The notes under the pieces: generated by a model
What the model was told of the DNA's origin: nothing
Database searches by the model: none
The model's input: only the letters and a program-made list of their open reading frames with translations
Part shown: positions 1 to 64,000 of the stretch, one piece after another
Layout: every line of letters begins with the position of its first letter
How positions within the stretch are numbered: the first letter of the stretch is position 1
Position numbers and translations under genes: made by a program
Assembly: GCF_947500995.1 (NCBI RefSeq)
Contig: NZ_CANMUA010000003.1
Span: 248,001-312,000 of the forward strand
Source: an uncultured Serinicoccus sp.
GTDB taxonomy: Bacteria; Actinomycetota; Actinomycetes; Actinomycetales; Dermatophilaceae
DNA length: 64,000 nt
Direction: 5' to 3'

Positions 1-1
1 G

Positions 2-79
2 GACGCCGTCGTCGCCGGCCCGGACCCGGAGCTCTCGGAGCGGGTCCGCGCCCTGCACGCCCGCCACGCCTCCTCCTGA
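2..79 (+). CDS. C-terminal fragment of an unidentified protein
   Basis: An open frame runs from the window edge to a TGA at 77-79 and encodes 25 residues ending ALHARHASS. The composition (charged, no rare codons) fits the end of a real gene and a hairpin follows directly, but too little is visible to name a family. It converges on the ABC transporter operon. Confidence 0.45.
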   Translation, partial: DAVVAGPDPELSERVRALHARHASS

Positions 80-113
80 CCGTGGAGATGCGGCCCCGGC
101 CACGATTCCACGG
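80..113. terminator. hairpin at convergent junction
   Basis: Arms CCGTGGA (80-86) and TCCACGG (107-113) are perfectly complementary, and the loop contains a second small dyad GGCCCCGGCC. It lies between the stop of the leftmost gene and the stop of the minus-strand ABC ATPase, so a bidirectional terminator role is likely. No T-tract follows, as is usual in such GC-rich genomes. Confidence 0.5.
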
Positions 114-128
114 TCGGGCGGGCAGGGC

Positions 129-854
129 TCAGACCCGCCGCCCGTCGTGCAGCTCGACGACCTGGTCGGCCCGCTCCATGAGCACCGGGTCGTGGGTGGA
201 CACCACGGAGGCGATGCCGCGCTCGTGGGTGAGGCGCACCAGCAGTTCCATGACCATCGCGCCGGTCTCGGAGTCCAGCTGTCCGGTGGGCTCGTCCGCG
301 ACGAGGATGTCCGGCTCGCCGACGAGGGCCCGCGCGATGCCGACCCGCTGCTGCTGGCCGCCGGACAGCTCGTAGGGTCGCTGCCTGCTGTGCCGGGCCA
401 GCCCGACGAGCTCCAGCGCCTCCTCGACCCGGCGGGCCCGCTCGCCCACGGCCGTGCGCTGGAGCCGCAGCGGGACCTCGACGTTCTCGGCGGCCGACAG
501 CACCGGCACCAGCCCGAAGCTCTGGAAGACGTAGCCGATGCGCTCCCGCCGGACCGCCAGCACCTCCTTCTCCGGCAGCTCGGACAGGACCCGCCCGTCG
601 TCGAGCAGCACCTGACCGGCGTCGGGCCGGTCGAGCCCGCCCAGCAGGTTGAGCAGGGTCGTCTTGCCCGACCCCGACGGGCCGCGCACCACGGTGAGGC
701 GCCCGGCGGACACGTCCAGGTCCACCCCGGCGACGGCGTGCACCTGGGTGGCGCCCGCACCGAAGGTCCGGTGCAGGCCCACCGCCCGCAGCACCGACGG
801 CGGTCCGTCGACCGCCTCGTCCGCGTCGGCGCGGTATGCCGTCGGCTCAGTCAT
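129..854 (-). CDS. ABC transporter ATP-binding protein (LolD/MacB-like)
   Basis: ATPase of 241 residues that would power the FtsX-type permeases encoded upstream. Walker A GPSGSGKT is at about residues 58-65, the Q-loop near FQSFG, the signature LSGGQQQR at 163-170 and Walker B ILVADEP at about 183-189; the sequence resembles the MacB/LolD class that works mechanically rather than by classical transport. I start at the ATG at 854 (MTEPTAYRAD), which overlaps the stop of the preceding gene by 8 nt; the longer track ORF adds a low-complexity Arg-rich leader. It is the last gene of a four-gene operon. Substrate unknown; release of lipoproteins, lipids or peptides are all possible for this class. 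Confidence 0.9.
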   Translation of the reverse strand: MTEPTAYRADADEAVDGPPSVLRAVGLHRTFGAGATQVHAVAGVDLDVSAGRLTVVRGPSGSGKTTLLNLLGGLDRPDAGQVLLDDGRVLSELPEKEVLAVRRERIGYVFQSFGLVPVLSAAENVEVPLRLQRTAVGERARRVEEALELVGLARHSRQRPYELSGGQQQRVGIARALVGEPDILVADEPTGQLDSETGAMVMELLVRLTHERGIASVVSTHDPVLMERADQVVELHDGRRV

Positions 855-1863
855 CGTCGTCCTCCTGCGTGTCGACCGCGCGCCCGGCGCCCGTCCGGTG
901 CTCCTCGTCGTCGGGCCAGACCTGCACGTGGGTGCTCTCGTGCTCCAGCCGCACCCGGTCGCGCAGGCCCAGCTCCTCGACATGGGCCTGCGGCAGCTGG
1001 ATCCGCCCGGCCCGGTCGATGACGGTGTACTCCCGGGCGACCCGTCGCTGCTCGCCCGACTCGTCGGTCACGACGTACCGGAGCACCTCGGTCGAGGTGC
1101 GGCCGTCCCGGATCGCGACCGTGCGCCGCACGTGGTCGGAGACGGTGGGGTCGTGGGTGACCACGAGCACGGTGGTGCCGAGACTGCCGGCGGCCTCGCG
1201 CATCACCTCGAGGACCTGGGCGGAGGCGGTGTCGTCGAGCTCACCGGTCGGCTCGTCGGCGAGCAGCACGGCCGGTGAGTTGGCCAGGGCGGTGGCGATC
1301 GCCACCCGCTGCTGCTGCCCGCCGGACAGCTCGGTCGGCCGGCGGTCGGCGCAGTCGCCGAGGCCGAGCAGGTCGAGCAGGTCCTCCACCCGCCGGGCGC
1401 GTTCGCGCCGGCCGGAGATGACCGTGGGCAGGGCGACGTTCTCGGCCGCGGAGAGGAAGGGCAGCAGGTTGCGGGAGGTCTGCTGCCACACGAAGCCGAC
1501 GGTGTGCCGCTGGTAGTCCACCCGCTGCGCGCGGCTCATCGACAGCAGGTCCACCCCCGCGACCCGCGCACGGCCTCCGGTCGGCCGGTCGAGCCCGGAG
1601 AGGATGCCGAGCAGCGTCGACTTCCCCGAGCCGCTGGCCCCGACCAGCGCGACGACGTCGCCGGGGTCGACGACGAGGTTGAGCCCCTGCAGGGCCTGGA
1701 CCTCCACGCCCTCGGTGGAGTAGATCCGCACCAGGTCCTCGCACCAGATGTCCGGGCCCTGGTGCTCGCGGACCGTCCCGAGGGTGGCGTGGTCGTCCAC
1801 GGTCGCGAGCCTGGTCGAGTCGTCCACGGTCTGCTCCTGGTGGTGCTGAGGGGTCGTGCTCAT
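847..1863 (-). CDS. ABC transporter ATP-binding protein with C-terminal AbrB-like domain
   Basis: ATPase of 338 residues. Walker A GASGSGKS lies near residues 75-82, the signature LSGGQQQR near 179-186 and Walker B VLLADEP near 199-205. After the ATPase core there is an extra segment (about 279-316) of the form YTVIDRAGRIQLPQAHVEEL followed by a basic/acidic strand, which resembles an AbrB/MraZ-type swapped-hairpin domain; I infer that from pattern only. The tail is very acidic (QEDDDD). The start ATG at 1863 overlaps the permease stop as ATGA, indicating translational coupling. With the second ATPase it may form a heterodimeric motor. Confidence 0.88.
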   Translation of the reverse strand: MSTTPQHHQEQTVDDSTRLATVDDHATLGTVREHQGPDIWCEDLVRIYSTEGVEVQALQGLNLVVDPGDVVALVGASGSGKSTLLGILSGLDRPTGGRARVAGVDLLSMSRAQRVDYQRHTVGFVWQQTSRNLLPFLSAAENVALPTVISGRRERARRVEDLLDLLGLGDCADRRPTELSGGQQQRVAIATALANSPAVLLADEPTGELDDTASAQVLEVMREAAGSLGTTVLVVTHDPTVSDHVRRTVAIRDGRTSTEVLRYVVTDESGEQRRVAREYTVIDRAGRIQLPQAHVEELGLRDRVRLEHESTHVQVWPDDEEHRTGAGRAVDTQEDDDD

Positions 1864-4667
1864 CGGTCCTCCCCGACGCGCAGGGCCTGCGCGAGGTTGG
1901 TGCGCCCGGCGAGCCAGGCGCTGGTGGTGACGGCGGTCAGGACGGTCAGGACCACCGCGCCGAGCACGGCGCCCAGCAGCGGCAGGTCGAGGTGGAGGGC
2001 GGGTTGGGTGGTCCCGCCGGTGAGGCCGGTGAGGTCGAGGCCGCGCAGGAGGACCCAGGGCACGGCGAGCCCCAGCACCGTCCCGACGACGAGGGAGGTC
2101 GCCAGCAGCGGTGCCAGCTCCCAGGCCGTGAGCGCCCGGGTCTGGCCGGGGGCGAGCCCGAGGGTGCGCAGGGTCGCGAGCAGCCGGGTCCGGGCGCCCG
2201 AGCCCATGAGCTGCACCACGACCACCGCGAGGACGGTCAGCAGCGCGGAGACCAGCGTCGCCCCGACGAAGAGCTGGCGCAGCCCGACGGTGACCGGTGC
2301 CTGGGCGAAGGTGTCCAGCCGGGTCGCCACCGTCGTCACCACGCCCCCGGTGCCGACGACCTCGGTCACGGCGTCGGCGACCGCCTCCGGGTCGGCACCC
2401 GCCTCGACCCCGACGAGCGTCGTGGACACGCTGGGCATCCTCCCCCCGGCCGCGACCCAGCGGTCGCCGTCGACGAGCACCCCGGCACCGGTGACGAGGA
2501 TCCCGGGGACCTCCTCGAGGTGACCGAGCACCTCGACCTGACCGAGGCCCGAGACGGCGACGTCCTGCGCCCCCTCGGGCACCGCCTCGCCCGCCGAGCG
2601 CAACGTCATGACGCCCGGCCTGCCGTCGTCGGACCAGAACTCGGGCGGCGGGCCGTCGACGAGGTCGGAGTAGGCATACACCTGCTCCACCTGCGGCTCG
2701 ACCACCCACACGCGCGCGGCCTTCCGCTCCCCGTCGACGACCAGGTCCTGGGTCGAGCCGCTGTCGGCGACGCCGCCGACCGCGCCGACCCCCGGGAGGG
2801 CCTCGATCTCGGTGCGCAGCTCGTCGGTGAGGACCGGCCCGGTGAGCCGCACCGGCGCGCCGTTGTCCTGCCACGCCGCCACCTGCGCGCCCCGGGTCAC
2901 GGTCGACAGGAGCACCGCGCTGACGAGCGCCACGGTGGTCCCCAGGACGACGGCCAGGGTCGGCACGAGCCCGCCGGCCGGGTCGCGCAGGGCGCGCGCG
3001 GCCCCCAGGAACGGGGTGAGCGAGGGGCGGCGCCGCAGCACCCGGGTGAGCGCGGCCAGGGGCAGGGGGTAGAGGCGCAGGGTGAGGACGCAGGCGGCGA
3101 GCGCGACCAGCACCGGGGTGGCCGCGGCGAGCAGGTCGATGCCGCTGGCGGCGGCGTCGTCCCCGCGCGCCCCGCGGCCCAGCAGCCGCCAGGTCGCGAC
3201 CCCGGCCAGCGCGACGACGGCGACCTCCACCACCCAGCGCCACCGGCTGCGGCTGCGGCCGGCGAGGTCCTGGCGCCGGGTCAGCAGCGAGGCGTCGTCG
3301 ACGGAGGCGGCCAGCGCCAGCGACGGGGCGAGCGCGACCGCGGCGGAGACCGCCCACTGCCACCAGGGGGTCGGACCGGGCACGAGCAGCATCGCCGTGA
3401 CGTGGCCGAGGGCGGCGGCCGGCGCCCCCAGCAGCAGACCCTCGGCGGTGATCAGGCGGCGCAGCTGGGCGGGGGAGGCGCCGCGCGCGAGCGTCATCGC
3501 CAGGCTCTGCTGCCGACGCTGCACGACGAGCCGGGCGCCCAGCGCGGCGACGGCGAGGGCCACCCCGAGCGGTCCGGCCGCCACCACCGCCAGCATCGAG
3601 CTCGTCGCCCGCTGCTGGCCGGCGATGCGGTCGAGCGTCTCGGTGAGGTCGGTGGTGAACAGCGGGATCTGGGCGGCCCGCGCGTCGCCCATCTGCTGGG
3701 CGGTGGCGAGCGGGTGCTGGGCGGCCAGGAAACCGTTGACCTGGGCGGTCAGCGCCTCGACCTGACCGGTGGTGCCGGTGATGGCCGAGGGGTCGACGGG
3801 GTACCAGACCCGCATCGAGACGGTGGCCAGCGGCCCGATGCTCCCGCGGTTCTGCGGGGACAGGAAACCGGTGAGGAACGCCGCCTCGCCCTGGTTGGGG
3901 TCGTAGAGCGTGCCCATGACCGCGGCGTTGTCGACGTGCTGCCACCGCGGGTCGTCTGGGTCGCGGGGGACGTAGGTGCCGCTGACGACGAGGTCGGTCT
4001 GCGGCACCGTGTCGCCTACCTCGAGGTGCAGCTCCTGCGCGGTCTCCTCGAGGAGCACGATCGGCACCTCCGGGGCGTCCTCGGGCTCGGGCTCCTCGGG
4101 CCCGTCCTGCGCAGGTCGGTCCGCCGACCCGCCGGCGCCCACCAGGGGCGAGGGCCCGACGACCAGCTCGGGCCAGTCACCCTCGACGAGCTCGACGTGG
4201 TCGCGCAGGTCGGGATCGACGGCGAGGCTGAGGGTCGCGGTGTAGTAGCCGGACTCGATGTCGGGGGTGAAGGGGACCTCGGACTGCAACCGGGCCAGGA
4301 GCTGCGCCGGGCCCAGGACGTCGCACAACGGCTCGGGCTGCTCGCTGCGGACCTGCTCGGCGCCCTCGACGAGGGGTGCCCAGCCGTCGGCGTCGGGGTC
4401 GCCGGTGAGCTCCTCCGCGCTTCCGACGTAGACGCTGCGCTGCCAGTCGCCGCGCAGGTCGCGCTGCGCCGCGGACAGGGCCCCGATCTCCTGGTCGAGC
4501 TGGCGGCCCTGGACGTCGACGAGACCGCGCGGCGCCGCCGTGAGCAGCAGGGCGACCAGGCCGACGAGGAGGGCCAGGCCGACCGACACCCAGGGGTCGG
4601 CGGCGAACTGGCGCCGGGCCAGGCGGGCCGCGCCCGGAGCCCGGGGTATGCCGTGACGCGGGCTCAC
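1860..4667 (-). CDS. FtsX-like permease, large (ABC transporter)
   Basis: Membrane protein of 935 residues. A basic N-terminus precedes the first membrane segment (VGLALLVGLVALLLTA), followed by a long, acidic extracytoplasmic region and then several hydrophobic segments grouped as in FtsX/MacB permeases, including a terminal block of three (near LFVGATLVSALLTVLAVVVV, TSLVVGTVLGLAVP and LLGAVLGAVVLTVLTAV). The GTG start at 4667 is chosen because a GGAGGAG ribosome site lies just upstream and the start overlaps the preceding stop as GTGA. The duplicated layout gives about twice the size of a single FtsX permease. It should act in the cytoplasmic membrane with the two ATPases downstream. Confidence 0.88.
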   Translation of the reverse strand: MSPRHGIPRAPGAARLARRQFAADPWVSVGLALLVGLVALLLTAAPRGLVDVQGRQLDQEIGALSAAQRDLRGDWQRSVYVGSAEELTGDPDADGWAPLVEGAEQVRSEQPEPLCDVLGPAQLLARLQSEVPFTPDIESGYYTATLSLAVDPDLRDHVELVEGDWPELVVGPSPLVGAGGSADRPAQDGPEEPEPEDAPEVPIVLLEETAQELHLEVGDTVPQTDLVVSGTYVPRDPDDPRWQHVDNAAVMGTLYDPNQGEAAFLTGFLSPQNRGSIGPLATVSMRVWYPVDPSAITGTTGQVEALTAQVNGFLAAQHPLATAQQMGDARAAQIPLFTTDLTETLDRIAGQQRATSSMLAVVAAGPLGVALAVAALGARLVVQRRQQSLAMTLARGASPAQLRRLITAEGLLLGAPAAALGHVTAMLLVPGPTPWWQWAVSAAVALAPSLALAASVDDASLLTRRQDLAGRSRSRWRWVVEVAVVALAGVATWRLLGRGARGDDAAASGIDLLAAATPVLVALAACVLTLRLYPLPLAALTRVLRRRPSLTPFLGAARALRDPAGGLVPTLAVVLGTTVALVSAVLLSTVTRGAQVAAWQDNGAPVRLTGPVLTDELRTEIEALPGVGAVGGVADSGSTQDLVVDGERKAARVWVVEPQVEQVYAYSDLVDGPPPEFWSDDGRPGVMTLRSAGEAVPEGAQDVAVSGLGQVEVLGHLEEVPGILVTGAGVLVDGDRWVAAGGRMPSVSTTLVGVEAGADPEAVADAVTEVVGTGGVVTTVATRLDTFAQAPVTVGLRQLFVGATLVSALLTVLAVVVVQLMGSGARTRLLATLRTLGLAPGQTRALTAWELAPLLATSLVVGTVLGLAVPWVLLRGLDLTGLTGGTTQPALHLDLPLLGAVLGAVVLTVLTAVTTSAWLAGRTNLAQALRVGEDR

Positions 4668-7600
4668 CGGATCTCCTCCCGGTAGCCGCGGTCCAGGGCC
4701 TGCGCGCGGACACGTCCGGCGACCAGGGCGGTCAGCAGCCCGGCCGTCGCCAGGGTGACGGCCAGCAGCGCCGCCCACGGGAACGCCTCCAGCCGCAGCG
4801 CCGCCGGGAGCCGCAGCCGGCCGGGGGCCGTGGTCGACGACGCCAGCTCCGGCACCACCGCCCCCCCCACGAGCCAGCCGGCGGCCAGGCCGAAGACCGC
4901 CGCGACCAGCACCACCCCGGCCAGCTCGAGGGCGCGCGAGCGCGCCTGGGCGGCGGGCGGCATACCCAGCGCGCGGAGCACCGCGACCTCCGGGCGGCGC
5001 GCGGCCAGCAGGGTGGCTGCCACGGCCGCGACCCCGGTCAGGGCCAGCAGCACCGCACCGGCGGAGGCAACCCAGAAGACCAGCCGGGCCGCGCTCGTCG
5101 CGTCCGTCACCGAGACGGTTCCCGGCCCGGTGACGGCGCGCAGGTCCCCGCGGGCCGTGAGGGCCTCGACGGCGGCCTGCACGCCCGCGGACGGGCTGGC
5201 CCAGACCTCGTCCGGCCAGGTGAGGCTGCGCTGCTGCTCGGCGAGGACCCGGGAGGCGACCCGCGAGTCCGCGAGGGCGGCGGTCTCGCCCTGCTGCCCG
5301 GGCAGGGCCGCGACGACGTGGGTCACCACGGCCGGCACGGTGGTGCCGACGAGGCGCAGGGTGACCGGGTCGCCGACCGTCAGGGCGGCCGCGGAGGCGG
5401 CCTGCCGGGTCAGGGCGACGGGGACGGCGGCGGCCTGTGGCTCGTCCTCGGTCGTGGGCGTCCCGGCGGCCTGCCCGAGCACCGGGCCGCCGCGGTAGGT
5501 CACCCCGGGTGACACACCGATCTCGAACGGCTCCTGCCGCAGGTCGGGAACCTGCAGGCGCCACGTCGAGGCCGTGGTGTCCACCCAGGGCGGGACGTCC
5601 ACCTCGTGGCTCGACTCCTCCCAGGAGACGCGGGGCAGGCCCTCCCCGACGTAGCGCTGGTCCACCTCGATCACCGTCTCGAAGGTGGGGTCCTCGACCG
5701 CCTCGGCCTCCTCCAGCAGCGGCGCGACCTGGTCCCGGTCCATCGCGGCCGTGCTGCCCCACCCGTCCGTCCCCGTGAGCAGCTCCTCACCCCCGGCGGT
5801 GAGCCCGAGGTCGAGGTCGAGGGTGGTCGAGCTGTAGCCGGAGAAGAGGTCGGGTGGAACGTCGTCCGTCGTGCCCGGCGTGCTGACCGTCACCGAGCGG
5901 ACCCGGTGCTCGCGTCCGTCGGGCAGGTCGAAGCGCAGGTCGGCGGTCGTCCGGGCAGGCGTGGAGGTCCAGTCGCCGAGCGCCTGCCGGTCGTGGTCCA
6001 GCCGGGGCCCGTCGGCCTGGACCGGCTCGGACGTGACCGGTGAGGTCATGCCGGTGGCGACGTCCTCGACCAGCAGGGTCACCCGGAGCTCGACCGGCGC
6101 CGCGGCGGCGGCTACCTCGCTCTCCAGCGACCGCCGGATGGCGTCCGGGGAGTCGTCGAGGTAGTAGCGGAAGACGTCCCCGCCGGCCTCGTCCTGAGCC
6201 GGGTCCCACCCGACCGCCTCCAGCCCCTGCACGAGGCTCTCCTGGGCAGCCGGGAGCTGCTCGAGCCGGGCGAGCTCCCACGCGTCGGTGCCCCGCTCGA
6301 CCACGAGCTCCGCGGTGACCTCGTCGGCACCCTCGGGGACGGTGACGGCCGAGTCCGGGAGCGGCTCCCCGTCGGCGTCCACGGCCCGGTCCAGACCGGC
6401 GGGCACGAGACCGGCCGGTATGCCCTGGGGCACGTTCGCGACCGCGCCGAGGCCGCCGTCGTCGGTCCCGGTGGGAGCCAGGGTGAGCGGCACGTCGACG
6501 TCGCCGACCCGGGCGTCCGGGTCGGACCAGACCAGGGCGGCCGCGTCGACCTGCGGCAGCGCGGCGAGGTCGGGGGGCGGCTCGGGCACGAGGCCGGGCT
6601 CGACCGTGGCGGGCGGACGGACCAGGTCGGCCCGCAACGGCGCGCCCTCCCGGACGGCCGCGAGGTCGTCGCGCAGCTGGGCGCTGGTGCCGGAGAAGAG
6701 CGCCGCCAGCGTCGTCGAGCCGGCGGCGAGGACGACGAGGACGACGGGCACGGCATACACCTGCAGGCGGCGGCTGACCTGCGCGGCGGCGAGGTGCTGC
6801 GTCGCGGCCCGGGTGGGCCCGGTGGCCAGCTCGAGCAGCCGGCTGAGCGGGCCCAGCAGGGCCGTGGCGAGGACGGCGGCGGCCGCCAGCAGCAGGGCGG
6901 GGGCGGCCCCGGCCACGAGGTCGGTGCCGAGGGTGCCGTCCTCGGCCCGGGTCACCGGGGAGCCCGCGCGGCGCAGCTGCCACCAGCTGAGCGCGGCCGC
7001 CCCCAGGACGAGGACTACCGCGGCGAGGGTCGTCGCGGCCCGGACCCGGCCCGACCGGTCGGCCACTGCCGCCCCGCCGGAGAGGCGGCGCGCCTGGAGC
7101 ACGGCCACGACCCAGAGGGCCAGGGTGATGCCGGCCAGCGTCAGCAGGGCGGTGACGACGAGCCGCCCCAGCAGCCCCTCGCCGCCCGGCACGGCCTGCA
7201 TCACCGCCCACGCCCCCAGGGTGCCGAGGCCCGCCCCCAGCAGCGCGACGAGCACCGACTCGACGAGCCCGCTCAGCAGGACCTGGCGCCGTGAGGCCCC
7301 CCGCGCCACGAGCAGCTGGGCCTGCGGCTCCCGGGTGGCGGCCAGCAGCCGGGCGAGCTGGGTGACGGCGAGCCCGGTGACGAGGACGAGCACCGACAGC
7401 GGGACGACCCCCAGGGCGCGGGCGGTGGCCAGGTTGGTCGAGGCCTGGCCGGCGGTGGGGGCGAGGTCGCCCTCGACCTGCACCCCCCGGACCGCCACCC
7501 CGTCGGCGTCCCGCAGGTCCGAGCGCAGGCTCTCGGCGCCGGTCGCGAGCACGCCGAGGTCCTCGGGGGTGATGCGGTCGACGTCGGGCCGCACCGGCCA

Positions 7601-8305
7601 GCGCACGAAGGGGGCGCCCAGCTCCTGCGCCAGCGTCTCGTCGACCACCAGCGGCCCCAGGGTGCCCTCCTCGGTCACCCCGGTGCGGACCAGCTCCTCG
7701 CCGAACCAGAAGGCGTCCGCGGGGTCCACCGGCTGCCACAGCGCGGTGACCTCGACGGTGCGGTCGTCCACGACCACGGTGTCGCCGACCGACACGTCCA
7801 GGGCCTGCGCGGCCCCGACGTGCAGGGCTCCCCGCGCCGGGGCCTCCTCGCCGGCTCCCGGCGCGTCGGCCCCGGGGGTCGACGGCCAGGCCCCCTCCAG
7901 GACCGTGACGAGCTCGCGCGGGGGCTCACCCGGCGCCAGCTCCGGGCCACCGACGAGCACGAGCTCGCCGTCCGCGTCCGTCCCGTCGACACCGACGGGC
8001 TGCGGCTCGGTCACGACGAGCCGGCCGATGCTCACCGGGGCGGGGGCGAAGGCGCCGGTGATCGTGCGCCGCGCCAGCTCGTCCTGGCGTCCCGGGTCCT
8101 CGGCCAGCCGGGTCTGCACCTGCACCCCGGTCTCGGTGGGCTCGCCCTCGGTCAGCGCGCCGCGGGCGGCGGTGCTGGCCGCGGCCGCCGAGTAGCCGAC
8201 CGTCCCCGCGATGATCGCCGTCGTGACGGTCACGAGCGCCAGCAGCGTGAGCAGCAGCCCCCGGGAGGACCGTGCCCGCGCCCTCGCGAAGCTCGCCCAC
8301 GTCAT
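4664..8305 (-). CDS. FtsX-like permease, very large (ABC transporter)
   Basis: Membrane protein of 1213 residues, first gene of the operon. It starts [16 protein letters not shown], then a membrane segment (LLLTLLALVTVTTAIIAGTV), a large extracytoplasmic domain, a middle cluster of hydrophobic segments, a second long acidic extracytoplasmic part, and a C-terminal FtsX block (SAGAVLLALTGVAAVAATLL onward). The ATG at 8305 is preferred over the track start at 8509 because the added 68 residues are Pro/Arg-rich and run through the divergent promoter region. This looks like a paralogue of the next permease; the pair would form a heterodimeric channel or mechanotransmission unit. Confidence 0.88.
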   Translation of the reverse strand: MTWASFARARARSSRGLLLTLLALVTVTTAIIAGTVGYSAAAASTAARGALTEGEPTETGVQVQTRLAEDPGRQDELARRTITGAFAPAPVSIGRLVVTEPQPVGVDGTDADGELVLVGGPELAPGEPPRELVTVLEGAWPSTPGADAPGAGEEAPARGALHVGAAQALDVSVGDTVVVDDRTVEVTALWQPVDPADAFWFGEELVRTGVTEEGTLGPLVVDETLAQELGAPFVRWPVRPDVDRITPEDLGVLATGAESLRSDLRDADGVAVRGVQVEGDLAPTAGQASTNLATARALGVVPLSVLVLVTGLAVTQLARLLAATREPQAQLLVARGASRRQVLLSGLVESVLVALLGAGLGTLGAWAVMQAVPGGEGLLGRLVVTALLTLAGITLALWVVAVLQARRLSGGAAVADRSGRVRAATTLAAVVLVLGAAALSWWQLRRAGSPVTRAEDGTLGTDLVAGAAPALLLAAAAVLATALLGPLSRLLELATGPTRAATQHLAAAQVSRRLQVYAVPVVLVVLAAGSTTLAALFSGTSAQLRDDLAAVREGAPLRADLVRPPATVEPGLVPEPPPDLAALPQVDAAALVWSDPDARVGDVDVPLTLAPTGTDDGGLGAVANVPQGIPAGLVPAGLDRAVDADGEPLPDSAVTVPEGADEVTAELVVERGTDAWELARLEQLPAAQESLVQGLEAVGWDPAQDEAGGDVFRYYLDDSPDAIRRSLESEVAAAAAPVELRVTLLVEDVATGMTSPVTSEPVQADGPRLDHDRQALGDWTSTPARTTADLRFDLPDGREHRVRSVTVSTPGTTDDVPPDLFSGYSSTTLDLDLGLTAGGEELLTGTDGWGSTAAMDRDQVAPLLEEAEAVEDPTFETVIEVDQRYVGEGLPRVSWEESSHEVDVPPWVDTTASTWRLQVPDLRQEPFEIGVSPGVTYRGGPVLGQAAGTPTTEDEPQAAAVPVALTRQAASAAALTVGDPVTLRLVGTTVPAVVTHVVAALPGQQGETAALADSRVASRVLAEQQRSLTWPDEVWASPSAGVQAAVEALTARGDLRAVTGPGTVSVTDATSAARLVFWVASAGAVLLALTGVAAVAATLLAARRPEVAVLRALGMPPAAQARSRALELAGVVLVAAVFGLAAGWLVGGAVVPELASSTTAPGRLRLPAALRLEAFPWAALLAVTLATAGLLTALVAGRVRAQALDRGYREEIR

Positions 8306-8410
8306 ACCGGGAACCCTAGGCAGCCCGTCGTGCGCGCACCCCACCCGGCCCGTCCACGGTGACCAGATCGAGATGCCGACGCCATGTGCTCCCAACGCGC
8401 GGCCCCCCGG

Positions 8411-8473
8411 CCGAGGTTGGGTCGGGCCGGCAGCTCGTCGACGCGGGCCGGCGGGCCGTCCACCCAACCTCGG
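8411..8473. promoter_or_regulatory. inverted repeat in divergent promoter region
   Basis: A perfect 12-bp inverted repeat, CCGAGGTTGGGT (8411-8422) and ACCCAACCTCGG (8462-8473), lies between the divergent permease operon (start 8305) and the sigma factor gene (start 8529). The 39-bp interval would place the two arms about five helical turns apart. The location suggests a shared operator or a structured leader of the sigma factor transcript. The protein that binds is unknown. Confidence 0.5.
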
Positions 8474-8528
8474 GGGTGGGCGGCGCGTTCCAGGAGAGGA
8501 TGAGGGCACGAGGTGGACAGGAGGCGGT

Positions 8529-9077
8529 ATGCCCGGACGCGCCGGCGACGACTACGTCGCCTTCGTCACCGCCCGCCAGGGCTCGCTGCTGCGTGCCGCC
8601 TACCTCGTCTGCGGCGACGAGCACCTCGCCCACGACCTCCTCCAGGACGCCCTGGTCAAGCTGGCCAGCCGGTGGGAGCGGCTGCGGGACGAGGCGCCCG
8701 AGGCCTACGTGCGCCAGATCCTCTACCGCGACGCCGTCTCGCGCTGGCGGCGCACCCGGCGTGAGCGTCTCGTCGACCACCAGGACCCCGGCGGCGACCT
8801 CGCCCGCCTCCGCACGCGGGAGCCGGTCGAGGGGTGGGTCGAGGGCGCGGCCGTGCGCCAGGCACTCGCGCTCCTGCCGCCGCGGCAGCGCGCGGTCGTC
8901 GTGCTGCGCTACTACGAGGACCTGTCCGAGGCGGACATCGCCGCGACGCTCGGCGTCTCGCGCGGCACCGTCAAGAGCCAGGCCAGCGACGCCATGCGGA
9001 CGCTGCGCTCGCTGCTGCCCGACGTCGACGGCTGGGTGCCGCGGGTCGTGCGCGACGAGGAGAGGGGGAGCGCGTGA
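8529..9077 (+). CDS. SigE-family ECF RNA polymerase sigma factor
   Basis: Sigma factor of 182 residues. Sigma-70 region 2 spans roughly residues 8-75 (AYLVCGDEHLAHDLLQDALVKL) and region 4 roughly 115-165 (LPPRQRAVVVLRYYEDLSEA then the helix-turn-helix LGVSRGTVKSQ). The ATG at 8529 is preceded by AGGAGG at 8519-8524; the longer track frame begins inside the divergent gene. The family (the Streptomyces 'SigE family', 160-190 residues) usually pairs with a membrane regulator, and the next gene, overlapping by GTGA, is such a candidate. Confidence 0.92.
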   Translation: MPGRAGDDYVAFVTARQGSLLRAAYLVCGDEHLAHDLLQDALVKLASRWERLRDEAPEAYVRQILYRDAVSRWRRTRRERLVDHQDPGGDLARLRTREPVEGWVEGAAVRQALALLPPRQRAVVVLRYYEDLSEADIAATLGVSRGTVKSQASDAMRTLRSLLPDVDGWVPRVVRDEERGSA

Positions 9078-9859
9078 GGAGCCAGGACCTGCCGCGCCTG
9101 CTGCACCTGGCGGGCGACGAGGTGCTCGAGCCGGACCTCGCCCGGTCCACCTGGGAGCGAGGGCGACGGGCGCGCCGCCGGCGGCGCGCCCTCACGGGCA
9201 CGGGGACCCTGGGCGTCCTCGCGCTGGCGGTGTCGGCGCTCAGCCTCTCGTGGTCGGGGCCGGGGCCGCTGCCGGCCGGACCCGCGGCCGGCGAGGCCGG
9301 CGAGTCCGTCGGGGTGACGGACACGGAGGCGATCGAGATGCCCCTGACCTCGTCGGCGACCCTCCCCGGGGAGCAGGCCAGGTCGGTCTGGCGGGTGCTC
9401 TACACCGCCTGCCTGGAGGACCTCGGCTACGCGGTGAGCGTCGTGCCGGGCGACGCGGGTGGGCTCGCCGCCACTCGGCAGGGCGTCCAGGCCGGGGAGC
9501 GCGACCGCGACCTCCAGCGGTGCCGGGCCCAGCTGGTGCTGGACTCCCCGGTCACGGCCGCACCCTCCGAGGCGGGGCGGCTGACCCCGCCCGAGGCGGG
9601 CCGCGAGCGCCCTGCCGAGAGCGCGGGGTGGGGCCTGGACCAGCCGAGCCGGCTGCAGCTGACCGCCCGCTACCAGGAGTACCTCGTCGTCGACGCGTGT
9701 CTGCGCGACGCCGGGCTGCCGACCTCCGACCCGCCGCCGGCCGAGGACTTCATCCAGGCACTGGTCCGGGACCAGCTGCCGCCGTGGCACCCCCACCTCG
9801 AGGCGGCCGGCCAGGGTCGGTACGGGCAGGCGCTCACCAGCTGCCCGCTCACCCCCTAG
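9074..9859 (+). CDS. membrane-anchored protein, probable regulator partner of the ECF sigma factor
   Basis: Protein of 261 residues translated from a GTG that overlaps the sigma factor stop (GTGA). A very basic stretch (RGRRARRRRRALTG) precedes a single membrane segment (TLGVLALAVSALSLSW, about residues 37-55), so the N-terminus should be cytoplasmic and the Cys-containing C-terminal domain outside. I do not recognise a zinc anti-sigma (ZAS) HxxxCxxC motif, so calling it an anti-sigma factor rests on gene order only. The exported part has four spaced cysteines (YTACL, QRCRA, DACLR, TSCPL) that may form disulfides. Confidence 0.7.
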   Translation: MRSQDLPRLLHLAGDEVLEPDLARSTWERGRRARRRRRALTGTGTLGVLALAVSALSLSWSGPGPLPAGPAAGEAGESVGVTDTEAIEMPLTSSATLPGEQARSVWRVLYTACLEDLGYAVSVVPGDAGGLAATRQGVQAGERDRDLQRCRAQLVLDSPVTAAPSEAGRLTPPEAGRERPAESAGWGLDQPSRLQLTARYQEYLVVDACLRDAGLPTSDPPPAEDFIQALVRDQLPPWHPHLEAAGQGRYGQALTSCPLTP

Positions 9860-9866
9860 GGGCCCG

Positions 9867-9888
9867 CCCCCCGCCGGACGGCGGGCGG
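9867..9888. terminator. GC-rich hairpin at convergent junction
   Basis: CCGCC and GGCGG arms around the tetraloop GGAC, extendable on both sides with C/G runs, lie in the 38-bp gap between the stop at 9859 and the stop of paaK at 9898. Position and stability fit a bidirectional terminator. Confidence 0.65.
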
Positions 9889-9897
9889 GGTCGGTGC

Positions 9898-11220
9898 TCA
9901 GCTCTCGCGCTGGTCCACGATGCGCCGCGCCTTGCCGACCGACCGCTCGACCCCGCCTTCGGCGAGCACGACGACCTGTGCGGTCGTGCCGATGCGGTCC
10001 TTGACCTGCCGCGCGAGCTCTTCGGCGAGCCGTTCCCGGGCGTCCGCCCCGAGGCCAGGCTCACCCTCCACGTTGATGGTGAACTGGTCCATCCGCCCGG
10101 GCCGGGACAGGACGCACTGGAAGTGCGGCGTCAGGCCCGGGAGCGCCAGCACCAGCTCCTCGATCTGCGTGGGGAAGACGTTGACCCCCCGGACGATCAT
10201 GAGGTCGTCGCTGCGGCCGGTGATCTTGGCGAGCCGCCGCATACCGGGCCGGGCGGTGCCGGGGAGCAGCCGGGTGAGGTCGCGCGTGCGGTAGCGCAGC
10301 ACCGGCATGGCCTCGCGGGTCATCGCGGTGAGGACCAGCTCGCCCTCCTCGCCGTCCGGCACCGGCTCGTCGGTCAGCGGGTCGACGATCTCGGGGTAGA
10401 AGTGGTCCTCCCAGAGCGTCAGCCCGTCCTTGGTCTCGACGCACTCCTGGGCGACGCCCGGCCCCATCATCTCGGAGAGGCCGAAGATGTCGGTCGCGTG
10501 CATGCCGCAGCGCTGCTCGATCTCCGCGCGCATCGCCTCGGTCCACGGCTCGGCGCCGAAGACACCGACCTCGAGCGAGGTGCTCGCGGGGTCGGTGCCG
10601 CGCGCGGTCATCGCGTCGACCAGGGCGAGGAAGTAGGACGGCGTCACCATGATGACGCGGGGCCCGAAGTCCTCGATGAGCTGCAGCTGCTTCTCGGTCT
10701 GCCCTCCGCTCATCGGGACGACGGTGCAGCCCAGCCGCTCCGCACCGTAGTGGGCGCCCAGGCCGCCGGTGAACAGGCCGTAGCCGTAGGCGACGTGCAC
10801 GAGGTCGCCCGGGCGGGTGCCGGCGGCGCGCAGCGAGCGGGCGACGAGACCGGCCCAGGTGTCGATGTCGCCCCGGGTGTAGCCGACGACCGTCGGGCGC
10901 CCGGTGGTGCCGGAGCTGGCGTGCACCCGGACGCACTGCTCGCGGGGCACCGCGAACATGCCGAAGGGGTAGTTCTCCCGCAGGTCGGCCTTGGTCGTGA
11001 AGGGCAGCAGGCGGACGTCCTCGAGGCTGCGGATGTCGTCGGGGTGGACGCCGCGCTCGTCGAGCCGGCGGCGGTAGTGCGCGACGCCCTCGTAGGCACG
11101 CCGCACGCCGTCCTGCAGCCGCTGCAGCTGGGTGGTGCGGAGCTGGTCGACCGACCAGGTCTCCGCCTCGTCGTAGAGGTCGGGTCGGGGCTCGATCTCG
11201 GGCAGCTGCTGCGACGCCAT
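9898..11220 (-). CDS. paaK: phenylacetate-CoA ligase
   Basis: ANL-superfamily enzyme of 440 residues that activates phenylacetate with ATP and CoA to phenylacetyl-CoA, the entry step of aerobic phenylacetate catabolism. The P-loop SSGTTGRPTVVGYT is at about residues 102-115, the GYGLFTGGLGAHYG segment follows, and the C-terminal hinge region shows GRSDDLMIVRGVNVFPTQIE. Length and motifs match the PaaK family (430-440). Start at ATG 11220 (MASQQLPEI). It is the last of a set of minus-strand genes with thioesterase and hydroxyacyl-CoA dehydrogenase upstream, but the ring-epoxidising paaABCDE genes are not in the window. Confidence 0.93.
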   Translation of the reverse strand: MASQQLPEIEPRPDLYDEAETWSVDQLRTTQLQRLQDGVRRAYEGVAHYRRRLDERGVHPDDIRSLEDVRLLPFTTKADLRENYPFGMFAVPREQCVRVHASSGTTGRPTVVGYTRGDIDTWAGLVARSLRAAGTRPGDLVHVAYGYGLFTGGLGAHYGAERLGCTVVPMSGGQTEKQLQLIEDFGPRVIMVTPSYFLALVDAMTARGTDPASTSLEVGVFGAEPWTEAMRAEIEQRCGMHATDIFGLSEMMGPGVAQECVETKDGLTLWEDHFYPEIVDPLTDEPVPDGEEGELVLTAMTREAMPVLRYRTRDLTRLLPGTARPGMRRLAKITGRSDDLMIVRGVNVFPTQIEELVLALPGLTPHFQCVLSRPGRMDQFTINVEGEPGLGADARERLAEELARQVKDRIGTTAQVVVLAEGGVERSVGKARRIVDQRES

Positions 11221-11265
11221 GACGGCAGGGTATGCCGTCGCCGCCGGGGCGACGAGGGACCGGGG

Positions 11266-11784
11266 TCAGCGCCCTCCCGCGCGGTCGGACGCGCGGAGGT
11301 CCCGGACGAGCCGCGGCGTGCGCCACGACGTCACCTCGCGGGCCCAGGTCGTCGGTGGGTAGGAGAGGCGGACGAGGAAGTAGTTGGCGTACTCGAGGGC
11401 CGCGAAGGCCCAGACGCCCAGCGTCAGCAGCCACGGCCCGGGGGCGGGACCGCCGTGGACGAGGATCATCACCAGGCCCAGAGCCAGGAGCACCGGGTCG
11501 AGCACGCGGACGACGCGGTAGGCCCGTGCCACCGGGCGCGGCATGGTGCCCCTGCCGACCCACGACCGGGCGAGCAGCCAGTAGGCGCCCGCCTGGACCA
11601 GCACCACCGTCAGCGGCCCCAGTGCCCACCACAGGGTGGCTGCCTGGTCGTCGGTCCAGCGCGGGCCGACCACCGAGACGGCCAGGAGGACGAACACCGT
11701 CGCGGCGCTCAGCTCGCCGAGGCCCAGGGAGAGGAGGCGACGCCGCAGCGCCTCCCGCCGCGGCCGCCCGAGCGGCGCCGTCAT
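11266..11784 (-). CDS. small multi-pass membrane protein, unknown function
   Basis: Protein of 172 residues with about four hydrophobic segments (ELSAATVFVLLAVSVV, TLWWALGPLTVVLVQAGAYWLL, VLDPVLLALGLVMILV, PWLLTLGVWAFAALEYANYFLV). I place the start at ATG 11784 (MTAPLGRPRRE), dropping an Arg-rich leader of the track ORF. I do not recognise the family. It lies between paaK and the PaaI-like gene on the same strand, so it may be co-transcribed with them. Confidence 0.65.
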   Translation of the reverse strand: MTAPLGRPRREALRRRLLSLGLGELSAATVFVLLAVSVVGPRWTDDQAATLWWALGPLTVVLVQAGAYWLLARSWVGRGTMPRPVARAYRVVRVLDPVLLALGLVMILVHGGPAPGPWLLTLGVWAFAALEYANYFLVRLSYPPTTWAREVTSWRTPRLVRDLRASDRAGGR

Positions 11785-11800
11785 CGCCGGTGCATCGCGG

Positions 11801-12241
11801 TCACGAGGCCGGGCGCACCGCCCGGGAGTGCCCGCGGAACTCGGCCACGACGGCACCGTCGGTGGCGCGACATACCGTGACGTCGGTGATGCCGCTGCGG
11901 CCGTAGGTCACGCGCTCGCGGGCCGTGGCGACCAGCACGTCGCCGAGGTGGGAGGGGAGGAGATAGGCGATGTCGCAGCTCGCGGCGACGGTCGTGCGGC
12001 CGGTGGCGTTGCAGGCCAGGGCGAAGGTCGAGTCGGCGAGCGTGAAGACGTAGCCGCCGTGGGCGATGGCGTGGCCGTTGACCATCGTGTCGGTGACGGT
12101 CATCCGGGTGCGGGCACGGCCCAGGCGCCGACCGGAGTCGGTGGTCTCCACGTCGAGGTCCAGCAGCTCGATGCCGAGGGCCGCCGAGGCCCGGTCCTGC
12201 TCCCACATGCGCCGGACGTGGGTGAGGTCGGGCGCGGTCAC
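11801..12241 (-). CDS. paaI: PaaI-type hotdog-fold acyl-CoA thioesterase
   Basis: Hotdog-fold protein of 146 residues with the PaaI signature NGHAIAHGGYVFTLADSTFALACN, in which the G and D near the HGG motif form the thioesterase site. PaaI enzymes hydrolyse dead-end aryl/hydroxyphenylacetyl-CoA esters and release CoA during phenylacetate breakdown. I choose the GTG at 12241 (VTAPDLTHVRRMW) because the ATG at 12307 would overlap the upstream gene and add a Pro/Arg-rich leader; the ribosome site is weak, so the start is uncertain. Confidence 0.85.
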   Translation of the reverse strand: MTAPDLTHVRRMWEQDRASAALGIELLDLDVETTDSGRRLGRARTRMTVTDTMVNGHAIAHGGYVFTLADSTFALACNATGRTTVAASCDIAYLLPSHLGDVLVATARERVTYGRSGITDVTVCRATDGAVVAEFRGHSRAVRPAS

Positions 12242-12275
12242 GAGGGACCGCCCAGGACGAGGGGGCGGGCGTGGC

Positions 12276-13535
12276 TCACAGCGCCTCGCTCGGCCGGTAC
12301 CGGCCACCGGGGTACATGCCGTCGAGCTCGGTGAGCTGGGCGCGCACCGTCTCCGCCCCGATCTGCTCCAGCCAGCCGAACGGGCCCCGGGGGTAGTTGG
12401 TGCCCAGGGTCATGGCGGTGTCGACGTCCTCGGCGGTGGCCTCGCCGCGGTGGACGAGGTCGACGCCCTCGTTGACGAGCATGGCGAGGGTCCGGGCGAC
12501 GGGGTCGGTGCGCAGCGGCCCGCCGACGAGCTCGGCCGCGCGCCGCTCGTCGGGCGCGGCGTCGACGGCCGCGCCGTCGGCATACGTGAAGACGCCCTGC
12601 CCGCTCTTGCGCCCGAGCCGGCCCTCGCGCACCAGCCGGCGCTGCCAGTCGGTCGGCGCGTAGCGGGGGTCCTCACCGGTCTGCCGCCACACGGACTCGC
12701 CGACGGCGAGGTTGACGTCCTGACCGATGAGGTCGGTGAGCTCGAACGGCCCCATCCGGAAGCCGGCGTCCCGCAGCGCCAGGTCGAGGGTGGCCGGGTC
12801 GGCCAGCCCCTCGGCGGCCATGCGCTGCGCCTCCCCGTAGAACGGCCGGGCGACCCGGTTGACGATGAAACCGGGGGTCGAGGTGCACCGCACCGGCACC
12901 TTGCCCCAGCGGCGCACCAGCTCGGACGCGGCGTCCAGGACCGCGGTGTCGGAGGTGCGGGCGGTGATGACCTCGACCAGCCGCATGAGCGGCGGCGGGT
13001 TGAAGAAGTGCAGGCCCAGGACCCGCCCGGGGTGGGTCATCGCGGGGGACGTGCCGCCGTGCATCGCCGCGTCGTGACCCGTGGTCGCCTCACCGACGAG
13101 GTCATCGATGGACAGCGACGAGGTGTTGCTCGCCAGCACGGTCTGCGGGCCCTGCGTCTGCTCGAGCTGCCGGAAGATCGCCCGCTTGACGTCGAGGTGC
13201 TCCACGACGGCCTCCACCACGAGGCGGACGGCCGGCACGGTCGTCATGTCCGACGTCGTGAGCGGGGTGACCCGGGACAGGGTGGCCCGGGCGTCCTCCT
13301 CGGTGACCTTCCCCTTGTCGACCAGCGTCCGGAAGGTCCGGCGCAGCCCGTCCAGCGCGGAGTCCGCGGCGCCCGCCTGGGCGTCGACGAGGACCACCGG
13401 GTGCCCGGCCTGCGCCGCGACCTGCGCGATGCCAGCGCCCATCGCCCCCGCGCCGAGGACCGCGACCGGGACCTCGGCGGGCGGGTCGAGCAGCGGGTGC
13501 GGGCCGTCGGTCAGGGGCGAGTCGTCGTCGGTCAC
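12276..13535 (-). CDS. paaH: 3-hydroxyacyl-CoA dehydrogenase (PaaH/PaaC-like)
   Basis: Enzyme of 419 residues that oxidises 3-hydroxyacyl-CoA with NAD. The Rossmann motif VAVLGAGAMGAGIAQVAA is near residues 23-40, the catalytic region LGLHFFNPPPLMRLVEVI follows, and two C-terminal 3HCDH domains are visible (around MGPFELTDLIGQDVN and LAMLVNEGVDLV). The double C-terminal domain is typical of PaaH/PaaC enzymes. GTG 13535 is my start; the track ATG at 13619 overlaps the divergent MerR gene start. It heads the paaH-paaI-membrane-paaK run. The pathway assignment comes from the neighbours; a general beta-oxidation role remains possible. Confidence 0.87.
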   Translation of the reverse strand: MTDDDSPLTDGPHPLLDPPAEVPVAVLGAGAMGAGIAQVAAQAGHPVVLVDAQAGAADSALDGLRRTFRTLVDKGKVTEEDARATLSRVTPLTTSDMTTVPAVRLVVEAVVEHLDVKRAIFRQLEQTQGPQTVLASNTSSLSIDDLVGEATTGHDAAMHGGTSPAMTHPGRVLGLHFFNPPPLMRLVEVITARTSDTAVLDAASELVRRWGKVPVRCTSTPGFIVNRVARPFYGEAQRMAAEGLADPATLDLALRDAGFRMGPFELTDLIGQDVNLAVGESVWRQTGEDPRYAPTDWQRRLVREGRLGRKSGQGVFTYADGAAVDAAPDERRAAELVGGPLRTDPVARTLAMLVNEGVDLVHRGEATAEDVDTAMTLGTNYPRGPFGWLEQIGAETVRAQLTELDGMYPGGRYRPSEAL

Positions 13536-13577
13536 GCGCCCATGGTGCCAGCCCTGCCGGACGGCCGGCACGTGGTG

Positions 13578-13608
13578 TTGACTCTCCCACGGTGTCAGGC
13601 TCTGGAGT
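13578..13608 (+). promoter_or_regulatory. MerR-type promoter with 19-bp spacer
   Basis: TTGACT (13578-13583) and TGGAGT (13603-13608) are 19 bp apart, the long spacing characteristic of promoters activated by MerR proteins, and the MerR start codon follows only about 10 nt further. This suggests autoregulation and a very short or absent leader. The -10 match is weak. Confidence 0.45.
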
Positions 13609-13617
13609 GGGGTTGTC

Positions 13618-14415
13618 ATGTTGAGTATCGGAGAGTTCGCCCGTCTGGCCGGGGTCTCGGTGCGGATGCTGCGCCACTACGACCGGCTCGGGCTGCTGCG
13701 CCCGCAGCAGGTCGACGCGTTCACCGGCTACCGCTCGTACGCCGCCGCCCAGCTCGCCCGCGCCAACCAGCTCGTCGGCCTCAAGGAGCTCGGGTTCACC
13801 CTCGAGCAGGTCGGGGTGCTGCTGGACGCGGACCTGAGCGAGGCCGAGGTGGTCGCGCTGATGCGCGCCCGCCGCGACGAGCTCCGCGGGCAGATGGCGG
13901 CCGACGAGCACCGGCTCGCGGCCATCGAGGCGAGGCTCCGGTCGATCGAGAAGGAGAACCCCATGTCCGACTACGTCGAGACGTCGCTGCCCGGGCTCAG
14001 CCTCGTGCAGCTGTCCGTGCACATCGAGGAGATGGCGCAGATCGAGGAGGAGATCAGCGGCATGTTCCAGCAGGTCAACACCGCGATCGGGGCGCTGCCG
14101 CGCAGCGGTCCCGGTGTCGCCACCTACACGCTGGACGGCGACGGCATGATCGCCGCGGCCGCCGAGCAGATCGGTGACGCGCCGACGCCCGAGGGGCTCG
14201 AGGCCGCGCTGCTGCCGCCCGCCCCGAGGGCGCTCACCGTGCGCTACACCGGGCGGGACCTGTCCGGCATCCAGCAGGCGTGGCAGGGCCTCGTCGCCGA
14301 GATGGAGGCGCGCGGCCTCACGCCGACCGGCACCTGCCGCGAGGTGTACGACGTCACGCCCTTCGACGGCGCCGGCGCCGGCTGGTCGGTGGACCTCCAG
14401 CAACCCGTCGCCTGA
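13618..14415 (+). CDS. MerR-family regulator with GyrI-like effector domain
   Basis: Regulator of 265 residues. The N-terminal winged helix-turn-helix (MLSIGEFARLAGVSVRMLRH, residues 1-20, then YDRLGLL) is followed by a coiled-coil with RRDELRGQMAADEHRLAAIE and a GyrI/BmrR-like ligand domain (about 120-265, e.g. REVYDVTPFDGAGAG), which usually binds hydrophobic cations or amphipathic small molecules. It starts at ATG 13618, divergent from the hydroxyacyl-CoA dehydrogenase gene with an 82-bp gap, so it could control itself and the paa genes, though regulators of this type more often control efflux pumps. Confidence 0.9.
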   Translation: MLSIGEFARLAGVSVRMLRHYDRLGLLRPQQVDAFTGYRSYAAAQLARANQLVGLKELGFTLEQVGVLLDADLSEAEVVALMRARRDELRGQMAADEHRLAAIEARLRSIEKENPMSDYVETSLPGLSLVQLSVHIEEMAQIEEEISGMFQQVNTAIGALPRSGPGVATYTLDGDGMIAAAAEQIGDAPTPEGLEAALLPPAPRALTVRYTGRDLSGIQQAWQGLVAEMEARGLTPTGTCREVYDVTPFDGAGAGWSVDLQQPVA

Positions 14416-14429
14416 GGGGTCCGCACCAG

Positions 14430-14475
14430 AGCGTCCCGTGGGAGTCGTGACCATTGCCGACTTCCGCGGGACGCT
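14430..14475. repeat. hairpin repeat 1 (GTCCCGYGG family)
   Basis: An 18-bp stem: arm AGCGTCCCGTGGGAGTCG (14430-14447), a 10-nt loop, and arm CGACTTCCGCGGGACGCT (14458-14475). The two departures from Watson-Crick pairing are G-T wobbles. It follows the MerR stop by 14 nt and may act as its terminator. The right arm is exactly the reverse complement of the left arm of hairpin 3 beyond the nuclease-like gene. Confidence 0.75.
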
Positions 14476-14551
14476 CATGGGCCTGGTGCCGCGGCGACGA
14501 CGCTCGCCACGTCGCCGCAGGGCAAGCCGGCGTCGCCCCAACCCGCGACGG

Positions 14552-14589
14552 TCCCGTGGGAGTCGGGCAGAGTCCCGAGTCCCACGGGA
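14552..14589. repeat. hairpin repeat 2 (GTCCCGYGG family)
   Basis: A 16-bp stem with one mismatch: TCCCGTGGGAGTCGGG (14552-14567), loop CAGAGT, CCCGAGTCCCACGGGA (14574-14589). It shares the core CCCGTGGGAGTCG with hairpin 1 and lies 100 bp before the start of the AbiEi/DUF559 gene, so it cannot be that gene's terminator. Confidence 0.75.
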
Positions 14590-14689
14590 GGTTCGCAGGG
14601 CTGTGGACGACCTTCGCCCCGGGAGGTCTACCTCTGCCAGGGTAGGAGCCGACGCACCAGCCGGGGGGCAGGTTCGGCAGGGGGAGGGC

Positions 14690-15634
14690 ATGGCGCGACG
14701 ACCGAGCACCGCAGCCCGTCGACGTGCCTGGCGCCAGGAGGTCGCCCGACGGCTGGCCGACCGGCACTCCGGCGTCGCGCGACGCCAGGACCTGATCGCG
14801 GAGGGACTGACCCACGAGGACATCCGGGCCGAGGTGGATCGCGGGGTGTGGCACCGTGCCGGCTGCCACACCCTGTGCGTCTCGGGCACCGAGCCGCAGG
14901 GCGAAGGGCTTCTCTGGTGGGCGTTGTGGGAGTCCGGTCCTCGCGCGGTGCTGGACGGCTCCAGCTCCCTGGTGGCCTCTGGGCTGCGGCACTGGCAGGT
15001 GCCGCTCACCCACGTCTCGGTCCCACGCAACGCCACGGTCCGCTCGTTGCCCGGCGTCCGGCACCACGTCCTGCGCGACCCTGGTCCCGCGATCCTGGTC
15101 GGGCTGCGGCGGACCAAGGCCGACGTGGCGCTCATCCGCGCCGCGCAGTGGGAGCGCAGCGACCGGGCCGCCGCGACGCTGGTGGCGATGACGGTCCAGC
15201 AGCGCATCGTGTCGACGAGCGCGCTCATGGACCGCTGGGACCGGACGAGGCGCTGCGCCCGACGGCAGCTGCTCGACGCCGTGATCCGCGACGTCTGCGA
15301 CGGCTCCCACTCGATCAACGAGCTGGACGTCGTCGCGGCGTGCCGGGCCCACGGCATACCTGCTCCGAGCCGGCAGAGCACCCGGATCCTCGATGCGGGG
15401 CGGGTCTACCTCGACCTGTTCTGGGACGACTACGGCGTGCATGGCGAGATCCAGGGCGCCCATCACCAGTGGGGTCTGCACGGCGTCGACGACGCGGTGC
15501 GCGGCAACGCCCTCGCCATCAGCCAGCGCGACCTCGTCTCGCTGCAGATCCCCGTCCTCGGCTGGCGGCTGGACCCCACGATCTTCCTCGATCAGATCGC
15601 GTCGGCGCTCCGACGCGGCGGGTGGGCCGGGTAG
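14690..15634 (+). CDS. AbiEi-type N-terminal domain / DUF559-like (Vsr-fold) nuclease protein
   Basis: Protein of 314 residues. The N-terminal 80 residues (ADRHSGVARRQDLIAEGLTH, then EVDRGVWHRAG) look like the winged-helix domain called AbiEi antitoxin N-terminal, and the C-terminal 110 residues (LDLFWDDYGVHGEIQGAHHQ followed by RQRDL-like SQRDLVSLQIPVLGW) look like the DUF559 branch of the Vsr/PD-(D/E)XK endonuclease fold. The ATG at 14690 has GGGGAGGG directly upstream. Such genes are common and usually solitary in actinobacteria; their function is not established. No toxin partner is adjacent. Flanking hairpin repeats in inverted orientation enclose it. Confidence 0.78.
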   Translation: MARRPSTAARRRAWRQEVARRLADRHSGVARRQDLIAEGLTHEDIRAEVDRGVWHRAGCHTLCVSGTEPQGEGLLWWALWESGPRAVLDGSSSLVASGLRHWQVPLTHVSVPRNATVRSLPGVRHHVLRDPGPAILVGLRRTKADVALIRAAQWERSDRAAATLVAMTVQQRIVSTSALMDRWDRTRRCARRQLLDAVIRDVCDGSHSINELDVVAACRAHGIPAPSRQSTRILDAGRVYLDLFWDDYGVHGEIQGAHHQWGLHGVDDAVRGNALAISQRDLVSLQIPVLGWRLDPTIFLDQIASALRRGGWAG

Positions 15635-15677
15635 CGTCCCGCGGAAGTCGGCACCCTTCACGACTACCACGGGACGC
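15634..15677. repeat. hairpin repeat 3 (GTCCCGYGG family)
   Basis: Left arm GCGTCCCGCGGAAGTCG (15634-15650), a 10-nt loop, right arm CGACTACCACGGGACGC (15661-15677), pairing at 15 of 17 positions. The first base is the last base of the stop codon. The loop length equals that of hairpin 1, and the left arm is the perfect inverse of hairpin 1's right arm. It could terminate the nuclease-like gene. Confidence 0.75.
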
Positions 15678-15734
15678 AACCGCCCAGGTATGCCGCGTGG
15701 GCACGCCCGCGCGGGCGTCGTTACGCTGAGGATC

Positions 15735-17444
15735 ATGGCTGAGACCGCGACGACGTCGTCCGCACACCCCCTGCTCGACACCCACCGCGAGACCCTGGAG
15801 ACCGCCGCCCGGGCGCTGCGCGAGCGCAGCTACTACAGCCGCTACCCCGAGTCGCCCAGCCCCCGGGTGTATGGGGAGGGCGCTCCGGAGCGCGGTCAGC
15901 TCGCCCACCAGGAGACGCTCAACACGGACTTCGCCGGCCTCGCCGAGCAGCCCACCACCGGCGCCACGGCGGGCTCGGAGAAGAGCCCCTACGGCCCGAC
16001 GCTGGGCGTGCGCTACCCCCAGCTGGACGTCGACGCGGCGATGGCGGCGGCGCAGTCCGCCCTGCCCGCCTGGCGCGACGCCGGCGCCCGGGTCCGCGCG
16101 GCCGTGCTCACCGAGGTCATCGAGCGGATCAACGCGCGCTCGCACGAGATGGCGCACGCCGTCATGCACACCTCGGGTCAGCCCTTCGTCATGTCCTTCC
16201 AGGCCGGCGGCCCGCACGCGCAGGACCGGGCGCTGGAGGCGGTGGTCGTGGCGCTCGAGGAGCAGGAGCGCGTCCCCGCCACGGTGACCTGGGAGAAGCC
16301 GGCCAAGGGCGACCCGATCCGCATGCAGAAGGACTACCGCGTGGTCCCCCGCGGCGTGGCCCTCGTCATCGGCTGCAACACCTTCCCCACCTGGAACGCC
16401 TACCCGGGCATCTTCGCGTCCCTCGCGACCGGCAACCCGGTCGTCGTCAAGCCGCACCCGCAGGCGGTGCTCCCGCTCGCCATCACCGTGCAGGTCGCCC
16501 GCGAGGTGCTCGCCGAGGCGGGCTTCGACCCGGCCCTGGTCCAGCTGGCGGCCGAGGACGACGGCGGCACCCTCGCCAAGGACCTGGCGCTGCACCCGGC
16601 GGTGAAGATCATCGACTACACCGGGGGTCCGGGGTTCGGCCACTGGCTGGAGACCGAGGCCGCCGGCGCCGGCAAGCTCGTCTACACCGAGAAGGCCGGC
16701 CTCAACACCGTCGTCGTCGACTCCACCGACGACCTGCGGGGCATGCTCGGCAACCTCGCCTTCTCCTTCTCGCTCTACTCCGGCCAGATGTGCACCGCAC
16801 CGCAGAACGTCTACGTGCCCCCGACGGTGCGCACCGACGAGGGCGAGCTGAGCGCCGAGGAGTTCGCCGGCCGGCTGGGCGAGGCGATCAGCCGGTTCAC
16901 CGGTGATGACGCCAAGGCGGTCGAGATCCTCGGCGCCACGGTCAACGACGAGGTCCGCGGCCGGGCCACCGACATCCCCGCCCTGGCCGGACAGCTCGGC
17001 GGCGACGTCGTCCTCGACTCGCGCGCCGTGACCCACCCGAGCTACCCCGACGCCGTCGTCCGCACCCCCGCCCTCATCGGGGTCGACGCCGGCAACGAGG
17101 CGGCATACACGACCGAGTGCTTCGGGCCCGTCGCCTTCGTCGTGCGCACCGCCGACACGGGCGACTCGCTGCACCGCTTCGCGCAGACGGTCTCCGAGCA
17201 CGGCGGTATGACGGCGGCGGTCTACTCCACCGACGAGCAGGTGCTCGACGACGCGCGCGAGGCCGCGGCGGACGCCGGGGTGGCGCTCTCGGAGAACCTC
17301 ACCGGCCAGATCTTCGTCAACCAGACGGCGGCGTTCTCCGACTTCCACGGGACCGGGGCCAACCCCGCGGCCAACGCCGCCTACTCGGACGCCGCCTTCG
17401 TGGCCAACCGCTTCCGTGTCATCACCAGCCGGCGCCACGTCTGA
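15735..17444 (+). CDS. paaN: phenylacetic acid degradation protein PaaN (aldehyde dehydrogenase superfamily)
   Basis: Protein of 569 residues of the aldehyde dehydrogenase superfamily. The NAD-binding region shows VPRGVALVIGCNTFPTWNAY and IIDYTGGPGFGHWLE, and the probable catalytic cysteine lies in YSGQMCTAPQNVYV; the C-terminal ECFGPVAFVV is also typical. PaaN acts on the oxepin-CoA ring-opening/aldehyde step in phenylacetate catabolism, although the exact reaction of the stand-alone form is less certain. Start at ATG 15735 (MAETATTSS); the longer frame enters the upstream gene. It is separated from the other paa-like genes by the MerR and nuclease-like genes. Confidence 0.92.
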   Translation: MAETATTSSAHPLLDTHRETLETAARALRERSYYSRYPESPSPRVYGEGAPERGQLAHQETLNTDFAGLAEQPTTGATAGSEKSPYGPTLGVRYPQLDVDAAMAAAQSALPAWRDAGARVRAAVLTEVIERINARSHEMAHAVMHTSGQPFVMSFQAGGPHAQDRALEAVVVALEEQERVPATVTWEKPAKGDPIRMQKDYRVVPRGVALVIGCNTFPTWNAYPGIFASLATGNPVVVKPHPQAVLPLAITVQVAREVLAEAGFDPALVQLAAEDDGGTLAKDLALHPAVKIIDYTGGPGFGHWLETEAAGAGKLVYTEKAGLNTVVVDSTDDLRGMLGNLAFSFSLYSGQMCTAPQNVYVPPTVRTDEGELSAEEFAGRLGEAISRFTGDDAKAVEILGATVNDEVRGRATDIPALAGQLGGDVVLDSRAVTHPSYPDAVVRTPALIGVDAGNEAAYTTECFGPVAFVVRTADTGDSLHRFAQTVSEHGGMTAAVYSTDEQVLDDAREAAADAGVALSENLTGQIFVNQTAAFSDFHGTGANPAANAAYSDAAFVANRFRVITSRRHV

Positions 17445-17455
17445 GGCCTGAGGGT

Positions 17456-18328
17456 ATGCCGACCGCCGAGCGCCCCTCCCCGTCACCGACCGGCGACGGG
17501 GACGCGGGGGCGGGTCGCGTCGCCCCGGAGGGCCAGACGCCCGCCGAGGCCGAGCCCGCCGCCGTCCGGCTGCGCGCCGTGACCGACGGCGTGGTCATGC
17601 TCGCCGGGCTGTCCGGGCTGCGGGGCCGGGACCCCGACGAGGCCGTCCTGGCGCTGCTGGCCCTGGTGGAGCAGGCGTTCACCGCCGGCCGGCACCGGGT
17701 GGAGGCGGAGGTCCGCGCCGACGACGTCGAGACCCGGCGCACCCTGCAGCGCGCCGGCCTGCGCCCGGAGGGGGTGAGCCGCGGGCGGGGCACGAACGGC
17801 CGGGGCGTGCCCGTGGACCTGCTGCGCCTGGCGCGCCTCGTCGACGACCCGGCGCCGGGCGAACCCGGCGCCTTCCTCGGCATGCTCAACGCCACGCTGC
17901 CGCGCAAGCGGCTCATCGCCCAGGGCCTCGTCCGCGACGACCAGGGCCGGGTCCTGCTCTGCGAGCTGACCTACAAGACCGACTGGGACCTGCCGGGCGG
18001 GGTCGTCGACCCCCGCGAGTCGCCCCGCCAGACGATCCGGCGCGAGGTGCGCGAGGAGCTGGGTGTCGACCTGCCCGTCGGCGACCTGCTCACCGTCAAC
18101 TGGCTGCCGCCCTACCGGCAGTGGGACGACGCGCTGCTGCTCGTGCACGACCTCGGCACCCACCCCGACCTCGCCGAACGGGCCTCGCTGCAGCGCAGCG
18201 AGCTGCGCGCGGTCCACTGGGTGCGGCCCGAGGACGTCGACGAGCACGTCGCGCCCTACGTCGCACGGCACCTGCGCTCGGTGCTCGCCGACGGCCCCGG
18301 CGAGCTGGAGGACGGGCTGCCGGTCTGA
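17456..18328 (+). CDS. NUDIX hydrolase with N-terminal GNAT-like segment
   Basis: Protein of 290 residues. The C-terminal half has a full NUDIX box, GGVVDPRESPRQTIRREVRE ELG, which hydrolyses nucleoside diphosphate-linked compounds with Mg2+. The N-terminal part (about 35-125) ends VETRRTLQRAGLRPEGVSRG, which matches the end of GNAT acetyltransferases (neighbour-residue loop and AGF-x-x-EG), but the acetyl-CoA-binding core is not complete, so I read it as a GNAT-derived domain fused to NUDIX. ATG 17456 lies in a GTATGCC motif and 12 bp after paaN, so co-transcription is likely. Confidence 0.85.
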   Translation: MPTAERPSPSPTGDGDAGAGRVAPEGQTPAEAEPAAVRLRAVTDGVVMLAGLSGLRGRDPDEAVLALLALVEQAFTAGRHRVEAEVRADDVETRRTLQRAGLRPEGVSRGRGTNGRGVPVDLLRLARLVDDPAPGEPGAFLGMLNATLPRKRLIAQGLVRDDQGRVLLCELTYKTDWDLPGGVVDPRESPRQTIRREVREELGVDLPVGDLLTVNWLPPYRQWDDALLLVHDLGTHPDLAERASLQRSELRAVHWVRPEDVDEHVAPYVARHLRSVLADGPGELEDGLPV

Positions 18329-18366
18329 GGGGTGCGGCCGCGACCGGCGGCTGGCAGGATGCGCGC

Positions 18367-19395
18367 ATGACCACCGCCGCGCGTCCCGTGCAGACCGCCC
18401 GCACCACCACCGCCGTCCGGGAGGCGGGCGACCCCGCCGCGCCGACCCTGGTGCTCATCCACGGCAACGTCTCCTCCTCGGCCTTCTTCGACCGGCTCAT
18501 CGACGACCTCTCCACCGACCACCACGTCCTCGCGCCCGACTACCGGGGCTACGGCGACTCCGCCCGCGCGACCATCGACGCCACCCGCGGCGTCGCCGAC
18601 CTCTCCGACGACGTCGCGGCCCTGCTCGACACCCTGGGGGTCGAGGGCGCCGTGGACGTGCTGGGCTGGTCGGCCGGCGGCAACGTCGCGCTGCAGCTGG
18701 CGACGGACCACCCGCACCGGGTGCGGCGCGTCGTGCTGGAGGCGCCCGGCAGCCCGTTCGGCTTCGGCGGCAGCACCGGTCTCGACGGCCGTCCGGTGGC
18801 CGACGACTTCGCGGGCAGCGGCGGCGGCACCGCCAACCCGGCGTTCTGCGAGGCCCTCCGGGCGGGGGACCGGGGCGAGGAGCCGACGAGCCCGCGGACC
18901 ACCCTGCGTGCCTTCTACGTCAAGCCCGGGTTCACCTTCGCGCCCGAGGTGGAGGAGGCATACCTGGACGCGATGCTGCAGGCCTTCGTCGGCGACGACG
19001 TCTACCCCGGCGACACGACGACCAGCGAGAACTGGCCCGGCGTCGCCCCCGGGACGACCGGGATGAACAACGCGCTGTCGCCGAAGTACCTCGACCAGTC
19101 CGGCTTCGCCGACCTCGACCCCGCCCCGCCGGTGCTGTGGATCCGCGGCGACGCCGACCAGATCGTCTCCGACACCTCGATGTTCGACCTCGCCCAGCTG
19201 GGGAGGCTCGGCGCGGTGCCCGGCTACCCGGGGGAGGACGTCTGCCCGACGCAGCCGATGGTGAGCCAGGTGCGGGCGGTGCTCGAGCGGGCGGGCGCGT
19301 TCACCGAGGTGGTCTACGAGGACTGCGGGCACAGCCCGCACCTGGAGCACCCGGAGCGCTTCGCCGCCGACGTCCGGGCCTTCCTGCAGGGCTGA
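18367..19395 (+). CDS. alpha/beta hydrolase
   Basis: Hydrolase of 342 residues with oxyanion motif LIHGNVSSS (about residues 35-43), nucleophile elbow GWSAGGNVA (Ser about 102), acid in RGDADQIVS and catalytic His in CGHSPHLEHPERF. This is the classic catalytic triad of esterase/epoxide hydrolase/haloalkane-type enzymes; substrate cannot be inferred. A long cap region (about 135-250) lies between strands 6 and 7. Start ATG 18367, 38 bp after the NUDIX gene. Confidence 0.88.
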   Translation: MTTAARPVQTARTTTAVREAGDPAAPTLVLIHGNVSSSAFFDRLIDDLSTDHHVLAPDYRGYGDSARATIDATRGVADLSDDVAALLDTLGVEGAVDVLGWSAGGNVALQLATDHPHRVRRVVLEAPGSPFGFGGSTGLDGRPVADDFAGSGGGTANPAFCEALRAGDRGEEPTSPRTTLRAFYVKPGFTFAPEVEEAYLDAMLQAFVGDDVYPGDTTTSENWPGVAPGTTGMNNALSPKYLDQSGFADLDPAPPVLWIRGDADQIVSDTSMFDLAQLGRLGAVPGYPGEDVCPTQPMVSQVRAVLERAGAFTEVVYEDCGHSPHLEHPERFAADVRAFLQG

Positions 19396-19402
19396 CCTGC
19401 CC

Positions 19403-19452
19403 TTCTGGACCTCGGTTTCTGGGCGACGGGTCCCAGAAACCTATGTCCAGAA
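19403..19452. terminator. two-part hairpin at convergent junction
   Basis: Outer arms TTCTGGAC (19403-19410) and GTCCAGAA (19445-19452), a symmetric 3x3 internal loop, and inner arms GGTTTCTGGG (19414-19423) and CCCAGAAACC (19432-19441) are perfectly complementary. It occupies the gap between the hydrolase and the deoD stop codons and should end transcription from both sides. The same stem / 3x3 loop / stem layout occurs in the 39-bp repeat at 37604 and 41415. Confidence 0.75.
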
Positions 19453-19469
19453 CGTGGGTATGCCGTGCG

Positions 19470-20189
19470 CTAGGCGGGCAGCGGCGTCGCCAGCGCGGCG
19501 TCGAGGGCGATCGTGACCATGTCGGCGAAGGTCTGCTCGCGCTCCTGGGCGCTGGTCTCCTCGCCGGTGACGATGTGGTCGGAGACGGTGCACACCGCCA
19601 GCGCCTGCCGGCCGTGCTGCGCGGCGAGGGTGTAGATCTCGGCGGCCTCCATCTCGACCGCGACGACGCCGTACTCCACGACCTTCTGAGTGAGCTCGGG
19701 GCGGGCGTGGTAGAAGCTGTCCGAGGAGAAGACGGTCCCCACCAGGTGCGGCGCGCCGGCCGCCTCGGCCGCCTCCACCGCGGCGCGCAGCAGACCGAAG
19801 TCGGCGGTGGCCGGGTAGTGGTAGCCGCCGAAGCGCAGGCTGTTCATCGAGCTGTCCGTCGCCGCCGCCTGCGCCAGGACCACGTCACGCACCGCGAGCC
19901 GCTCGGTGAGCGCCCCGCAGGAGCCGACCCGGACCAGCTGCTGCACGTCGTACTCGCTGATGAGCTCGTTGACGTAGATCGACGCGGACGGCTGCCCCAT
20001 GCCGGTGCCCTGGACCGAGACGCGCTCGCCGCGGTAGGTGCCGGTGAAGCCGAGCATGCCGCGCACCTCGGAGTAGCAGACCGCGTCGTCGAGGAAGTTC
20101 TCGGCGATCCAGCGGGCGCGCAGCGGGTCGCCGGGCAGCAGGACACGTGGGGCGATCTGGCCGGGCTCGGCGGCGATGTGGGTGCTCAC
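19470..20189 (-). CDS. deoD: purine-nucleoside phosphorylase, DeoD type
   Basis: Enzyme of 239 residues, the exact usual length of hexameric DeoD, which splits purine (deoxy)nucleosides with phosphate in salvage. Visible motifs are [18 protein letters not shown] (N-terminal phosphate site), [20 protein letters not shown], and [15 protein letters not shown] with the substrate-binding Glu-Met-Glu, then the catalytic Asp in TVSDHI. GTG 20189 is chosen because it gives the standard N-terminus STHIAAEPG; the track ORF extends into a Pro/Arg-rich leader. Confidence 0.93.
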
Positions 20190-20323
20190 GCCCCACAGGG
20201 TAGGCGCTCGCGGCCCGCGCGTCCCACCCCCGCGCAGCCCCAGGCACCCGCTGCCGGCCGGCTCGGCTCTCATCGTCCTCTCCTCTGGGCGTGGTGGGGT
20301 CGGTCCCGTCGGAAGGAGGAGGT

Positions 20324-21508
20324 ATGCCGGAACCGACGTCCCGTGACCCGGTGCGCCGCGGCGCGCGCCCACGTCCGAGGGTGGCGGGCCGGGTGCGAGG
20401 TGCGGCGGTCCGGCTCCGTGGCGCCGGGGGCCGTGCGCGCAGGGCCTGGCGGAGCGCCCGGGCGCGACGTGCAGCCTGGCGGGCCGACCCGCACGTCGTG
20501 GCCCTGGACCTCGTCCGGCAGGTCGAGCGCGTCGCTCCTGCCCTGCCCCGGCGAAACCTCTCGCGCACCTTCGTCGCGGACGGCCGGGCGCTGCTGCCGG
20601 CACCGGCCCCGGAGCTGGTCAGCAGCCTCCTCCCGGCGGCACCGGCACCGGCGACCGGGGCCGAGCGGCTCGCCGCACCGGTGGCGGCGGACGCCGTGGT
20701 GCTGGCCAAGTTCGCGCTGCTCGGCGGGGTCAAGTTGCGGGCGGCCTACGCCTCCGGCCGGCTGACCCTGGCGGTCGACGGGTCGGGGGACCTCGCCCGG
20801 CAGGGCCGGATCCGCGCCTCCCACCAGGTGGTGGGGGCCTGCGACCCCGCCCTCATCCCCCCGCTCGTCGCCCACGGGGTGCTGCCGGGTGGAGCCTGCT
20901 GGCTGGTCGAGGGGTGGGTGGACGGCGCGCCGTTGGCCACCGGCGTCTCGCTGGCGGCCGCGGCGGCCGAGCTGCTGGAACGGCTGCGCGGGGTGCACGT
21001 CGGGCACGGCGTCGAGCAGCTGCGGCTGGTCGACTGGTGGGACGCCCCGCGGCAGGAGCAGTGGCAGGAGACGGTGGAGACCGGCATCGTGCCTCCTCTC
21101 GTCGCCGACGTCGTCGAGGGCCTCCTGGCGGCTGGCGGCACGGTCGCCACGTCGTGGTGCCACGGCGACCTCGTCGCCTCCACCGTGCTGCGCACCCCCG
21201 CGGGCCTGGTGCTCGTGGACTGGGAGCGCGCGGGGGTCGCGCCGGTCATGCTCGACGCCGCCCGGCTGCACCTCTTCTCCGGCGACCCCGGACGCACCCT
21301 CGGCGAGATCCACGCCGGCTGGGCGTGGCCCCTGGCTCCCGGCGAGCTGGGTCACGCCCAGCAGCTGGCGCTCGCGCACGCCTTCCAGCTCAGTGCCTAC
21401 GCCCTGCGGCGCGCGGGGCTGGAGGGGCACCCGCGCAGCGCGGTCTACCAGCGGCAGGCCGGGCGCTCCGTGCAGCGGCTGGCGCAGGTCCTCGACCTGC
21501 CGGTGTGA
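20324..21508 (+). CDS. APH/choline-kinase-like phosphotransferase family protein
   Basis: Protein of 394 residues. A basic N-terminal 60 residues precede a kinase-like fold; the C-terminal lobe has [20 protein letters not shown] followed by [20 protein letters not shown], equivalent to the Brenner HxD and DxE motifs of aminoglycoside/homoserine kinases. The usual Asn five residues after HGD is a Thr here, so activity is questionable. ATG 20324 is preceded by AAGGAGGAGG, a strong ribosome site. No substrate can be assigned. Confidence 0.65.
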
Positions 21509-21531
21509 CGTCGCGCAGGTACCGTCGAGCC

Positions 21532-22722
21532 ATGGGTGACCACCGGTTCAGGGGCCGTGCCCTGCTGCTGCTCGCGGCCCTGCCGCTCGCGCTCGGCGGA
21601 TGCGCGACCGGCTCGGGCGAGGACGGCTCGGGCGAGGACGCCGCGGCGGGGGGCTCCCCAGCTGCCGCCGACGCCGGCGACGCGGGCCCGACGCTGGACG
21701 TCGAGGTCGTCGCCGACGGGCTGGCGCTGCCGTGGGACGTGCAGCTGCTGCCCGGCGGCACCCCGCTGGTGACCGAGCGCGGGGGCCGCCTGCTGGCGCT
21801 GGAGGACGGCCAGGTGCGGGAGGTCGCGATCGACCTCCCCGACCTCTTCGTCGGCTCCGAGTCCGGGCTCATGGGGATGGCGCTCTCGCCGGAGGGTGAC
21901 ACGGCATACCTCTGCCACGCGACGCAGTCCGGCGGGCAGCCGCAGGACGTCCGGGTCACCCGGTGGACCCTCGACGACGGCGCGACCGGCGCGAGCGCCG
22001 ACGGCGTGGTGGTGGACGGTATGCCGATCACCTCCGGGCGGCACGGCGGGTGCCGGCTGCTGCTGGAGGACGACACGCTCTACGTCGGCACGGGGGACGC
22101 GGCCGACGAGACCAACCCGCAGTCGCTGGACTCCCTCGGCGGCAAGGTGCTGGCGGTGACACCCGAGGGGGAGCCGCTGGCGGACGCGCCGTTCGTCGAC
22201 GGCGACCCGCGGATCCTCACCTACGGCCACCGCAACGTTCAGGGGCTCGCCGCGCAGCCGGGCAGCGGCACGATCTGGTCGGTGGAGCACGGCTCGTCGG
22301 TCGACGACGAGGTCAACGTGCTGGAGCCGGGGGCGAACTACGGCTGGGCGCCGGGCCCGGGCTACGACGAGTCGGTGCCGATGACCGACACCGACCGCTT
22401 CCCCGAGGCGGTCGAGGCGGCGTGGAGCAGCGGTGACCGGACGCACGCGACGAGCGGTGCCGCCTTCCTCGAGGGCGAGCAGTGGGGCGCCTGGGAGGGG
22501 TCGCTCGCCGTCGCCGAGCTCAAGGACTCCGGCGTCGGCGTGCTGCGGGTGGACGGCGAGGAGGTCGTCGGCGAGGACCGGATGGCCGAGCTCGAGGGCG
22601 ACTACGGCCGGCTGCGCTCGCTCACCCTGGACGACGACGGGGCGCTGTGGGTGACCACCTCGAACGGCGAGGGCGACGTCGTCCTCCGCGTCACCCCCCG
22701 GCCCGCACCGGACACGCGCTAG
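21532..22722 (+). CDS. PQQ-type glucose/sorbosone dehydrogenase-like lipoprotein
   Basis: Exported protein of 396 residues. The N-terminus is a lipoprotein signal (RALLLLAALPLALGGCATG, lipobox LGGC with Cys about 23) followed by a Gly/Ser/Asp-rich linker, then the six-bladed propeller of soluble glucose dehydrogenase-like proteins (LALPWDVQLLPGGTPLVTER, the ILTYGHRNVQGLA site and PGANYGWA). These enzymes oxidise sugars with bound PQQ, though many actinobacterial members are uncharacterised. The last residues (RPAPDTR) are encoded by the first unit of a 22-bp repeat. Confidence 0.86.
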   Translation: MGDHRFRGRALLLLAALPLALGGCATGSGEDGSGEDAAAGGSPAAADAGDAGPTLDVEVVADGLALPWDVQLLPGGTPLVTERGGRLLALEDGQVREVAIDLPDLFVGSESGLMGMALSPEGDTAYLCHATQSGGQPQDVRVTRWTLDDGATGASADGVVVDGMPITSGRHGGCRLLLEDDTLYVGTGDAADETNPQSLDSLGGKVLAVTPEGEPLADAPFVDGDPRILTYGHRNVQGLAAQPGSGTIWSVEHGSSVDDEVNVLEPGANYGWAPGPGYDESVPMTDTDRFPEAVEAAWSSGDRTHATSGAAFLEGEQWGAWEGSLAVAELKDSGVGVLRVDGEEVVGEDRMAELEGDYGRLRSLTLDDDGALWVTTSNGEGDVVLRVTPRPAPDTR

Positions 22723-22877
22723 GACCGCACCGGACGCGCCATCAGACCACACCGGACGCGCGGTCAGACCACACCGGACGCACAGTCAGACCACACCGGA
22801 CGCGCGGTCAGACCACACCGGACGCGCGGTCAGACCACACCGGACGCGCGGTCAGACCACACCGGACCCACGGTCAG
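22706..22877. repeat. 22-bp tandem repeat spanning convergent stop codons (8 units)
   Basis: Units beginning CACCGGACGCGCGGTCAG start at 22706, 22728, 22750, 22772, 22794, 22816, 22838 and 22860, exactly 22 bp apart. The first unit contains the TAG stop (22720-22722) of the sugar-dehydrogenase-like gene, and the last one supplies the stop of the glycosyltransferase on the other strand (22874-22876). No non-repetitive intergenic sequence remains. The same unit and period recur at 54227. There are no unique spacers, so it is not a CRISPR array. Confidence 0.9.
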
Positions 22878-24112
22878 CCCCAGAGGGCCGCCTCGATGCG
22901 GTCTGCCGCGCGCTCGACGCCCCGCTCGGCGCGCACCCGGGCGCCGACCAGCGCGGCCTGGCGCCGCACCGGCGAGCCGGCGGTGGTGGTGAACGCCTGC
23001 CGCAGCGCCTCGACCGAGGTATGCCCGACGGCGACCGGTCGCGCCCCGGCGCCCACCTCGTGCACGCGGCGCCCGAAGAACGGCTGGTCCAGCGCGAACG
23101 GCACGACGACCTGCGGCACCCCGGAGCGCAGCGCCTCGGCGGTCGTCCCCGCGCCGCCGTGGTGGACGACGGCGGCCATCCGGGGGAAGAGGAGGTCGTG
23201 CGGGGCGCCGTCGACGAAGAGGACGCGCTCGTCATACCCCTCCGGCAGGCCGGTGCCCCGCAGCGCCACGACGCGGTGCCCCGCCGCGAGGGCGCCCTCG
23301 ACGGCGTGCCCCAGCGCCTCGCGGGTCTGGGGCAGGCTCTGGCTGCCGAAGCCGGCGTAGACCGGCGCGGACCCGGCCCCGAGGAAGCCCTCGAGCTCGG
23401 GACCGAGCCCGGTGCCCGCCGGGGAGTCGCGGAAGGGGTAGCCGGTCAGCACGATGCGCCGTCCGCTCACCCGACGCGGCGCGATCACCTGCGGGGTGTG
23501 GGCGACGAACGCCGGCACGCCGAGGGTGTGCCGTGCCGCCCGCACCCCGGAGCCGCGCGGCACCCCGCGGTCGGCGAGGGCGGCGGAGACGGGTGAGCCC
23601 ATCGCCATGGCCGGCCGCAGCGCCCGCAGCCCGTCGAGGAGGTTGCGGGCGGACCGGCCGGGCCGGGTGGTGAACATGCTCGCGTCGCCCCAGGTCGAGG
23701 GCAGCGCGGGGACGAAGAGCATGAGCGTGTGCGGTCGGGGGTCGCGGGCCGCGAGCTGGCCGGCCCACCCGAAGGTGAGCGCGGTGGACACGACCGCGTC
23801 GTAGCGGGGCCACAGGTCGAGCAGCACCCGCGCGAGCTCGGGCGCCATGGCCTCGGCCTGGTGGCGCAGCGCGGCGACCTGCCGGCCGATGTCGGCGCCG
23901 GCCATGATCTGGGCGACCGTCCCCTCGCGGTAGATCCGCATGGCGTCGACGCGGACCTCCTCGAGGTCCAGCCCCGCCTCGTGGATGCTCCGGGCGAAGT
24001 CGCTGGAGGCCGTGACCCCGACCTGGTGACCGCGTGAGCGCAGCTCCTGGCCCACCGCGAGGACCGGCTGGTAGTCGCCCCGGCTGCCCCCGGCCAGGAT
24101 CGCGATCCGCAT
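22874..24112 (-). CDS. glycosyltransferase, MGT/UGT (GT1) type
   Basis: Protein of 412 residues of the GT-B fold. N-terminal MRIAILAGGSRGDYQPVLAV is the acceptor-domain start and the C-terminal signature PRMAAVVHHGGAGTTAEALR SGVPQVVVPFALDQPFFG binds the NDP-sugar; the DQ pair contacts the sugar. GT1 enzymes of this kind glycosylate lipids, sterols, carotenoids or antibiotics. There is no adjacent biosynthetic cluster, so the acceptor is unknown. It is transcribed divergently from the OsmC-like gene at 24185. Confidence 0.88.
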   Translation of the reverse strand: MRIAILAGGSRGDYQPVLAVGQELRSRGHQVGVTASSDFARSIHEAGLDLEEVRVDAMRIYREGTVAQIMAGADIGRQVAALRHQAEAMAPELARVLLDLWPRYDAVVSTALTFGWAGQLAARDPRPHTLMLFVPALPSTWGDASMFTTRPGRSARNLLDGLRALRPAMAMGSPVSAALADRGVPRGSGVRAARHTLGVPAFVAHTPQVIAPRRVSGRRIVLTGYPFRDSPAGTGLGPELEGFLGAGSAPVYAGFGSQSLPQTREALGHAVEGALAAGHRVVALRGTGLPEGYDERVLFVDGAPHDLLFPRMAAVVHHGGAGTTAEALRSGVPQVVVPFALDQPFFGRRVHEVGAGARPVAVGHTSVEALRQAFTTTAGSPVRRQAALVGARVRAERGVERAADRIEAALWG

Positions 24113-24184
24113 GCCCCATCCTCGCAGGAGGACCCGTCGGCCGACGCCGGCGGGGAGCCTCGCCGCAGGAGTACGGTCGGCGCC

Positions 24185-24574
24185 ATGGACCTGTCACCCC
24201 TGGGGGTGCGTGCCACGGCGGGCACGTTGCGCGCCGCCGACGGGATCGTGCTCGCCCACGCGTGGACGGACGAGGGCGTCGTCGCCGGTCCGGCGACCAA
24301 CGGGGCGCAGCTGCTGCACCTGTCGGTGGCGCTCTGCGTGCTCAACGACACCTACCGGGAGGCGCAGACCCTCGGCATCCAGGTGGACGGGGTCGCGGTC
24401 GCCGCCGACGGCGGCTTCGACGACGACTGGCGCTCGACCGGGGTGAGGTATGCCGTCCGGCTCGACGCGCGCGCGTCCGCGGCGGACCGGACCCGGCTGG
24501 TCGAGCGGGTGGACGCCGTCGCGGAGATCCCGCGGGCGCTGCGGCACGGGGCGCCGGTGAGCAGGGTCGACTGA
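24185..24574 (+). CDS. OsmC-like family protein
   Basis: Protein of 129 residues that follows the second half of the OsmC fold: GPATNGAQLLHLSVALCVLN (with the peroxidatic-type Cys in the central helix) and a C-terminal EIPRALRHGAPV. It lacks the usual second reactive cysteine (SCPV-type) seen in the OsmC at 31298, so peroxidase activity is doubtful. It starts at ATG 24185 in a 72-bp divergent gap. Confidence 0.65.
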   Translation: MDLSPLGVRATAGTLRAADGIVLAHAWTDEGVVAGPATNGAQLLHLSVALCVLNDTYREAQTLGIQVDGVAVAADGGFDDDWRSTGVRYAVRLDARASAADRTRLVERVDAVAEIPRALRHGAPVSRVD

Positions 24575-24648
24575 CGGCCCCGGGCGCGACCGCCCCGGCC
24601 GACCCCTAGGCTGGCGGCACCCACCCCCACCGTCAGTAGAGGACCCCC

Positions 24649-25602
24649 ATGTGCCGAGTGCTCGCCTTCATCGGGCCGGAGACCCCGCTGGAGAACCTGC
24701 TCCTCACCCCCGCGAACAGCCTGGTCAACCAGGCCCTCGACCCGGAGAGCCACCCGGAGCTCCAGCTGGCCGGGTGGGGGTTCGGCGCCTGGGGTGAGCA
24801 CCTGGCCAAGCCGCAGGAGCCGTTCATCTACCGCCGGCCCATGGCGGCGTTCTACGACGACAACGTGGAGCGCATCGTGCCGAGCCTGCGCGCGAGCACG
24901 ATGCTGGCGCACGTGCGGGCGGCGGCCTACGACGCGAAGGTCGTGCTGGCCGACGAGAACTGCCACCCGTTCTCCTTCCAGGGGACCCGCTGGATCGTCG
25001 CGCAGAACGGCTACCTGCCGGGCTGGAAGATCCTCCAGCGGGAGCTGCTGCAGCACTGCAAGGACGAGTACCTCGAGCAGATGGCGGGCTCGACGGACAC
25101 CGAGTTCATCTACGTGCTGCTGCTCTCGCTGCTCGACGGCGACGGCGACGAGGACATCCAGCGAGCGGTGGAGCAGCTGATCCGGCTCGTCGCGGCGGCC
25201 ATGGAGACGCTCGGCCTGCCAGGACTGACCAAGCTCAAGCTGGCGCTGGTGTCCCAGGACCGGATCATCGGCGTCAACGGCGGGCTCGGGCTCGAGGGCG
25301 AGACCGACTTGAGCGGGGACTGGCAGGAGCTGCGCCGGGCCGAGCCGGGCTCGGACGAGCACAGCCTCTCGATGCTCCTGGAGCCGATGTACTACCTCAT
25401 GGGGACGGGCTTCGACCAGGACACCTCGACGTATGCCTTCGAGACCAGCGACCGGGACGAGGAGGCCACCGGCGCGATCTTCGCCTCCGAGGCCCTGACC
25501 GAGGACACCGACGGCTGGTCGAGGCTCGACTTCGGCCACATCCTCTTCCTGCGCAACGAGGACGGGCGGGTGACCGGGACGGTCAAGGAGCTGTCGGTCT
25601 AG
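24649..25602 (+). CDS. class II glutamine amidotransferase domain protein
   Basis: Protein of 317 residues that begins MCRVLAFIGP, leaving Cys2 as the N-terminal nucleophile after Met removal. The class II (Ntn) amidotransferase motifs are LRASTMLAHVRAAAY and the ENCHPFSFQGTRWIVAQNGY segment that binds glutamine. It resembles the EgtC/YafJ group, which hydrolyse glutamine or gamma-glutamyl compounds. No ergothioneine genes are nearby, so the substrate is open. GAGGAC lies before the ATG. Its 3' end overlaps the convergent UvrA paralogue by 20 bp. Confidence 0.85.
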   Translation: MCRVLAFIGPETPLENLLLTPANSLVNQALDPESHPELQLAGWGFGAWGEHLAKPQEPFIYRRPMAAFYDDNVERIVPSLRASTMLAHVRAAAYDAKVVLADENCHPFSFQGTRWIVAQNGYLPGWKILQRELLQHCKDEYLEQMAGSTDTEFIYVLLLSLLDGDGDEDIQRAVEQLIRLVAAAMETLGLPGLTKLKLALVSQDRIIGVNGGLGLEGETDLSGDWQELRRAEPGSDEHSLSMLLEPMYYLMGTGFDQDTSTYAFETSDRDEEATGAIFASEALTEDTDGWSRLDFGHILFLRNEDGRVTGTVKELSV

Positions 25603-28054
25603 GCCCCGGCCGCACCCGCCGCACCTCTTCGACGCGGCCGCCGGCGTCCCCGGCCCCCGGGCCCATCTGCACCACCACGTCCGCGGTCGCGACGGCCGCC
25701 GGGTCGTGCTCGGTGACCACCACGGTGTGCCCCTCGCCGGCGAGGGCGTGCAGCTGCGCCAGGAGCCGGTGCACGTCGGCGGGGTGCAGCCCGGTGGTCG
25801 GCTCGTCGAAGAGGTAGAGCGTCGCGCTGCGGCGGCGCTTCTGCAGCTCGGTCGCGAGCTTGATGCGCTGCGCCTCCCCTCCGGAGAGCTCGGTCGCCGA
25901 CTGGCCCAGCTGCAGGTAGCCGAGCCCCAGCGCGTCCAGGGCGTCGAGCGCGCGCGCCGCCGCGGGCAGCCCGCCCAGGGCCTCGCGGGCCTCGCGCACG
26001 CTCATCCGCAGCAGGTCGGCGACGGTGTGCCCGTGCCAGCCCACCTCCAGCGTCTCGGGACCGAAGCGGTCGCCGTGGCAGGTCGGGCACGGCGCATACG
26101 TCCCCGGGAGGAAGAGCAGCTCCACGGCGACGGCGCCCTCCCCGCCGCAGGTGGGGCACTGCCCGGCGGTGGTGTTGAAGCTGAAGCGCGACGCGGTGAA
26201 GCCGCGACCCCTCGCCTCCGGGGTCCCGGCGAAGGCCTGACGGACCGCGTCCCACAGGCCGGTGTAGGTCGCGAGCGTCGACCGAGGCGACCGCCCGATC
26301 GGCTTCTGGGTGATCCGCACCACCCGGGTCGGCGCCCCGTCACCCACGGCCCGGGCCTCGCCGCCGGAGCGCGGCTCGGGGCCGGACCCGGCGCCGTCCT
26401 CGCCCTGGGCGGCGCCGTCCTCGCCCTCGACGTCCTCCACCCGGGCCAGCTGCCCGCCGACCACGTCGTGCACCGCGTCGAGCAGGCTGGTCTTGCCGGA
26501 CCCGGACACCCCGGTCACGACGGTGACGACCCCCAGCGGCAGGTCGAGGTCGACACCCCGCACGGTATGCCGTTCCAGGCCTCTCAGCTCCAGCGTCCCG
26601 GTCGACGCCCGCCCACCCCGCGCGGGGCCCCGTCCGGTGTCCACGCCGCGCACCTCGGCCTCGTGCACGGGCTGGTGCAGGTAGGCGGCGGTCGGCGAGA
26701 CCGCCACCCCGGCCAGCCCGCCCACCGGCCCGGACCAGAGGACCTCCCCACCGTCACGTCCGGCGCCCGGGCCGACGTCGACGACCCAGTCGCACCGCTG
26801 CACGACGGCCATGTCGTGCTCCACGACCACCACGGTGTTGCCGGCCGCCACCAGCGCCCTCAGCAGCTCCATGAGCTGGTCCACGTCCCGCGGGTGCAGC
26901 CCGGCCGACGGCTCGTCGAGCACGTAGACCACCCCGAACAACCCCGACCGCAGGGCTGTCGCCAGCCGTAGGCGCTGCAGCTCACCGGTCGACACGCCCA
27001 CCGCCGGCCGGTCCAGCGACAGGTGGCCCAGACCCAGGTCGAGCAGCAGCTCGAGGCGTCCCAGCAGATCCGTGACCAGCACCGACTCGGCCTGCGCCTG
27101 CGCGTCGGGTCCGCCCTCGAGCTCCTCCCGGCGCGCCCGCAGCACCTCGACGAGCCTGGCCACCGGCAGCGCGGCCGCCTCGTCGACGGCGAGCCCCTGC
27201 CAGGTGACGGCGAGGGCGTCGGGCCGCAGCCGCCGCCCGGCGCAGGTCGGGCACGCGCGCGTCTCGACGAAGCGCAGCATCCGGCGCCGTGAGGTCGCGC
27301 TCCTGGTCTCGGCCAGGGTGCGCCGCACGTACCTCGCCGCGGAGGAGAAGGTGCCCTGGTAGGGCCGGTTGATCCGCTCCGCGTCCCGCACCGGCACGAC
27401 CGTGACGACCGGCTGCTCGTCGGTGAAGAGGATCCACGTCCGCGTCTGCGCCGGCAGCTCGCGCCACGGGGCGTCGACGTCGTGCCCGAGGGTGGCGACG
27501 ATGTCGCGGTAGTTCTTGCCCAGCCACGCCCCGGGCCAGGCGGCGACCGCCCCCTCGGCGATCGAGAGCGAGTCGTCCGGCACCATCGAGGCCTCGGTCG
27601 GCTCGTGCACCACCCCCAGCCCGCCGCAGTCCGGGCAGGCGCCGACCGCGGTGTTCGCGGAGAAGTGGTCGGAGTCGAGGCGCTGCGCGCCCGGGGGGTA
27701 GGCCCCGCACCGGGACAGCAGCATCCGCAGGGTCGCCCCGGTGGTGGTCACCGTCCCGACGCTGGACCGCGCCCCGGCGCCCGACCTCCCCTGCTCGAGC
27801 GCGACCGTCGGGGGCAGCCCGTGCACGTCGCGCACCTGGGGGTCGATGGCGGTGTGCAGCAGGCGCCGGGCGTAGGGGGCGACGGAGTCGAGGTAGCGCC
27901 GCTGCGACTCGCCGTGGATCGTGCCGAAGGCCAGGCTCGACTTGCCCGACCCGCTCACCCCGGTCACCGCCACGAGGGCGTCCCGCGGCAGGTCGACGTC
28001 GACGTCGCGCAGGTTGTGCAGCCGGGCGCCGCGGACCTCGATCTGACCGTTCAT
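25583..28054 (-). CDS. UvrA-like ABC ATPase (UvrA2 class)
   Basis: Protein of 823 residues, shorter than UvrA (about 950). Both halves carry a Walker A ([15 protein letters not shown] and [15 protein letters not shown]) and signature ([12 protein letters not shown] and [13 protein letters not shown]), with zinc-finger cysteine pairs CPDCGG, CPTCAG, CPTCGG and CPTCHG. The reduced first-domain insertion suggests the UvrA2/DrrC type, which lacks the UvrB-binding module and is linked to resistance to DNA-binding drugs in producers; a role in excision repair is less likely. The linker after the second Walker A (about 570-600) is Glu/Gly-rich and variable. Start ATG 28054. Confidence 0.88.
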
Positions 28055-28059
28055 GCCGG

Positions 28060-28962
28060 TCAGGGTATGCCGCCTCCGTCGCCGGTCGGCGAGCCGGAGC
28101 CGGCGCGCGGGGCGTCGCCGCCGCGGGTCCTCTCCCACAGCTCGCGCAGCTGCGAGGTCACCCCGATGGTCGTCACGTCGGAGGAGGTCTCGATGCCGGC
28201 GTCCCGGAAGGCCTGCAGCACCGCCCGGATGACGTCGTCGCGCGCCTCCTTGGTCTCCAGCTGGCGAGCACCCGACCAGAAGCGCAGCTCCAGCCCGACC
28301 GTGCGGGTGCCGATGGTGGTGAAGAGGGCCTGCGGCAGCGGCTCGTCGAGCACCGTCGGCAGCTCGACCATCGCCCGCACGGCCACGTCGCGCACCTGCT
28401 CGAGGTCGTTGTCGTCGGCCAGCTCGACCGTGATCGCCGACCGCACCGCCTCGAAGCCGGTCTGCACGGTCACCGGGTGGGAGTGCAGGGTGCCGTTGGG
28501 GACGAGCACGAGTCGTCCGTCGAAGGTGCGGACCGACGTCGAGCTGAGCCCCATCTGGACGACCGTCCCCGCGTGCTCCAGCACGGCGATCTGGTCGCCG
28601 ACCCCGAAGCGGCCCCGCGCGAGGATGACGATCCCGGCGAACATGTTGCCCAGCACCGTCTGGAAGGCGATGCCCGCGGCGATGGAGATGACGCCGACGC
28701 CGCCCAGGATGTTCACCGGCCGCACGCTGGGGAAGAGGATGGTCAGCGCCGCCCCGATGCCCAGCGCGACGACGAGCATCCCGGCCAACCGGCCGAAGAC
28801 CCGGGCCGACTCGGCGCTGCGGCCGCGCCACCCCAGCACGGCGGTCACGCCCAGCCGGACCAGCTGGCCCAGCAGGACCGCCCCGACCACCGTCGCCAGC
28901 GCCAGCCCGGCGCCGGTCAGGGTCACCGCCGGCAGCGCCAGCCCGGTGTCCGCGCCGCTCAC
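28060..28962 (-). CDS. MscS-type mechanosensitive ion channel
   Basis: Membrane channel of 300 residues. Three hydrophobic segments precede the Gly/Ala-rich pore helix (ILGGVGVISIAAGIAFQTVL GNMFAGIVI), followed by the beta domain (RFGVGDQIAV, VSSTSVRTFDGRLVLVPNG) and a short C-terminal tail. This matches small MscS channels that release solutes upon hypo-osmotic shock. The GTG start at 28962 overlaps the DUF2254 stop as GTGA, so the two membrane proteins are co-translated. It ends 5 bp before the UvrA paralogue start, so all three may share one transcript. Confidence 0.9.
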   Translation of the reverse strand: MSGADTGLALPAVTLTGAGLALATVVGAVLLGQLVRLGVTAVLGWRGRSAESARVFGRLAGMLVVALGIGAALTILFPSVRPVNILGGVGVISIAAGIAFQTVLGNMFAGIVILARGRFGVGDQIAVLEHAGTVVQMGLSSTSVRTFDGRLVLVPNGTLHSHPVTVQTGFEAVRSAITVELADDNDLEQVRDVAVRAMVELPTVLDEPLPQALFTTIGTRTVGLELRFWSGARQLETKEARDDVIRAVLQAFRDAGIETSSDVTTIGVTSQLRELWERTRGGDAPRAGSGSPTGDGGGIP

Positions 28963-30347
28963 GGTTCCCGCCGGGTGTAGGCCTTCTCGTCCTCGGCGCG
29001 CGCCCGCTCCACGATCTGGCGGGTGACGCGCTCCCAGTGGTCGAGCACCTCGGCATACTCCGGCAGCGCGACCGGGCGCAGCCGACCGAGGACGAAGAGC
29101 ACCTGGCGCGGCACCTGCAAGGACTCCTCGGCGTAGTGCAGCAGCTCCTCCAGGGCCAGGTCGATGAGCTCGGCCACCCGCTGGGGGCGGTGCACGAGCC
29201 GGATCTGCCCGTCGCGCTCGACGACCTCCGGCAGGTCCCTCCGGGTGACCACGAGGCGCAGGATGCGGTGCAGCTCGTTGGTCACCTGGCTGGCGGTCGT
29301 CGGGTCGTTGATGCCCGGGCTGAGCGCCCGCTCGGCGATGTCGACGAGCTTGCGCACCCCCACCTCGGGGTCCTGGTTGAAGGAGCGGTCCTTCTCGACG
29401 ACGATCGCGCGGCGCACCGTGCCGAGGTCGAAGCGGTCGGCCAGCTCCTGGTGCTCCTCGTCGTCGGCGCCGTTCATCACCATCCGGCGCTCGGGCAGCG
29501 CCAGCCCGTGGATGCGCACCGCCGGCGCTCCTTCGGTGACGTACCTCCCGACCGGGGTGAGGACCTGCACGACCGCGTCGTGCTCGGCCGCCCAGTCGAC
29601 GAGCCGGCGGTAGCCGATCTCCACGACATACCCGTGCTCCACCGCCTCCAGCTGCAGCACCGGCGCCGACTCCGGCGGGTCCCACTCCCGGTCGGGGCGG
29701 CGGGCGGCCGGCTCGTCGGCGTGCGGGAAGTAGCGGTCGATGACCGACATGGTCGAGCTGCCCAGGTGGGTGACGATCGAGGACACCTGGATGGAGGTGG
29801 TGATGTGCTGGATGAAGGCGAGGAAGGTGCCGACGCTGGCCAGCACCAGCAGGAAGCCGAGCGTGACCGAGATCTGCGGGACGAACGACTCCTCACCGGA
29901 GGCGCCCTGCACCGACCGCAGCACCGTCAGGGCGTAGGTGAAGGTCGCGGCGAAGATGCCCAGCGTCGACTGGGTGATCCGGCTGGAGAGGAAGTCGTCG
30001 AGCACCCGGGGGCTGAACTGGCTGCTCGCCAGCTGGATGACGACCATGGTGATCGAGAAGACGAGACCGGTCACCGAGATCATCGCGCCGGCGATGGTGC
30101 TGAGCATGCCGCGGGCACCGTCCGCGCCGCCCTGGAAGACGTAGGGCAGGCTCTCGTCGAACGCCAGCTCCCACTCCGGCAGCAGCGCGCCCACCACCGT
30201 GGCGACGACCACCAAGGTCATCGGCAGCACCCAGAACGGACGCCAGATCCGGCTCCACCTCGTGGTGCGCCGGATCTGCGGCAGGACGCCGACGTCGTCG
30301 CGGTCGTCCGGCTGGGCGTCGTCGCGAGGGTGGGACGGGGCGGTCAT
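28959..30347 (-). CDS. DUF2254 predicted membrane protein
   Basis: Protein of 462 residues with four N-terminal membrane segments (FWVLPMTLVVVATVVGALLP, the AGAMISVTGLVFSITMVVIQ segment, QSTLGIFAATFTYALTVL, ISVTLGFLLVLASVGTFLAF) and a large soluble C-terminal part with DPEVGVRKLVDIAERALSPG INDPTTA, the strongest landmark of DUF2254. Function is unknown; the tight coupling with an MscS channel suggests a role in membrane tension or ion balance (inference). Start ATG 30347. Confidence 0.85.
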   Translation of the reverse strand: MTAPSHPRDDAQPDDRDDVGVLPQIRRTTRWSRIWRPFWVLPMTLVVVATVVGALLPEWELAFDESLPYVFQGGADGARGMLSTIAGAMISVTGLVFSITMVVIQLASSQFSPRVLDDFLSSRITQSTLGIFAATFTYALTVLRSVQGASGEESFVPQISVTLGFLLVLASVGTFLAFIQHITTSIQVSSIVTHLGSSTMSVIDRYFPHADEPAARRPDREWDPPESAPVLQLEAVEHGYVVEIGYRRLVDWAAEHDAVVQVLTPVGRYVTEGAPAVRIHGLALPERRMVMNGADDEEHQELADRFDLGTVRRAIVVEKDRSFNQDPEVGVRKLVDIAERALSPGINDPTTASQVTNELHRILRLVVTRRDLPEVVERDGQIRLVHRPQRVAELIDLALEELLHYAEESLQVPRQVLFVLGRLRPVALPEYAEVLDHWERVTRQIVERARAEDEKAYTRREP

Positions 30348-30367
30348 GGTGCGTCAGTGTCCCAGCA

Positions 30368-31177
30368 TCACCGGGTGGCCGCGCGCCGACCGGGGAGGTC
30401 GCCGCCGGCGCTGCGGGTGGCCAGCCGCCGCAGCAGGCCGACCTGCGCCCGCCGTTCGTGGGCGAAGGTGGCCCGCGGGCCGGACGTCCAGGTATGCCGG
30501 AACACCCGCTTGGCCGCCGCCAGTGCCCGGGGGTCGTGCTCGAGCATGGGGGCCACGAGCTCGTGCGCGAGGGCGAGCGGATCGGCCCCGACCCGCGTGG
30601 CCAGGCCGAGCTCCCCGGCCTCGGTGCCGCCCACCGTGCGACCGGTCAGGGTCAGCTCCTTGGCGGTGTCGAGGCCGACCAGCTCGGCCAGCGAGCGCAT
30701 CCCGGTCATGTCGGGGACCAGCCCCCACCGCACCTCGCGCACCGACCAGGACGCGTCCGGGGTGGTGGTGCGCAGGTCGGCGCCCAGGGCGAGCTGGATG
30801 CCGGCCCCCAGGCAGTGGCCGTGCACGGCGGCGACCACCGGCACCGGCAGCCGGCGCCAGACCCAGCACGCCTCCTGGAAGACGTTGGTGCCGCGCCACG
30901 GCCGGGGCACGAACCGCCGGCCGATGCCGACCGGGTCCCCGAGCGCGGCGCGCAGGTCCAGCCCGGCGCAGAACGCGTCCCCCTCGCCGAGGAGCACGAC
31001 GGCCCGCACGGTGTCGTCGCGCCCGAGGACCCGGGCGGTGCGGACCAGCTCGTCGAGCATCCCCAGGGTGAGGGCGTTGAGCTTGTCCGGGCGGTCCAGG
31101 ACGACGTGCGCGACGCCGTCGGGGCGCCGATCGACGCGGACGTGTGGGGCGGGCGGCGACGGCATACCCGTGAGCAT
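30368..31177 (-). CDS. enoyl-CoA hydratase/isomerase family protein
   Basis: Crotonase-fold enzyme of 269 residues. The oxyanion-hole motifs are AFCAGLDLRAAL and AAVHGHCLGAGIQLALGADLR, followed by VREVRWGLVPDMTG where catalytic acids usually lie; the Asp-Met pair in place of Glu is also seen in isomerase-type members. ATG 31177 is chosen because GGGAGGG lies a few bases upstream; earlier GTG and later ATG (31165) starts are possible. Substrate unknown; beta-oxidation or the paa pathway are candidates. Confidence 0.86.
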   Translation of the reverse strand: MLTGMPSPPAPHVRVDRRPDGVAHVVLDRPDKLNALTLGMLDELVRTARVLGRDDTVRAVVLLGEGDAFCAGLDLRAALGDPVGIGRRFVPRPWRGTNVFQEACWVWRRLPVPVVAAVHGHCLGAGIQLALGADLRTTTPDASWSVREVRWGLVPDMTGMRSLAELVGLDTAKELTLTGRTVGGTEAGELGLATRVGADPLALAHELVAPMLEHDPRALAAAKRVFRHTWTSGPRATFAHERRAQVGLLRRLATRSAGGDLPGRRAATR

Positions 31178-31200
31178 CGCAGACCCTCCCGACACGGACC

Positions 31201-31284
31201 GGCCCAGCCGTTCACGTGAACGGCCGGGCCCGTCGGCACGGGCGTGTCGTCGGCCAGGGCGTACACGTGAACGCTCCAGCCGAC
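31201..31284. repeat. three successive palindromes, two centred on CACGTG
   Basis: 31201-31230 is a 30-bp palindrome with one mismatched pair, core CCGTTCACGTGAACGG. 31228-31243 is GCCCGT-CGGC-ACGGGC. 31249-31284 is a 36-bp imperfect palindrome (14 of 18 pairs) with centre GTACACGTGAAC. The two CACGTG centres are 51 bp apart. They fill the gap between the OsmC stop and the enoyl-CoA hydratase start, so the set could end one transcript, regulate the next, or both. Confidence 0.75.
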
Positions 31285-31297
31285 GGGAGGGTGCGGC

Positions 31298-31738
31298 TCA
31301 GGCCTCCAGCGCGGCGTCCAGGGTGATCTCGACGCCGGTGAGGGCCTTGCTCACGGGGCAGCTGGCCTTGGCGTCCTCGGCGGCCTTGACGAAGGCCTCC
31401 TCGTCGAGGCTGTCCACCTCGCCGCGCACGGTGAGGGTGATGCCGGTCAGGCGGAAGCCGCCGGCCGGGTCCTCGCCGAGCGAGACGTCCGCCTTCACCT
31501 CGAGGGCCCGCGGCGTGCCGCCGGCCTCGGCGAGCAGGTTGGACAGCTGCATCGCGTAGCAGGAGGAGTGGGCGGCGGCGATGAGCTCCTCGGGGGAGGT
31601 CGTGCCGGCCGCGTCGTCCGCCGCGCGGGACGGGAAGGACACGTCGTAGGTGCCGACCTTGGAGCTGCTGAGCTCGACCTTGCCCGAGCCGTCCTGCAGG
31701 GAGCCGGTCCAGTCGGTGCGTGCGGTGCGCGTGGGCAT
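31298..31738 (-). CDS. osmC: OsmC-family peroxiredoxin
   Basis: Protein of 146 residues of the OsmC subfamily, thiol peroxidases that reduce organic hydroperoxides. Both catalytic cysteines are present: HSSCYAMQLSNLL and the second in KASCPVSKAL. The N-terminal WTGSLQDGSGKVELSS and TTSPEELIAAAHSSC match OsmC rather than Ohr. Start ATG 31738. Divergent from the VOC gene at 31835. Confidence 0.92.
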   Translation of the reverse strand: MPTRTARTDWTGSLQDGSGKVELSSSKVGTYDVSFPSRAADDAAGTTSPEELIAAAHSSCYAMQLSNLLAEAGGTPRALEVKADVSLGEDPAGGFRLTGITLTVRGEVDSLDEEAFVKAAEDAKASCPVSKALTGVEITLDAALEA

Positions 31739-31834
31739 ACGTCATCCTTTGCTCGGCGGTGCTGTCCTCGGCGTCAACCGGCGGCGAGGCCGCCGCATTC
31801 CGTGCGGGTCGGCCGCACCTGACACCATGGGGCC

Positions 31835-32407
31835 ATGCTGGCGGTGACGATGGTGACGATCGACTGCGACGACCCGCAGGGACTCGCGGAGTTCTGGAGC
31901 CGCGCGCTGCAGACCGAGGTCGCCGCCGACTGGGGCGACTTCGTCGTCCTCGCCGGCACCCCCGCGATCGGGTTGCAGCGGGTGGAGAGCGTCCAGCCCG
32001 GCAAGAACCGGCTGCACCTGGACCTCGCCGGCGGCGACCGGGCTCCCGAGGTCGCCCGCCTCGTCGAGCTGGGGGCGGACGTGGTGCGGACCCACGACGT
32101 GGACGGCTTCGGCTGGACGGTCATGGTCGACCCCGCCGGCAACGAGTTCTGCGTCAGCGACCCGCACGACGGCGGCGAGGAGGTGGAGCCGAGGACCGAG
32201 GGCGAGGGCGAGCACGGCTTCGACTCCGCGCCCGACGCCGAGCTCGGGCGCGACGACTGCGACGACCCTCGGGGCCAGGACGCCGGCACGAGTGGCCACG
32301 AGGCTGTCCGTGACGTCGGGGAGGCCGTCCGTGACGACGCCGAGCCCGCCGGGGCCGCCGAGGATGACGGCGTGCCGCCCGGCGTCGAGGACGAGGGCGG
32401 CCGGTGA
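31835..32407 (+). CDS. VOC (glyoxalase-like) protein with acidic tail
   Basis: Protein of 190 residues. Residues 1-110 form one vicinal-oxygen-chelate module (VTIDCDDPQGLAEFWSRAL, LHLDLAGGDR, VMVDPAGNEFCV), typical of the glyoxalase/dioxygenase-like 'Glyoxalase_6' group. Residues 118-190 are low-complexity and Asp/Glu/Gly-rich, presumably disordered. The reaction is unknown. It is translationally coupled (GTGA) to the next hydrolase. Confidence 0.8.
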   Translation: MLAVTMVTIDCDDPQGLAEFWSRALQTEVAADWGDFVVLAGTPAIGLQRVESVQPGKNRLHLDLAGGDRAPEVARLVELGADVVRTHDVDGFGWTVMVDPAGNEFCVSDPHDGGEEVEPRTEGEGEHGFDSAPDAELGRDDCDDPRGQDAGTSGHEAVRDVGEAVRDDAEPAGAAEDDGVPPGVEDEGGR

Positions 32408-33060
32408 GCGCGGCGGAGGCCGCGGCGGCCACCCCGCTCGTGCTGCTGCACGGGGTCGGCCAGGCGCCCATGGCCTGGGAGGACGTCGTCGTCCCCCTCT
32501 ACGGCAGCCGCCGGATCCTCACCCCCTGGGTGCCCGGTCTGCGCCCGACCGAGACGCAGCTGCTCGGCCTGAGCGACGCCGCGGCGGCCCTCGACCAGCA
32601 GCTCATGCTCGAGGGGATGCAGCAGGTCGACGTGTGCGGCGTGTCCTACGGGGCGATGGCCGCTACCCGGCTGGCGGCCGACTTCCCCGAGCGGGTGCGC
32701 CGCCTGGTGCTCGTCGCCGGGCAGGTGCGACCGCCCCGCCTGGCGATGCGGGCGCAGTCGGCGGCGCTGCGGCTGGTGCCGGCCTCACGCCTGGCCGACT
32801 CGGGGGTGTCCAAGGACCGGCTGCTCCAGGCGCTGGAGGTCACCCGCTCGGCCGACCTGACGCAGGCCCTCGAGCGGGTCCAGGCGCAGACCCTGGTGCT
32901 CGTCGGAGCCAAGGACAAGGTCAACCAGCCGGGCTCCAGGGCGCTGGCGGCCGGCATACCCTCCGCGCGGCTGCGGATCGTCGAGGGCGCCGGGCACGCC
33001 CTCAACGAGGAGGCGCCCGGGGCGCTCGTGGAGCTGCTGCGCGACTTCCTCGACGCCTGA
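32404..33060 (+). CDS. alpha/beta fold hydrolase
   Basis: Hydrolase of 218 residues that starts at a GTG overlapping the VOC stop. Motifs: LLHGVGQAPMAWED (oxyanion), DVCGVSYGAMAATRLA (nucleophile Ser about 81), VGAKDKVNQPGS (acid), GAGHALNEEAP (His). It is compact with only a small cap. Substrate unknown; coupling with a VOC protein suggests one small-molecule pathway. Confidence 0.85.
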   Translation: MSAAEAAAATPLVLLHGVGQAPMAWEDVVVPLYGSRRILTPWVPGLRPTETQLLGLSDAAAALDQQLMLEGMQQVDVCGVSYGAMAATRLAADFPERVRRLVLVAGQVRPPRLAMRAQSAALRLVPASRLADSGVSKDRLLQALEVTRSADLTQALERVQAQTLVLVGAKDKVNQPGSRALAAGIPSARLRIVEGAGHALNEEAPGALVELLRDFLDA

Positions 33061-33084
33061 GCCTCCCCTCGGGCCGGCCGTCCA

Positions 33085-33127
33085 CGACGCCCTCGAGTCG
33101 TGCGTCCGCGGCGCCCTCAGGTCGTGC
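33085..33127. repeat. degenerate direct repeat at convergent junction
   Basis: Two 19-bp copies, CGACGCCCTCGAGTCGTGC (33085-33103) and CGGCGCCCTCAGGTCGTGC (33109-33127), are 24 bp apart. The segment GTGCGTCCGCGGCGCCCTCAGG overlapping them resembles the left half of the 39-bp hairpins at 37604 and 41415. The second copy carries the patatin stop codon. It probably includes the terminator for both convergent genes (CACGAC/GTCGTG stem at 33083-33102). Confidence 0.55.
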
Positions 33128-34010
33128 CGAGGAAGTCGCGGACCGCGGGCAGCTCGCGACGCGCCTGCGCCAGACCCGCCTCGTGGCTGGCCCGCAGCTT
33201 CGCCACGTCGCGCTCCCCGTTGCCCACCGGCATCCGTTCGGGCACGAAGAGATAGGCCGCGCCGTCGGCCTCGAGGTCGAAGAGCTCCTCGCGCACCGCG
33301 TTGTAGCGGGCGGGGCGCGCCGCCAGCGCCTCCGGGATCGCGGGGTAGCGGCGGAAGTGGCGCCGGAGGTACCAGTCGCCGCGCTGCTCGCTCTTGCGGT
33401 AGCCCCGCTCCTGGGTGAGCACGACGAGGAACTTCTCGTAGCCGTCGGCGCGAGCGGCGTCCAGCGCGATCCCCGCCGAGCTGCCCAGCGCCCCGTCGAC
33501 GTAGACGCGCCCGTCGATGGTCACCGGCGGCATGACCACCGGCATGGTCGAGGAGGCGCGCACCCGGACCATGAGGTCACGCAGCGTGACCAGGTCCTCG
33601 CGCCCCCACCACACCTGCTCCCCGGCCACGGCGTCGAAGGCACCGATCCGCACCTGCGCCGGGTCGGCCGCGAAGGTCCACCAGTCGAAGGGCAGCGCCT
33701 GATTCGGCAGCGAGGTCTCCTCGTAGATGTACTGGGCGTTGAACCACCCCTGCCCGCGGGCGAACGAGCGCCAGTCACCGAAGCGAGGGTCGGAGGCGAA
33801 GTCGGTGAAACTGTGCCGGGCCCGCCACGGGTCGTGGCTGACGTAGTTGCACGTGTTGCTCGCCCCGGCCGAGATGCCGCCCACCCACGGCAGGTGGAGG
33901 CCGGCCTCGAGCAGGGCCACCACCATCCCGGAGGTGTACGACGCCCGCATGCCCCCACCCTCGAAGACCAGCGCGGTGTCGGTCACGGTCTGAGCCACAC
34001 GCCCGAGCAT
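33117..34010 (-). CDS. patatin-like phospholipase family protein
   Basis: Lipid acyl hydrolase of 297 residues. The glycine-rich oxyanion loop LVFEGGGMRASYTSGMV (about residues 14-30), nucleophile GISAGASN (Ser about 47) and catalytic Asp in VDGALGSSAG form the Ser-Asp dyad. The C-terminal third (RRHFRRYPAIPEALAARPAR YN) matches the extra domain of bacterial RssA/YjjU-like patatins. The start at 34010 lies only 19 bp from the divergent gene at 34030; a shorter start cannot be excluded. Confidence 0.86.
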   Translation of the reverse strand: MLGRVAQTVTDTALVFEGGGMRASYTSGMVVALLEAGLHLPWVGGISAGASNTCNYVSHDPWRARHSFTDFASDPRFGDWRSFARGQGWFNAQYIYEETSLPNQALPFDWWTFAADPAQVRIGAFDAVAGEQVWWGREDLVTLRDLMVRVRASSTMPVVMPPVTIDGRVYVDGALGSSAGIALDAARADGYEKFLVVLTQERGYRKSEQRGDWYLRRHFRRYPAIPEALAARPARYNAVREELFDLEADGAAYLFVPERMPVGNGERDVAKLRASHEAGLAQARRELPAVRDFLGTT

Positions 34011-34029
34011 AGGAGGCTACATTGGCGTC

Positions 34030-34392
34030 ATGGGCCAGGGTGAGGCCGTCAGGGCATACCTGGACTCGCTGCCGCCGACGGCGCGTGAGCGGGTGGACGC
34101 CGTGCGCGCCCGGGTCCACGCCACGGCGCCGGGGCTGGGGGAGCGGATCTCTTACGGCATCCTCACCTTCACCCTCGACGGGCGCACCGTCTGCTACACG
34201 GCGGGGTATGCCCGGCACGTGGCCGTCTACCCCCTGCCGGACGTCTCCGCAGACCCGGACCTGGCCGAACGGATGGCGCCCTACGTCTCCGGCCGAGGGA
34301 CGCTGAAGTTCCCGCACGGCGCCGAGCTCCCCCTCGACCTCGTCGGTGACGTCGCCGCCGCGCACCTCGCGCGGCTGCGGCCCCCGGCGTGA
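34030..34392 (+). CDS. DUF1801 / iron-chaperone-like (YdhG fold) protein
   Basis: Small cytosolic protein of 120 residues: EAVRAYLDSLPPTARERVDA then ISYGILTFTLDGRTVCYTAG and a final YVSGRGTLKFPHGAELPLDL VGD, the hallmark of the DUF1801 (frataxin-like YdhG) fold. The biochemical role is not established. The stop is 4 bp from that of the convergent CDF gene. Confidence 0.82.
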   Translation: MGQGEAVRAYLDSLPPTARERVDAVRARVHATAPGLGERISYGILTFTLDGRTVCYTAGYARHVAVYPLPDVSADPDLAERMAPYVSGRGTLKFPHGAELPLDLVGDVAAAHLARLRPPA

Positions 34393-34396
34393 GGCG

Positions 34397-35071
34397 TCAG
34401 CAGTCGCACGCCCCCGGTCCGCAGGCGCACCCGTCGCCGGCCGGGGCGCAGCAGCCCTCGCCCCGCCAGGCCTGCAGCCCCTCGCGCAGCGCGACACCGG
34501 CGATGACCAGGCCGGCCACCGGGTCGGCCCACGACCAGCCGAGGGCGGCGTTGAGCAGCAGGCCGAGGAGCAGCACGGCCGAGAGGTAGGTGCACAGCAG
34601 GGTCTGGGTGCCGTCCGCGACGACGGCGTTGGACCCGAGCGCGCGGCCGGTGCGGCGCTGCGCCCAGGACAGGACGGGCATGACGGCGAGCGAGACCAGG
34701 GCGAGGGCGATGCCGATCGTCGAGGTCTCCGCCTCGCGCCCCACCACGAGCGCGCGGACCGACTCGACGGAGACCAGGGCCGCGAGCGCGAAGAAGGCCA
34801 CGGACATGAGCCGCAGCGCGGTCCGCTCGCGCTCCTGCGGCAGGTGGTGACTGAACTGCCACAGCACGACGAGCCCGCTGCTCACCTCCACCACCGAGTC
34901 GAGGCCGAAGCCGAGCAGGGCCACCGACCCGGCGACCAGGCCCGCGGCGATCGCGACGACCGCCTCGAGGACGTTGTAGACCACCGAGGTCAACGCGAGC
35001 GCCCGGGCACGTCGGCGCAGCCGTCGGGTCCGCTCTACGGCGGCCCCGGTCTGCAGCTGCAACGCGCTCAT
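34397..35071 (-). CDS. cation diffusion facilitator-like transporter with Cys-rich tail
   Basis: Membrane protein of 224 residues with about five to six helices (SVVYNVLEAVVAIAAGLVAG, SVALLGFGLDSVVEVSSGLV with the metal-site Asp) and a DGTQTLLCTYLSAVLL segment that equals the second metal-binding helix pair of CDF exporters. The tail EGCCAPAGDGCACGPGACDC has six cysteines and likely binds soft metals. Overlap with the ArsR stop (ATGA) ties it to the sensor. The CDF cytoplasmic domain is missing, as in the short 'cation transporter' subgroup. Probable export of Cd/Zn/Pb-like ions. Confidence 0.85.
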   Translation of the reverse strand: MSALQLQTGAAVERTRRLRRRARALALTSVVYNVLEAVVAIAAGLVAGSVALLGFGLDSVVEVSSGLVVLWQFSHHLPQERERTALRLMSVAFFALAALVSVESVRALVVGREAETSTIGIALALVSLAVMPVLSWAQRRTGRALGSNAVVADGTQTLLCTYLSAVLLLGLLLNAALGWSWADPVAGLVIAGVALREGLQAWRGEGCCAPAGDGCACGPGACDC

Positions 35072-35466
35072 CGGGTGGCCGCCGCGCCGGTGTCCGGGCA
35101 GAGGACGACCGCGTCCCCGGTCGCCGCCAGGAGCTGCTCCGCGGCCGAGAAGAGCGACATGACCAGGGCGGGCTCGGTGACCCTGAAGACGGAGGAGCGG
35201 CCCACCGGCCGCGAGGTGACGAGCCCGCAGTCGCGCAGGCAGGCCAGGTGGGTGGAGACGGTCGACTGCGCCAGGCCCAGGTGCTCGGTGAGCCGGCGCA
35301 CGTTGTGCTCGCCCAGCAGCAGGTGCCGCAGGATCGCCACGCGGGAGGAGTCGGCGAGGCCGTGGAAGAGGCAGGCCGCGGCCAGGGCCGCGTCCGGCTC
35401 GCTGCCTGCAGGAGTCCCGAGGTCGGTGCTTCCTGCGGTATCGATGCGCGGCTCTGTCATCGTCAT
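35068..35466 (-). CDS. ArsR/SmtB repressor, CmtR-like metal sensor
   Basis: Repressor of 132 residues with winged helix-turn-helix (HNVRRLTEHLGLAQSTVSTH). The recognition helix continues LACLRDCGLV, matching the Cys-x3-Cys site of mycobacterial CmtR (Cys57/Cys61), and a third Cys in VVLCPDTG fits CmtR Cys102. It should sense Cd(II)/Pb(II) and derepress the downstream transporter. A 20-bp inverted repeat overlaps the start codon, suggesting autorepression. Confidence 0.9.
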   Translation of the reverse strand: MTMTEPRIDTAGSTDLGTPAGSEPDAALAAACLFHGLADSSRVAILRHLLLGEHNVRRLTEHLGLAQSTVSTHLACLRDCGLVTSRPVGRSSVFRVTEPALVMSLFSAAEQLLAATGDAVVLCPDTGAAATR

Positions 35467-35476
35467 GTGACGATGA
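35457..35476. promoter_or_regulatory. ArsR-type operator overlapping the start codon
   Basis: TCATCGTCA-TG-TGACGATGA is a perfect 9-bp inverted repeat with a 2-nt centre, the layout of ArsR/SmtB operators. It covers the ArsR start codon (35464-35466) and lies between the monooxygenase stop (35485) and the repressor gene, so the repressor could block initiation of its own mRNA or read-through from the upstream gene. Confidence 0.7.
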
Positions 35477-35484
35477 TAGAGCCG

Positions 35485-36537
35485 TCAGACGATGCTGTCG
35501 AGCCTCGTCCCGACCTCCGCCGCCACCTGGCGAGCCCACTGGCCCACCCCGATGAGCGTGGCCGACGCCGCTCCGCACCAGTCGCCGTAGCCGAGGAGGA
35601 ACAAGCCGGGCACGCCGGGCACGGCGGGGCCGCCGTCGGTGAGCACCCGGCCCGCCCGCCGCGGCACCTCCAGCCCGGTGAGCCACGACAGCTCGGGGCG
35701 GAAGCCGGTGCACCAGACGACGGCGTCCAGCTCGAGCTCGGTCCCGTCCTCGGCGACGGCACCGCTCGGGGTGAGGCGGGTGACCATCGGCGTAGCCACG
35801 AGCTCACCGGCGTCCCGGGCGCGGCGCACCGGCGGCACGGCCACGATGTCGCCGAGGCTGCCGACCCCCTCGCCCTCGCCGCGCAGGCTGGCCGAGGCGA
35901 CCCGGAAGAGCTCGCGCCCGTCCACCTCGTCGGGCAGGTAGCGGGGCGGCCCGAGGGTCGCCCACGTCACGTCCGCCACCGGCAGCAGGTCGGTGGCGAC
36001 CTGCGCGCCGGAGTTGGCGCCGCCGACGACGAGCACGCGCCGTCCTGCGAAGGGGGCGGGACCGGCATACCGCGAGCTGTGCAGCTGCACCCCGCGGAAG
36101 TCCTCGATCCCGGGGACGGCGGGGACGAACGGCCGGCTCCAGGTGCCCGTCGCGCCGACGATCGCCTGCGCCCGCCGGGCGCCGTGGTCGGTGTCGAGCA
36201 CGAAGAGGCCGTCCTGACGCAGAACCGAGCGGACGCGTACCGGTCGGTGGACCGGCAGGTCGTACCGCTGCTCGTAGGCGGCGAGGTAGTCGATGACGTG
36301 GGCGGCGTCGGGGTTGTCGGGCCCCTCCGTCGGGGGCATCCGCCAGCCCGGCAGCGAGGAGTAGGCCGCCGGGGAGAAGAGGCGCAGCGAGGGCCAGGTG
36401 TGCCGCCAGGCACCGCCGGGCGCGTCACCGGCATCGAGGACGAGGTGCTCCACGCCGCGGCGGCGGAGGTAGAAGGAGGCCGCGAGGCCGGCCTGCCCTC
36501 CGCCCACGACGACGGCGGGGAGGGGATCGGTGTCCAC
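35485..36537 (-). CDS. flavin-containing monooxygenase-like FAD/NAD(P)H oxidoreductase (ArsO-like)
   Basis: Protein of 350 residues. FAD site VVVGGGQAGLAASFYL at the N-terminus, the RHTWPSLRLFSPAAYSSLPG block, NAD(P)H site RRVLVVGGANSGAQVA, and a C-terminal GLFLLGYGDWCG. It resembles ArsO-type monooxygenases often found beside arsR genes. No arsenate reductase or arsenite pump is in the window, so an arsenic role is not supported. It is 18 bp upstream of the CmtR-like gene on the same strand. Confidence 0.85.
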   Translation of the reverse strand: MDTDPLPAVVVGGGQAGLAASFYLRRRGVEHLVLDAGDAPGGAWRHTWPSLRLFSPAAYSSLPGWRMPPTEGPDNPDAAHVIDYLAAYEQRYDLPVHRPVRVRSVLRQDGLFVLDTDHGARRAQAIVGATGTWSRPFVPAVPGIEDFRGVQLHSSRYAGPAPFAGRRVLVVGGANSGAQVATDLLPVADVTWATLGPPRYLPDEVDGRELFRVASASLRGEGEGVGSLGDIVAVPPVRRARDAGELVATPMVTRLTPSGAVAEDGTELELDAVVWCTGFRPELSWLTGLEVPRRAGRVLTDGGPAVPGVPGLFLLGYGDWCGAASATLIGVGQWARQVAAEVGTRLDSIV

Positions 36538-36549
36538 GCTGGGCGAGGA

Positions 36550-37452
36550 CTACGGGACGAGCTCGGGGTCGCGCTCGCGGCGACCCGGCGCCTGCTGCGG
36601 CGCACGGGTGCCGTGCTTCGCGGGCCGCCAGGTCGCCGTGCGGGGGTGCGCCGGCTCCCGGGTCGGCGCCGGGGTGGCGGCGGCGGTGCGCGGGGAGGGC
36701 GTCGAGGCCACGGCACCGGCTGCTGGCGCGGGGGTGGCCTCGGAGGGGTGCGGGCGGCCGGGGGCCGTCTCGAGCTGGCGCCAGAGGGTGGCGGTGCGGC
36801 GCCGCACCATCCACTGGTCGGCGTCGATGATGGCCCGCAGCACGACCGCGCCCACGAGCATCCCGCCTAGGAGGTCGGAGGGCCAGTGGTAGCCGAGGTA
36901 GTAGGCGACCCCGATCGAGTTGAGCACGATGAGGCCCATCGCCCACCCCAGGCGACGCCTCACCCGGGTGTCGGGGTGGGAGTAGACCACGATGAGGTAG
37001 GCCGCGGCGCCGTAGAAGAGGATGGCCTCGGAGGCGTGGCCCGAGGGGTAGGTGATGCCGTACCACCCGTGCTCGGCCGCTCCGCCGTTGAGGAAGCGGC
37101 CCGAGACGTCGTCGGCCTTCGGGGAGGTGCGGGCCAGGACGACCTTGAGGCCACCGACGACGGCGTAGAAGCCGATCTCGGCGGCGGCCGCGACGAGGAC
37201 GGGTCGCCAGGTGCGGTGCTTCCACGCGAGGAAGAACGCGACGGCGAGCAGGGCGGGCAGGCAGACCGCCTGCCCCGCGACGGCATTGGGCACCTGGTCC
37301 AGGAAGTCGGTCCACCGGGGCGTGAGGTCGTCGGACCAGAAACCGTGCAGCGAACGGTCGACCTCACGCAGCGGACCCGCGACCAGCGACGTCACCAGCA
37401 CCAGGGCGCCGACGAGCACCGGCAGGCTGGTGAGGCGGCGGAGGGTCAGCAT
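36550..37452 (-). CDS. PAP2-superfamily membrane phosphatase
   Basis: Membrane protein of 300 residues with about six helices. Phosphatase signature: KVVLARTSPKADD (altered first motif, normally KxxxxxxRP), TYPSGHASEA (second) and YYLGYHWPSDLLGG (third, His and Asp). The C-terminal 90 residues are a Pro/Ala/Arg-rich cytosolic tail with repeated TPAP/TPSP elements. Likely dephosphorylates lipid phosphates such as undecaprenyl diphosphate or phosphatidate. Its upstream region (37453-37600) is clearly richer in A+T than the rest of the window. Confidence 0.86.
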   Translation of the reverse strand: MLTLRRLTSLPVLVGALVLVTSLVAGPLREVDRSLHGFWSDDLTPRWTDFLDQVPNAVAGQAVCLPALLAVAFFLAWKHRTWRPVLVAAAAEIGFYAVVGGLKVVLARTSPKADDVSGRFLNGGAAEHGWYGITYPSGHASEAILFYGAAAYLIVVYSHPDTRVRRRLGWAMGLIVLNSIGVAYYLGYHWPSDLLGGMLVGAVVLRAIIDADQWMVRRRTATLWRQLETAPGRPHPSEATPAPAAGAVASTPSPRTAAATPAPTREPAHPRTATWRPAKHGTRAPQQAPGRRERDPELVP

Positions 37453-37600
37453 AGAGAATTCCTAGGGTAGGAAAGAAGACTGGGATGAGTCTGGGCACGC
37501 CATTTGGGCCTCGACGACATTTCATGGTACTGGGGATGGCACAGGAATGCAGGTCGAGAATGGCCGGCGCTTTTCTTCGGTATGCCGTTCTCCCGCCGGG
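37453..37600. other. A+T-rich leader of the PAP2 gene
   Basis: About 150 bp with a G+C content I estimate near 55%, far below the surroundings, precede the PAP2 gene. On the minus strand it contains CCTAGGAAT close to the start codon and several A/T runs. No ORF or repeat is convincing; it probably holds the promoter, and the composition may reflect regulated (sigma-dependent) transcription or foreign origin. Confidence 0.5.
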
Positions 37601-37603
37601 TCC

Positions 37604-37642
37604 GTGCGCGATGGTGGCCCTCAGCGGGCCACGACCGCGCAC
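37604..37642. repeat. 39-bp hairpin repeat, copy A
   Basis: Stem GTGCGCG / CGCGCAC, a 3x3 internal loop (ATG/GAC), stem GTGGCCC / GGGCCAC and loop TCAGC. It starts 10 bp downstream of the MOSC gene stop (minus strand) and should be its terminator. It is the partner of the copy at 41415, from which it differs by a compensated base pair in the outer stem. Confidence 0.8.
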
Positions 37643-37651
37643 AGTGCTCGG

Positions 37652-38191
37652 TCAGACGGGCGACAACGCCACCAGCGGGCCGTCCGGCACCGCGACCCTG
37701 ATCTGGTCACCCGGCCGGACCGTCCCGCCGCGCGTCACGACGGCCATGACGCCGGTGAGCCGCTCCACCGCGCCGTCGCCGTGTCGGCGCAGCACCTGCT
37801 TGAGCAGCCCGGGCTGGAAGTCGTCGATCTGGTAGCAGGGGTTGCGCAGCCCGGTGACCTCCACCTCTGCCTCGCCCAGGGTCAGCCGGGTGCCGCGCGC
37901 CAGCGCCAGCAGGTCGATGCCGGTCGTCGTGACGTTCTCCCCGAGGTCGCCCGGGCGCACGGTGTGCCCGAGCTCGGCCAGGTCGTCGAAGAGCTCGGCG
38001 TGGATGAGGTGGACCTGGCGCAGGTTGGGCGCCGTCGGGTCCTTCTTCACCCGGTGGAGGTGCTGCACGGTGACGCCGGCGTGCGCGTCCCCGCGCACGC
38101 CATACCCCTCGACGAGCTCGATCTCGGCGACCGGCTCCTTGCGGAACTCGTGGACGGGGCTGAGCTGCACGGCGAGCACACGGGACGGCAT
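37652..38191 (-). CDS. MOSC domain protein (YiiM-like)
   Basis: Protein of 179 residues. The MOSC core shows VRGDAHAGVTVQHLHRVKKD, RQVHLIHAELFDDLAELG, RPGDLGENVTTTGIDL and the conserved cysteine in TGLRNPCYQIDDFQPGL, which in this family binds molybdenum cofactor or carries sulfur. YiiM-type members reduce N-hydroxylated purines; the exact substrate here is unknown. Start ATG 38191 (MPSRVLAVQL) is set by homology with the family start; the longer ORF has an Arg-rich leader through the palindromic intergenic DNA. Confidence 0.86.
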   Translation of the reverse strand: MPSRVLAVQLSPVHEFRKEPVAEIELVEGYGVRGDAHAGVTVQHLHRVKKDPTAPNLRQVHLIHAELFDDLAELGHTVRPGDLGENVTTTGIDLLALARGTRLTLGEAEVEVTGLRNPCYQIDDFQPGLLKQVLRRHGDGAVERLTGVMAVVTRGGTVRPGDQIRVAVPDGPLVALSPV

Positions 38192-38226
38192 ACCCCGCAT
38201 TCTGCCGTCCCGACGCCACGCCCGTG

Positions 38227-38268
38227 CCGCCCGGCTCAGGTACGCACGTGCGCACCTGAGCCGGGCGG
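38227..38268. repeat. 42-bp near-perfect palindrome centred on CACGTG
   Basis: Arms of 21 bp, left starting CCGCCCGGCTCAGGT and right ending ACCTGAGCCGGGCGG, match at 20 of 21 positions around GCACGTGC. A partial second copy of the right arm (CCTGAGCCGGG) is at about 38310. It sits in the 203-bp divergent region between MOSC and pdxY, where a terminator is not expected, so an operator or a structural (cruciform) element is more likely. Confidence 0.8.
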
Positions 38269-38394
38269 GCCGGGCGTGTCCGCGGGACGTGGGAGCCCAC
38301 GGGCGACGCGCCTGAGCCGGGACCGGCGGGTGCGGCATGCCCCTCGTGGTGCCCGCGCTGCGGATGCGGGCGCGGAGGTGCCATCATCGGGAGA

Positions 38395-39261
38395 ATGCGC
38401 TTCCTCTCCATCCAGAGCCACGTCGCCTACGGCCACGTCGGCAACTCGGCCGCCGTCTTCCCGCTGCAGCGTCTCGGGCACGAGGTCTGGCCGGTGCTGA
38501 CGGTGAACTTCTCCAACCACACGGGCTACGGCGCGTGGGGTGGCCCGCTCATCCCCGCCGACGACGTGCGCGCCGTCATCAGCGGGATCGAGGACCGTGG
38601 GGTGCTGGGGAGCGGCGACGGCGTGCTCTCCGGCTACCTCGGCGGTGAGGAGATCGTCGACGTGGTGGTCGAGGCCGTCGGCCGGGTCAAGGCGGCCAAC
38701 CCCGACGCCACGTATACCTGCGACCCGGTCATGGGCAACGCCACCTCGGGCTGCTTCGTGGCGCCGGCGATCCCCCCGCTCATCCGCGAGCGCGTGCTGC
38801 CGCACGCCGACATCATCACGCCCAACCAGTTCGAGCTCGGCTACATGACGCACACGGAGCCCGACAGCCTGGAGTCGACGCTGGAGTCGGTGGACCGCGC
38901 CCGCGAGCTCGGGCCGCGGACCGTGCTCGTCACCAGCGTGCTGCGCCCGGAGCGGGAGCCGCAGCCCGACGGGGGCGAGACCATCGAGATGCTGGCCGTC
39001 GACGACGACGGCGCTTGGATCGTGGCGACCCCGCGGCTGCCGATCAAGGCCAACGGCTCGGGCGACGTGACCAGCGCTCTCTTCACCGCCCACTACCGCG
39101 AGACCGGGTCGGCCGCGACCGCCCTGGAGCGGACGGCCGCCAGCGTCCTCGAGCTGCTGCAGGTGACCATCGACTCCGGCGAGCGCGAGCTGCGGCTGGT
39201 GCAGGCGCAGGAGGCGTTCGTCGCGCCCGGGCGGGAGTTCACGGCGACCCAGGTGCGCTGA
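38395..39261 (+). CDS. pdxY: pyridoxal kinase
   Basis: Kinase of 288 residues of the ribokinase superfamily that phosphorylates pyridoxal for PLP salvage. Landmarks: SIQSHVAYGHVGNSAAVFPL (substrate loop), VNFSNHTGYG, TCDPVMGN, ADIITPNQFELGYMT, and the anion hole IKANGSGDVTSALF with catalytic Asp. All match PdxY, whose usual length is 285-290. Start ATG 38395. Confidence 0.93.
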   Translation: MRFLSIQSHVAYGHVGNSAAVFPLQRLGHEVWPVLTVNFSNHTGYGAWGGPLIPADDVRAVISGIEDRGVLGSGDGVLSGYLGGEEIVDVVVEAVGRVKAANPDATYTCDPVMGNATSGCFVAPAIPPLIRERVLPHADIITPNQFELGYMTHTEPDSLESTLESVDRARELGPRTVLVTSVLRPEREPQPDGGETIEMLAVDDDGAWIVATPRLPIKANGSGDVTSALFTAHYRETGSAATALERTAASVLELLQVTIDSGERELRLVQAQEAFVAPGREFTATQVR

Positions 39262-39321
39262 GCGGCCCCGCGGGGGCTGCCGGCCCCGGGCCGGGGCCGA
39301 GCTGGACGGCGGACCGGCGGG

Positions 39322-40083
39322 TCAGCGCCAGGGGGCGACGAGCTCGGTGAGGCTGTCGGTCAGCGCCTTCTGCAGCAACGGGCCGAAGGTGACGCGGTGG
39401 ACGCCCAGGGCGCGCAGCTCCTCGAGCGAGCCGGACGGCGCGCCGTCCACCGGGTGGGCGGTGACGTTGACCGGGCCGGACAGGCCGTCGAGCAGGGCCC
39501 GCAGCGTGTCCGCGTCCGGGACCCGCACCGGGTAGACGCACCGGGCACCGGCCTCCTCGCACGCCCGCAGGCGGGTGAGCGCCTCGGCCAGCGGGTCGTC
39601 GAAGGTCACGACCTGGCCCATGAAGGCGTCGGTGCGGGCGTTGATCACGAGCTCCACCCCGGCCTCGTCCGCGGCCGCCCGCAGGGCACCGATGTAGTCG
39701 GCGTGCTCGCCGACCTCCCGCAGGCGGCCCTCGCTGTGCACCGTGTCCTCGATGTTGATGCCCGCGACGCCCGCCTCGAGGGTGCGCTCGACGAGCTCGG
39801 CGGCGGGGGTGTCGTAGCCGGACTCGAGGTCGGCGGTGACCGGCACGTCCACGGCCGCGGTGATGCGGCGTATGCCGTCCAGCGCGTCGGGCAGGCTCAT
39901 CCCCTCGTTGTCCTGCTGGCCGCGGGAGTCGGCCAGGGGGTGGCTGCCCACGCTCAGCGCCGGGAACCCGGCACCCACCACGGCGCGGGCGGACCACACG
40001 TCCCAGACGGTGGGCAGGACCAGGGTCCGGCCGGTGTGGTGCAGCCGGAGGAGCTCGGAGGCGTGGAGAGCGACGTCGGTCAT
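39322..40083 (-). CDS. isocitrate lyase / PEP mutase family protein
   Basis: TIM-barrel enzyme of 253 residues. Visible features are LVLPTVWDVWSARAVVGAGF, DLESGYDTP (metal-binding Asp-Glu), GINIEDTVH and VINARTDAF, all typical of the ICL/PEPM superfamily. The KKCGH motif of isocitrate lyase is absent, and the short form resembles carboxyphosphonoenolpyruvate mutase/oxaloacetate-hydrolase-like members; the reaction is unknown. The start ATG overlaps the MerR stop (ATGA), so it is controlled together with that regulator. Confidence 0.85.
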   Translation of the reverse strand: MTDVALHASELLRLHHTGRTLVLPTVWDVWSARAVVGAGFPALSVGSHPLADSRGQQDNEGMSLPDALDGIRRITAAVDVPVTADLESGYDTPAAELVERTLEAGVAGINIEDTVHSEGRLREVGEHADYIGALRAAADEAGVELVINARTDAFMGQVVTFDDPLAEALTRLRACEEAGARCVYPVRVPDADTLRALLDGLSGPVNVTAHPVDGAPSGSLEELRALGVHRVTFGPLLQKALTDSLTELVAPWR

Positions 40084-40802
40084 GGGGCGAGCATGCCAGA
40101 GCGGGCGGAGGCGCTGCTGCTGACCGCCACGTGCTGCTGCGCGAGGCGGCGCAGCGCCGCGAGCACCGGGTCGACGAGCACGGTGCCCAAGACGACGTGG
40201 CGGACCGCCGCCTGGGGGGAGGTCTGCGGCACCGACTCGACGTCGGTGCGGCCGATCTGCTCCACGGCGTCGGCGTAGCGGGTCATCCGTTCCTCGTCCA
40301 GGCCCAGCCCCGCCCGGTCGCACGCCTCCCACGCGGCGTCCAGCTCGTCGAGGACCGGGTCGCCCGGGTGCACCTGCCAGCCGCGGCCCGCGACGAACCG
40401 GCGGGACCGCGAGTCCGGCGCACCGGGGGCGTCGCAGGGCGGTGCGAGGTCGTGCCCGGCCTCGTGGTCGCGCCCGGCATACGCCCCGGTCGTGGTCGAG
40501 GTCCCCGCCGCGGGCCGGGCCCCGGCCACCCCGGGCAGCGACCGCTGCGCCACCGCCATGACGTCGACGGGGGACAGGTCGGGCTCCTCGATCGCGGCCA
40601 GCACCCGGCGCGCCGCCGCCAGGCTGAGCCCGCCGACCTCGGTCAGCGCGCGGACGAGGGTGAGCCGCTCGACGTGCGAGGCGTCATACCTCGCCCGGGT
40701 CCTGGACACCGTGACGCCGGGATGGAGCAGCCGCTCGCGCAGGTAGTACTTCACCGTCGGCACCGGCACCCCGGTCGCCTCGGACAGGTCGGAGATCTGC
40801 AT
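40080..40802 (-). CDS. MerR-family transcriptional regulator
   Basis: Regulator of 240 residues. The first 75 residues are the MerR winged helix (MQISDLSEATGVPVPTVKYY LRERLL, then VERLTLVRALTEVGGLSLAA). The rest is a less conserved ligand domain with a Gly/Thr-rich linker and DELDAAWEACDRAGL. I start at ATG 40802, preceded by AGAGGTGG; the track start at 40883 would run through the operator and the divergent gene's ribosome site. It controls itself, the PEP-mutase-like gene and probably the divergent DUF4188 gene. Confidence 0.88.
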   Translation of the reverse strand: MQISDLSEATGVPVPTVKYYLRERLLHPGVTVSRTRARYDASHVERLTLVRALTEVGGLSLAAARRVLAAIEEPDLSPVDVMAVAQRSLPGVAGARPAAGTSTTTGAYAGRDHEAGHDLAPPCDAPGAPDSRSRRFVAGRGWQVHPGDPVLDELDAAWEACDRAGLGLDEERMTRYADAVEQIGRTDVESVPQTSPQAAVRHVVLGTVLVDPVLAALRRLAQQHVAVSSSASARSGMLAP

Positions 40803-40812
40803 ACACCACCTC

Positions 40813-40860
40813 TTGACATTGGAGAGTATCACTATCCAATATTGGGTAGTGACACTATCC
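40813..40860 (+). promoter_or_regulatory. MerR operator/promoter region, divergent
   Basis: TTGACA (40813-40818) is followed after 19 bp by AATATT (40838-40843), or after 17 bp by CCAATA. A 24-bp palindrome with one mismatch, arms TCACTATCCAAT and ATTGGGTAGTGA (40829-40852), covers the -10 region. In addition, AGTATCACTATCC and AGTGACACTATCC (40825 and 40848) repeat directly at a 23-bp distance. The segment is strikingly A+T-rich and is the most convincing operator in the window. Confidence 0.75.
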
Positions 40861-40873
40861 ACGAGGAGCTGAC

Positions 40874-41401
40874 ATGACCGCACCCCAGACCCACGCCCAC
40901 GACGGCGCGCTCGTCGTCTTCCACATCGGCATGACGATCCGCAAGCCGCACCGGCCGGACCTGTGGCTGCCGGTCCTGCGCGCCATGCCGCCGATGCTCG
41001 CCGAGCTCGCCCGCAACCGGGAGGCCGCGCGGCGCGGGGAGGCGCAGGACCTCGGCTGCCTCGGGGCCACCACGCTCGTCGGTGCCCGCGGACCGTGGGT
41101 GGTGCAGTACTGGCGGTCCGTCGACCACCTCTACGACTACGCGCAGGCGCCGGACCACGCGCACCTGCCGGCCTGGCGCGCCTTCAACCGGGCCGCCCGG
41201 CGGCACCCGGGCGCCGTCGGCATCTGGCACGAGACGTATGCCGTGCCCGCGGGCGGGGTGGAGACGCTCTACGTCGGCGGCGCCGAGGTGGGGCTCGCGG
41301 CAGCGACCGGCACCGTCACCGCGACCCGGCGCGGCACGCACGCGCGGGAGCGGCTGACCTCCGGGCCGCTGCACCCCGACCCGGCACCCGCCCCGGCGTA
41401 G
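40874..41401 (+). CDS. DUF4188 domain protein
   Basis: Protein of 175 residues with VFHIGMTIRKPHRPDLWLPV, VQYWRSVDHLYDYAQAPDHA HLPAW and GIWHETYAVPAGGVETLYV, the DUF4188 pattern related to the dimeric alpha/beta-barrel (monooxygenase/aldoxime dehydratase-like) fold. Function is unknown. GAGGAG precedes the ATG at 40874. Its divergent arrangement with a MerR regulator suggests inducible expression in response to a small molecule. Confidence 0.83.
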   Translation: MTAPQTHAHDGALVVFHIGMTIRKPHRPDLWLPVLRAMPPMLAELARNREAARRGEAQDLGCLGATTLVGARGPWVVQYWRSVDHLYDYAQAPDHAHLPAWRAFNRAARRHPGAVGIWHETYAVPAGGVETLYVGGAEVGLAAATGTVTATRRGTHARERLTSGPLHPDPAPAPA

Positions 41402-41414
41402 AGGGAGCCGTGCT

Positions 41415-41453
41415 GTGTGCGTCCGTGGCCCTCAGGGGGCCACGACCGCACAC
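41415..41453. repeat. 39-bp hairpin repeat, copy B
   Basis: Stem GTGTGCG / CGCACAC, 3x3 internal loop (TCC/GAC), stem GTGGCCC / GGGCCAC, loop TCAGG. It lies 13 bp beyond the DUF4188 stop and 40 bp before the convergent sulfotransferase-like stop. The T-A pair replaces a C-G pair of copy A at the fourth position of the outer stem, so the pairing is conserved. Probable bidirectional terminator. Confidence 0.82.
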
Positions 41454-41493
41454 GATCAGCAGGGGAGGTGCCGTGTGCGCAGCCGCCGGTGGC

Positions 41494-42201
41494 TCAGAGC
41501 CGCAGGGCCCGCTCGCGCAGGGCCTCGTAGGCCGGGCGGCAGGCCTGGGCGACGGCGGCGTCGTGGTCGCTCAGCTCCACCTCGCGCGGCCGGTAGGGCG
41601 TGAAGCCGGTGGAGGCGACGACCGCGTCGTACCAGTGCGGCGCCCACACCCCGTCGGAGTCCCGCGGCCCGGCCGGCCAGGAGAGCATCCGGTCGGTGAA
41701 GTCGATGCCGAGCCAGTCGCACAACCAGCGAAGGTAGGCCTCCGGGTCGCGCAGGAAGTCGGCCGCGTCGATGACCGGCGGCGAGCCCAGCAGGTCGGAG
41801 AGGGCGAGCTGCTGCAGCAGGCCGATGTCCTCGGGCTGGCACGCCTCGCGGGAGCGGACGTAGGAGGAGACCACCTCGGCCGGGTCGCGGATGAGCAGCA
41901 CGTTGCGCACCTGCCGGGCCCAGGTCAGGTCGTCGCCGTCGAGGTAGTGGTGGGTCATCTGCTTGGAGTAGGACACGGCCGCGTCCGTCGGCGCCAGCAG
42001 CGACTCCGCCACCTCGGCCGGGTCGGTCGGCTGGGAGGCGATGACCTCCTCGCGCGCCGGGTGCTCGATCCCGGTGCGGTGCAGGTATGCCGCGTAGAAC
42101 GGCTCGTCGACGACCTCGCTGTCCGGGCGGTTCTCCCAGGAGCGCATCATCGCGGTGGAGATGTTGCGCGGGCCGGACCACATCGCGAGGCGGACGGTCA
42201 C
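41494..42201 (-). CDS. sulfotransferase-like protein
   Basis: Protein of 235 residues of the P-loop sulfotransferase fold: MWSGPRNISTAMMRSWENR is the 5'-phosphosulfate loop and VRNVLLIRDPAEVVSSYVRS the 3'-phosphate-binding motif. Members found next to class IV aminotransferases are common and of unknown substrate. The GTG start overlaps the aminotransferase stop as GTGA, so both are made together. Confidence 0.82.
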   Translation of the reverse strand: MTVRLAMWSGPRNISTAMMRSWENRPDSEVVDEPFYAAYLHRTGIEHPAREEVIASQPTDPAEVAESLLAPTDAAVSYSKQMTHHYLDGDDLTWARQVRNVLLIRDPAEVVSSYVRSREACQPEDIGLLQQLALSDLLGSPPVIDAADFLRDPEAYLRWLCDWLGIDFTDRMLSWPAGPRDSDGVWAPHWYDAVVASTGFTPYRPREVELSDHDAAVAQACRPAYEALRERALRL

Positions 42202-43136
42202 GGCGCGCTCCGCCCGGCGGCGTCGGCGGCGACGTGCTCGGCATACCAGCCCTGGAGCAGCTCCACCACCGGCCCGCGGGCGCCGGTCCCGATGGTCCGC
42301 CCGTCGACCGAGCGCACCGGCACGACACCGGCGAAGGTCCCGGTGACGAAGGCCTCCTGCGCGCTGTAGACGTCGGTGAGGCTGAAGGTCCGCTCGTGCG
42401 CCGGCAGGCCGCGGTCGCGGCAGACGCGCAGGACGTTGCCCCGGGTGATCCCGGCGAGGCAGAAGCGGCCGTCGCTGGTCCACACCTCCGGCTCCTCCGG
42501 GGTGCCCTTGACGACGAAGAAGTGCGTGCTGTTGCAGGTGGCCACGAAGCCGTGCGGGTCGAGCATGAGCGCCTCGTCCGCGCCGGCGGTGTAGGCCTGG
42601 ATGCAGGCGGTGATGTCGTTGAGCTTGCTGTGCGCGTTGAGCTTCGGGTCCAGCGTGTCCGGCGTGGCCCGGCGCACGTGCGTGGTGAAGAGGGTGATGC
42701 CCTCGCGCACCGTCGCCGGCAGCGGCTCCTTGTGCTCGGGGATGAGGACGACCGTGGGCGGGCCGACGGTCACGCGGGGGTCCTGGTAGGGCGTCGACTT
42801 CACCCCGCGCGAGACCATGAGCCGGATGTGCACGCCGTCGTGCATGTCGTTGGCGCGCAGGACCTCGTAGACCGCCGCGGTCAGCTCCTCGCGGGTCATC
42901 CCGAGGTCGAGCATGATCGCCGCCGCTCCCTCGAGCAGCCGGTCGAGGTGCTGCTCCCAGAAGACCGGGTGGCCGTCGTGCACCCGGATCCCCTCCCAGA
43001 CCCCGTCACCGAGGACGAAGCCGGAGTCGAAGACCGACACCACCGCCTCGGCCCGGGGCGTGAGCCGGCCGTTCACCCAGATGAGGATGTCCTCGTTGCG
43101 GGGGTCGTCGCCGTGGTCGTGGGTTCCGTGGGGCAC
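42198..43136 (-). CDS. class IV aminotransferase (branched-chain/D-amino acid type)
   Basis: PLP enzyme of about 312 residues. ILIWVNGRLTPRAEAVVSVF DSGFVLGDGVWEGIRV is the fold-type IV N-terminus; the PLP lysine should be in DPKLNAHSKLNDITACIQ; later TCNSTHFFVV and LAGITRGNVLRVC are the cofactor-phosphate motifs. The substrate (branched-chain amino acid, D-alanine or aminodeoxychorismate) cannot be told from this. I use GTG 43136 because the ATG at 43244 lies inside the divergent HAD gene; the start is uncertain. Confidence 0.85.
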   Translation of the reverse strand: MPHGTHDHGDDPRNEDILIWVNGRLTPRAEAVVSVFDSGFVLGDGVWEGIRVHDGHPVFWEQHLDRLLEGAAAIMLDLGMTREELTAAVYEVLRANDMHDGVHIRLMVSRGVKSTPYQDPRVTVGPPTVVLIPEHKEPLPATVREGITLFTTHVRRATPDTLDPKLNAHSKLNDITACIQAYTAGADEALMLDPHGFVATCNSTHFFVVKGTPEEPEVWTSDGRFCLAGITRGNVLRVCRDRGLPAHERTFSLTDVYSAQEAFVTGTFAGVVPVRSVDGRTIGTGARGPVVELLQGWYAEHVAADAAGRSAP

Positions 43137-43200
43137 CCGGCCAGCGTAGGGGTTGCACGACGGCGCAGCGAGGACGTCCGCCGTCGGGTAGACAGGTGGC

Positions 43201-43911
43201 ATGACCTCGACACGCGACACCGTCCTGCTGGACGTCGACGGCACCCTGGCCGACTCGACCTACCACCACGCCCTGGCGTGGGCCCGGGCGTTCGCCCGGT
43301 ACGACCTCACCCCTCCGCTGTGGCGGGTGCACCGGGCCATCGGCATGGGTGGGGACAAGCTGGTGGCCGTGGTGACCGACGACGCGGTGGAGGACCGCGT
43401 CGGCGACGACCTGCGGGAGAGCTGGGAGGAGGAGTACACCCGCATCCTCGACGAGGTCCGCCTGCTGGACGGCGCCCGTGACCTGGTGCTCTCGCTGCAC
43501 GAGCGCGGGCTGCGGGTGGCGCTGGCCTCCTCGGGCAAGAAGCGGTTCACCGACCACGTCATCGAGCTGCTCGACCTGCCGGACGGGGTGCTGGGCACCG
43601 TCACCACCTCCGAGGACGCCGAGCAGTCCAAGCCGGCGCCGGACATCCTCGGGGTCGCCCTGGAGCGGGCGGGGGGTGAGCGAGCCGTCCTCGTCGGTGA
43701 CACGCCGTACGACGTGGCCTCCGCGGCCCGGATGGGCGCGCCGTGCGTCGTGGTGCGCTCCGGGGGGTTCGGGGTGCAGGAGCTGCGGGACGCCGGGGCC
43801 GTCCGGATCGTCGACGGCCCTCGCGACCTCGTCGACGCGGACTGGGACGAGCTGTGCCGGGCCGAGCCGCCGGCGGGCTCCGACGACCCGCAGGAGCCGC
43901 TGCCGCACTGA
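43201..43911 (+). CDS. HAD-family hydrolase (phosphoglycolate phosphatase-like)
   Basis: Phosphatase of 236 residues with motif I LLDVDGTLADST (nucleophile Asp 11), motif II ALASSGKKRF, motif III Lys in EQSKPAPDIL and motif IV VLVGDTPYDVASA. The helical cap (about 20-90) places it in subfamily I (beta-PGM/Gph-like). Typical substrates are sugar phosphates or 2-phosphoglycolate. Start ATG 43201. Confidence 0.88.
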   Translation: MTSTRDTVLLDVDGTLADSTYHHALAWARAFARYDLTPPLWRVHRAIGMGGDKLVAVVTDDAVEDRVGDDLRESWEEEYTRILDEVRLLDGARDLVLSLHERGLRVALASSGKKRFTDHVIELLDLPDGVLGTVTTSEDAEQSKPAPDILGVALERAGGERAVLVGDTPYDVASAARMGAPCVVVRSGGFGVQELRDAGAVRIVDGPRDLVDADWDELCRAEPPAGSDDPQEPLPH

Positions 43912-43958
43912 CCGCGGCCGCCGACGACCTCTTCGGGAATGATCCGGCCCGCACTGGG

Positions 43959-44044
43959 GTTGAGCCAGGTGAACTCAACTTGACTGAGCCTCGGTTTGAC
44001 AAGACGGCAATCCGCTCCGCAGAGTTGAGCGCAGACGTGTCAAC
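43959..44044 (+). promoter_or_regulatory. dnaK promoter with two HAIR-like HspR operators
   Basis: GTTGAGC-N7-ACTCAAC (43959-43979) and GTTGAGC-N7-TGTCAAC (44024-44044) fit the HAIR consensus CTTGAGT-N7-ACTCAAG bound by HspR. A -35 TTGACA is at 43996-44001 with CAGAGT 18 bp further. The second HAIR overlaps the predicted -10/start region, so HspR would block RNA polymerase. The presence of hspR at the end of the operon closes the feedback loop. Confidence 0.82.
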
Positions 44045-44088
44045 CGCGGCGCGCAACGAACGCCACGACATACCAAGGAGAGCAGTTC

Positions 44089-46019
<1,931 letters not shown>

Positions 46020-46023
<4 letters not shown>

Positions 46024-46763
46024 CCGACCAGCCGCAGGGCAACCCCGGCCCGGGCGCTCCCGAGGAGGAGCGCCCGGGCTCGGGCCCGGTCATCCGGGAC
46101 AAGCGCCGCATCGACCCCGAGACGGGGCGCGTGCGGCAGAGCACGGAGGGTGCAGACGCTGTGAGCGACCAGAGCGAGACCCAGGCCGACACGGGCCGGG
46201 GCGCGGACGATCAGACCGCGGCCGGGCAGGTGCCGGACGAGACCCCGCTGGCCACACCGGAGACGGACGGCGTGCCGGAGGCGACGGAGCAGGACGCGGT
46301 CGACGACGGCCACCCGGACACCCGGCTGGCGGCCGAGCGGCTCGAGGAGATGCGCCGCATGCAGGCGGAGTTCGTCAACTTCCGCAACCGCACCCAGCGG
46401 GAGCGGGAGGGCGACCGGGGTCGGGCGACCGGCGCCGTCGTCGAGGCGCTGCTGCCGGTGCTGGACGACGTGCACTCCGCGCGGGAGCACGGCGACATCA
46501 CCGAGGGCAGCCCGTTCGCGGCGATCGCCGACAAGCTGGAGCAGGCCCTGGGCCGCTTCGGGGTCGAGCGGGTCGGCGCGGTCGGTGACGTCTTCGACCC
46601 CACCGTCCACGAGGCGCTCATGCACCTGCCCGCGGACCGCTCCCCGGTGGAGCTGCCCGAGGGCACGACGGAGATGACCGTGGTGCAGGTCATGCAGCCC
46701 GGCTTCAAGGTCGGCGACCAGGTCGTGCGCGCCGCGCGCGTCGCGGTCGCGGACCCGGGCTGA
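46020..46763 (+). CDS. grpE: nucleotide exchange factor GrpE
   Basis: Protein of 247 residues, starting at GTG 46020 that overlaps the dnaK stop (GTGA). Residues 1-100 are a long acidic, disordered N-terminal extension; the GrpE core begins [20 protein letters not shown] (coiled-coil dimerisation helix) and ends with [25 protein letters not shown], the conserved beta domain. It releases ADP from DnaK. Confidence 0.95.
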
Positions 46764-46811
46764 GCGGCATACCCGGAGCAGAATGAGCACGGCAGGAGGA
46801 GGTGAGCACCG

Positions 46812-47888
46812 ATGGTGAACCAGGACTGGTTCGACAAGGACTTCTACGCGATCCTCGGCGTCAGCAAGGACGTCGACGCCAAGGAGCTGAAGAAGACCTA
46901 CCGCAAGCTGGCGCGCCAGCACCACCCGGACAGCAACCCGGGCGACGCGGCGGCAGAGCAGCGGTTCAAGGACATCGGTGAGGCCTACGCGGTGCTCTCC
47001 GACCCCGAGCAGCGCCAGCAGTACGACGCCGTGCGCGCCATGGGCGGCGGCGCCCGCTTCACCGCGGGCGCCGGCGGCCCGGGCGGGGCCGGCAGCGGGT
47101 TCGAGGACGTCTTCGCGCAGATGTTCGGCGGTGCGGGTGGAGCGCAGAACGTGCGCTTCGGCACCGGCGGTGGCGGGGGCGGGATCGACCTCGAGGACCT
47201 GCTCGGCGCGTTCGGCGGGGGCGGAGGCTTCCAGCCCGGCGGCGGTGGCCAGGGCTTCCCTGGCGGCTTCCAGCCCGGGGCCGGTCAGGGCTTCCCCGGC
47301 GGGTTCTCCGGCCGCGGCTACGGCGGAGGTATGCCGAAGGGCCAGGACGTGGAGGCGTCCACCACGCTCGACTTCCGGGCCGCGGTGACGGGTGACACCG
47401 TCACCCTGTCCACGCCCGACGGTGGCCGCATCACCACCCGCATCCCGGCCGGCGTCAAGGACGGCCAGCGGATCCGGCTCAAGGGCAAGGGCATGCCCGC
47501 GCCGATGCAGGGTGGGGAGGCCGGAGACATGTACCTCAAGGTCGCCGTCACCCCGCACCCCGTCTTCGGCCGCGACGGCGACCACCTCACCGTGGACCTG
47601 CCGGTGACCTTCTCGGAGGCGGCGCTGGGCGCGACCGTGCAGGTGCCGACCCTCGACGGCGGCACCGTCAGGGTCAAGGTCGCACCCGGGACGCCCTCCG
47701 GGAGGGTCCTGCGGGTCAAGGGCCGCGGCATCCAGACGAAGAAGGGCGCTGGGGACCTGCTCGCCAAGGTGCAGGTCGTGGTCCCCCAACGGCTGTCCGA
47801 CGAGGCGCGGCAGGCCGTCGAGGCGCTGCGCGCCGAGGAGGGCGGCAGCGACCCCCGGGCCGACCTCATCCGACGGGCGCAGGGCTGA
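46812..47888 (+). CDS. dnaJ: DnaJ-type co-chaperone lacking the zinc-finger domain
   Basis: J-protein of 358 residues. J-domain 9-75 with HPD at 38-40 (QHHPDSNPG), a long Gly/Phe-rich region (about 75-175, repeats of GGGFQPGG and GFPGGF), then the two beta-barrel substrate domains (TTLDFRAAVTGDTVTLSTPD, VFGRDGDHLTVDLPVTFSEA). The four CxxCxGxG repeats of class I DnaJ are absent, so it is class II (CbpA-like), although it occupies the normal dnaJ position. GGAGGAGG lies before the ATG. Confidence 0.92.
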   Translation: MVNQDWFDKDFYAILGVSKDVDAKELKKTYRKLARQHHPDSNPGDAAAEQRFKDIGEAYAVLSDPEQRQQYDAVRAMGGGARFTAGAGGPGGAGSGFEDVFAQMFGGAGGAQNVRFGTGGGGGGIDLEDLLGAFGGGGGFQPGGGGQGFPGGFQPGAGQGFPGGFSGRGYGGGMPKGQDVEASTTLDFRAAVTGDTVTLSTPDGGRITTRIPAGVKDGQRIRLKGKGMPAPMQGGEAGDMYLKVAVTPHPVFGRDGDHLTVDLPVTFSEAALGATVQVPTLDGGTVRVKVAPGTPSGRVLRVKGRGIQTKKGAGDLLAKVQVVVPQRLSDEARQAVEALRAEEGGSDPRADLIRRAQG

Positions 47889-47891
47889 GCC

Positions 47892-48329
47892 GTGGTCGAC
47901 CGCGACACCCCCGTCTACGTCATCTCGGTCGCCGCCGAGCTGGCCGGGATGCACGCCCAGACGCTACGGCAGTACGACCGGCTCGGCCTGGTCACGCCGT
48001 CGCGCACCCGGGGCGGGGGCCGTCGCTACTCCTCGCGCGACGTCGACCGGCTCCGGGAGGTCCAGCGCCTCTCCGGCGAGGGCGTCAGCCTGGCCGGCAT
48101 CCAGCGGATCATGGAGCTGGAGGTGCAGGTCGAGGCGCTGCGCGACCGGGTCGCCCAGCTCATGGTGGACAACGAGCGGCTGCGCGAGCGGGCCGTCCAG
48201 GGGTCGCGGGTCTTCGCGGCGGACCTGGCCGGCGAGGTCGTCGCCGTGCGGGCCGGCCAGCGGCCGCAGGGCCGCCCCTCCAGCACCGCGCTGGCGCTGT
48301 GGCGTCCCCGCGGCTGGCCCACCGACTGA
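47892..48329 (+). CDS. hspR: heat-shock repressor HspR (MerR family)
   Basis: MerR-like repressor of 145 residues. DTPVYVISVAAELAGMHAQTLRQYDRLGLVTP is the HspR helix-turn-helix and RRYSSRDVDRLREVQRLSGE GVSLAGI the second half; a short coiled coil (EVQVEALRDRVAQLMVDNER) follows. It uses DnaK as co-repressor in other actinobacteria and binds HAIR sites. The GTG start lies 3 bp after dnaJ. Confidence 0.95.
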   Translation: MVDRDTPVYVISVAAELAGMHAQTLRQYDRLGLVTPSRTRGGGRRYSSRDVDRLREVQRLSGEGVSLAGIQRIMELEVQVEALRDRVAQLMVDNERLRERAVQGSRVFAADLAGEVVAVRAGQRPQGRPSSTALALWRPRGWPTD

Positions 48330-48393
48330 GGAGGGGCTCCACCCCGGCGCCGCGCCGAGACGCTGGGCACCTCTGCTCCCACGAGCACCACGA

Positions 48394-48429
48394 TGCGGGG
48401 ATGTGCCCCGCAGCCGGGGATATACCCCG
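48394..48429. terminator. tandem hairpins after hspR
   Basis: TGCGGGG-ATGTG-CCCCGCA (48394-48412) and CGGGG-ATATA-CCCCG (48415-48429) are two similar stem-loops, 2 bp apart, in the 164-bp gap between the convergent hspR and ABC-2 permease stops. The shared pattern CGGGGAT-N-T-N-CCCCG suggests duplication. Likely terminator of the heat-shock operon and of the opposite gene. Confidence 0.65.
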
Positions 48430-48493
48430 TGCAGAGAGCATCATCCCCGCAGGATGTGGCCGACGTGACGGATGTGACCCGTGGTGCGCCGGG

Positions 48494-49441
48494 TTACTTC
48501 ACCTCGCGGCGCGCCACCCGCCACAGCCCGAGGGCCAGCGGGAGGAGCACCCACCAGACCGAGGTCGCGCCGAACTGCGCCCACTGCTCCCCGGTCGGGG
48601 CCGCGTCGAGCGTCGTGAGCGGCAGCGAGGCGACGTTCTGGTCGATCCATGCGGCCCGGTCCTGCACCCACCCCACGGTCATGGAGACGACGTTCATCAG
48701 CACGGGCAGCACGAAGAAGGCGGCGATGGCCAGCGGCACGTTGAGGAACAGCGCGCCGAAGGCCACGCCCATGAGCACGTAGGCCAGCTGCAGCACGACG
48801 ATCCCGCCGTAGATGTGCCCGGGCAGGCTGAGGTCCACGTCGCCCCCGGCCAGGCCCGCCGACGCGAGGTGCGCCAGGACGGCGAGGCCGATGGTCACCG
48901 CGACGACCGCCAGGCCCAGCAGCAGCGCCGCCAGCGACTTGGCGGTCATGACCCGCAGCCGCCGCGGCTCCTGCGTGAAGGTCACCAGCGCCGTGCGCTG
49001 GCTCCACTCCGAGGCGGCGGTGAGGATCCCCAGCACGGGCAGCAGCACGCCCTGGGGCAGCACCGCGGTGAGCAGGAGCGTGGAGTAGTCGGCGCCGTTC
49101 TCCCGGCCGAACCACATGACCAGCCCCATCGCCAGCGCGGTCAGCGCGACGATGACGATGAGCAGCCACCGCCCCGCGCGGGTGTCCACGGTCTTGCGCA
49201 GCTCGGTGCGCAGGAGGCGGGAGAAGGGCAGCGCGCCGCCGGTGAGCTCGGGGGCCTCACCGTCTCGCCGGTATGCCGTCCGCCCGCCGCCGCGCGACGC
49301 GTCGGCGGGTCCTCCGTCGGCACCCCTCGTGCCGTCGGGGTGGGTCGTGGTCGAGGTCGTGCCGGTCATGGTGCCGTCCTGGTCGTCGAGGGGGCCGGGG
49401 GTCGTCGTGGGCGCCTGCGTGTGGCTCGTCGGGCCGGTCAT
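48494..49441 (-). CDS. ABC-2 type transporter permease
   Basis: Membrane protein of 315 residues. A disordered N-terminus of about 65 residues (Thr/Gly/Asp-rich) is followed by LLRTELRKTVDTRAGRWLLI, typical of ABC-2 permeases, and six hydrophobic segments (LLIVIVALTALAMGLVMWFG through VWWVLLPLALGLWRVARREV). It overlaps the ATPase stop as ATGA. With that ATPase it forms an exporter of the drug/bacteriocin resistance type; substrate unknown. Confidence 0.88.
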   Translation of the reverse strand: MTGPTSHTQAPTTTPGPLDDQDGTMTGTTSTTTHPDGTRGADGGPADASRGGGRTAYRRDGEAPELTGGALPFSRLLRTELRKTVDTRAGRWLLIVIVALTALAMGLVMWFGRENGADYSTLLLTAVLPQGVLLPVLGILTAASEWSQRTALVTFTQEPRRLRVMTAKSLAALLLGLAVVAVTIGLAVLAHLASAGLAGGDVDLSLPGHIYGGIVVLQLAYVLMGVAFGALFLNVPLAIAAFFVLPVLMNVVSMTVGWVQDRAAWIDQNVASLPLTTLDAAPTGEQWAQFGATSVWWVLLPLALGLWRVARREVK

Positions 49442-50331
49442 GCCGCCACCTCCCGCGCGTCGTCGGAGGTCAGCGTGAGGAACATCTCCTCCAGGCCGCC
49501 CCCGGAGGAGCCCAGGCTGGTGAGGACCAGGCCGTGCCGCAGCGCCAGCTCGCCGACCTCGGCGGTCTGCGCGGCGACCGCGAGCGTGCCGTCGGGGCGC
49601 GGGGTGTGCTCGAGGCCGGACTGCTCGACCGCCGCCCGCAGCGCCGCCCGGTCGGTGGCGTCGACGACGACGCCCGCCGCCGACAGCAGCTCCTCCTTCG
49701 TGCCCTGGGCGACGATGCGGCCGCGGCCGATGAGCACCAGGTCGTCGGCGATGATCTCCACCTCGGAGAGCAGGTGCGAGCTGAGCAGCACGGTGCCACC
49801 GTCCCGGGCGTAGTCGCGCAGCAGCCCGCGCATCCAGTGGATGCCGCCCGGGTCCAGCCCGTTGGCCGGCTCGTCGAGGATGAGCACCCGGGGGTCGCCG
49901 ACCAGGGCGGCACCCAGGCCGAGCCGCTGCCGCATACCGAGGCTGTAGTTGCCGACCCGACGCTCGGCCTCGCGGGAGGTGAGGCCGACCCGCTCCAGCG
50001 TCGCGTCGACCTGGCCGCGTCCCGCGCCGACGAGGATGGCGGCCAGGGTGAGGACCTCGCGGCCCGTGCGCCCGGCGTGCTGGGCGCTGGCGTCGAGCAT
50101 GACGCCGACGTGCCGGGTGGGGTTGGGCAGGGCGGCGTAGGGGCGGCCCAGGATCCGCGCGCTGCCCGAGGTCGCCGGGGTCAGCCCGCACATCATCCGC
50201 ATCGCGGTGGACTTGCCCGCGCCGTTGGGGCCCAGGAAGCCGGTGACCCGACCCGGACGTGCGGTGAAGCTGATGTCGTCGACGGCCGTGAAGGCGCCGT
50301 ATCTCTTGGTGAGGTTCTCGATCTCGATCAT
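49438..50331 (-). CDS. ABC transporter ATP-binding protein (CcmA/DrrA-like)
   Basis: ATPase of 297 residues. Walker A LGPNGAGKST (about 38-47), signature NYSLGMRQRLGLGAAL, Walker B VLILDEPANGLD, switch His in LLSSHLLSEVE; a C-terminal extension of about 85 residues matches drug-export ATPases. ATG 50331 is preceded by GGTGGAG. The NarL-type two-component system starts divergently 164 bp away and may control this operon. Confidence 0.92.
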   Translation of the reverse strand: MIEIENLTKRYGAFTAVDDISFTARPGRVTGFLGPNGAGKSTAMRMMCGLTPATSGSARILGRPYAALPNPTRHVGVMLDASAQHAGRTGREVLTLAAILVGAGRGQVDATLERVGLTSREAERRVGNYSLGMRQRLGLGAALVGDPRVLILDEPANGLDPGGIHWMRGLLRDYARDGGTVLLSSHLLSEVEIIADDLVLIGRGRIVAQGTKEELLSAAGVVVDATDRAALRAAVEQSGLEHTPRPDGTLAVAAQTAEVGELALRHGLVLTSLGSSGGGLEEMFLTLTSDDAREVAA

Positions 50332-50423
50332 GGCTCCACCCTCGGTGACACGCCCACCCCTCCGCATCGGCCCACGGTCGGTCGTCGGTGGTCCCATGGT
50401 CGCGCGTTCGGCGGCCCCGACCC

Positions 50424-50435
50424 CGACGAAAGTCG
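50424..50435. promoter_or_regulatory. dyads between ABC transporter and two-component genes
   Basis: CGAC-GAAA-GTCG (50424-50435) is a perfect small hairpin, and GTCGGTCGT near 50380 is repeated inverted as ACGACCGAC near 50446. Both lie in the divergent region between the transporter ATPase and the sensor kinase, where binding by the cognate NarL-like regulator would be expected. This is inference from position. Confidence 0.4.
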
Positions 50436-50495
50436 TAGAGAGGCACGACCGACGGTCGAGGCGGGCCGCCCGGCGCCCGCCTACGCTGCTGCGGT

Positions 50496-51743
50496 ATGAC
50501 GTCCGCCCGCCCGGTCCCGGGCCCCCCGCCCCTGCGCTGGTGGGGCCACGCCTGGCGGGTCCTGGTGGTGTGGGTCACCGGGCTGCTCATCCTCCTCGTC
50601 ACCTTCGCGAGCTCGCCGGCCGGCTCCCAGGAGCTGGGCAGCTACCCGGCCCACGTCGACGCGCTGCTGGTGGCGGACCTGGTCGTCGGTCACCTGGCCG
50701 TCGCCCTCGTGCTCTGGCGGCGCCGGTTCCCGGTGACCGTCGCGGTGCTGACCAGCGCGGCCCTCGTGGTCTCCTCCCTCGCGGTCCCGGCCTCCCTCCT
50801 CGCGGCGCTGTCCCTGGCCAGTCGCCGACGGTGGCGCCCCCTGCTGGCCGTCGGTGCCGTCAACATCGGGGCAGGGATGTTCTACGAGCTCGTGGTGGCA
50901 CGCCAGCTCGGCATGGAGACGGTGTCCGACATCCCCTCGCCGTGGTACGCCGGCCTCGTCGCCCTGCTCAGCGTCCTGCTGTTCGCCCTCGTGTCCCTCA
51001 TCGGCTGGAACATCGGCGGCCGTCGCCAGCTCGTGGAGAGCTGGCGGACCCAGGCGGAGACGGCCCACCGCGAGCAGGCCGCGAGGGTCGCGCAGGCCCG
51101 GACCGCCGAGCGCGCCCGGATCGCCCGGGAGATGCACGACGTCATGGGACACCGGCTCTCCCTCGTCGCGATGCACGCCGGGGCGCTCGCCCACCGTCCC
51201 GACCTGACCGAGGCCGAGCGGGTGCAGAGCGCCGAGATCGTCCGCGACGGCGCGCACCAGGCCCTGCAGGAGCTGCGCGAGGTCCTGGGGGTCCTGCGCG
51301 GGGAGGACGACGCCGACGCGGCGACCGGGACCGCGGCCCCCCAGCCCACCCTGACCGACCTGCCCTCGCTCGCGGCGGAGGTGACGACGGGCGGTCACCC
51401 CGTCGACCTCACCGCCTCCCCGGGTCTGTGGGACCGCAGCGTCACCCTCTCCGACCGGGTCGGGCGCCACGCCTACCGCGTCGTGCAGGAGGCCCTGACC
51501 AACGCGCGCAAGCACGCACCGGGGGCCGCCGTCGAGGTGGACCTGTCGGGGGACGAGTCGACGGGGCTGAGCCTGGAGGTCCGCAACGTCGTCCCGCGCC
51601 CGGCGGCCCAGGACCCCGGGGCGCCCGGTCGGGGTCTCACCGGTATGCAGGAGCGCGTCACCCTCGTCGGCGGCACCTTCGAGGCCGGTGGCGGGCCGGG
51701 GGTCTTCGTCGTGCGAGTCTGGTTGCCGTGGGAGACCAGGTGA
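50496..51743 (+). CDS. sensor histidine kinase (NarL/DesK type, HisKA_3)
   Basis: Kinase of 415 residues. Five or six membrane segments (about 15-170) without a large sensor domain, then a dimerisation helix with RIAREMHDVMGHRLSLVAMH (phospho-His in HDVMGH), the N-box QEALTNARKHAPG, and the short ATP-binding end GRGLTGMQERVTLVGG. This intramembrane-sensing form usually responds to membrane-active compounds and controls ABC exporters, as the divergent genes suggest. Start ATG 50496. Confidence 0.92.
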   Translation: MTSARPVPGPPPLRWWGHAWRVLVVWVTGLLILLVTFASSPAGSQELGSYPAHVDALLVADLVVGHLAVALVLWRRRFPVTVAVLTSAALVVSSLAVPASLLAALSLASRRRWRPLLAVGAVNIGAGMFYELVVARQLGMETVSDIPSPWYAGLVALLSVLLFALVSLIGWNIGGRRQLVESWRTQAETAHREQAARVAQARTAERARIAREMHDVMGHRLSLVAMHAGALAHRPDLTEAERVQSAEIVRDGAHQALQELREVLGVLRGEDDADAATGTAAPQPTLTDLPSLAAEVTTGGHPVDLTASPGLWDRSVTLSDRVGRHAYRVVQEALTNARKHAPGAAVEVDLSGDESTGLSLEVRNVVPRPAAQDPGAPGRGLTGMQERVTLVGGTFEAGGGPGVFVVRVWLPWETR

Positions 51744-52429
51744 CCGCGGGGGCGCCCCGCCCACGAGTGGTGATGATCGACGACGACCCGCTGGTGCGGG
51801 CCGGGCTGCGCATGCTGCTGGGTGGGCCCGACGGGGTCGACGTCGTCGCCGAGGGGGAGGACGGCGACCAGGCGGTCGAGCTCGTCGGACGGCACCGGCC
51901 CGACGTGCTCGTCATCGACGTCCGGATGGCGCGCACGGACGGGGTGAGCGCCACCCGGGAGGTGCTCGCGGCCTACCCCGACCTGCAGGTGCTCATCCTG
52001 ACCACCTTCGACGCCGACGCGCTCGTGCTGGAGGCGCTGCGGGCCGGGGCTCGCGGTTTCGTGCTCAAGGACACCCCGCCGGCCCAGCTGGTCGCCGCCG
52101 TCCACGAGGTCGCGGCCGGCGATCACGCCCTGTCGCCCTCGGTCGCGGCACTGCTCGTCCGGGAGGTCTCGGGCGCCCCGGCCGCGGCGGGTGGGGAGCG
52201 GGCCGGGCGGGCCAGGGCCGCGCTGGCGCACCTGACCGAGCGGGAGCGCGAGGTGGCCCGGGCGGTCGCCAGGGGTGGCTCCAACGCCGAGGTCTCCCGG
52301 GAGCTCTTCCTGTCGGTGCCGACGGTGAAGGCGCACGTCTCGAGCGTCCTGGCCAAGCTCGGGCTCGCGAACCGGGTGCAGATCGCCCTGCTCGTCCACG
52401 ACGCGCAGGACGGCGACACCGAGCGCTGA
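51740..52429 (+). CDS. response regulator, NarL/LuxR family
   Basis: Regulator of 229 residues with receiver domain (VVMIDDDPLVRAGLRMLLGG, phospho-Asp in VLVIDVRM, Thr in LILTTFD, Lys in FVLKDTP) and C-terminal LuxR helix-turn-helix (LTEREREVARAVARGGSNAEV, LFLSVPTVKAHVSSVLAKLG). The GTG start overlaps the kinase stop (GTGA). Confidence 0.93.
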   Translation: MTAGAPRPRVVMIDDDPLVRAGLRMLLGGPDGVDVVAEGEDGDQAVELVGRHRPDVLVIDVRMARTDGVSATREVLAAYPDLQVLILTTFDADALVLEALRAGARGFVLKDTPPAQLVAAVHEVAAGDHALSPSVAALLVREVSGAPAAAGGERAGRARAALAHLTEREREVARAVARGGSNAEVSRELFLSVPTVKAHVSSVLAKLGLANRVQIALLVHDAQDGDTER

Positions 52430-52511
52430 CCCCCCTGTGCCCCCCGCGCGGGTCGCCGGCCGTCACCGTCGCGCAAGATCTGGCCGCCGGGGCGCGGCAT
52501 ACCCTGAGACG

Positions 52512-53225
52512 GTGAGCACGGTGCTGGTCGTCGAGGACGAGGGGACGGTGCGGGAGGTGGTGTGCGCCTACCTGCACCGGGCCGGGCTGCCCACCCACGA
52601 GGCGGCGGACGGTCTGGTGGCGGTGCGGGCCTTCCCGGACGTGCGGCCCGCCGTGGTCGTGCTCGACGTCATGGTGCCCGGCATCGACGGTTTCGAGGTG
52701 CTGCGGCGCATCCGGGCGATGGACCCGGACGTGCCGGTGCTCATGCTCACCGCCCGGAGCACCGAGCAGGACCGGATCGCCGGCCTGGAGCTGGGTGCGG
52801 ACGACTACGTCACCAAACCCTTCAGCGCCCGGGAGCTCGTGCTGCGCGTGCAGGGGCTGCTGCGCCGCACGGCCGGCTCCTCGCCGGGCGGCCCCGGGCC
52901 CTCCGGCACCGTCCGGGACGGCGACCTCGTCGTCGACCGCGGCGCCCGCCGGGCCACCCGGGCGGGTGCGGAGCTGGCGCTGACCAGCCGCGAGTTCGAC
53001 CTGCTCGTGCACCTCATGACCCATCCCGGCGTCGTGCTGGACCGGGACGACCTCCTGCGCGAGGTGTGGGGGTGGGAGGTCGGCGACCGCTCGACCGTCA
53101 CCGTCCACGTGCGGCGGCTGCGCGAGAAGGTCGAGGCCGACCCGTCCCGGCCGGCGCGGATCAGCACGGTCTGGGGACGGGGCTACCGGTGGGACCGGGC
53201 GCAGGGGTATGCCGATGAGGCCTGA
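52512..53225 (+). CDS. response regulator, OmpR/PhoB family
   Basis: Regulator of 237 residues. Receiver: VLVVEDEGTVREVVCAYL, phospho-Asp in VVVLDVMVPGIDGFEVL, VLMLTARS and the Lys in DYVTKPFSARELVLRV. The winged-helix DNA-binding domain ends with LLREVWGWEVGDRSTVTVHV RRLREKV. I start at GTG 52512 (VSTVLVVEDE); the track ORF begins in a Pro/Arg leader. It overlaps the following kinase. Confidence 0.93.
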   Translation: MSTVLVVEDEGTVREVVCAYLHRAGLPTHEAADGLVAVRAFPDVRPAVVVLDVMVPGIDGFEVLRRIRAMDPDVPVLMLTARSTEQDRIAGLELGADDYVTKPFSARELVLRVQGLLRRTAGSSPGGPGPSGTVRDGDLVVDRGARRATRAGAELALTSREFDLLVHLMTHPGVVLDRDDLLREVWGWEVGDRSTVTVHVRRLREKVEADPSRPARISTVWGRGYRWDRAQGYADEA

Positions 53226-54243
53226 GCTGGAGGCGATCACCCTCGCGGCGGGCACCGCGGGAGCGGTCGGGCTGGCCGGCGCCGCGCTGACGCTGCTCGT
53301 GGCCCGGCGCTCGCCGGCGGCGGCGACCCTGCTGGGGCCGGTGGTGGGGGTGGCCAGCGTCGCCGCCGGGGTGGTCGTGACCACGCGCGCGATGTTCCTG
53401 TCCGAGCACGACGCGACGCTCATCGCGCTGGTGCTGCTGGCGGCGGCGCCGGTGGCCCTGGCGATCGGGGTCCTGCTCTTCCGCAGCGTGCGGCGGCTGG
53501 ACCGGCGGGCGCAGCAACGGCTGGCCGACGAGCAGCGCGAGCTGGCGCTCGCCCGCTCCCGGCAGGACATGATCACCTGGGCCTCGCACGACCTGCGGAC
53601 CCCGCTGTCCTCGATCAGGGTGATGGCCGAGGCCCTCGAGGACGGCCTCGTCACCGACCACGACGACTACCACCGCCGCATCCGCGCCGAGGCCGACCGG
53701 ATGACCGTCATGGTGGACGACCTGCTCGAGCTCAGCCGGCTGCGGAGTGCCTCCCCCGCAGACCCGGGGGAGGTGGTGGACCTGGCGGACGTCGCCGCGG
53801 CCGTGGTGGCCGGCCAGCAGCCGGTGGCGGAGCAGCAGCAGGTCCGCGTGCGGCTGACCGGCGACGGGCCGGCGCCGGTGCGGGCGGTCGCCGGCGAGCT
53901 CGACCGGGTCGTGGCCAACGTGGTGAGCAATGCCGTCCGGGAGTCGGCGGCCGGGTCCGAGGTCGTGGTGCACGTCAGGGCGGACCCGGTCGCGGAGGAG
54001 GTCGTGCTCCACGTCGACGACGCCTGCGGGGGGCTGGGGGAGGAGGCCCTCGCCCATGCCTTCGAGCCCGGGTGGCGCGGCAGCAGCGCCCGGTCGGCGG
54101 GCGCCGGGGTCGGCGTGGGCCTGACGATCGCCCACGCCCTCGTCGAGCGCAGCGGCGGCACGATCACGCTGGCCGACCACGGGCCCGGCTGCCGCGTCCG
54201 GATCGCCCTCCCGCGCCACACCCCCGCACCGGACGCGCGGTAG
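53209..54243 (+). CDS. sensor histidine kinase (HisKA class)
   Basis: Kinase of 344 residues. Two or three hydrophobic segments (ITLAAGTAGAVGLAGAALTLLV onward), then the H-box ITWASHDLRTPLSSIRVMAEAL, N-box VVANVVSNAVRES and G-boxes VDDACGGLGEEAL and GVGVGLTIAHALVERSGGTI. It has no separate extracellular domain. ATG 53209 or 53215 could start it; the gene overlaps the regulator by 17 nt. The last residues TPAPDAR are encoded by the first unit of the 22-bp repeat, as at 22706. Confidence 0.91.
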   Translation: MPMRPELEAITLAAGTAGAVGLAGAALTLLVARRSPAAATLLGPVVGVASVAAGVVVTTRAMFLSEHDATLIALVLLAAAPVALAIGVLLFRSVRRLDRRAQQRLADEQRELALARSRQDMITWASHDLRTPLSSIRVMAEALEDGLVTDHDDYHRRIRAEADRMTVMVDDLLELSRLRSASPADPGEVVDLADVAAAVVAGQQPVAEQQQVRVRLTGDGPAPVRAVAGELDRVVANVVSNAVRESAAGSEVVVHVRADPVAEEVVLHVDDACGGLGEEALAHAFEPGWRGSSARSAGAGVGVGLTIAHALVERSGGTITLADHGPGCRVRIALPRHTPAPDAR

Positions 54244-54284
54244 GGCACCACCGGACGCGCGCTCGTGCCGCACCGGACGTGCGG
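54227..54284. repeat. 22-bp repeat, second locus (3 units)
   Basis: CACCGGACGCGCGG (54227), CACCGGACGCGCGC (54249) and CACCGGACGTGCGG (54271) occur at exact 22-bp steps with variable 8-nt remainders. The first unit contains the end of the kinase gene and its TAG stop; the array runs to within 15 bp of the stop of the convergent methyltransferase gene. It is the same repeat family, same period and same placement as 22706-22877. Confidence 0.85.
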
Positions 54285-54299
54285 CAGGGACAACTGCCG

Positions 54300-54899
54300 T
54301 CAGGGGCCGATCGGCGAGAGGACCCACACCGCGTAGTCCGGACCCGGCGGGTGCAGCTCGTAGGAGCCGGCGCGCAGGTCCACGCCGAGACCGCAGGCAC
54401 GGGCGTCCGCCTCGAGCTCCTCCGGCGGGTAGCGTCGCGCGTGGTCCGGCCCGCCCCGCTGGTGCATCCCGACGAGCACCCGCCCCTGGGGGCCGAGCAG
54501 GTCGCGCACGCGGCCCAGGACCTCCCGCTCGGTCCCCTCGGCCAGGAACGCCATGACATTGCCGACCAGGACCACGAGGTCGTAGCCGGGCTCGAGGTCG
54601 ACCTCGAGGATGTCGGCCTGCGTCACCGCGAGCCCGGGGTAGGTCCGGCGCGACTGCTCCACCAGGGCCGGGTCCGGCTCGACGGCGGTCACCCGGTGGC
54701 CGCGCGCCTGCAGCGCGGCCGCCACCCGCCCCATACCGGAGCCGACGTCGAGGACCCGGGCGCACCGGGGTACCAGCACGTCGGCCAGCCGCGCCTCGCC
54801 GTCGACGTCCGTGCCCTCCTCGACCAGGCGGGCGAGACGCTCGCCGAACTCACGCGTGTGCTCGCCGGCCAGCTCCCAGCGGGTGGGGCGGTGGGACAT
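54300..54899 (-). CDS. class I SAM-dependent methyltransferase
   Basis: Protein of 199 residues with motif I ARVLDVGSGMGRVAAALQ, motif II region VTAVEPDPALVEQSR, motif III ADILEVDLEPGYDLVVLVGN and LLGPQGRVLVGMHQRG. This is the SAM-binding Rossmann fold; the acceptor is unknown. Start ATG 54899. Confidence 0.87.
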   Translation of the reverse strand: MSHRPTRWELAGEHTREFGERLARLVEEGTDVDGEARLADVLVPRCARVLDVGSGMGRVAAALQARGHRVTAVEPDPALVEQSRRTYPGLAVTQADILEVDLEPGYDLVVLVGNVMAFLAEGTEREVLGRVRDLLGPQGRVLVGMHQRGGPDHARRYPPEELEADARACGLGVDLRAGSYELHPPGPDYAVWVLSPIGP

Positions 54900-54979
54900 G
54901 CGCGACTCCTCGGCTCGGGCGGGCGACGGATCCGGTATGCCGTCGGCCGGGCGCCCACGCTAGCGCCGCCGCGCCCCTC

Positions 54980-55717
54980 TCACCGCTCGGGGATGAAGCC
55001 GGAGTCCAGCTCCCACGGCGCGACCGGGGAGTGCTCCAGGATCCAGGCCTGGAGCTCGCGGTCCCAGCCCAGGCCCACGGCGATCCCGACCGCGACGAAG
55101 ACCAGACCGAGACCCCGCTGCAGCCACCCGCGGGGGTCGGCCGCCCAACCCAGCCGGCGGACCAGGCCCTGCCCCGCCAGCGCGACGGCCAGCAGGGTGG
55201 TGCTCAGGCCGAGGCAGTAGGCGGCCAGCAGGGTCAGCCCGTAGCCGAGCTCGGCGGGCAGCACGGTCACGACCACGTAGGCGTACAGCGGGCTGCACGA
55301 GGAGAAGACCGGCCCCAGCGCGGCGCCGGTGAGCGCCTGCCCGAGAAACCCCTGGCGCTGCTGCGCCCCGTGCAGGCCGGCGTGGCTGCGGGCGGCCAGG
55401 CCGAGCCGGGCGCTGGCCTGCTCCCACAGCCTCGGGGCGAGCATCACCGCGCCCAGGGCGAGCAGGATGCCGCCGGACAACCAGCGCCAGACGCCCGGCG
55501 GCACCCCGATGAGCGCCGTCGTGCCCTTGAGGACCAGGGTGAAGGCGGCCACCGACAGACCCAACGACCCGGCCACGACCACCGCGCGCCGGGCCTGCGC
55601 CGCGCGGGAACCGTCCCCGACGAGGGAACCGCCGACGATGACCGGCAGCAGCGGCAGCACGCAGGGCGCGAGCGTCGTGAGGACGCCCGCGACGAGCGCG
55701 CCGAGCAGCGCGAGCAC
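54980..55717 (-). CDS. ccdA: cytochrome c biogenesis/thiol transporter, CcdA/DsbD-like
   Basis: Membrane protein of 245 residues with six helices. The two redox cysteines that carry electrons from cytoplasmic thioredoxin are in LAPCVLPLLPVIVGG (first helix) and GPVFSSCSPLYAYVV (fourth). The GTG start directly follows the stop of the thioredoxin-like lipoprotein gene, the pair forming a membrane electron-transfer route. No ResB/ResC or CcsA genes are seen, so the route may feed thiol repair outside the cell rather than cytochrome c assembly. Confidence 0.88.
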   Translation of the reverse strand: MLALLGALVAGVLTTLAPCVLPLLPVIVGGSLVGDGSRAAQARRAVVVAGSLGLSVAAFTLVLKGTTALIGVPPGVWRWLSGGILLALGAVMLAPRLWEQASARLGLAARSHAGLHGAQQRQGFLGQALTGAALGPVFSSCSPLYAYVVVTVLPAELGYGLTLLAAYCLGLSTTLLAVALAGQGLVRRLGWAADPRGWLQRGLGLVFVAVGIAVGLGWDRELQAWILEHSPVAPWELDSGFIPER

Positions 55718-56251
55718 TCAGGAGCCCTGGGTCCGGGCGAGGATCTCCTCGCCCGTGGTGGCGCCCGTCCAGGTGGCGATCTCCTCGCCGTCCGCGTCGA
55801 CCTGGACGAAGGTGTGCTGCTGGGTGACGCCGTAGGTCTGCCGCAGGTCCGTCCGCTCGTCGAAGTCCACCTTGACCACGGTGAGGCCCTCGGGCAGGCC
55901 GACGGTGGTGAGGCTCTCGTCGGTGGCGCGGCAGTCGGGGCACCAGTCGGCGTGGAAGAACAGCACGACCGGGCCGCCGTCGTAGGCGGCGGGGTCCGCG
56001 GCATACGTGTCGTGCTCGACGTAGCCGCTCATCCCGGCCATGGCGCTGGTCTCCTCCTCGTCCATGTCGTCCTCGGTCATCTCCTCGACCTCGGTCGTCA
56101 TGTCGTCCTCGCCGGTCATGTCCTCGCTGGTCATGTCCTCGGCGCTCGCGGCCGGCGTGGCGGGCTGCTCGGTGTCGTCGGTGGTGCCGCACGAGGCCAC
56201 CACGAGGGCGGTGGCGAGGGCGGCGAGCAGGGTGGCTGGGGTCCGTGTCAT
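55718..56251 (-). CDS. thioredoxin-like lipoprotein with Met/Asp-Glu-rich linker
   Basis: Exported protein of 177 residues. Signal ATLLAALATALVVASCGTTD has a lipobox with Cys 21. Residues 36-75 are made of repeats such as EDMT, EDDMT, EEMTEDDMDEEE; after that comes a thioredoxin fold with active site FFHADWCPDCRATDESL (CxxC) and the cis-Pro region replaced by TQQHTFVQVDADG. The acidic Met-rich linker is unusual and could bind copper or other cations. It is co-encoded with CcdA, which would reduce it. Confidence 0.86.
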   Translation of the reverse strand: MTRTPATLLAALATALVVASCGTTDDTEQPATPAASAEDMTSEDMTGEDDMTTEVEEMTEDDMDEEETSAMAGMSGYVEHDTYAADPAAYDGGPVVLFFHADWCPDCRATDESLTTVGLPEGLTVVKVDFDERTDLRQTYGVTQQHTFVQVDADGEEIATWTGATTGEEILARTQGS

Positions 56252-56322
56252 ACCGCCAGCGTGGCCCCGCCGAGGGGGCGGTGGTGTTGCCGAATCCTTA
56301 CCGCATGACGCACGCTGCGGGT

Positions 56323-57321
56323 ATGCCGCTCACCACCCCTCCGACCTACGCCGACGTGGAGGCCGCCTCGGTCACGCTGGCGGGCGCGGCCCACCGGACG
56401 CCGGTGCTCACCTCGGGCCGGCTGGACGCGCAGGTCGGCGCCCGGCTGCTGCTCAAGGCCGAGCACCTGCAGCGGGTCGGGGCGTTCAAGTTCCGGGGCG
56501 CCTTCACCGCGCTCTCGGCCTTCGACGCGGGGCAGCGGGAGGCCGGTGTCGTGGCCTACTCCTCGGGCAACCACGCGCAGGCGGTCGCGCTCGCGGCCCG
56601 TGAGCTGGGCATCCCCGCGACCATCGTCATGCCCCACGACGCGCCCCGGCTCAAGGTCGAGGCCACCCTGGGCTACGGCGCCCGGGTGGTGCGCTACGAC
56701 CGCTACACGCAGGACCGGGAGCAGATCGGGCGGGAGATCGCGCAGGAGCGCGGCGCCACCGTCGTCCCGCCCTACGACCACCCGCACGTCATCGCCGGGC
56801 AGGGCACGGCGGTCAAGGAGCTGGTCGAGGACGCCGGCCCGCTCGACGTCCTGGTCACGCCGCTGGGCGGGGGTGGGCTGCTGGCCGGGTCCGTCCTCGC
56901 CGTGCGTGCCCTCTGCCCGCAGGCCCGGGTGTACGGCGTGGAGCCGGCCGCGGGGGACGACGCCCGACGCTCCCTGGAGCAGGGGCGGATCGTGCACATC
57001 GACACCCCGGTGACGATCGCGGACGGGGCGCAGACCCAGCACCTCGGCGAGCTGACCTTCCCCATCCTGCGCACCGGGGTCGACGCGGTGGTGACCGCGA
57101 CCGACGAGGAGCTCGTCGCGGCGATGGCGCTGGTCGCCGGCACGCTCAAGCAGGTGGTCGAGCCCACAGGGGTCCTGGGCCTCGCGGCGGTGCTGAGCGG
57201 GGCCGTGCCGGTGCGGGAGGGTGAGCGCGTGGGCGTGGTGCTCACCGGTGGCAACGTCGACCCGGAGCGGTACGGGCAGCTGCTGGGGTACAACAGGTCA
57301 AACGCCGAGGCCGTGGTATAA
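56323..57321 (+). CDS. threonine/serine dehydratase (PLP fold type II)
   Basis: Enzyme of 332 residues that deaminates Thr/Ser, or racemises Ser in related forms. The PLP lysine is in QRVGAFKFRGAFTALSAF, then VAYSSGNHAQAVALAA, VTPLGGGGLLAGS (phosphate loop) and VLTGGNVD. The regulatory ACT domain of biosynthetic IlvA is missing, as in catabolic enzymes. ATG 56323 gives the family-like N-terminus; ATG 56305 is an alternative. Confidence 0.88.
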   Translation: MPLTTPPTYADVEAASVTLAGAAHRTPVLTSGRLDAQVGARLLLKAEHLQRVGAFKFRGAFTALSAFDAGQREAGVVAYSSGNHAQAVALAARELGIPATIVMPHDAPRLKVEATLGYGARVVRYDRYTQDREQIGREIAQERGATVVPPYDHPHVIAGQGTAVKELVEDAGPLDVLVTPLGGGGLLAGSVLAVRALCPQARVYGVEPAAGDDARRSLEQGRIVHIDTPVTIADGAQTQHLGELTFPILRTGVDAVVTATDEELVAAMALVAGTLKQVVEPTGVLGLAAVLSGAVPVREGERVGVVLTGGNVDPERYGQLLGYNRSNAEAVV

Positions 57322-57334
57322 CAGGTAAAACACC
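57288..57334. promoter_or_regulatory. 19-bp direct repeats before the ATPase/MFS operon
   Basis: GTACAACAGGTCAAACGCC (57288-57306) and GTATAACAGGTAAAACACC (57316-57334) match at 16 of 19 positions and are 28 bp apart. They overlap the 3' end of the dehydratase gene and end 21 bp before the ATPase start. Their A+T content and location suggest tandem binding sites of a regulator of the ATPase and MFS genes. Confidence 0.6.
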
Positions 57335-57355
57335 AGCAGGGAGGGAGGTGCGCCG

Positions 57356-58465
57356 ATGAGTGCGCGCGGGGGAAACCCCTTCCGGCCGAGCTTCGGCACC
57401 AGCCCCCGGGTGGTCGCGGGCCGGGCCGACCTGCTCGACGAGTTCGACATCGCTCTCGACGAGGGCCCGGGATCGCCCATGCGCTCGATCCTGCTCAGCG
57501 GGGCGCGCGGCATGGGCAAGACCGTCCTGCTCAACGAGCTGGAGGAACGGGCGCGGGTCCGCGGCTGGCACGTGCTGCGGCTCCCCGAGGGCCCGGGGCT
57601 GATGAGCGAGCTGGAGCGGACCGTGCTGCCCGCCCGCCTCACCGAGCACGACCCCGCCTCGCAGCGGCGGCGCATCACCGGCGGCAGCATCAGCGCGGTC
57701 GGGTCGGTCTCCACCGACACCTCGGAGGCCTACCCCACGACCCCCAGCGTCGCGACCATGCTGCAGCGGCTGACCGAGATCGCCCGGTCGCACGGCACCG
57801 GGGTCCTGCTGACCCTGGACGAGGTCCAGGCAGCCCCCATCGAGGACGTCGCCCGGCTGGCGTCGGCCTACCAGCACCTGCTGCGGGACGAGAGCGAGAT
57901 CGCCTTCGTCGGGGCCGGTCTGCCTACGGGGATCGCGGCCCTCCTGGCCCAGCAGGGCTCGACCTTCCTGCGCCGGGCCGAGCGCGTCGACCTGGCCCCG
58001 CTGCGGCGCGAGGAGGTCCTCGACGCGGCGGTCCGGACGGTCCGGGAGGCCGGACGGGTCATCAGCGCCGAGGCCGGCGAACGGCTGGCCGACGTCGTGC
58101 ACGGCTACCCCTACCTGCTGCAGCTCGTGGGCTACCAGGCCTGGCGTGCTGCCGGGGACGACGAGGTCATCACCCTCGCGGACGTGAAGGCCACGCTGCC
58201 GGTCGTCGTGGACCGGATGAGCCGGCTGGTGCACACCCCGGCCCTGCGGCAGGTGCCGCAGGGACAGCTCGACTACCTGCGGGCCATGGCCCAGGACGAC
58301 GGGCCGTCGTCGACGGGGGAGGTGGCCGCCCGGCTGGGGGTGAGCAAGCAGCACGGCAACGTCGTGCGCGCCCGGCTCATCGACCGCGAGCTCATCGCGC
58401 CGGCCGGCCACGGCCTCGTCGACATGGCGCTGCCCTACCTGCGCGAGCACCTGAGGCGCGGGTGA
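57356..58465 (+). CDS. AAA/STAND-like ATPase with C-terminal winged helix
   Basis: ATPase of 369 residues. VAGRADLLDEFDIALDEG starts an archaeal-ATPase-like (AAA 16/STAND) module with Walker A SGARGMGKTVLLNEL, Walker B GVLLTLDEVQAA and the sensor segment IAFVGAGLPTGIAAL. The final 80 residues (GEVAARLGVSKQHGNVVRAR LIDRELI) are a winged helix, so the protein may bind DNA or sense nucleic acids. The next gene, an MFS transporter, overlaps its stop (GTGA). Function is unknown. Confidence 0.82.
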   Translation: MSARGGNPFRPSFGTSPRVVAGRADLLDEFDIALDEGPGSPMRSILLSGARGMGKTVLLNELEERARVRGWHVLRLPEGPGLMSELERTVLPARLTEHDPASQRRRITGGSISAVGSVSTDTSEAYPTTPSVATMLQRLTEIARSHGTGVLLTLDEVQAAPIEDVARLASAYQHLLRDESEIAFVGAGLPTGIAALLAQQGSTFLRRAERVDLAPLRREEVLDAAVRTVREAGRVISAEAGERLADVVHGYPYLLQLVGYQAWRAAGDDEVITLADVKATLPVVVDRMSRLVHTPALRQVPQGQLDYLRAMAQDDGPSSTGEVAARLGVSKQHGNVVRARLIDRELIAPAGHGLVDMALPYLREHLRRG

Positions 58466-59703
58466 GCGCCGTCACCGAGCGGGTCCGCATACCGTCCGAG
58501 ATCTGGATCCTCGTCGGTGCGTCCTTCGTCATCGCGGTCGGGTTCGGCCTGGTGTCACCGGTGCTGCCGGGGTTCGCGCGCTCCTTCGACGTCGGCGCCA
58601 CCGCGGCGACGGTCGTGGTCTCGGCCTTCGCGTTCTGCCGGCTGGTCTTCGCGCCGGTGGGCGGCCGGCTGGTGCAGCGCCTGGGCGAGCGTCCGGTCTA
58701 TCTCACCGGCCTGCTCATCGTGGCCGTCTCCTCCTTCGCGACGGCGTACGCGCAGACCTACTGGCAGCTCCTCGTCTTCCGCGGCCTCGGCGGGGTCGGC
58801 TCGACGATGTTCACGATCTCGGCGATCGCCCTGGTGGTGCGGCTGGCGCCGCCGACGATCCGGGGGCGGGTCAGCTCGCTGTGGGGGAGCTCGTTCATCA
58901 TCGGGTCGATGCTCGGCCCCGTCATCGGTGGTCTCATCGCCGGGTGGGGGATGCGGTTGCCCTTCGTCGTGTATGCCGTCGCGCTCGTCGTCGCGGCCCT
59001 GGTCGTGGGTCTGGGGCTGGGCGGGGCGAGGCTCCGGCCGCCGCCGGGGGAGGAGGACCGGCCGGTCCTCACGGTGCGGGAGGCGCTGGGCGACCGGGCC
59101 TACCGGGCGGCGCTGGCGTGCGGCGTGGCCAACGGGTGGGCCAACCTCGGGGTGCGGATGGCGGTGATCCCGCTGCTGGCGGCGGCCGTGCTGGACGAAC
59201 CGTGGGTGGCCGGCGCGACGCTCACCGCCGCGGCGCTGGGCACCGCGATCACGCTGCAGGTCACCGGCCGCCTGGCCGACCGGGTGGGTCGACGCCCGCT
59301 GGTCATCGCTGGGATGGTCACCTCTGGACTGTCGCTGGGGGTGCTCGGGCTGAGCCTGCTCCCTGGTCTGGCCGTCGTCGCCTCGCTCGCGGTGCTGCTG
59401 GGGCTCAGCTTCGTCTCCGGGGTGGGGGCGGGCTTCGTCAACCCGGCGCAGCAGGCGGCCGTCGCCGACATCGTGGGGCAGGAGCGCAAGGGCGGCACGG
59501 TGCTGTCCACCTACCAGATGGCCACCGACGTCGGCGTCATCGTCGGACCGGTGCTCATCGGGGCCGTGGTCGACCTCGTCGGCTTCGGTGCCGCCCTGGC
59601 CGTGACCGGGATCGTCAGCGTGCTGGGCGCGGCGGTGTGGTTCCGGGCGCCGGAGACCCTCGGTCGCGACGCCGGCGCCAGTCCTGCGCCAGCATCCCCA
59701 TGA
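58462..59703 (+). CDS. MFS transporter (drug efflux type)
   Basis: Membrane protein of 413 residues with twelve hydrophobic segments. The A-motif between helices 2 and 3 is APVGGRLVQRLGERPVYLTG and the later GRLADRVGRRPLVIAG is its counterpart in the second half, typical of the DHA1 multidrug group. GTG start overlaps the ATPase stop. The 3' end overlaps the convergent GNAT gene by 89 bp. Confidence 0.88.
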   Translation: MSAVTERVRIPSEIWILVGASFVIAVGFGLVSPVLPGFARSFDVGATAATVVVSAFAFCRLVFAPVGGRLVQRLGERPVYLTGLLIVAVSSFATAYAQTYWQLLVFRGLGGVGSTMFTISAIALVVRLAPPTIRGRVSSLWGSSFIIGSMLGPVIGGLIAGWGMRLPFVVYAVALVVAALVVGLGLGGARLRPPPGEEDRPVLTVREALGDRAYRAALACGVANGWANLGVRMAVIPLLAAAVLDEPWVAGATLTAAALGTAITLQVTGRLADRVGRRPLVIAGMVTSGLSLGVLGLSLLPGLAVVASLAVLLGLSFVSGVGAGFVNPAQQAAVADIVGQERKGGTVLSTYQMATDVGVIVGPVLIGAVVDLVGFGAALAVTGIVSVLGAAVWFRAPETLGRDAGASPAPASP

Positions 59704-60238
59704 CGTGGCAGTCGACCCAGCGGTCGGCATACCGCAGCGCCTCCCGCTTCGTCCCCTCGAGCACGAAGCCGACCTTCTCGTAGACCCGGCGGGCGCGCGG
59801 GTTGAACGCGTAAACCTCGAGCTCGACCCGGTGCAGCCCCAGGACGTCGAAGGCGTGCCCGACCGCGAGACGTGTCGCCTCGGTGCCGAGACCGCGGTCG
59901 CGTGCGCCCCCCAGCCAGATGCGGAAGCCGATGGAGGCGTTGTCGGGGTCGTGGTCGAGCAGCACCGCCTCCCCGGCCACCTGCCCCGTGCCGAGGTCGA
60001 CCACCGCCCAGACCACCCGGTCGGTGTCGTCGGCCCAGCGGGCGTAGACCTCCTGCAGCTGCTCGACGGTCCACGGGTCGCCCGTGGTCTCGGCGTCGTC
60101 GTGGACGGAGCCGGTGAGCCGGCCCACCTCCGGGTCACGCATCAGCGCGTGCAGCCGCACGACGTCCGGGGCGGTGACGGGTCGGAGCTCGACCAGGTCT
60201 CCGGTCAGCGTGGGGGTGTCGGTGGGCAACGCGGGCAC
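59615..60238 (-). CDS. GNAT-family N-acetyltransferase (RimJ/RimL-like)
   Basis: Protein of 207 residues: LTGDLVELRPVTAPDVVRLH starts the RimJ-type fold, IGFRIWLGGARDRGLGTEAT is the acetyl-CoA pyrophosphate loop, and VYAFNPRARRVYEKVGFVLE GT the C-terminal half. Acceptors include protein N-termini and amino-sugars or antibiotics. The last 29 codons overlap the MFS gene on the opposite strand, so the two mRNAs have complementary 3' ends. Confidence 0.87.
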   Translation of the reverse strand: MPALPTDTPTLTGDLVELRPVTAPDVVRLHALMRDPEVGRLTGSVHDDAETTGDPWTVEQLQEVYARWADDTDRVVWAVVDLGTGQVAGEAVLLDHDPDNASIGFRIWLGGARDRGLGTEATRLAVGHAFDVLGLHRVELEVYAFNPRARRVYEKVGFVLEGTKREALRYADRWVDCHVMGMLAQDWRRRRDRGSPAPGTTPPRPAR

Positions 60239-60544
60239 CGGGCCGATGCTACTGAGCCGCGTCGTGGGCGCCAGTCATTTTCCGGCACCTCCCGACAGAT
60301 GCACCGGCCGAGACGTCACACTGAGTCGGATGCTGAATCAGTGGCGGGCTGATTCTGGCCGTGGATCACTGGCGCGGTGACTCGAGTGGTGCATCATCGG
60401 CGGGTTGATTCGGGTGGTGGGTCAGTGGCGGGCTGATTCGGGGGGTGGATCAGTGTGACGTCTGCGGACAGGGTGGGGTCGGAAGTCGTCGACACCCTGG
60501 AACGCTTGCGGCCGGGGCCGTCGATCACCTCATACGCTGCAGGC
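60239..60544. other. 306-bp intergenic region without a clear gene
   Basis: This divergent interval holds a 28-bp-period array of stem-loops at 60335-60457 and, before it, GCACCTCCCGACAGATGCACC, for which I see no function. After the array comes a GTG-initiated frame (from 60455) in phase with the RraB-like gene, which would extend it by 30 residues; I consider that unlikely. No tRNA-like structure is visible. Confidence 0.5.
60335..60457. repeat. 28-bp tandem array of stem-loops
   Basis: Successive units start at about 60335, 60363, 60391 and 60419, with a partial fifth at 60447. Unit 1 is GAATCAG-TGGCGGG-CTGATTC. Unit 2 keeps pairing with CAC/GTG in place of CAG/CTG. Units 3 and 4 have ATCA/TGAT and GTCAG/CTGAT arms around CGGCGGGT or TGGCGGG. 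The 7- to 8-nt connectors resemble GGGTGGTG. There are no unique spacers, so this is not CRISPR. Confidence 0.85.
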
Positions 60545-60853
60545 GTGACCACCGCACAGCCCCCTCGCCCCGGCAGTGAGCACCTCGTCGCCATGCCGGA
60601 CCGCGCGGAGGCCGAGGCCGTCGCCGAGGATCTGGACGAGGAGGGCTTCCGCCAGGTGCGAGTCGTGCCCGAGGGCGAGAGCCGACGGGGGCAGGGAGAG
60701 TCCGCGTGGGTCGTGCACGTCCGCGACACCCGGTTGCCGGACGCGGCCGGGGGCGGGGCCTACGAGGCGTTGCGGGAGCGGTTCACCGACCTGGCCCGCG
60801 AGCACGACGGGTGGTACGACGAGCCGGGCGACCCCCGGCCCGCCACGCGCTGA
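60545..60853 (+). CDS. RraB-like (ribonuclease E inhibitor family) protein
   Basis: Small acidic protein of 102 residues with AEAEAVAEDLDEEGFRQVRV VPEGES and SAWVVHVRDTRLPD followed by YEALRERFTDLAREHDGWYD EPG. The pattern resembles actinobacterial proteins annotated as regulator of ribonuclease activity B; I am moderately sure. The GTG at 60545 is chosen, since the GTG at 60455 would include repeat-derived sequence. Confidence 0.6.
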   Translation: MTTAQPPRPGSEHLVAMPDRAEAEAVAEDLDEEGFRQVRVVPEGESRRGQGESAWVVHVRDTRLPDAAGGGAYEALRERFTDLAREHDGWYDEPGDPRPATR

Positions 60854-60941
60854 CCGCCGGACCCACCTAGGGTCGTGGGTGCACCGACCCGGTTCGCGGG
60901 ACCGGGTCGGAAGCGCATGGACCACGGAGAGCGAGGCGGGT

Positions 60942-62447
60942 ATGCAGCAGGTCGAGGCCGAGCTGAAGTTCGCGATCGGTGCGGACGACCCGCTGCCCGT
61001 GCTGGACGAGTTCGTCGAGGTGGGGCCGGTGCGCGAGCAGCACCTGCGCGCCGTCTACCTCGACACCCAGGCCCTGCACCTCGCGCGCCACCGCCTCACG
61101 CTGCGCCGGCGCGAGGGAGGTGGGGACGCCGGGTGGCACCTCAAGTCGCCGCGCCCCGACGGCACCCGGCTGGAGGTGCACGCCCCGCTCGAGGACGGCC
61201 CGGGCCGGCTACGGGTGCCGCAGACGTTGCGTGAGCAGGTCCTGGCAACCCTCGGGCACGCCCTGCCGGAGGGTCCGGACGGGACCCTGCTGCCCGTGGC
61301 CGTGCTGGTCACGCACCGCCTCGAGCTCGACCTGCTCGACCCGGCCCGCCCGGAGGTGGTGCTCGCCCAGCTGTGCGACGACCGGGTGACCGCCCTGCCG
61401 GCGGGGGAGACCTGGCGTGAGCTGGAGGTCGAGCTCGTCGACGGTGACGAAGCCTTCCTCGGGCATGTGGCCGACATCTTCGAGCGCCAGGGCCTCCTCC
61501 TGGCCGACGACCCCTCCAAGCTGTCCCGTGCCCTGGGCGACCGGCCGGAGCGGGCCCGGCGCGGTGAGGGGCCGGCCGCCGGCGGCCCGGCTGCCGACGT
61601 CGTGCTGGCCTACCTCGCGGCGCAGGTCGCGGTGATCGTGGCCCGGGAGGAGGACGTGCGCACCGACGTGCCGGACGCGGTCCACAAGACGCGGGTCGCC
61701 ACCCGGCGGTTGCGCAGCGCTCTGCGCACGTTCCGACGACTCCTCGACCGTGACGTCGTCGACCCCCTGCGGGAGGAGATCCGGTGGTTCGCGACCGCTC
61801 TGGAGGCCCCTCGTGACGCCGAGGTGATGCGCGACCACCTCCTCGCTTCCGTCGACGACCTGCCGCACGACGAGCGGGTCGGCCCCGTGCGCGAGCGGGT
61901 GAGCACGGACCTGGGGCAGCGCCACGCGGCGGCGCACCAGGCCCTCGTCCAGGTGCTGGACTCCGACCGGTACCGCGAGCTGGTGGAACAGCTCATGGAC
62001 CTGCTGGCTGCCCCGCCCTGGCGGGGCCGTGCCCACCAGCGTGCCGACCAGGTGCTGCCGGCCCTCGTGCTCGGTGCTGTCGACCGGGCGCGGACGCAGG
62101 CCCGGGCCGCGGAGCGGGCCGAGGGTCGCCAGCAGCTGCACCAGCTGCACGAGGCCCGCAAGAAGGCCAAGGCGGTGCGCTACGCCTGCGAGGCGCTCGC
62201 CCCCGCGCTGGGCGAGGAGGCGGCCGAGGCCGCCGAGGTGTGGGAGCAGGTCACCGAGACGCTGGGCTCCGTCCAGGACGCCGCCCTGGCGGCCGAGTGG
62301 CTGCGGGGGGTCGCTGCGGCAGCGCAGGAGGCGGGGGAGCCGGGCTACACCTACGGGGTGCTCGCCGCGCAGGCGGTCACGCGCGCCCAGGCGGTCCAGG
62401 ACGGCGAGGAGGCGCTCGCCCGGGCCCTGGAGCACGGCTGGCCCTGA
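60942..62447 (+). CDS. CYTH and CHAD domain protein
   Basis: Protein of 501 residues. The CYTH domain (1-200) begins QQVEAELKFAIG (ExExK motif) and continues with LHLARHRLTLRRREGGGDAG WHLK. The CHAD domain (about 215-500) has conserved His/Arg helices AVHKTRVATRRLRSALRTFR and HQLHEARKKAKAVRYACEAL. CYTH enzymes hydrolyse triphosphates such as inorganic triphosphate; CHAD domains bind polyphosphate. A role in polyphosphate metabolism or granules is likely. ATG 60942. Confidence 0.93.
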   Translation: MQQVEAELKFAIGADDPLPVLDEFVEVGPVREQHLRAVYLDTQALHLARHRLTLRRREGGGDAGWHLKSPRPDGTRLEVHAPLEDGPGRLRVPQTLREQVLATLGHALPEGPDGTLLPVAVLVTHRLELDLLDPARPEVVLAQLCDDRVTALPAGETWRELEVELVDGDEAFLGHVADIFERQGLLLADDPSKLSRALGDRPERARRGEGPAAGGPAADVVLAYLAAQVAVIVAREEDVRTDVPDAVHKTRVATRRLRSALRTFRRLLDRDVVDPLREEIRWFATALEAPRDAEVMRDHLLASVDDLPHDERVGPVRERVSTDLGQRHAAAHQALVQVLDSDRYRELVEQLMDLLAAPPWRGRAHQRADQVLPALVLGAVDRARTQARAAERAEGRQQLHQLHEARKKAKAVRYACEALAPALGEEAAEAAEVWEQVTETLGSVQDAALAAEWLRGVAAAAQEAGEPGYTYGVLAAQAVTRAQAVQDGEEALARALEHGWP

Positions 62448-62501
62448 CGGTGTCGGCAGGTCGCGACCGGGATGGTCGCGTCCCGGCCGCGAGGTCGTCC
62501 G

Positions 62502-63029
62502 TCAGTCCTCGAGCGCGCGCTCGAAGTGCAGCAGCACCTCCTGGCCGAAGAGCACGAAGCGCGTCTCGTCCACCGACGGCACGCCCGGGGCGGTGTCCCG
62601 CACGGCCCGCACCGCCACCCGGGCCACCTCGGCCGGGTCCCAGCCGTAGACGCCGGCGCTGATCGCCGGGAAGGCGACCGACCGCGCTCCCACCTCGTGC
62701 GCCACCTCCAGGCTGCGCCGGAAGCAGGACGCGAGCAGGGCGGGGTCGGTCTGGCCGCGGTGCCGGTTCGGCCCGACCGTGTGGATGACCCACCGCGCGG
62801 GCAGCCGCCCGGCCCCCGTCGCCACCGCCTCCCCGACCGGGAGCCCGTCGTGCCAGCGCGCGGCCCGGACCCTGCGGCACTCCTCGAGCAGCTGCGGCCC
62901 GGCGGCAGCGTGCAGTGCGCCGTCCACACCACCGCCTCCCAGCAGCGTCGAGTTGGCGGCGTTGACCACGGCGTCCACGCTCGTGGTCGTGAGGTCGCCC
63001 TGCTCGGCAGTGATGCGCATGGTCCCCAT
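62502..63029 (-). CDS. macro-domain protein (ADP-ribose hydrolase type)
   Basis: Protein of 175 residues: ITAEQGDLTTTSVDAVVNAANSTLLGGGGVDGALHAAAG is the macro-domain ADP-ribose site, then ATGAGRLPARWVIHTVGP and SVAFPAISAGVYGWDPAEVA. It matches the YmdB/MacroD group, which removes O-acetyl- or mono-ADP-ribose. Start ATG 63029 has GGGAGG about 10 nt upstream; ATG 63020 is an alternative. Confidence 0.92.
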   Translation of the reverse strand: MGTMRITAEQGDLTTTSVDAVVNAANSTLLGGGGVDGALHAAAGPQLLEECRRVRAARWHDGLPVGEAVATGAGRLPARWVIHTVGPNRHRGQTDPALLASCFRRSLEVAHEVGARSVAFPAISAGVYGWDPAEVARVAVRAVRDTAPGVPSVDETRFVLFGQEVLLHFERALED

Positions 63030-63144
63030 GGTGCCCCGTCCTCCCGTGGTCTGCGACCGGCCGGGAGGTACCGTCAGGCGGCCGACCACGATGTCGGCCG
63101 TGACGCCGTCCCGGTCCGACGCACGACCCGCAAGGAGGTATGCC

Positions 63145-63921
63145 GTGCTGCTCGCTCTCGGCGTCACCCTGCTCGCCGGGCTGGCCACCAGCGTCGGCGG
63201 GGTGATCGGCACGCGGTCGAGGATGGTCCGGCCGGGGGCGATGGCGGTGGCCCTGGCGTTCGCCGCCGGCCTGATGATGACGATCTCGCTCGTCGAGATC
63301 GCCCCCGCCGCCCTCGACAGCATGACCAGGGCGCTCGGTCGGGGCACCGCGGTCCTCGCCGTGCTGGGCGCGATGACCCTCGGGGCCGGGGTCGTCCTCG
63401 CCCTCCGCCGGCTCCTCCCGCACCGCCCGGCGCCGGGCGTGCCCGACGTCCGGGGCCTGGACCCGACCCTGCTGCGCAGCGGTGTCCTCATCGCCGTGGT
63501 GGTCACGCTGCACAACCTGCCGGAAGGGCTGGCGACCTTCCTGTCGACCGTCGAGGACCCTGCCGGCGGGATGGTCCTGGCGCTCGCGATCGCCATCCAC
63601 AACGTGCCCGAGGGCCTGGCGGTGGCCGCGCCGATCTACGTGGCGACCCGCAACCGGACGCAGGCGATGCTCTGGGCGACGCTCAGCGGGCTCGCCGAGC
63701 CCGCCGGTGGGCTGCTCGGCTACCTCGCCCTGCGGGCCCTGCTGCCGCCCGCCTGGCTCGACCTGTCCCTCGCCCTGGTCGCGGGGATGATGATCGCGGT
63801 CAGCCTGCTCGAGCTCGTCCCGGGGGCCCGCCGGTATGCCGTGGGCCACCGCGAGGTCCTGGTCGGCCTCTTCCTCGGGGCCGTCGTCATGGTCGTCTCG
63901 CTGGCGCTGCTGCGGCGGTGA
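63145..63921 (+). CDS. ZIP-family metal transporter (ZupT-like)
   Basis: Membrane protein of 258 residues with eight helices. Both metal-binding helices carry the ZIP signature: VVTLHNLPEGLATFLST and AIAIHNVPEGLAVAAPIYVA. It imports Zn or other divalent ions. I start at GTG 63145, 6 nt beyond AAGGAGG; the nearer ATG at 63140 is out of frame and belongs to a GTATGCC motif placed between ribosome site and start. Confidence 0.9.
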   Translation: MLLALGVTLLAGLATSVGGVIGTRSRMVRPGAMAVALAFAAGLMMTISLVEIAPAALDSMTRALGRGTAVLAVLGAMTLGAGVVLALRRLLPHRPAPGVPDVRGLDPTLLRSGVLIAVVVTLHNLPEGLATFLSTVEDPAGGMVLALAIAIHNVPEGLAVAAPIYVATRNRTQAMLWATLSGLAEPAGGLLGYLALRALLPPAWLDLSLALVAGMMIAVSLLELVPGARRYAVGHREVLVGLFLGAVVMVVSLALLRR

Positions 63922-63933
63922 GAGCCCGGCCGC

Positions 63934-64000
63934 TCAGCGGGCCGGTGCGCCCTGCCACCCGCCGACCCGCTGCCGCCGCACGTCGGCCTCGTCCAGGACG
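63934..64000 (-). CDS. C-terminal fragment of an unidentified protein
   Basis: A minus-strand frame from the window edge to TGA at 63934-63936 encodes 21 residues, VLDEADVRRQRVGGWQGAPA R. Codon use fits the genome and a GC-rich dyad (CCGGCC/GGCCGG, 63926-63945) lies at the convergent junction with the ZIP gene. Too short to identify. Confidence 0.45.
   Translation of the reverse strand, partial: VLDEADVRRQRVGGWQGAPAR

Follow-up and report, generated by a model that had tools for sequence, protein, structure and literature searches.

A 28-bp-period palindrome array in Serinicoccus as a candidate tandem operator of an autoregulated XRE-type protein

Introduction

Short palindromes repeated at a fixed step between two divergent genes raise the question of what keeps them in place: pairing within DNA or RNA, a protein that binds them, or the dispersal of the repeat itself. 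Here we address this question for an array in an uncultured Serinicoccus sp. (contig NZ_CANMUA010000003.1), within a window of 64,000 nucleotides (contig positions 248,001 to 312,000) to which all coordinates refer. A sequence-only reading of this window had described a 28-bp-period array at 60335-60457, placed it in a regulatory position between divergent GNAT and RraB-like genes, and proposed selection either on the pairing of its arms or on a dyad-binding protein.

Architecture of the element and the putative promoters beside it

The features of the locus are as follows.

59615-60238, minus strand: GNAT acetyltransferase gene (PF13302)
60246-60251, minus strand: TAGCAT, putative -10 box for leaderless GNAT transcription; the same in five of five species
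60311-60463, no strand: whole element, inverted ends and five 28-bp units; same architecture in 15 elements of five species
60311-60324, plus strand: left terminal inverted repeat AGACGTCACACTGA; cap 99% conserved among orthologues
60322-60340, no strand: dyad 1, TGAGTC-N7-GAATCA; exact match to the order-wide core CACTGANNC-N7-GNNTCAGTG at 60319-60343
60350-60368, no strand: dyad 2, TGATTC-N7-GGATCA
60378-60396, no strand: dyad 3, TGACTC-N7-GCATCA
60406-60424, no strand: dyad 4, TGATTC-N7-GGGTCA
60434-60452, no strand: dyad 5, TGATTC-N7-GGATCA
60450-60463, minus strand: right terminal inverted repeat (TCAGTGTGACGTCT on the plus strand)
60533-60538, plus strand: TACGCT, putative -10 box for leaderless transcription of the RraB-like gene; found in five of five species
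60545-60853, plus strand: RraB-like gene (PF06877), its start taken from the conserved TACGCT-N6-GTG

The element is 153 bp long and ends in perfect 14-bp inverted repeats (AGACGTCACACTGA/TCAGTGTGACGTCT), inside which five dyads of the form TGANNC-N7-GNNTCA follow each other at steps of exactly 28 bp. Read in register, it opens with GACGTCACNN and continues with five units TGANNC-N7-GNNTCA-N9, the cap GTGACGTC taking the place of the last N9; the N9 spacers mostly carry GGCG or CGCC inside. TRF reports a tandem array at 60321-60455 (period 28, 4.8 copies, score 144; steps 28, 28, 28), and the pattern ATCANTGGCGNGNTGA, with up to two mismatches, gives 5 matches (4 of them inside the array) where 0.87 are expected. 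By these three measures (TRF, exact steps and pattern count) the array described by the sequence-only reading is real, but the extent given there covers only the interior of a larger element bounded by inverted repeats. Its divergent neighbours are confirmed by Pfam (PF13302; PF06877 with 26.8 bits at a cut-off of 23.3), and the regulatory position that it proposed holds for this copy, with the -10-like boxes of both genes lying outside the element.

These boxes have the form TANNNT and are conserved 6-7 bases ahead of GTG starts (60236-60251 and 60533-60547). On the GNAT side, TAGCAT-N7-GTG is conserved in five of five species, with a GNAT start codon other than GTG in one; on the RraB side, TACGCT-N6-GTG occurs in all five element carriers and TACCCT-N6-GTG in species without the element. 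A scan for the sigma-70 consensus found no promoter, and the promoters proposed here follow from conservation. As conserved -10-like boxes are followed by GTG starts on both sides, both genes are apparently leaderless, which would place the element upstream of both putative starts and outside either transcript.

The window contains two further arrays, at 22706-22877 (7.8 copies) and 54227-54289 (2.9 copies), both built from a 22-bp unit starting with CACCGGACGCGCGGT.

Three syntenic arrays in Serinicoccus

A genome-wide search for the unit, as proposed by the sequence-only reading, yielded three such elements in the window genome. When a sequence model of the element ends was applied to 188 genomes of the family, five genomes displayed exactly three elements each, and the remaining genomes placed in the same genus displayed no convincing one. 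Alignment of the flanks assigns the elements to identical syntenic sites A, B and C in five of five species (15 of 15 elements). Array B is the GNAT/RraB array of this window, array C precedes a gene for an XRE-type protein (see below), and array A lies in a further intergenic region. Elements are 151 or 179 bp long (two of them with one additional base), which corresponds to 5 or 6 units; length differences between orthologous sites amount to whole units. Three element-free species have the same divergent GNAT-RraB pair, with an intergenic region of only about 100 bp. Identity among orthologues amounts to 99% in the cap, 97% in the skeleton TGA..C / G..TCA, 65% at other element positions and 51% in the ungapped flank.

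No insertion at a new site was found among the five species compared, all of which share the same three sites. In an exact scan for the terminal inverted repeats across 84,980 species, all matches with the right spacing belong to Serinicoccus; those with wrong spacing were taken as chance. A search of phages, plasmids and viral contigs gave no match, and a phage or plasmid origin was rejected on this ground.

Pairing of the arms

The main argument of the sequence-only reading was that the arms differ between units but still pair. Units 1 and 2 fit this description, whereas unit 3 shows a T-T mismatch at the position in question. Across the family, this position pairs in 33 of 57 units, compared with 30.2 when partners are shuffled (p 0.18). 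For the long global hairpin predicted by folding, the arms of one element are paired at 44.7% versus 44.8% after swapping between elements (P 0.55) in one comparison, and at 47.4% versus 46.4% (P 0.36) in the other. Since neither the local dyads nor the global hairpin covary in Serinicoccus, selection acts on sequence and spacing. This removes the argument from pairing, and selection on pairing is unsupported in Serinicoccus. The other option raised at the time, a dyad-binding protein, is well supported, with the XRE family described below as the predicted candidate.

A palindrome family across the order

A 25-bp core, CACTGANNC-N7-GNNTCAGTG, is common to the palindromes of several genera. Among 396 genomes of the order, the core is present in 2 to 26 copies in nine, and as a single copy in five others and the window genome; a control search with the reversed core was nearly empty, and a sample of the phylum outside the order gave only two lone matches. 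The unit in Serinicoccus consists of the 25-bp core plus about 3 bp, and that of a second genus, which has chains of 30-bp period with caps CTACGTCAC, of 25 plus 5. A third genus has single palindromes CTACGTCACTGANNC-N7-GNNTCAGTGACGTAG together with tandem arrays of them at 63-66 bp. Outer arms in these other genera vary by genus, yet their palindromic symmetry extends to 37-48 bp; inside the core, the inner NN positions covary (according to a statistic that ignores phylogeny).

Gene orientation around 63 intergenic copies of other genera was taken from gene calls by a simple codon-usage script. Of these copies 21 are convergent, 27 co-directional and 15 divergent, as compared with 14, 41 and 33 background gaps, respectively, and co-directional copies are closer to a 3' end in 19 of 23 cases. 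None of the genes adjoining arrays A or B recurs beside copies in other genera.

Four loci have tandem palindromes with a period of 63-66 bp; as their spacers are near-identical, the look is CRISPR-like but without varied spacers. At six loci of one genus, palindrome sites are apparently common to the species, divergent promoters included, so that palindrome positions seem to be conserved in that genus too.

A candidate partner protein of the XRE/HTH_3 type

A recurring XRE-type HTH protein was found among the genes flanking divergent palindrome copies. Each carrier genus examined has a member of this family next to one of its copies; in all five Serinicoccus species this copy is the one at site C. 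The Serinicoccus site-C protein, an HTH-GRRFPAH protein, displays only PF01381 (HTH_3) in Pfam; in its C-terminal GRRFPAH region, outside the HTH, neither Pfam nor PDB gave a match, and what NCBIfam, PADLOC and PHROGs contributed lay almost entirely in the HTH region. A literature search for the XRE/palindrome family found nothing. Within the family the Serinicoccus protein is a divergent member (32-34% identity), and among solved structures HigA and HipB are the nearest HTH relatives. The ORFs after its gene are on the opposite strand, and no toxin gene of the kind found in a HipBA module lies behind it in the same operon.

The family was identified after the palindrome core had been searched in the order. 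Its profile matches 18 of the 396 genomes at E<1e-40, among them the window genome and every one of the nine genomes with multiple copies. Of the five genomes with a lone copy, one has a match and the other four do not. The probability of this overlap by chance would be about 1e-13 for independent genomes, which these are not, but three families are involved.

At each of the 15 best loci inspected, a palindrome precedes the XRE gene and none follows it; arm matches near the gene reach 13.1/14 upstream versus 9.7/14 downstream, the latter being about chance. A genus-specific palindrome precedes the gene wherever upstream DNA is present (two carrier contigs end at or near the gene). In protein-positive genomes without the exact core, a search that made no use of the core found variant palindromes before the gene (CACTGCTCC, CACTGAACG, CACTGCTCG and others). 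Two XRE paralogues have their own palindrome versions upstream, with different outer arms, and more distant XRE proteins have no such palindromes. An HTH_3 regulator gene directly downstream of the palindromes agrees with the arrangement of a HipB-like autoregulatory operator system.

The recognition helix carries Gln in 13 of 14 proteins behind TGA-type palindromes versus 0 of 4 behind TGC-type palindromes (Fisher p about 0.002). Repressors of the 434 and lambda types are known to contact adenine through Gln.

Several XRE proteins, at five loci, end in a possibly metal-binding, cysteine-rich tail (e.g. CxCxxEC...CxCQCEP), which is absent in Serinicoccus members. In locus L369, an XRE homologue with in-frame stops follows a different, AT-rich palindrome, GCTTGCAAATTGCTG...CAGCAATTTGCAAGC, upstream of 1501.

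Discussion

Based on this dataset, we hypothesize, with a probability of about 0.7, that the element consists of tandem operators for an autoregulated, HipB-like XRE/HTH_3 protein. This builds on the computed anatomy and phasing of the array, its three sites, the constraint on the skeleton without pairing, the association of gene and palindrome, and the match between Gln and adenine. The site-C protein would most likely bind the TGANNC-N7-GNNTCA dyads, one dimer on each, so that five or six dimers would stand in a row, 28 bp apart, between the special GACGTCAC caps at either end. It would control its own gene via array C; arrays of the same kind precede the two divergent promoters of GNAT and the RraB-like gene (array B) and lie in a further intergenic region (array A). 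Binding may be cooperative and change the transcription of GNAT and/or RraB, which are likely additional targets. As both -10 boxes lie downstream of the array, activation or looping is a better fit than obstruction of the core promoter.

The promoter of HipB's own operon contains four TATCC-N8-GGATA operators, to which HipB binds cooperatively (PMC3920265). The likeness would lie in an HTH_3 dimer and in several cooperative palindromic operators, with a spacer of 7-8 bp, before the protein's own gene. On the other hand, the Serinicoccus gene is without a co-transcribed toxin, the GRRFPAH region is unlike HipB, and the arrays are dispersed to other loci.

Some observations speak against operators. 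The copies of other genera differ from ordinary operators in their 3' and convergent placement, and their palindromic outer arms and covarying NN positions exceed the needs of a plain dimer footprint. Moreover, arrays A and B share no neighbour with other genera, and the Serinicoccus XRE protein is divergent. The dispersed copies at 3' ends in other genera make a REP-like or chromosome-organising role possible, and, given their number, promoter regulation may not be the only function of the XRE protein.

Across an actinobacterial order, an unexplained repeat now has a candidate binding protein, with related gene-plus-palindrome pairs in several families of the order. The change of palindrome and recognition helix from genus to genus constitutes a natural experiment on the co-evolution of regulator and operator, and the dispersed 3'-end copies raise the question of whether an HTH protein may maintain REP-like repeats without a transposase.

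A dispersed palindrome of the REP/MITE/BOX type appears unlikely. Such a palindrome would spread between intergenic sites with help, direct or indirect, from the XRE protein or some other enzyme, and would be largely neutral for the host. The intergenic, 3'-biased and genus-specific copies, in some genera in tandem with duplicated spacers, fit such an origin, and one gene with the same palindrome recalls REP/REPIN sequences and their RAYT gene (PMC3116915), where dispersed intergenic genus-specific palindromes likewise accompany one dedicated gene. However, the gene found here encodes an HTH protein, the palindromes are upstream of it only and never downstream, and copy number is low. No Y1 transposase was found (PF01797 in 0 of 21 genomes, tested carriers included; controls matched), and a REP/RAYT system was rejected, as this Y1 (HUH) transposase is absent and the palindromes do not flank the gene on either side alike. 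In Serinicoccus, the restriction to three copies, whose sites are shared by all five species, and the strong constraint on the skeleton also argue against neutral spread. Pneumococcal BOX elements (PMC3049150) are similarly modular, with fixed ends, a variable number of internal repeats and strong pairing potential, but they occupy many sites with slow new insertion, whereas the three copies here are fixed, syntenic, constrained and linked to a regulator gene.

A combination of both ideas is speculative and rather doubtful. REP-like dispersal would be run by the HTH regulator with its uncharacterised C-terminal region, not by a Y1 transposase; the operator palindrome would be copied to intergenic sites, palindrome and recognition helix would co-evolve by genus, and in Serinicoccus the system would have been domesticated as three fixed multi-dimer arrays.

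That a long hairpin works in a transcript, as attenuator, bidirectional terminator or processing signal, is very improbable. Predicted folds are very stable on both strands (z about -4 to -13), and the convergent bias and NN covariation of other genera would agree with a structured RNA or terminator. In Serinicoccus, however, covariation is lacking both locally and globally, and, as the arms of one element pair no better than swapped arms, the stable fold appears as a by-product of the self-complementary skeleton. Furthermore, the array contains no GC-rich stem followed by a T-tract and has no match in Rfam, and it lies upstream of both putative leaderless starts.

Least probable of all are chromosome-organising sites, at which the XRE protein would structure or segregate DNA from a few dispersed arrays and not regulate the neighbouring genes: low copy number, dispersal, one dedicated protein for palindromic sites and the deficit of divergent-promoter sites against background in other genera agree with it, but one copy stands before the protein's own gene at every inspected locus.
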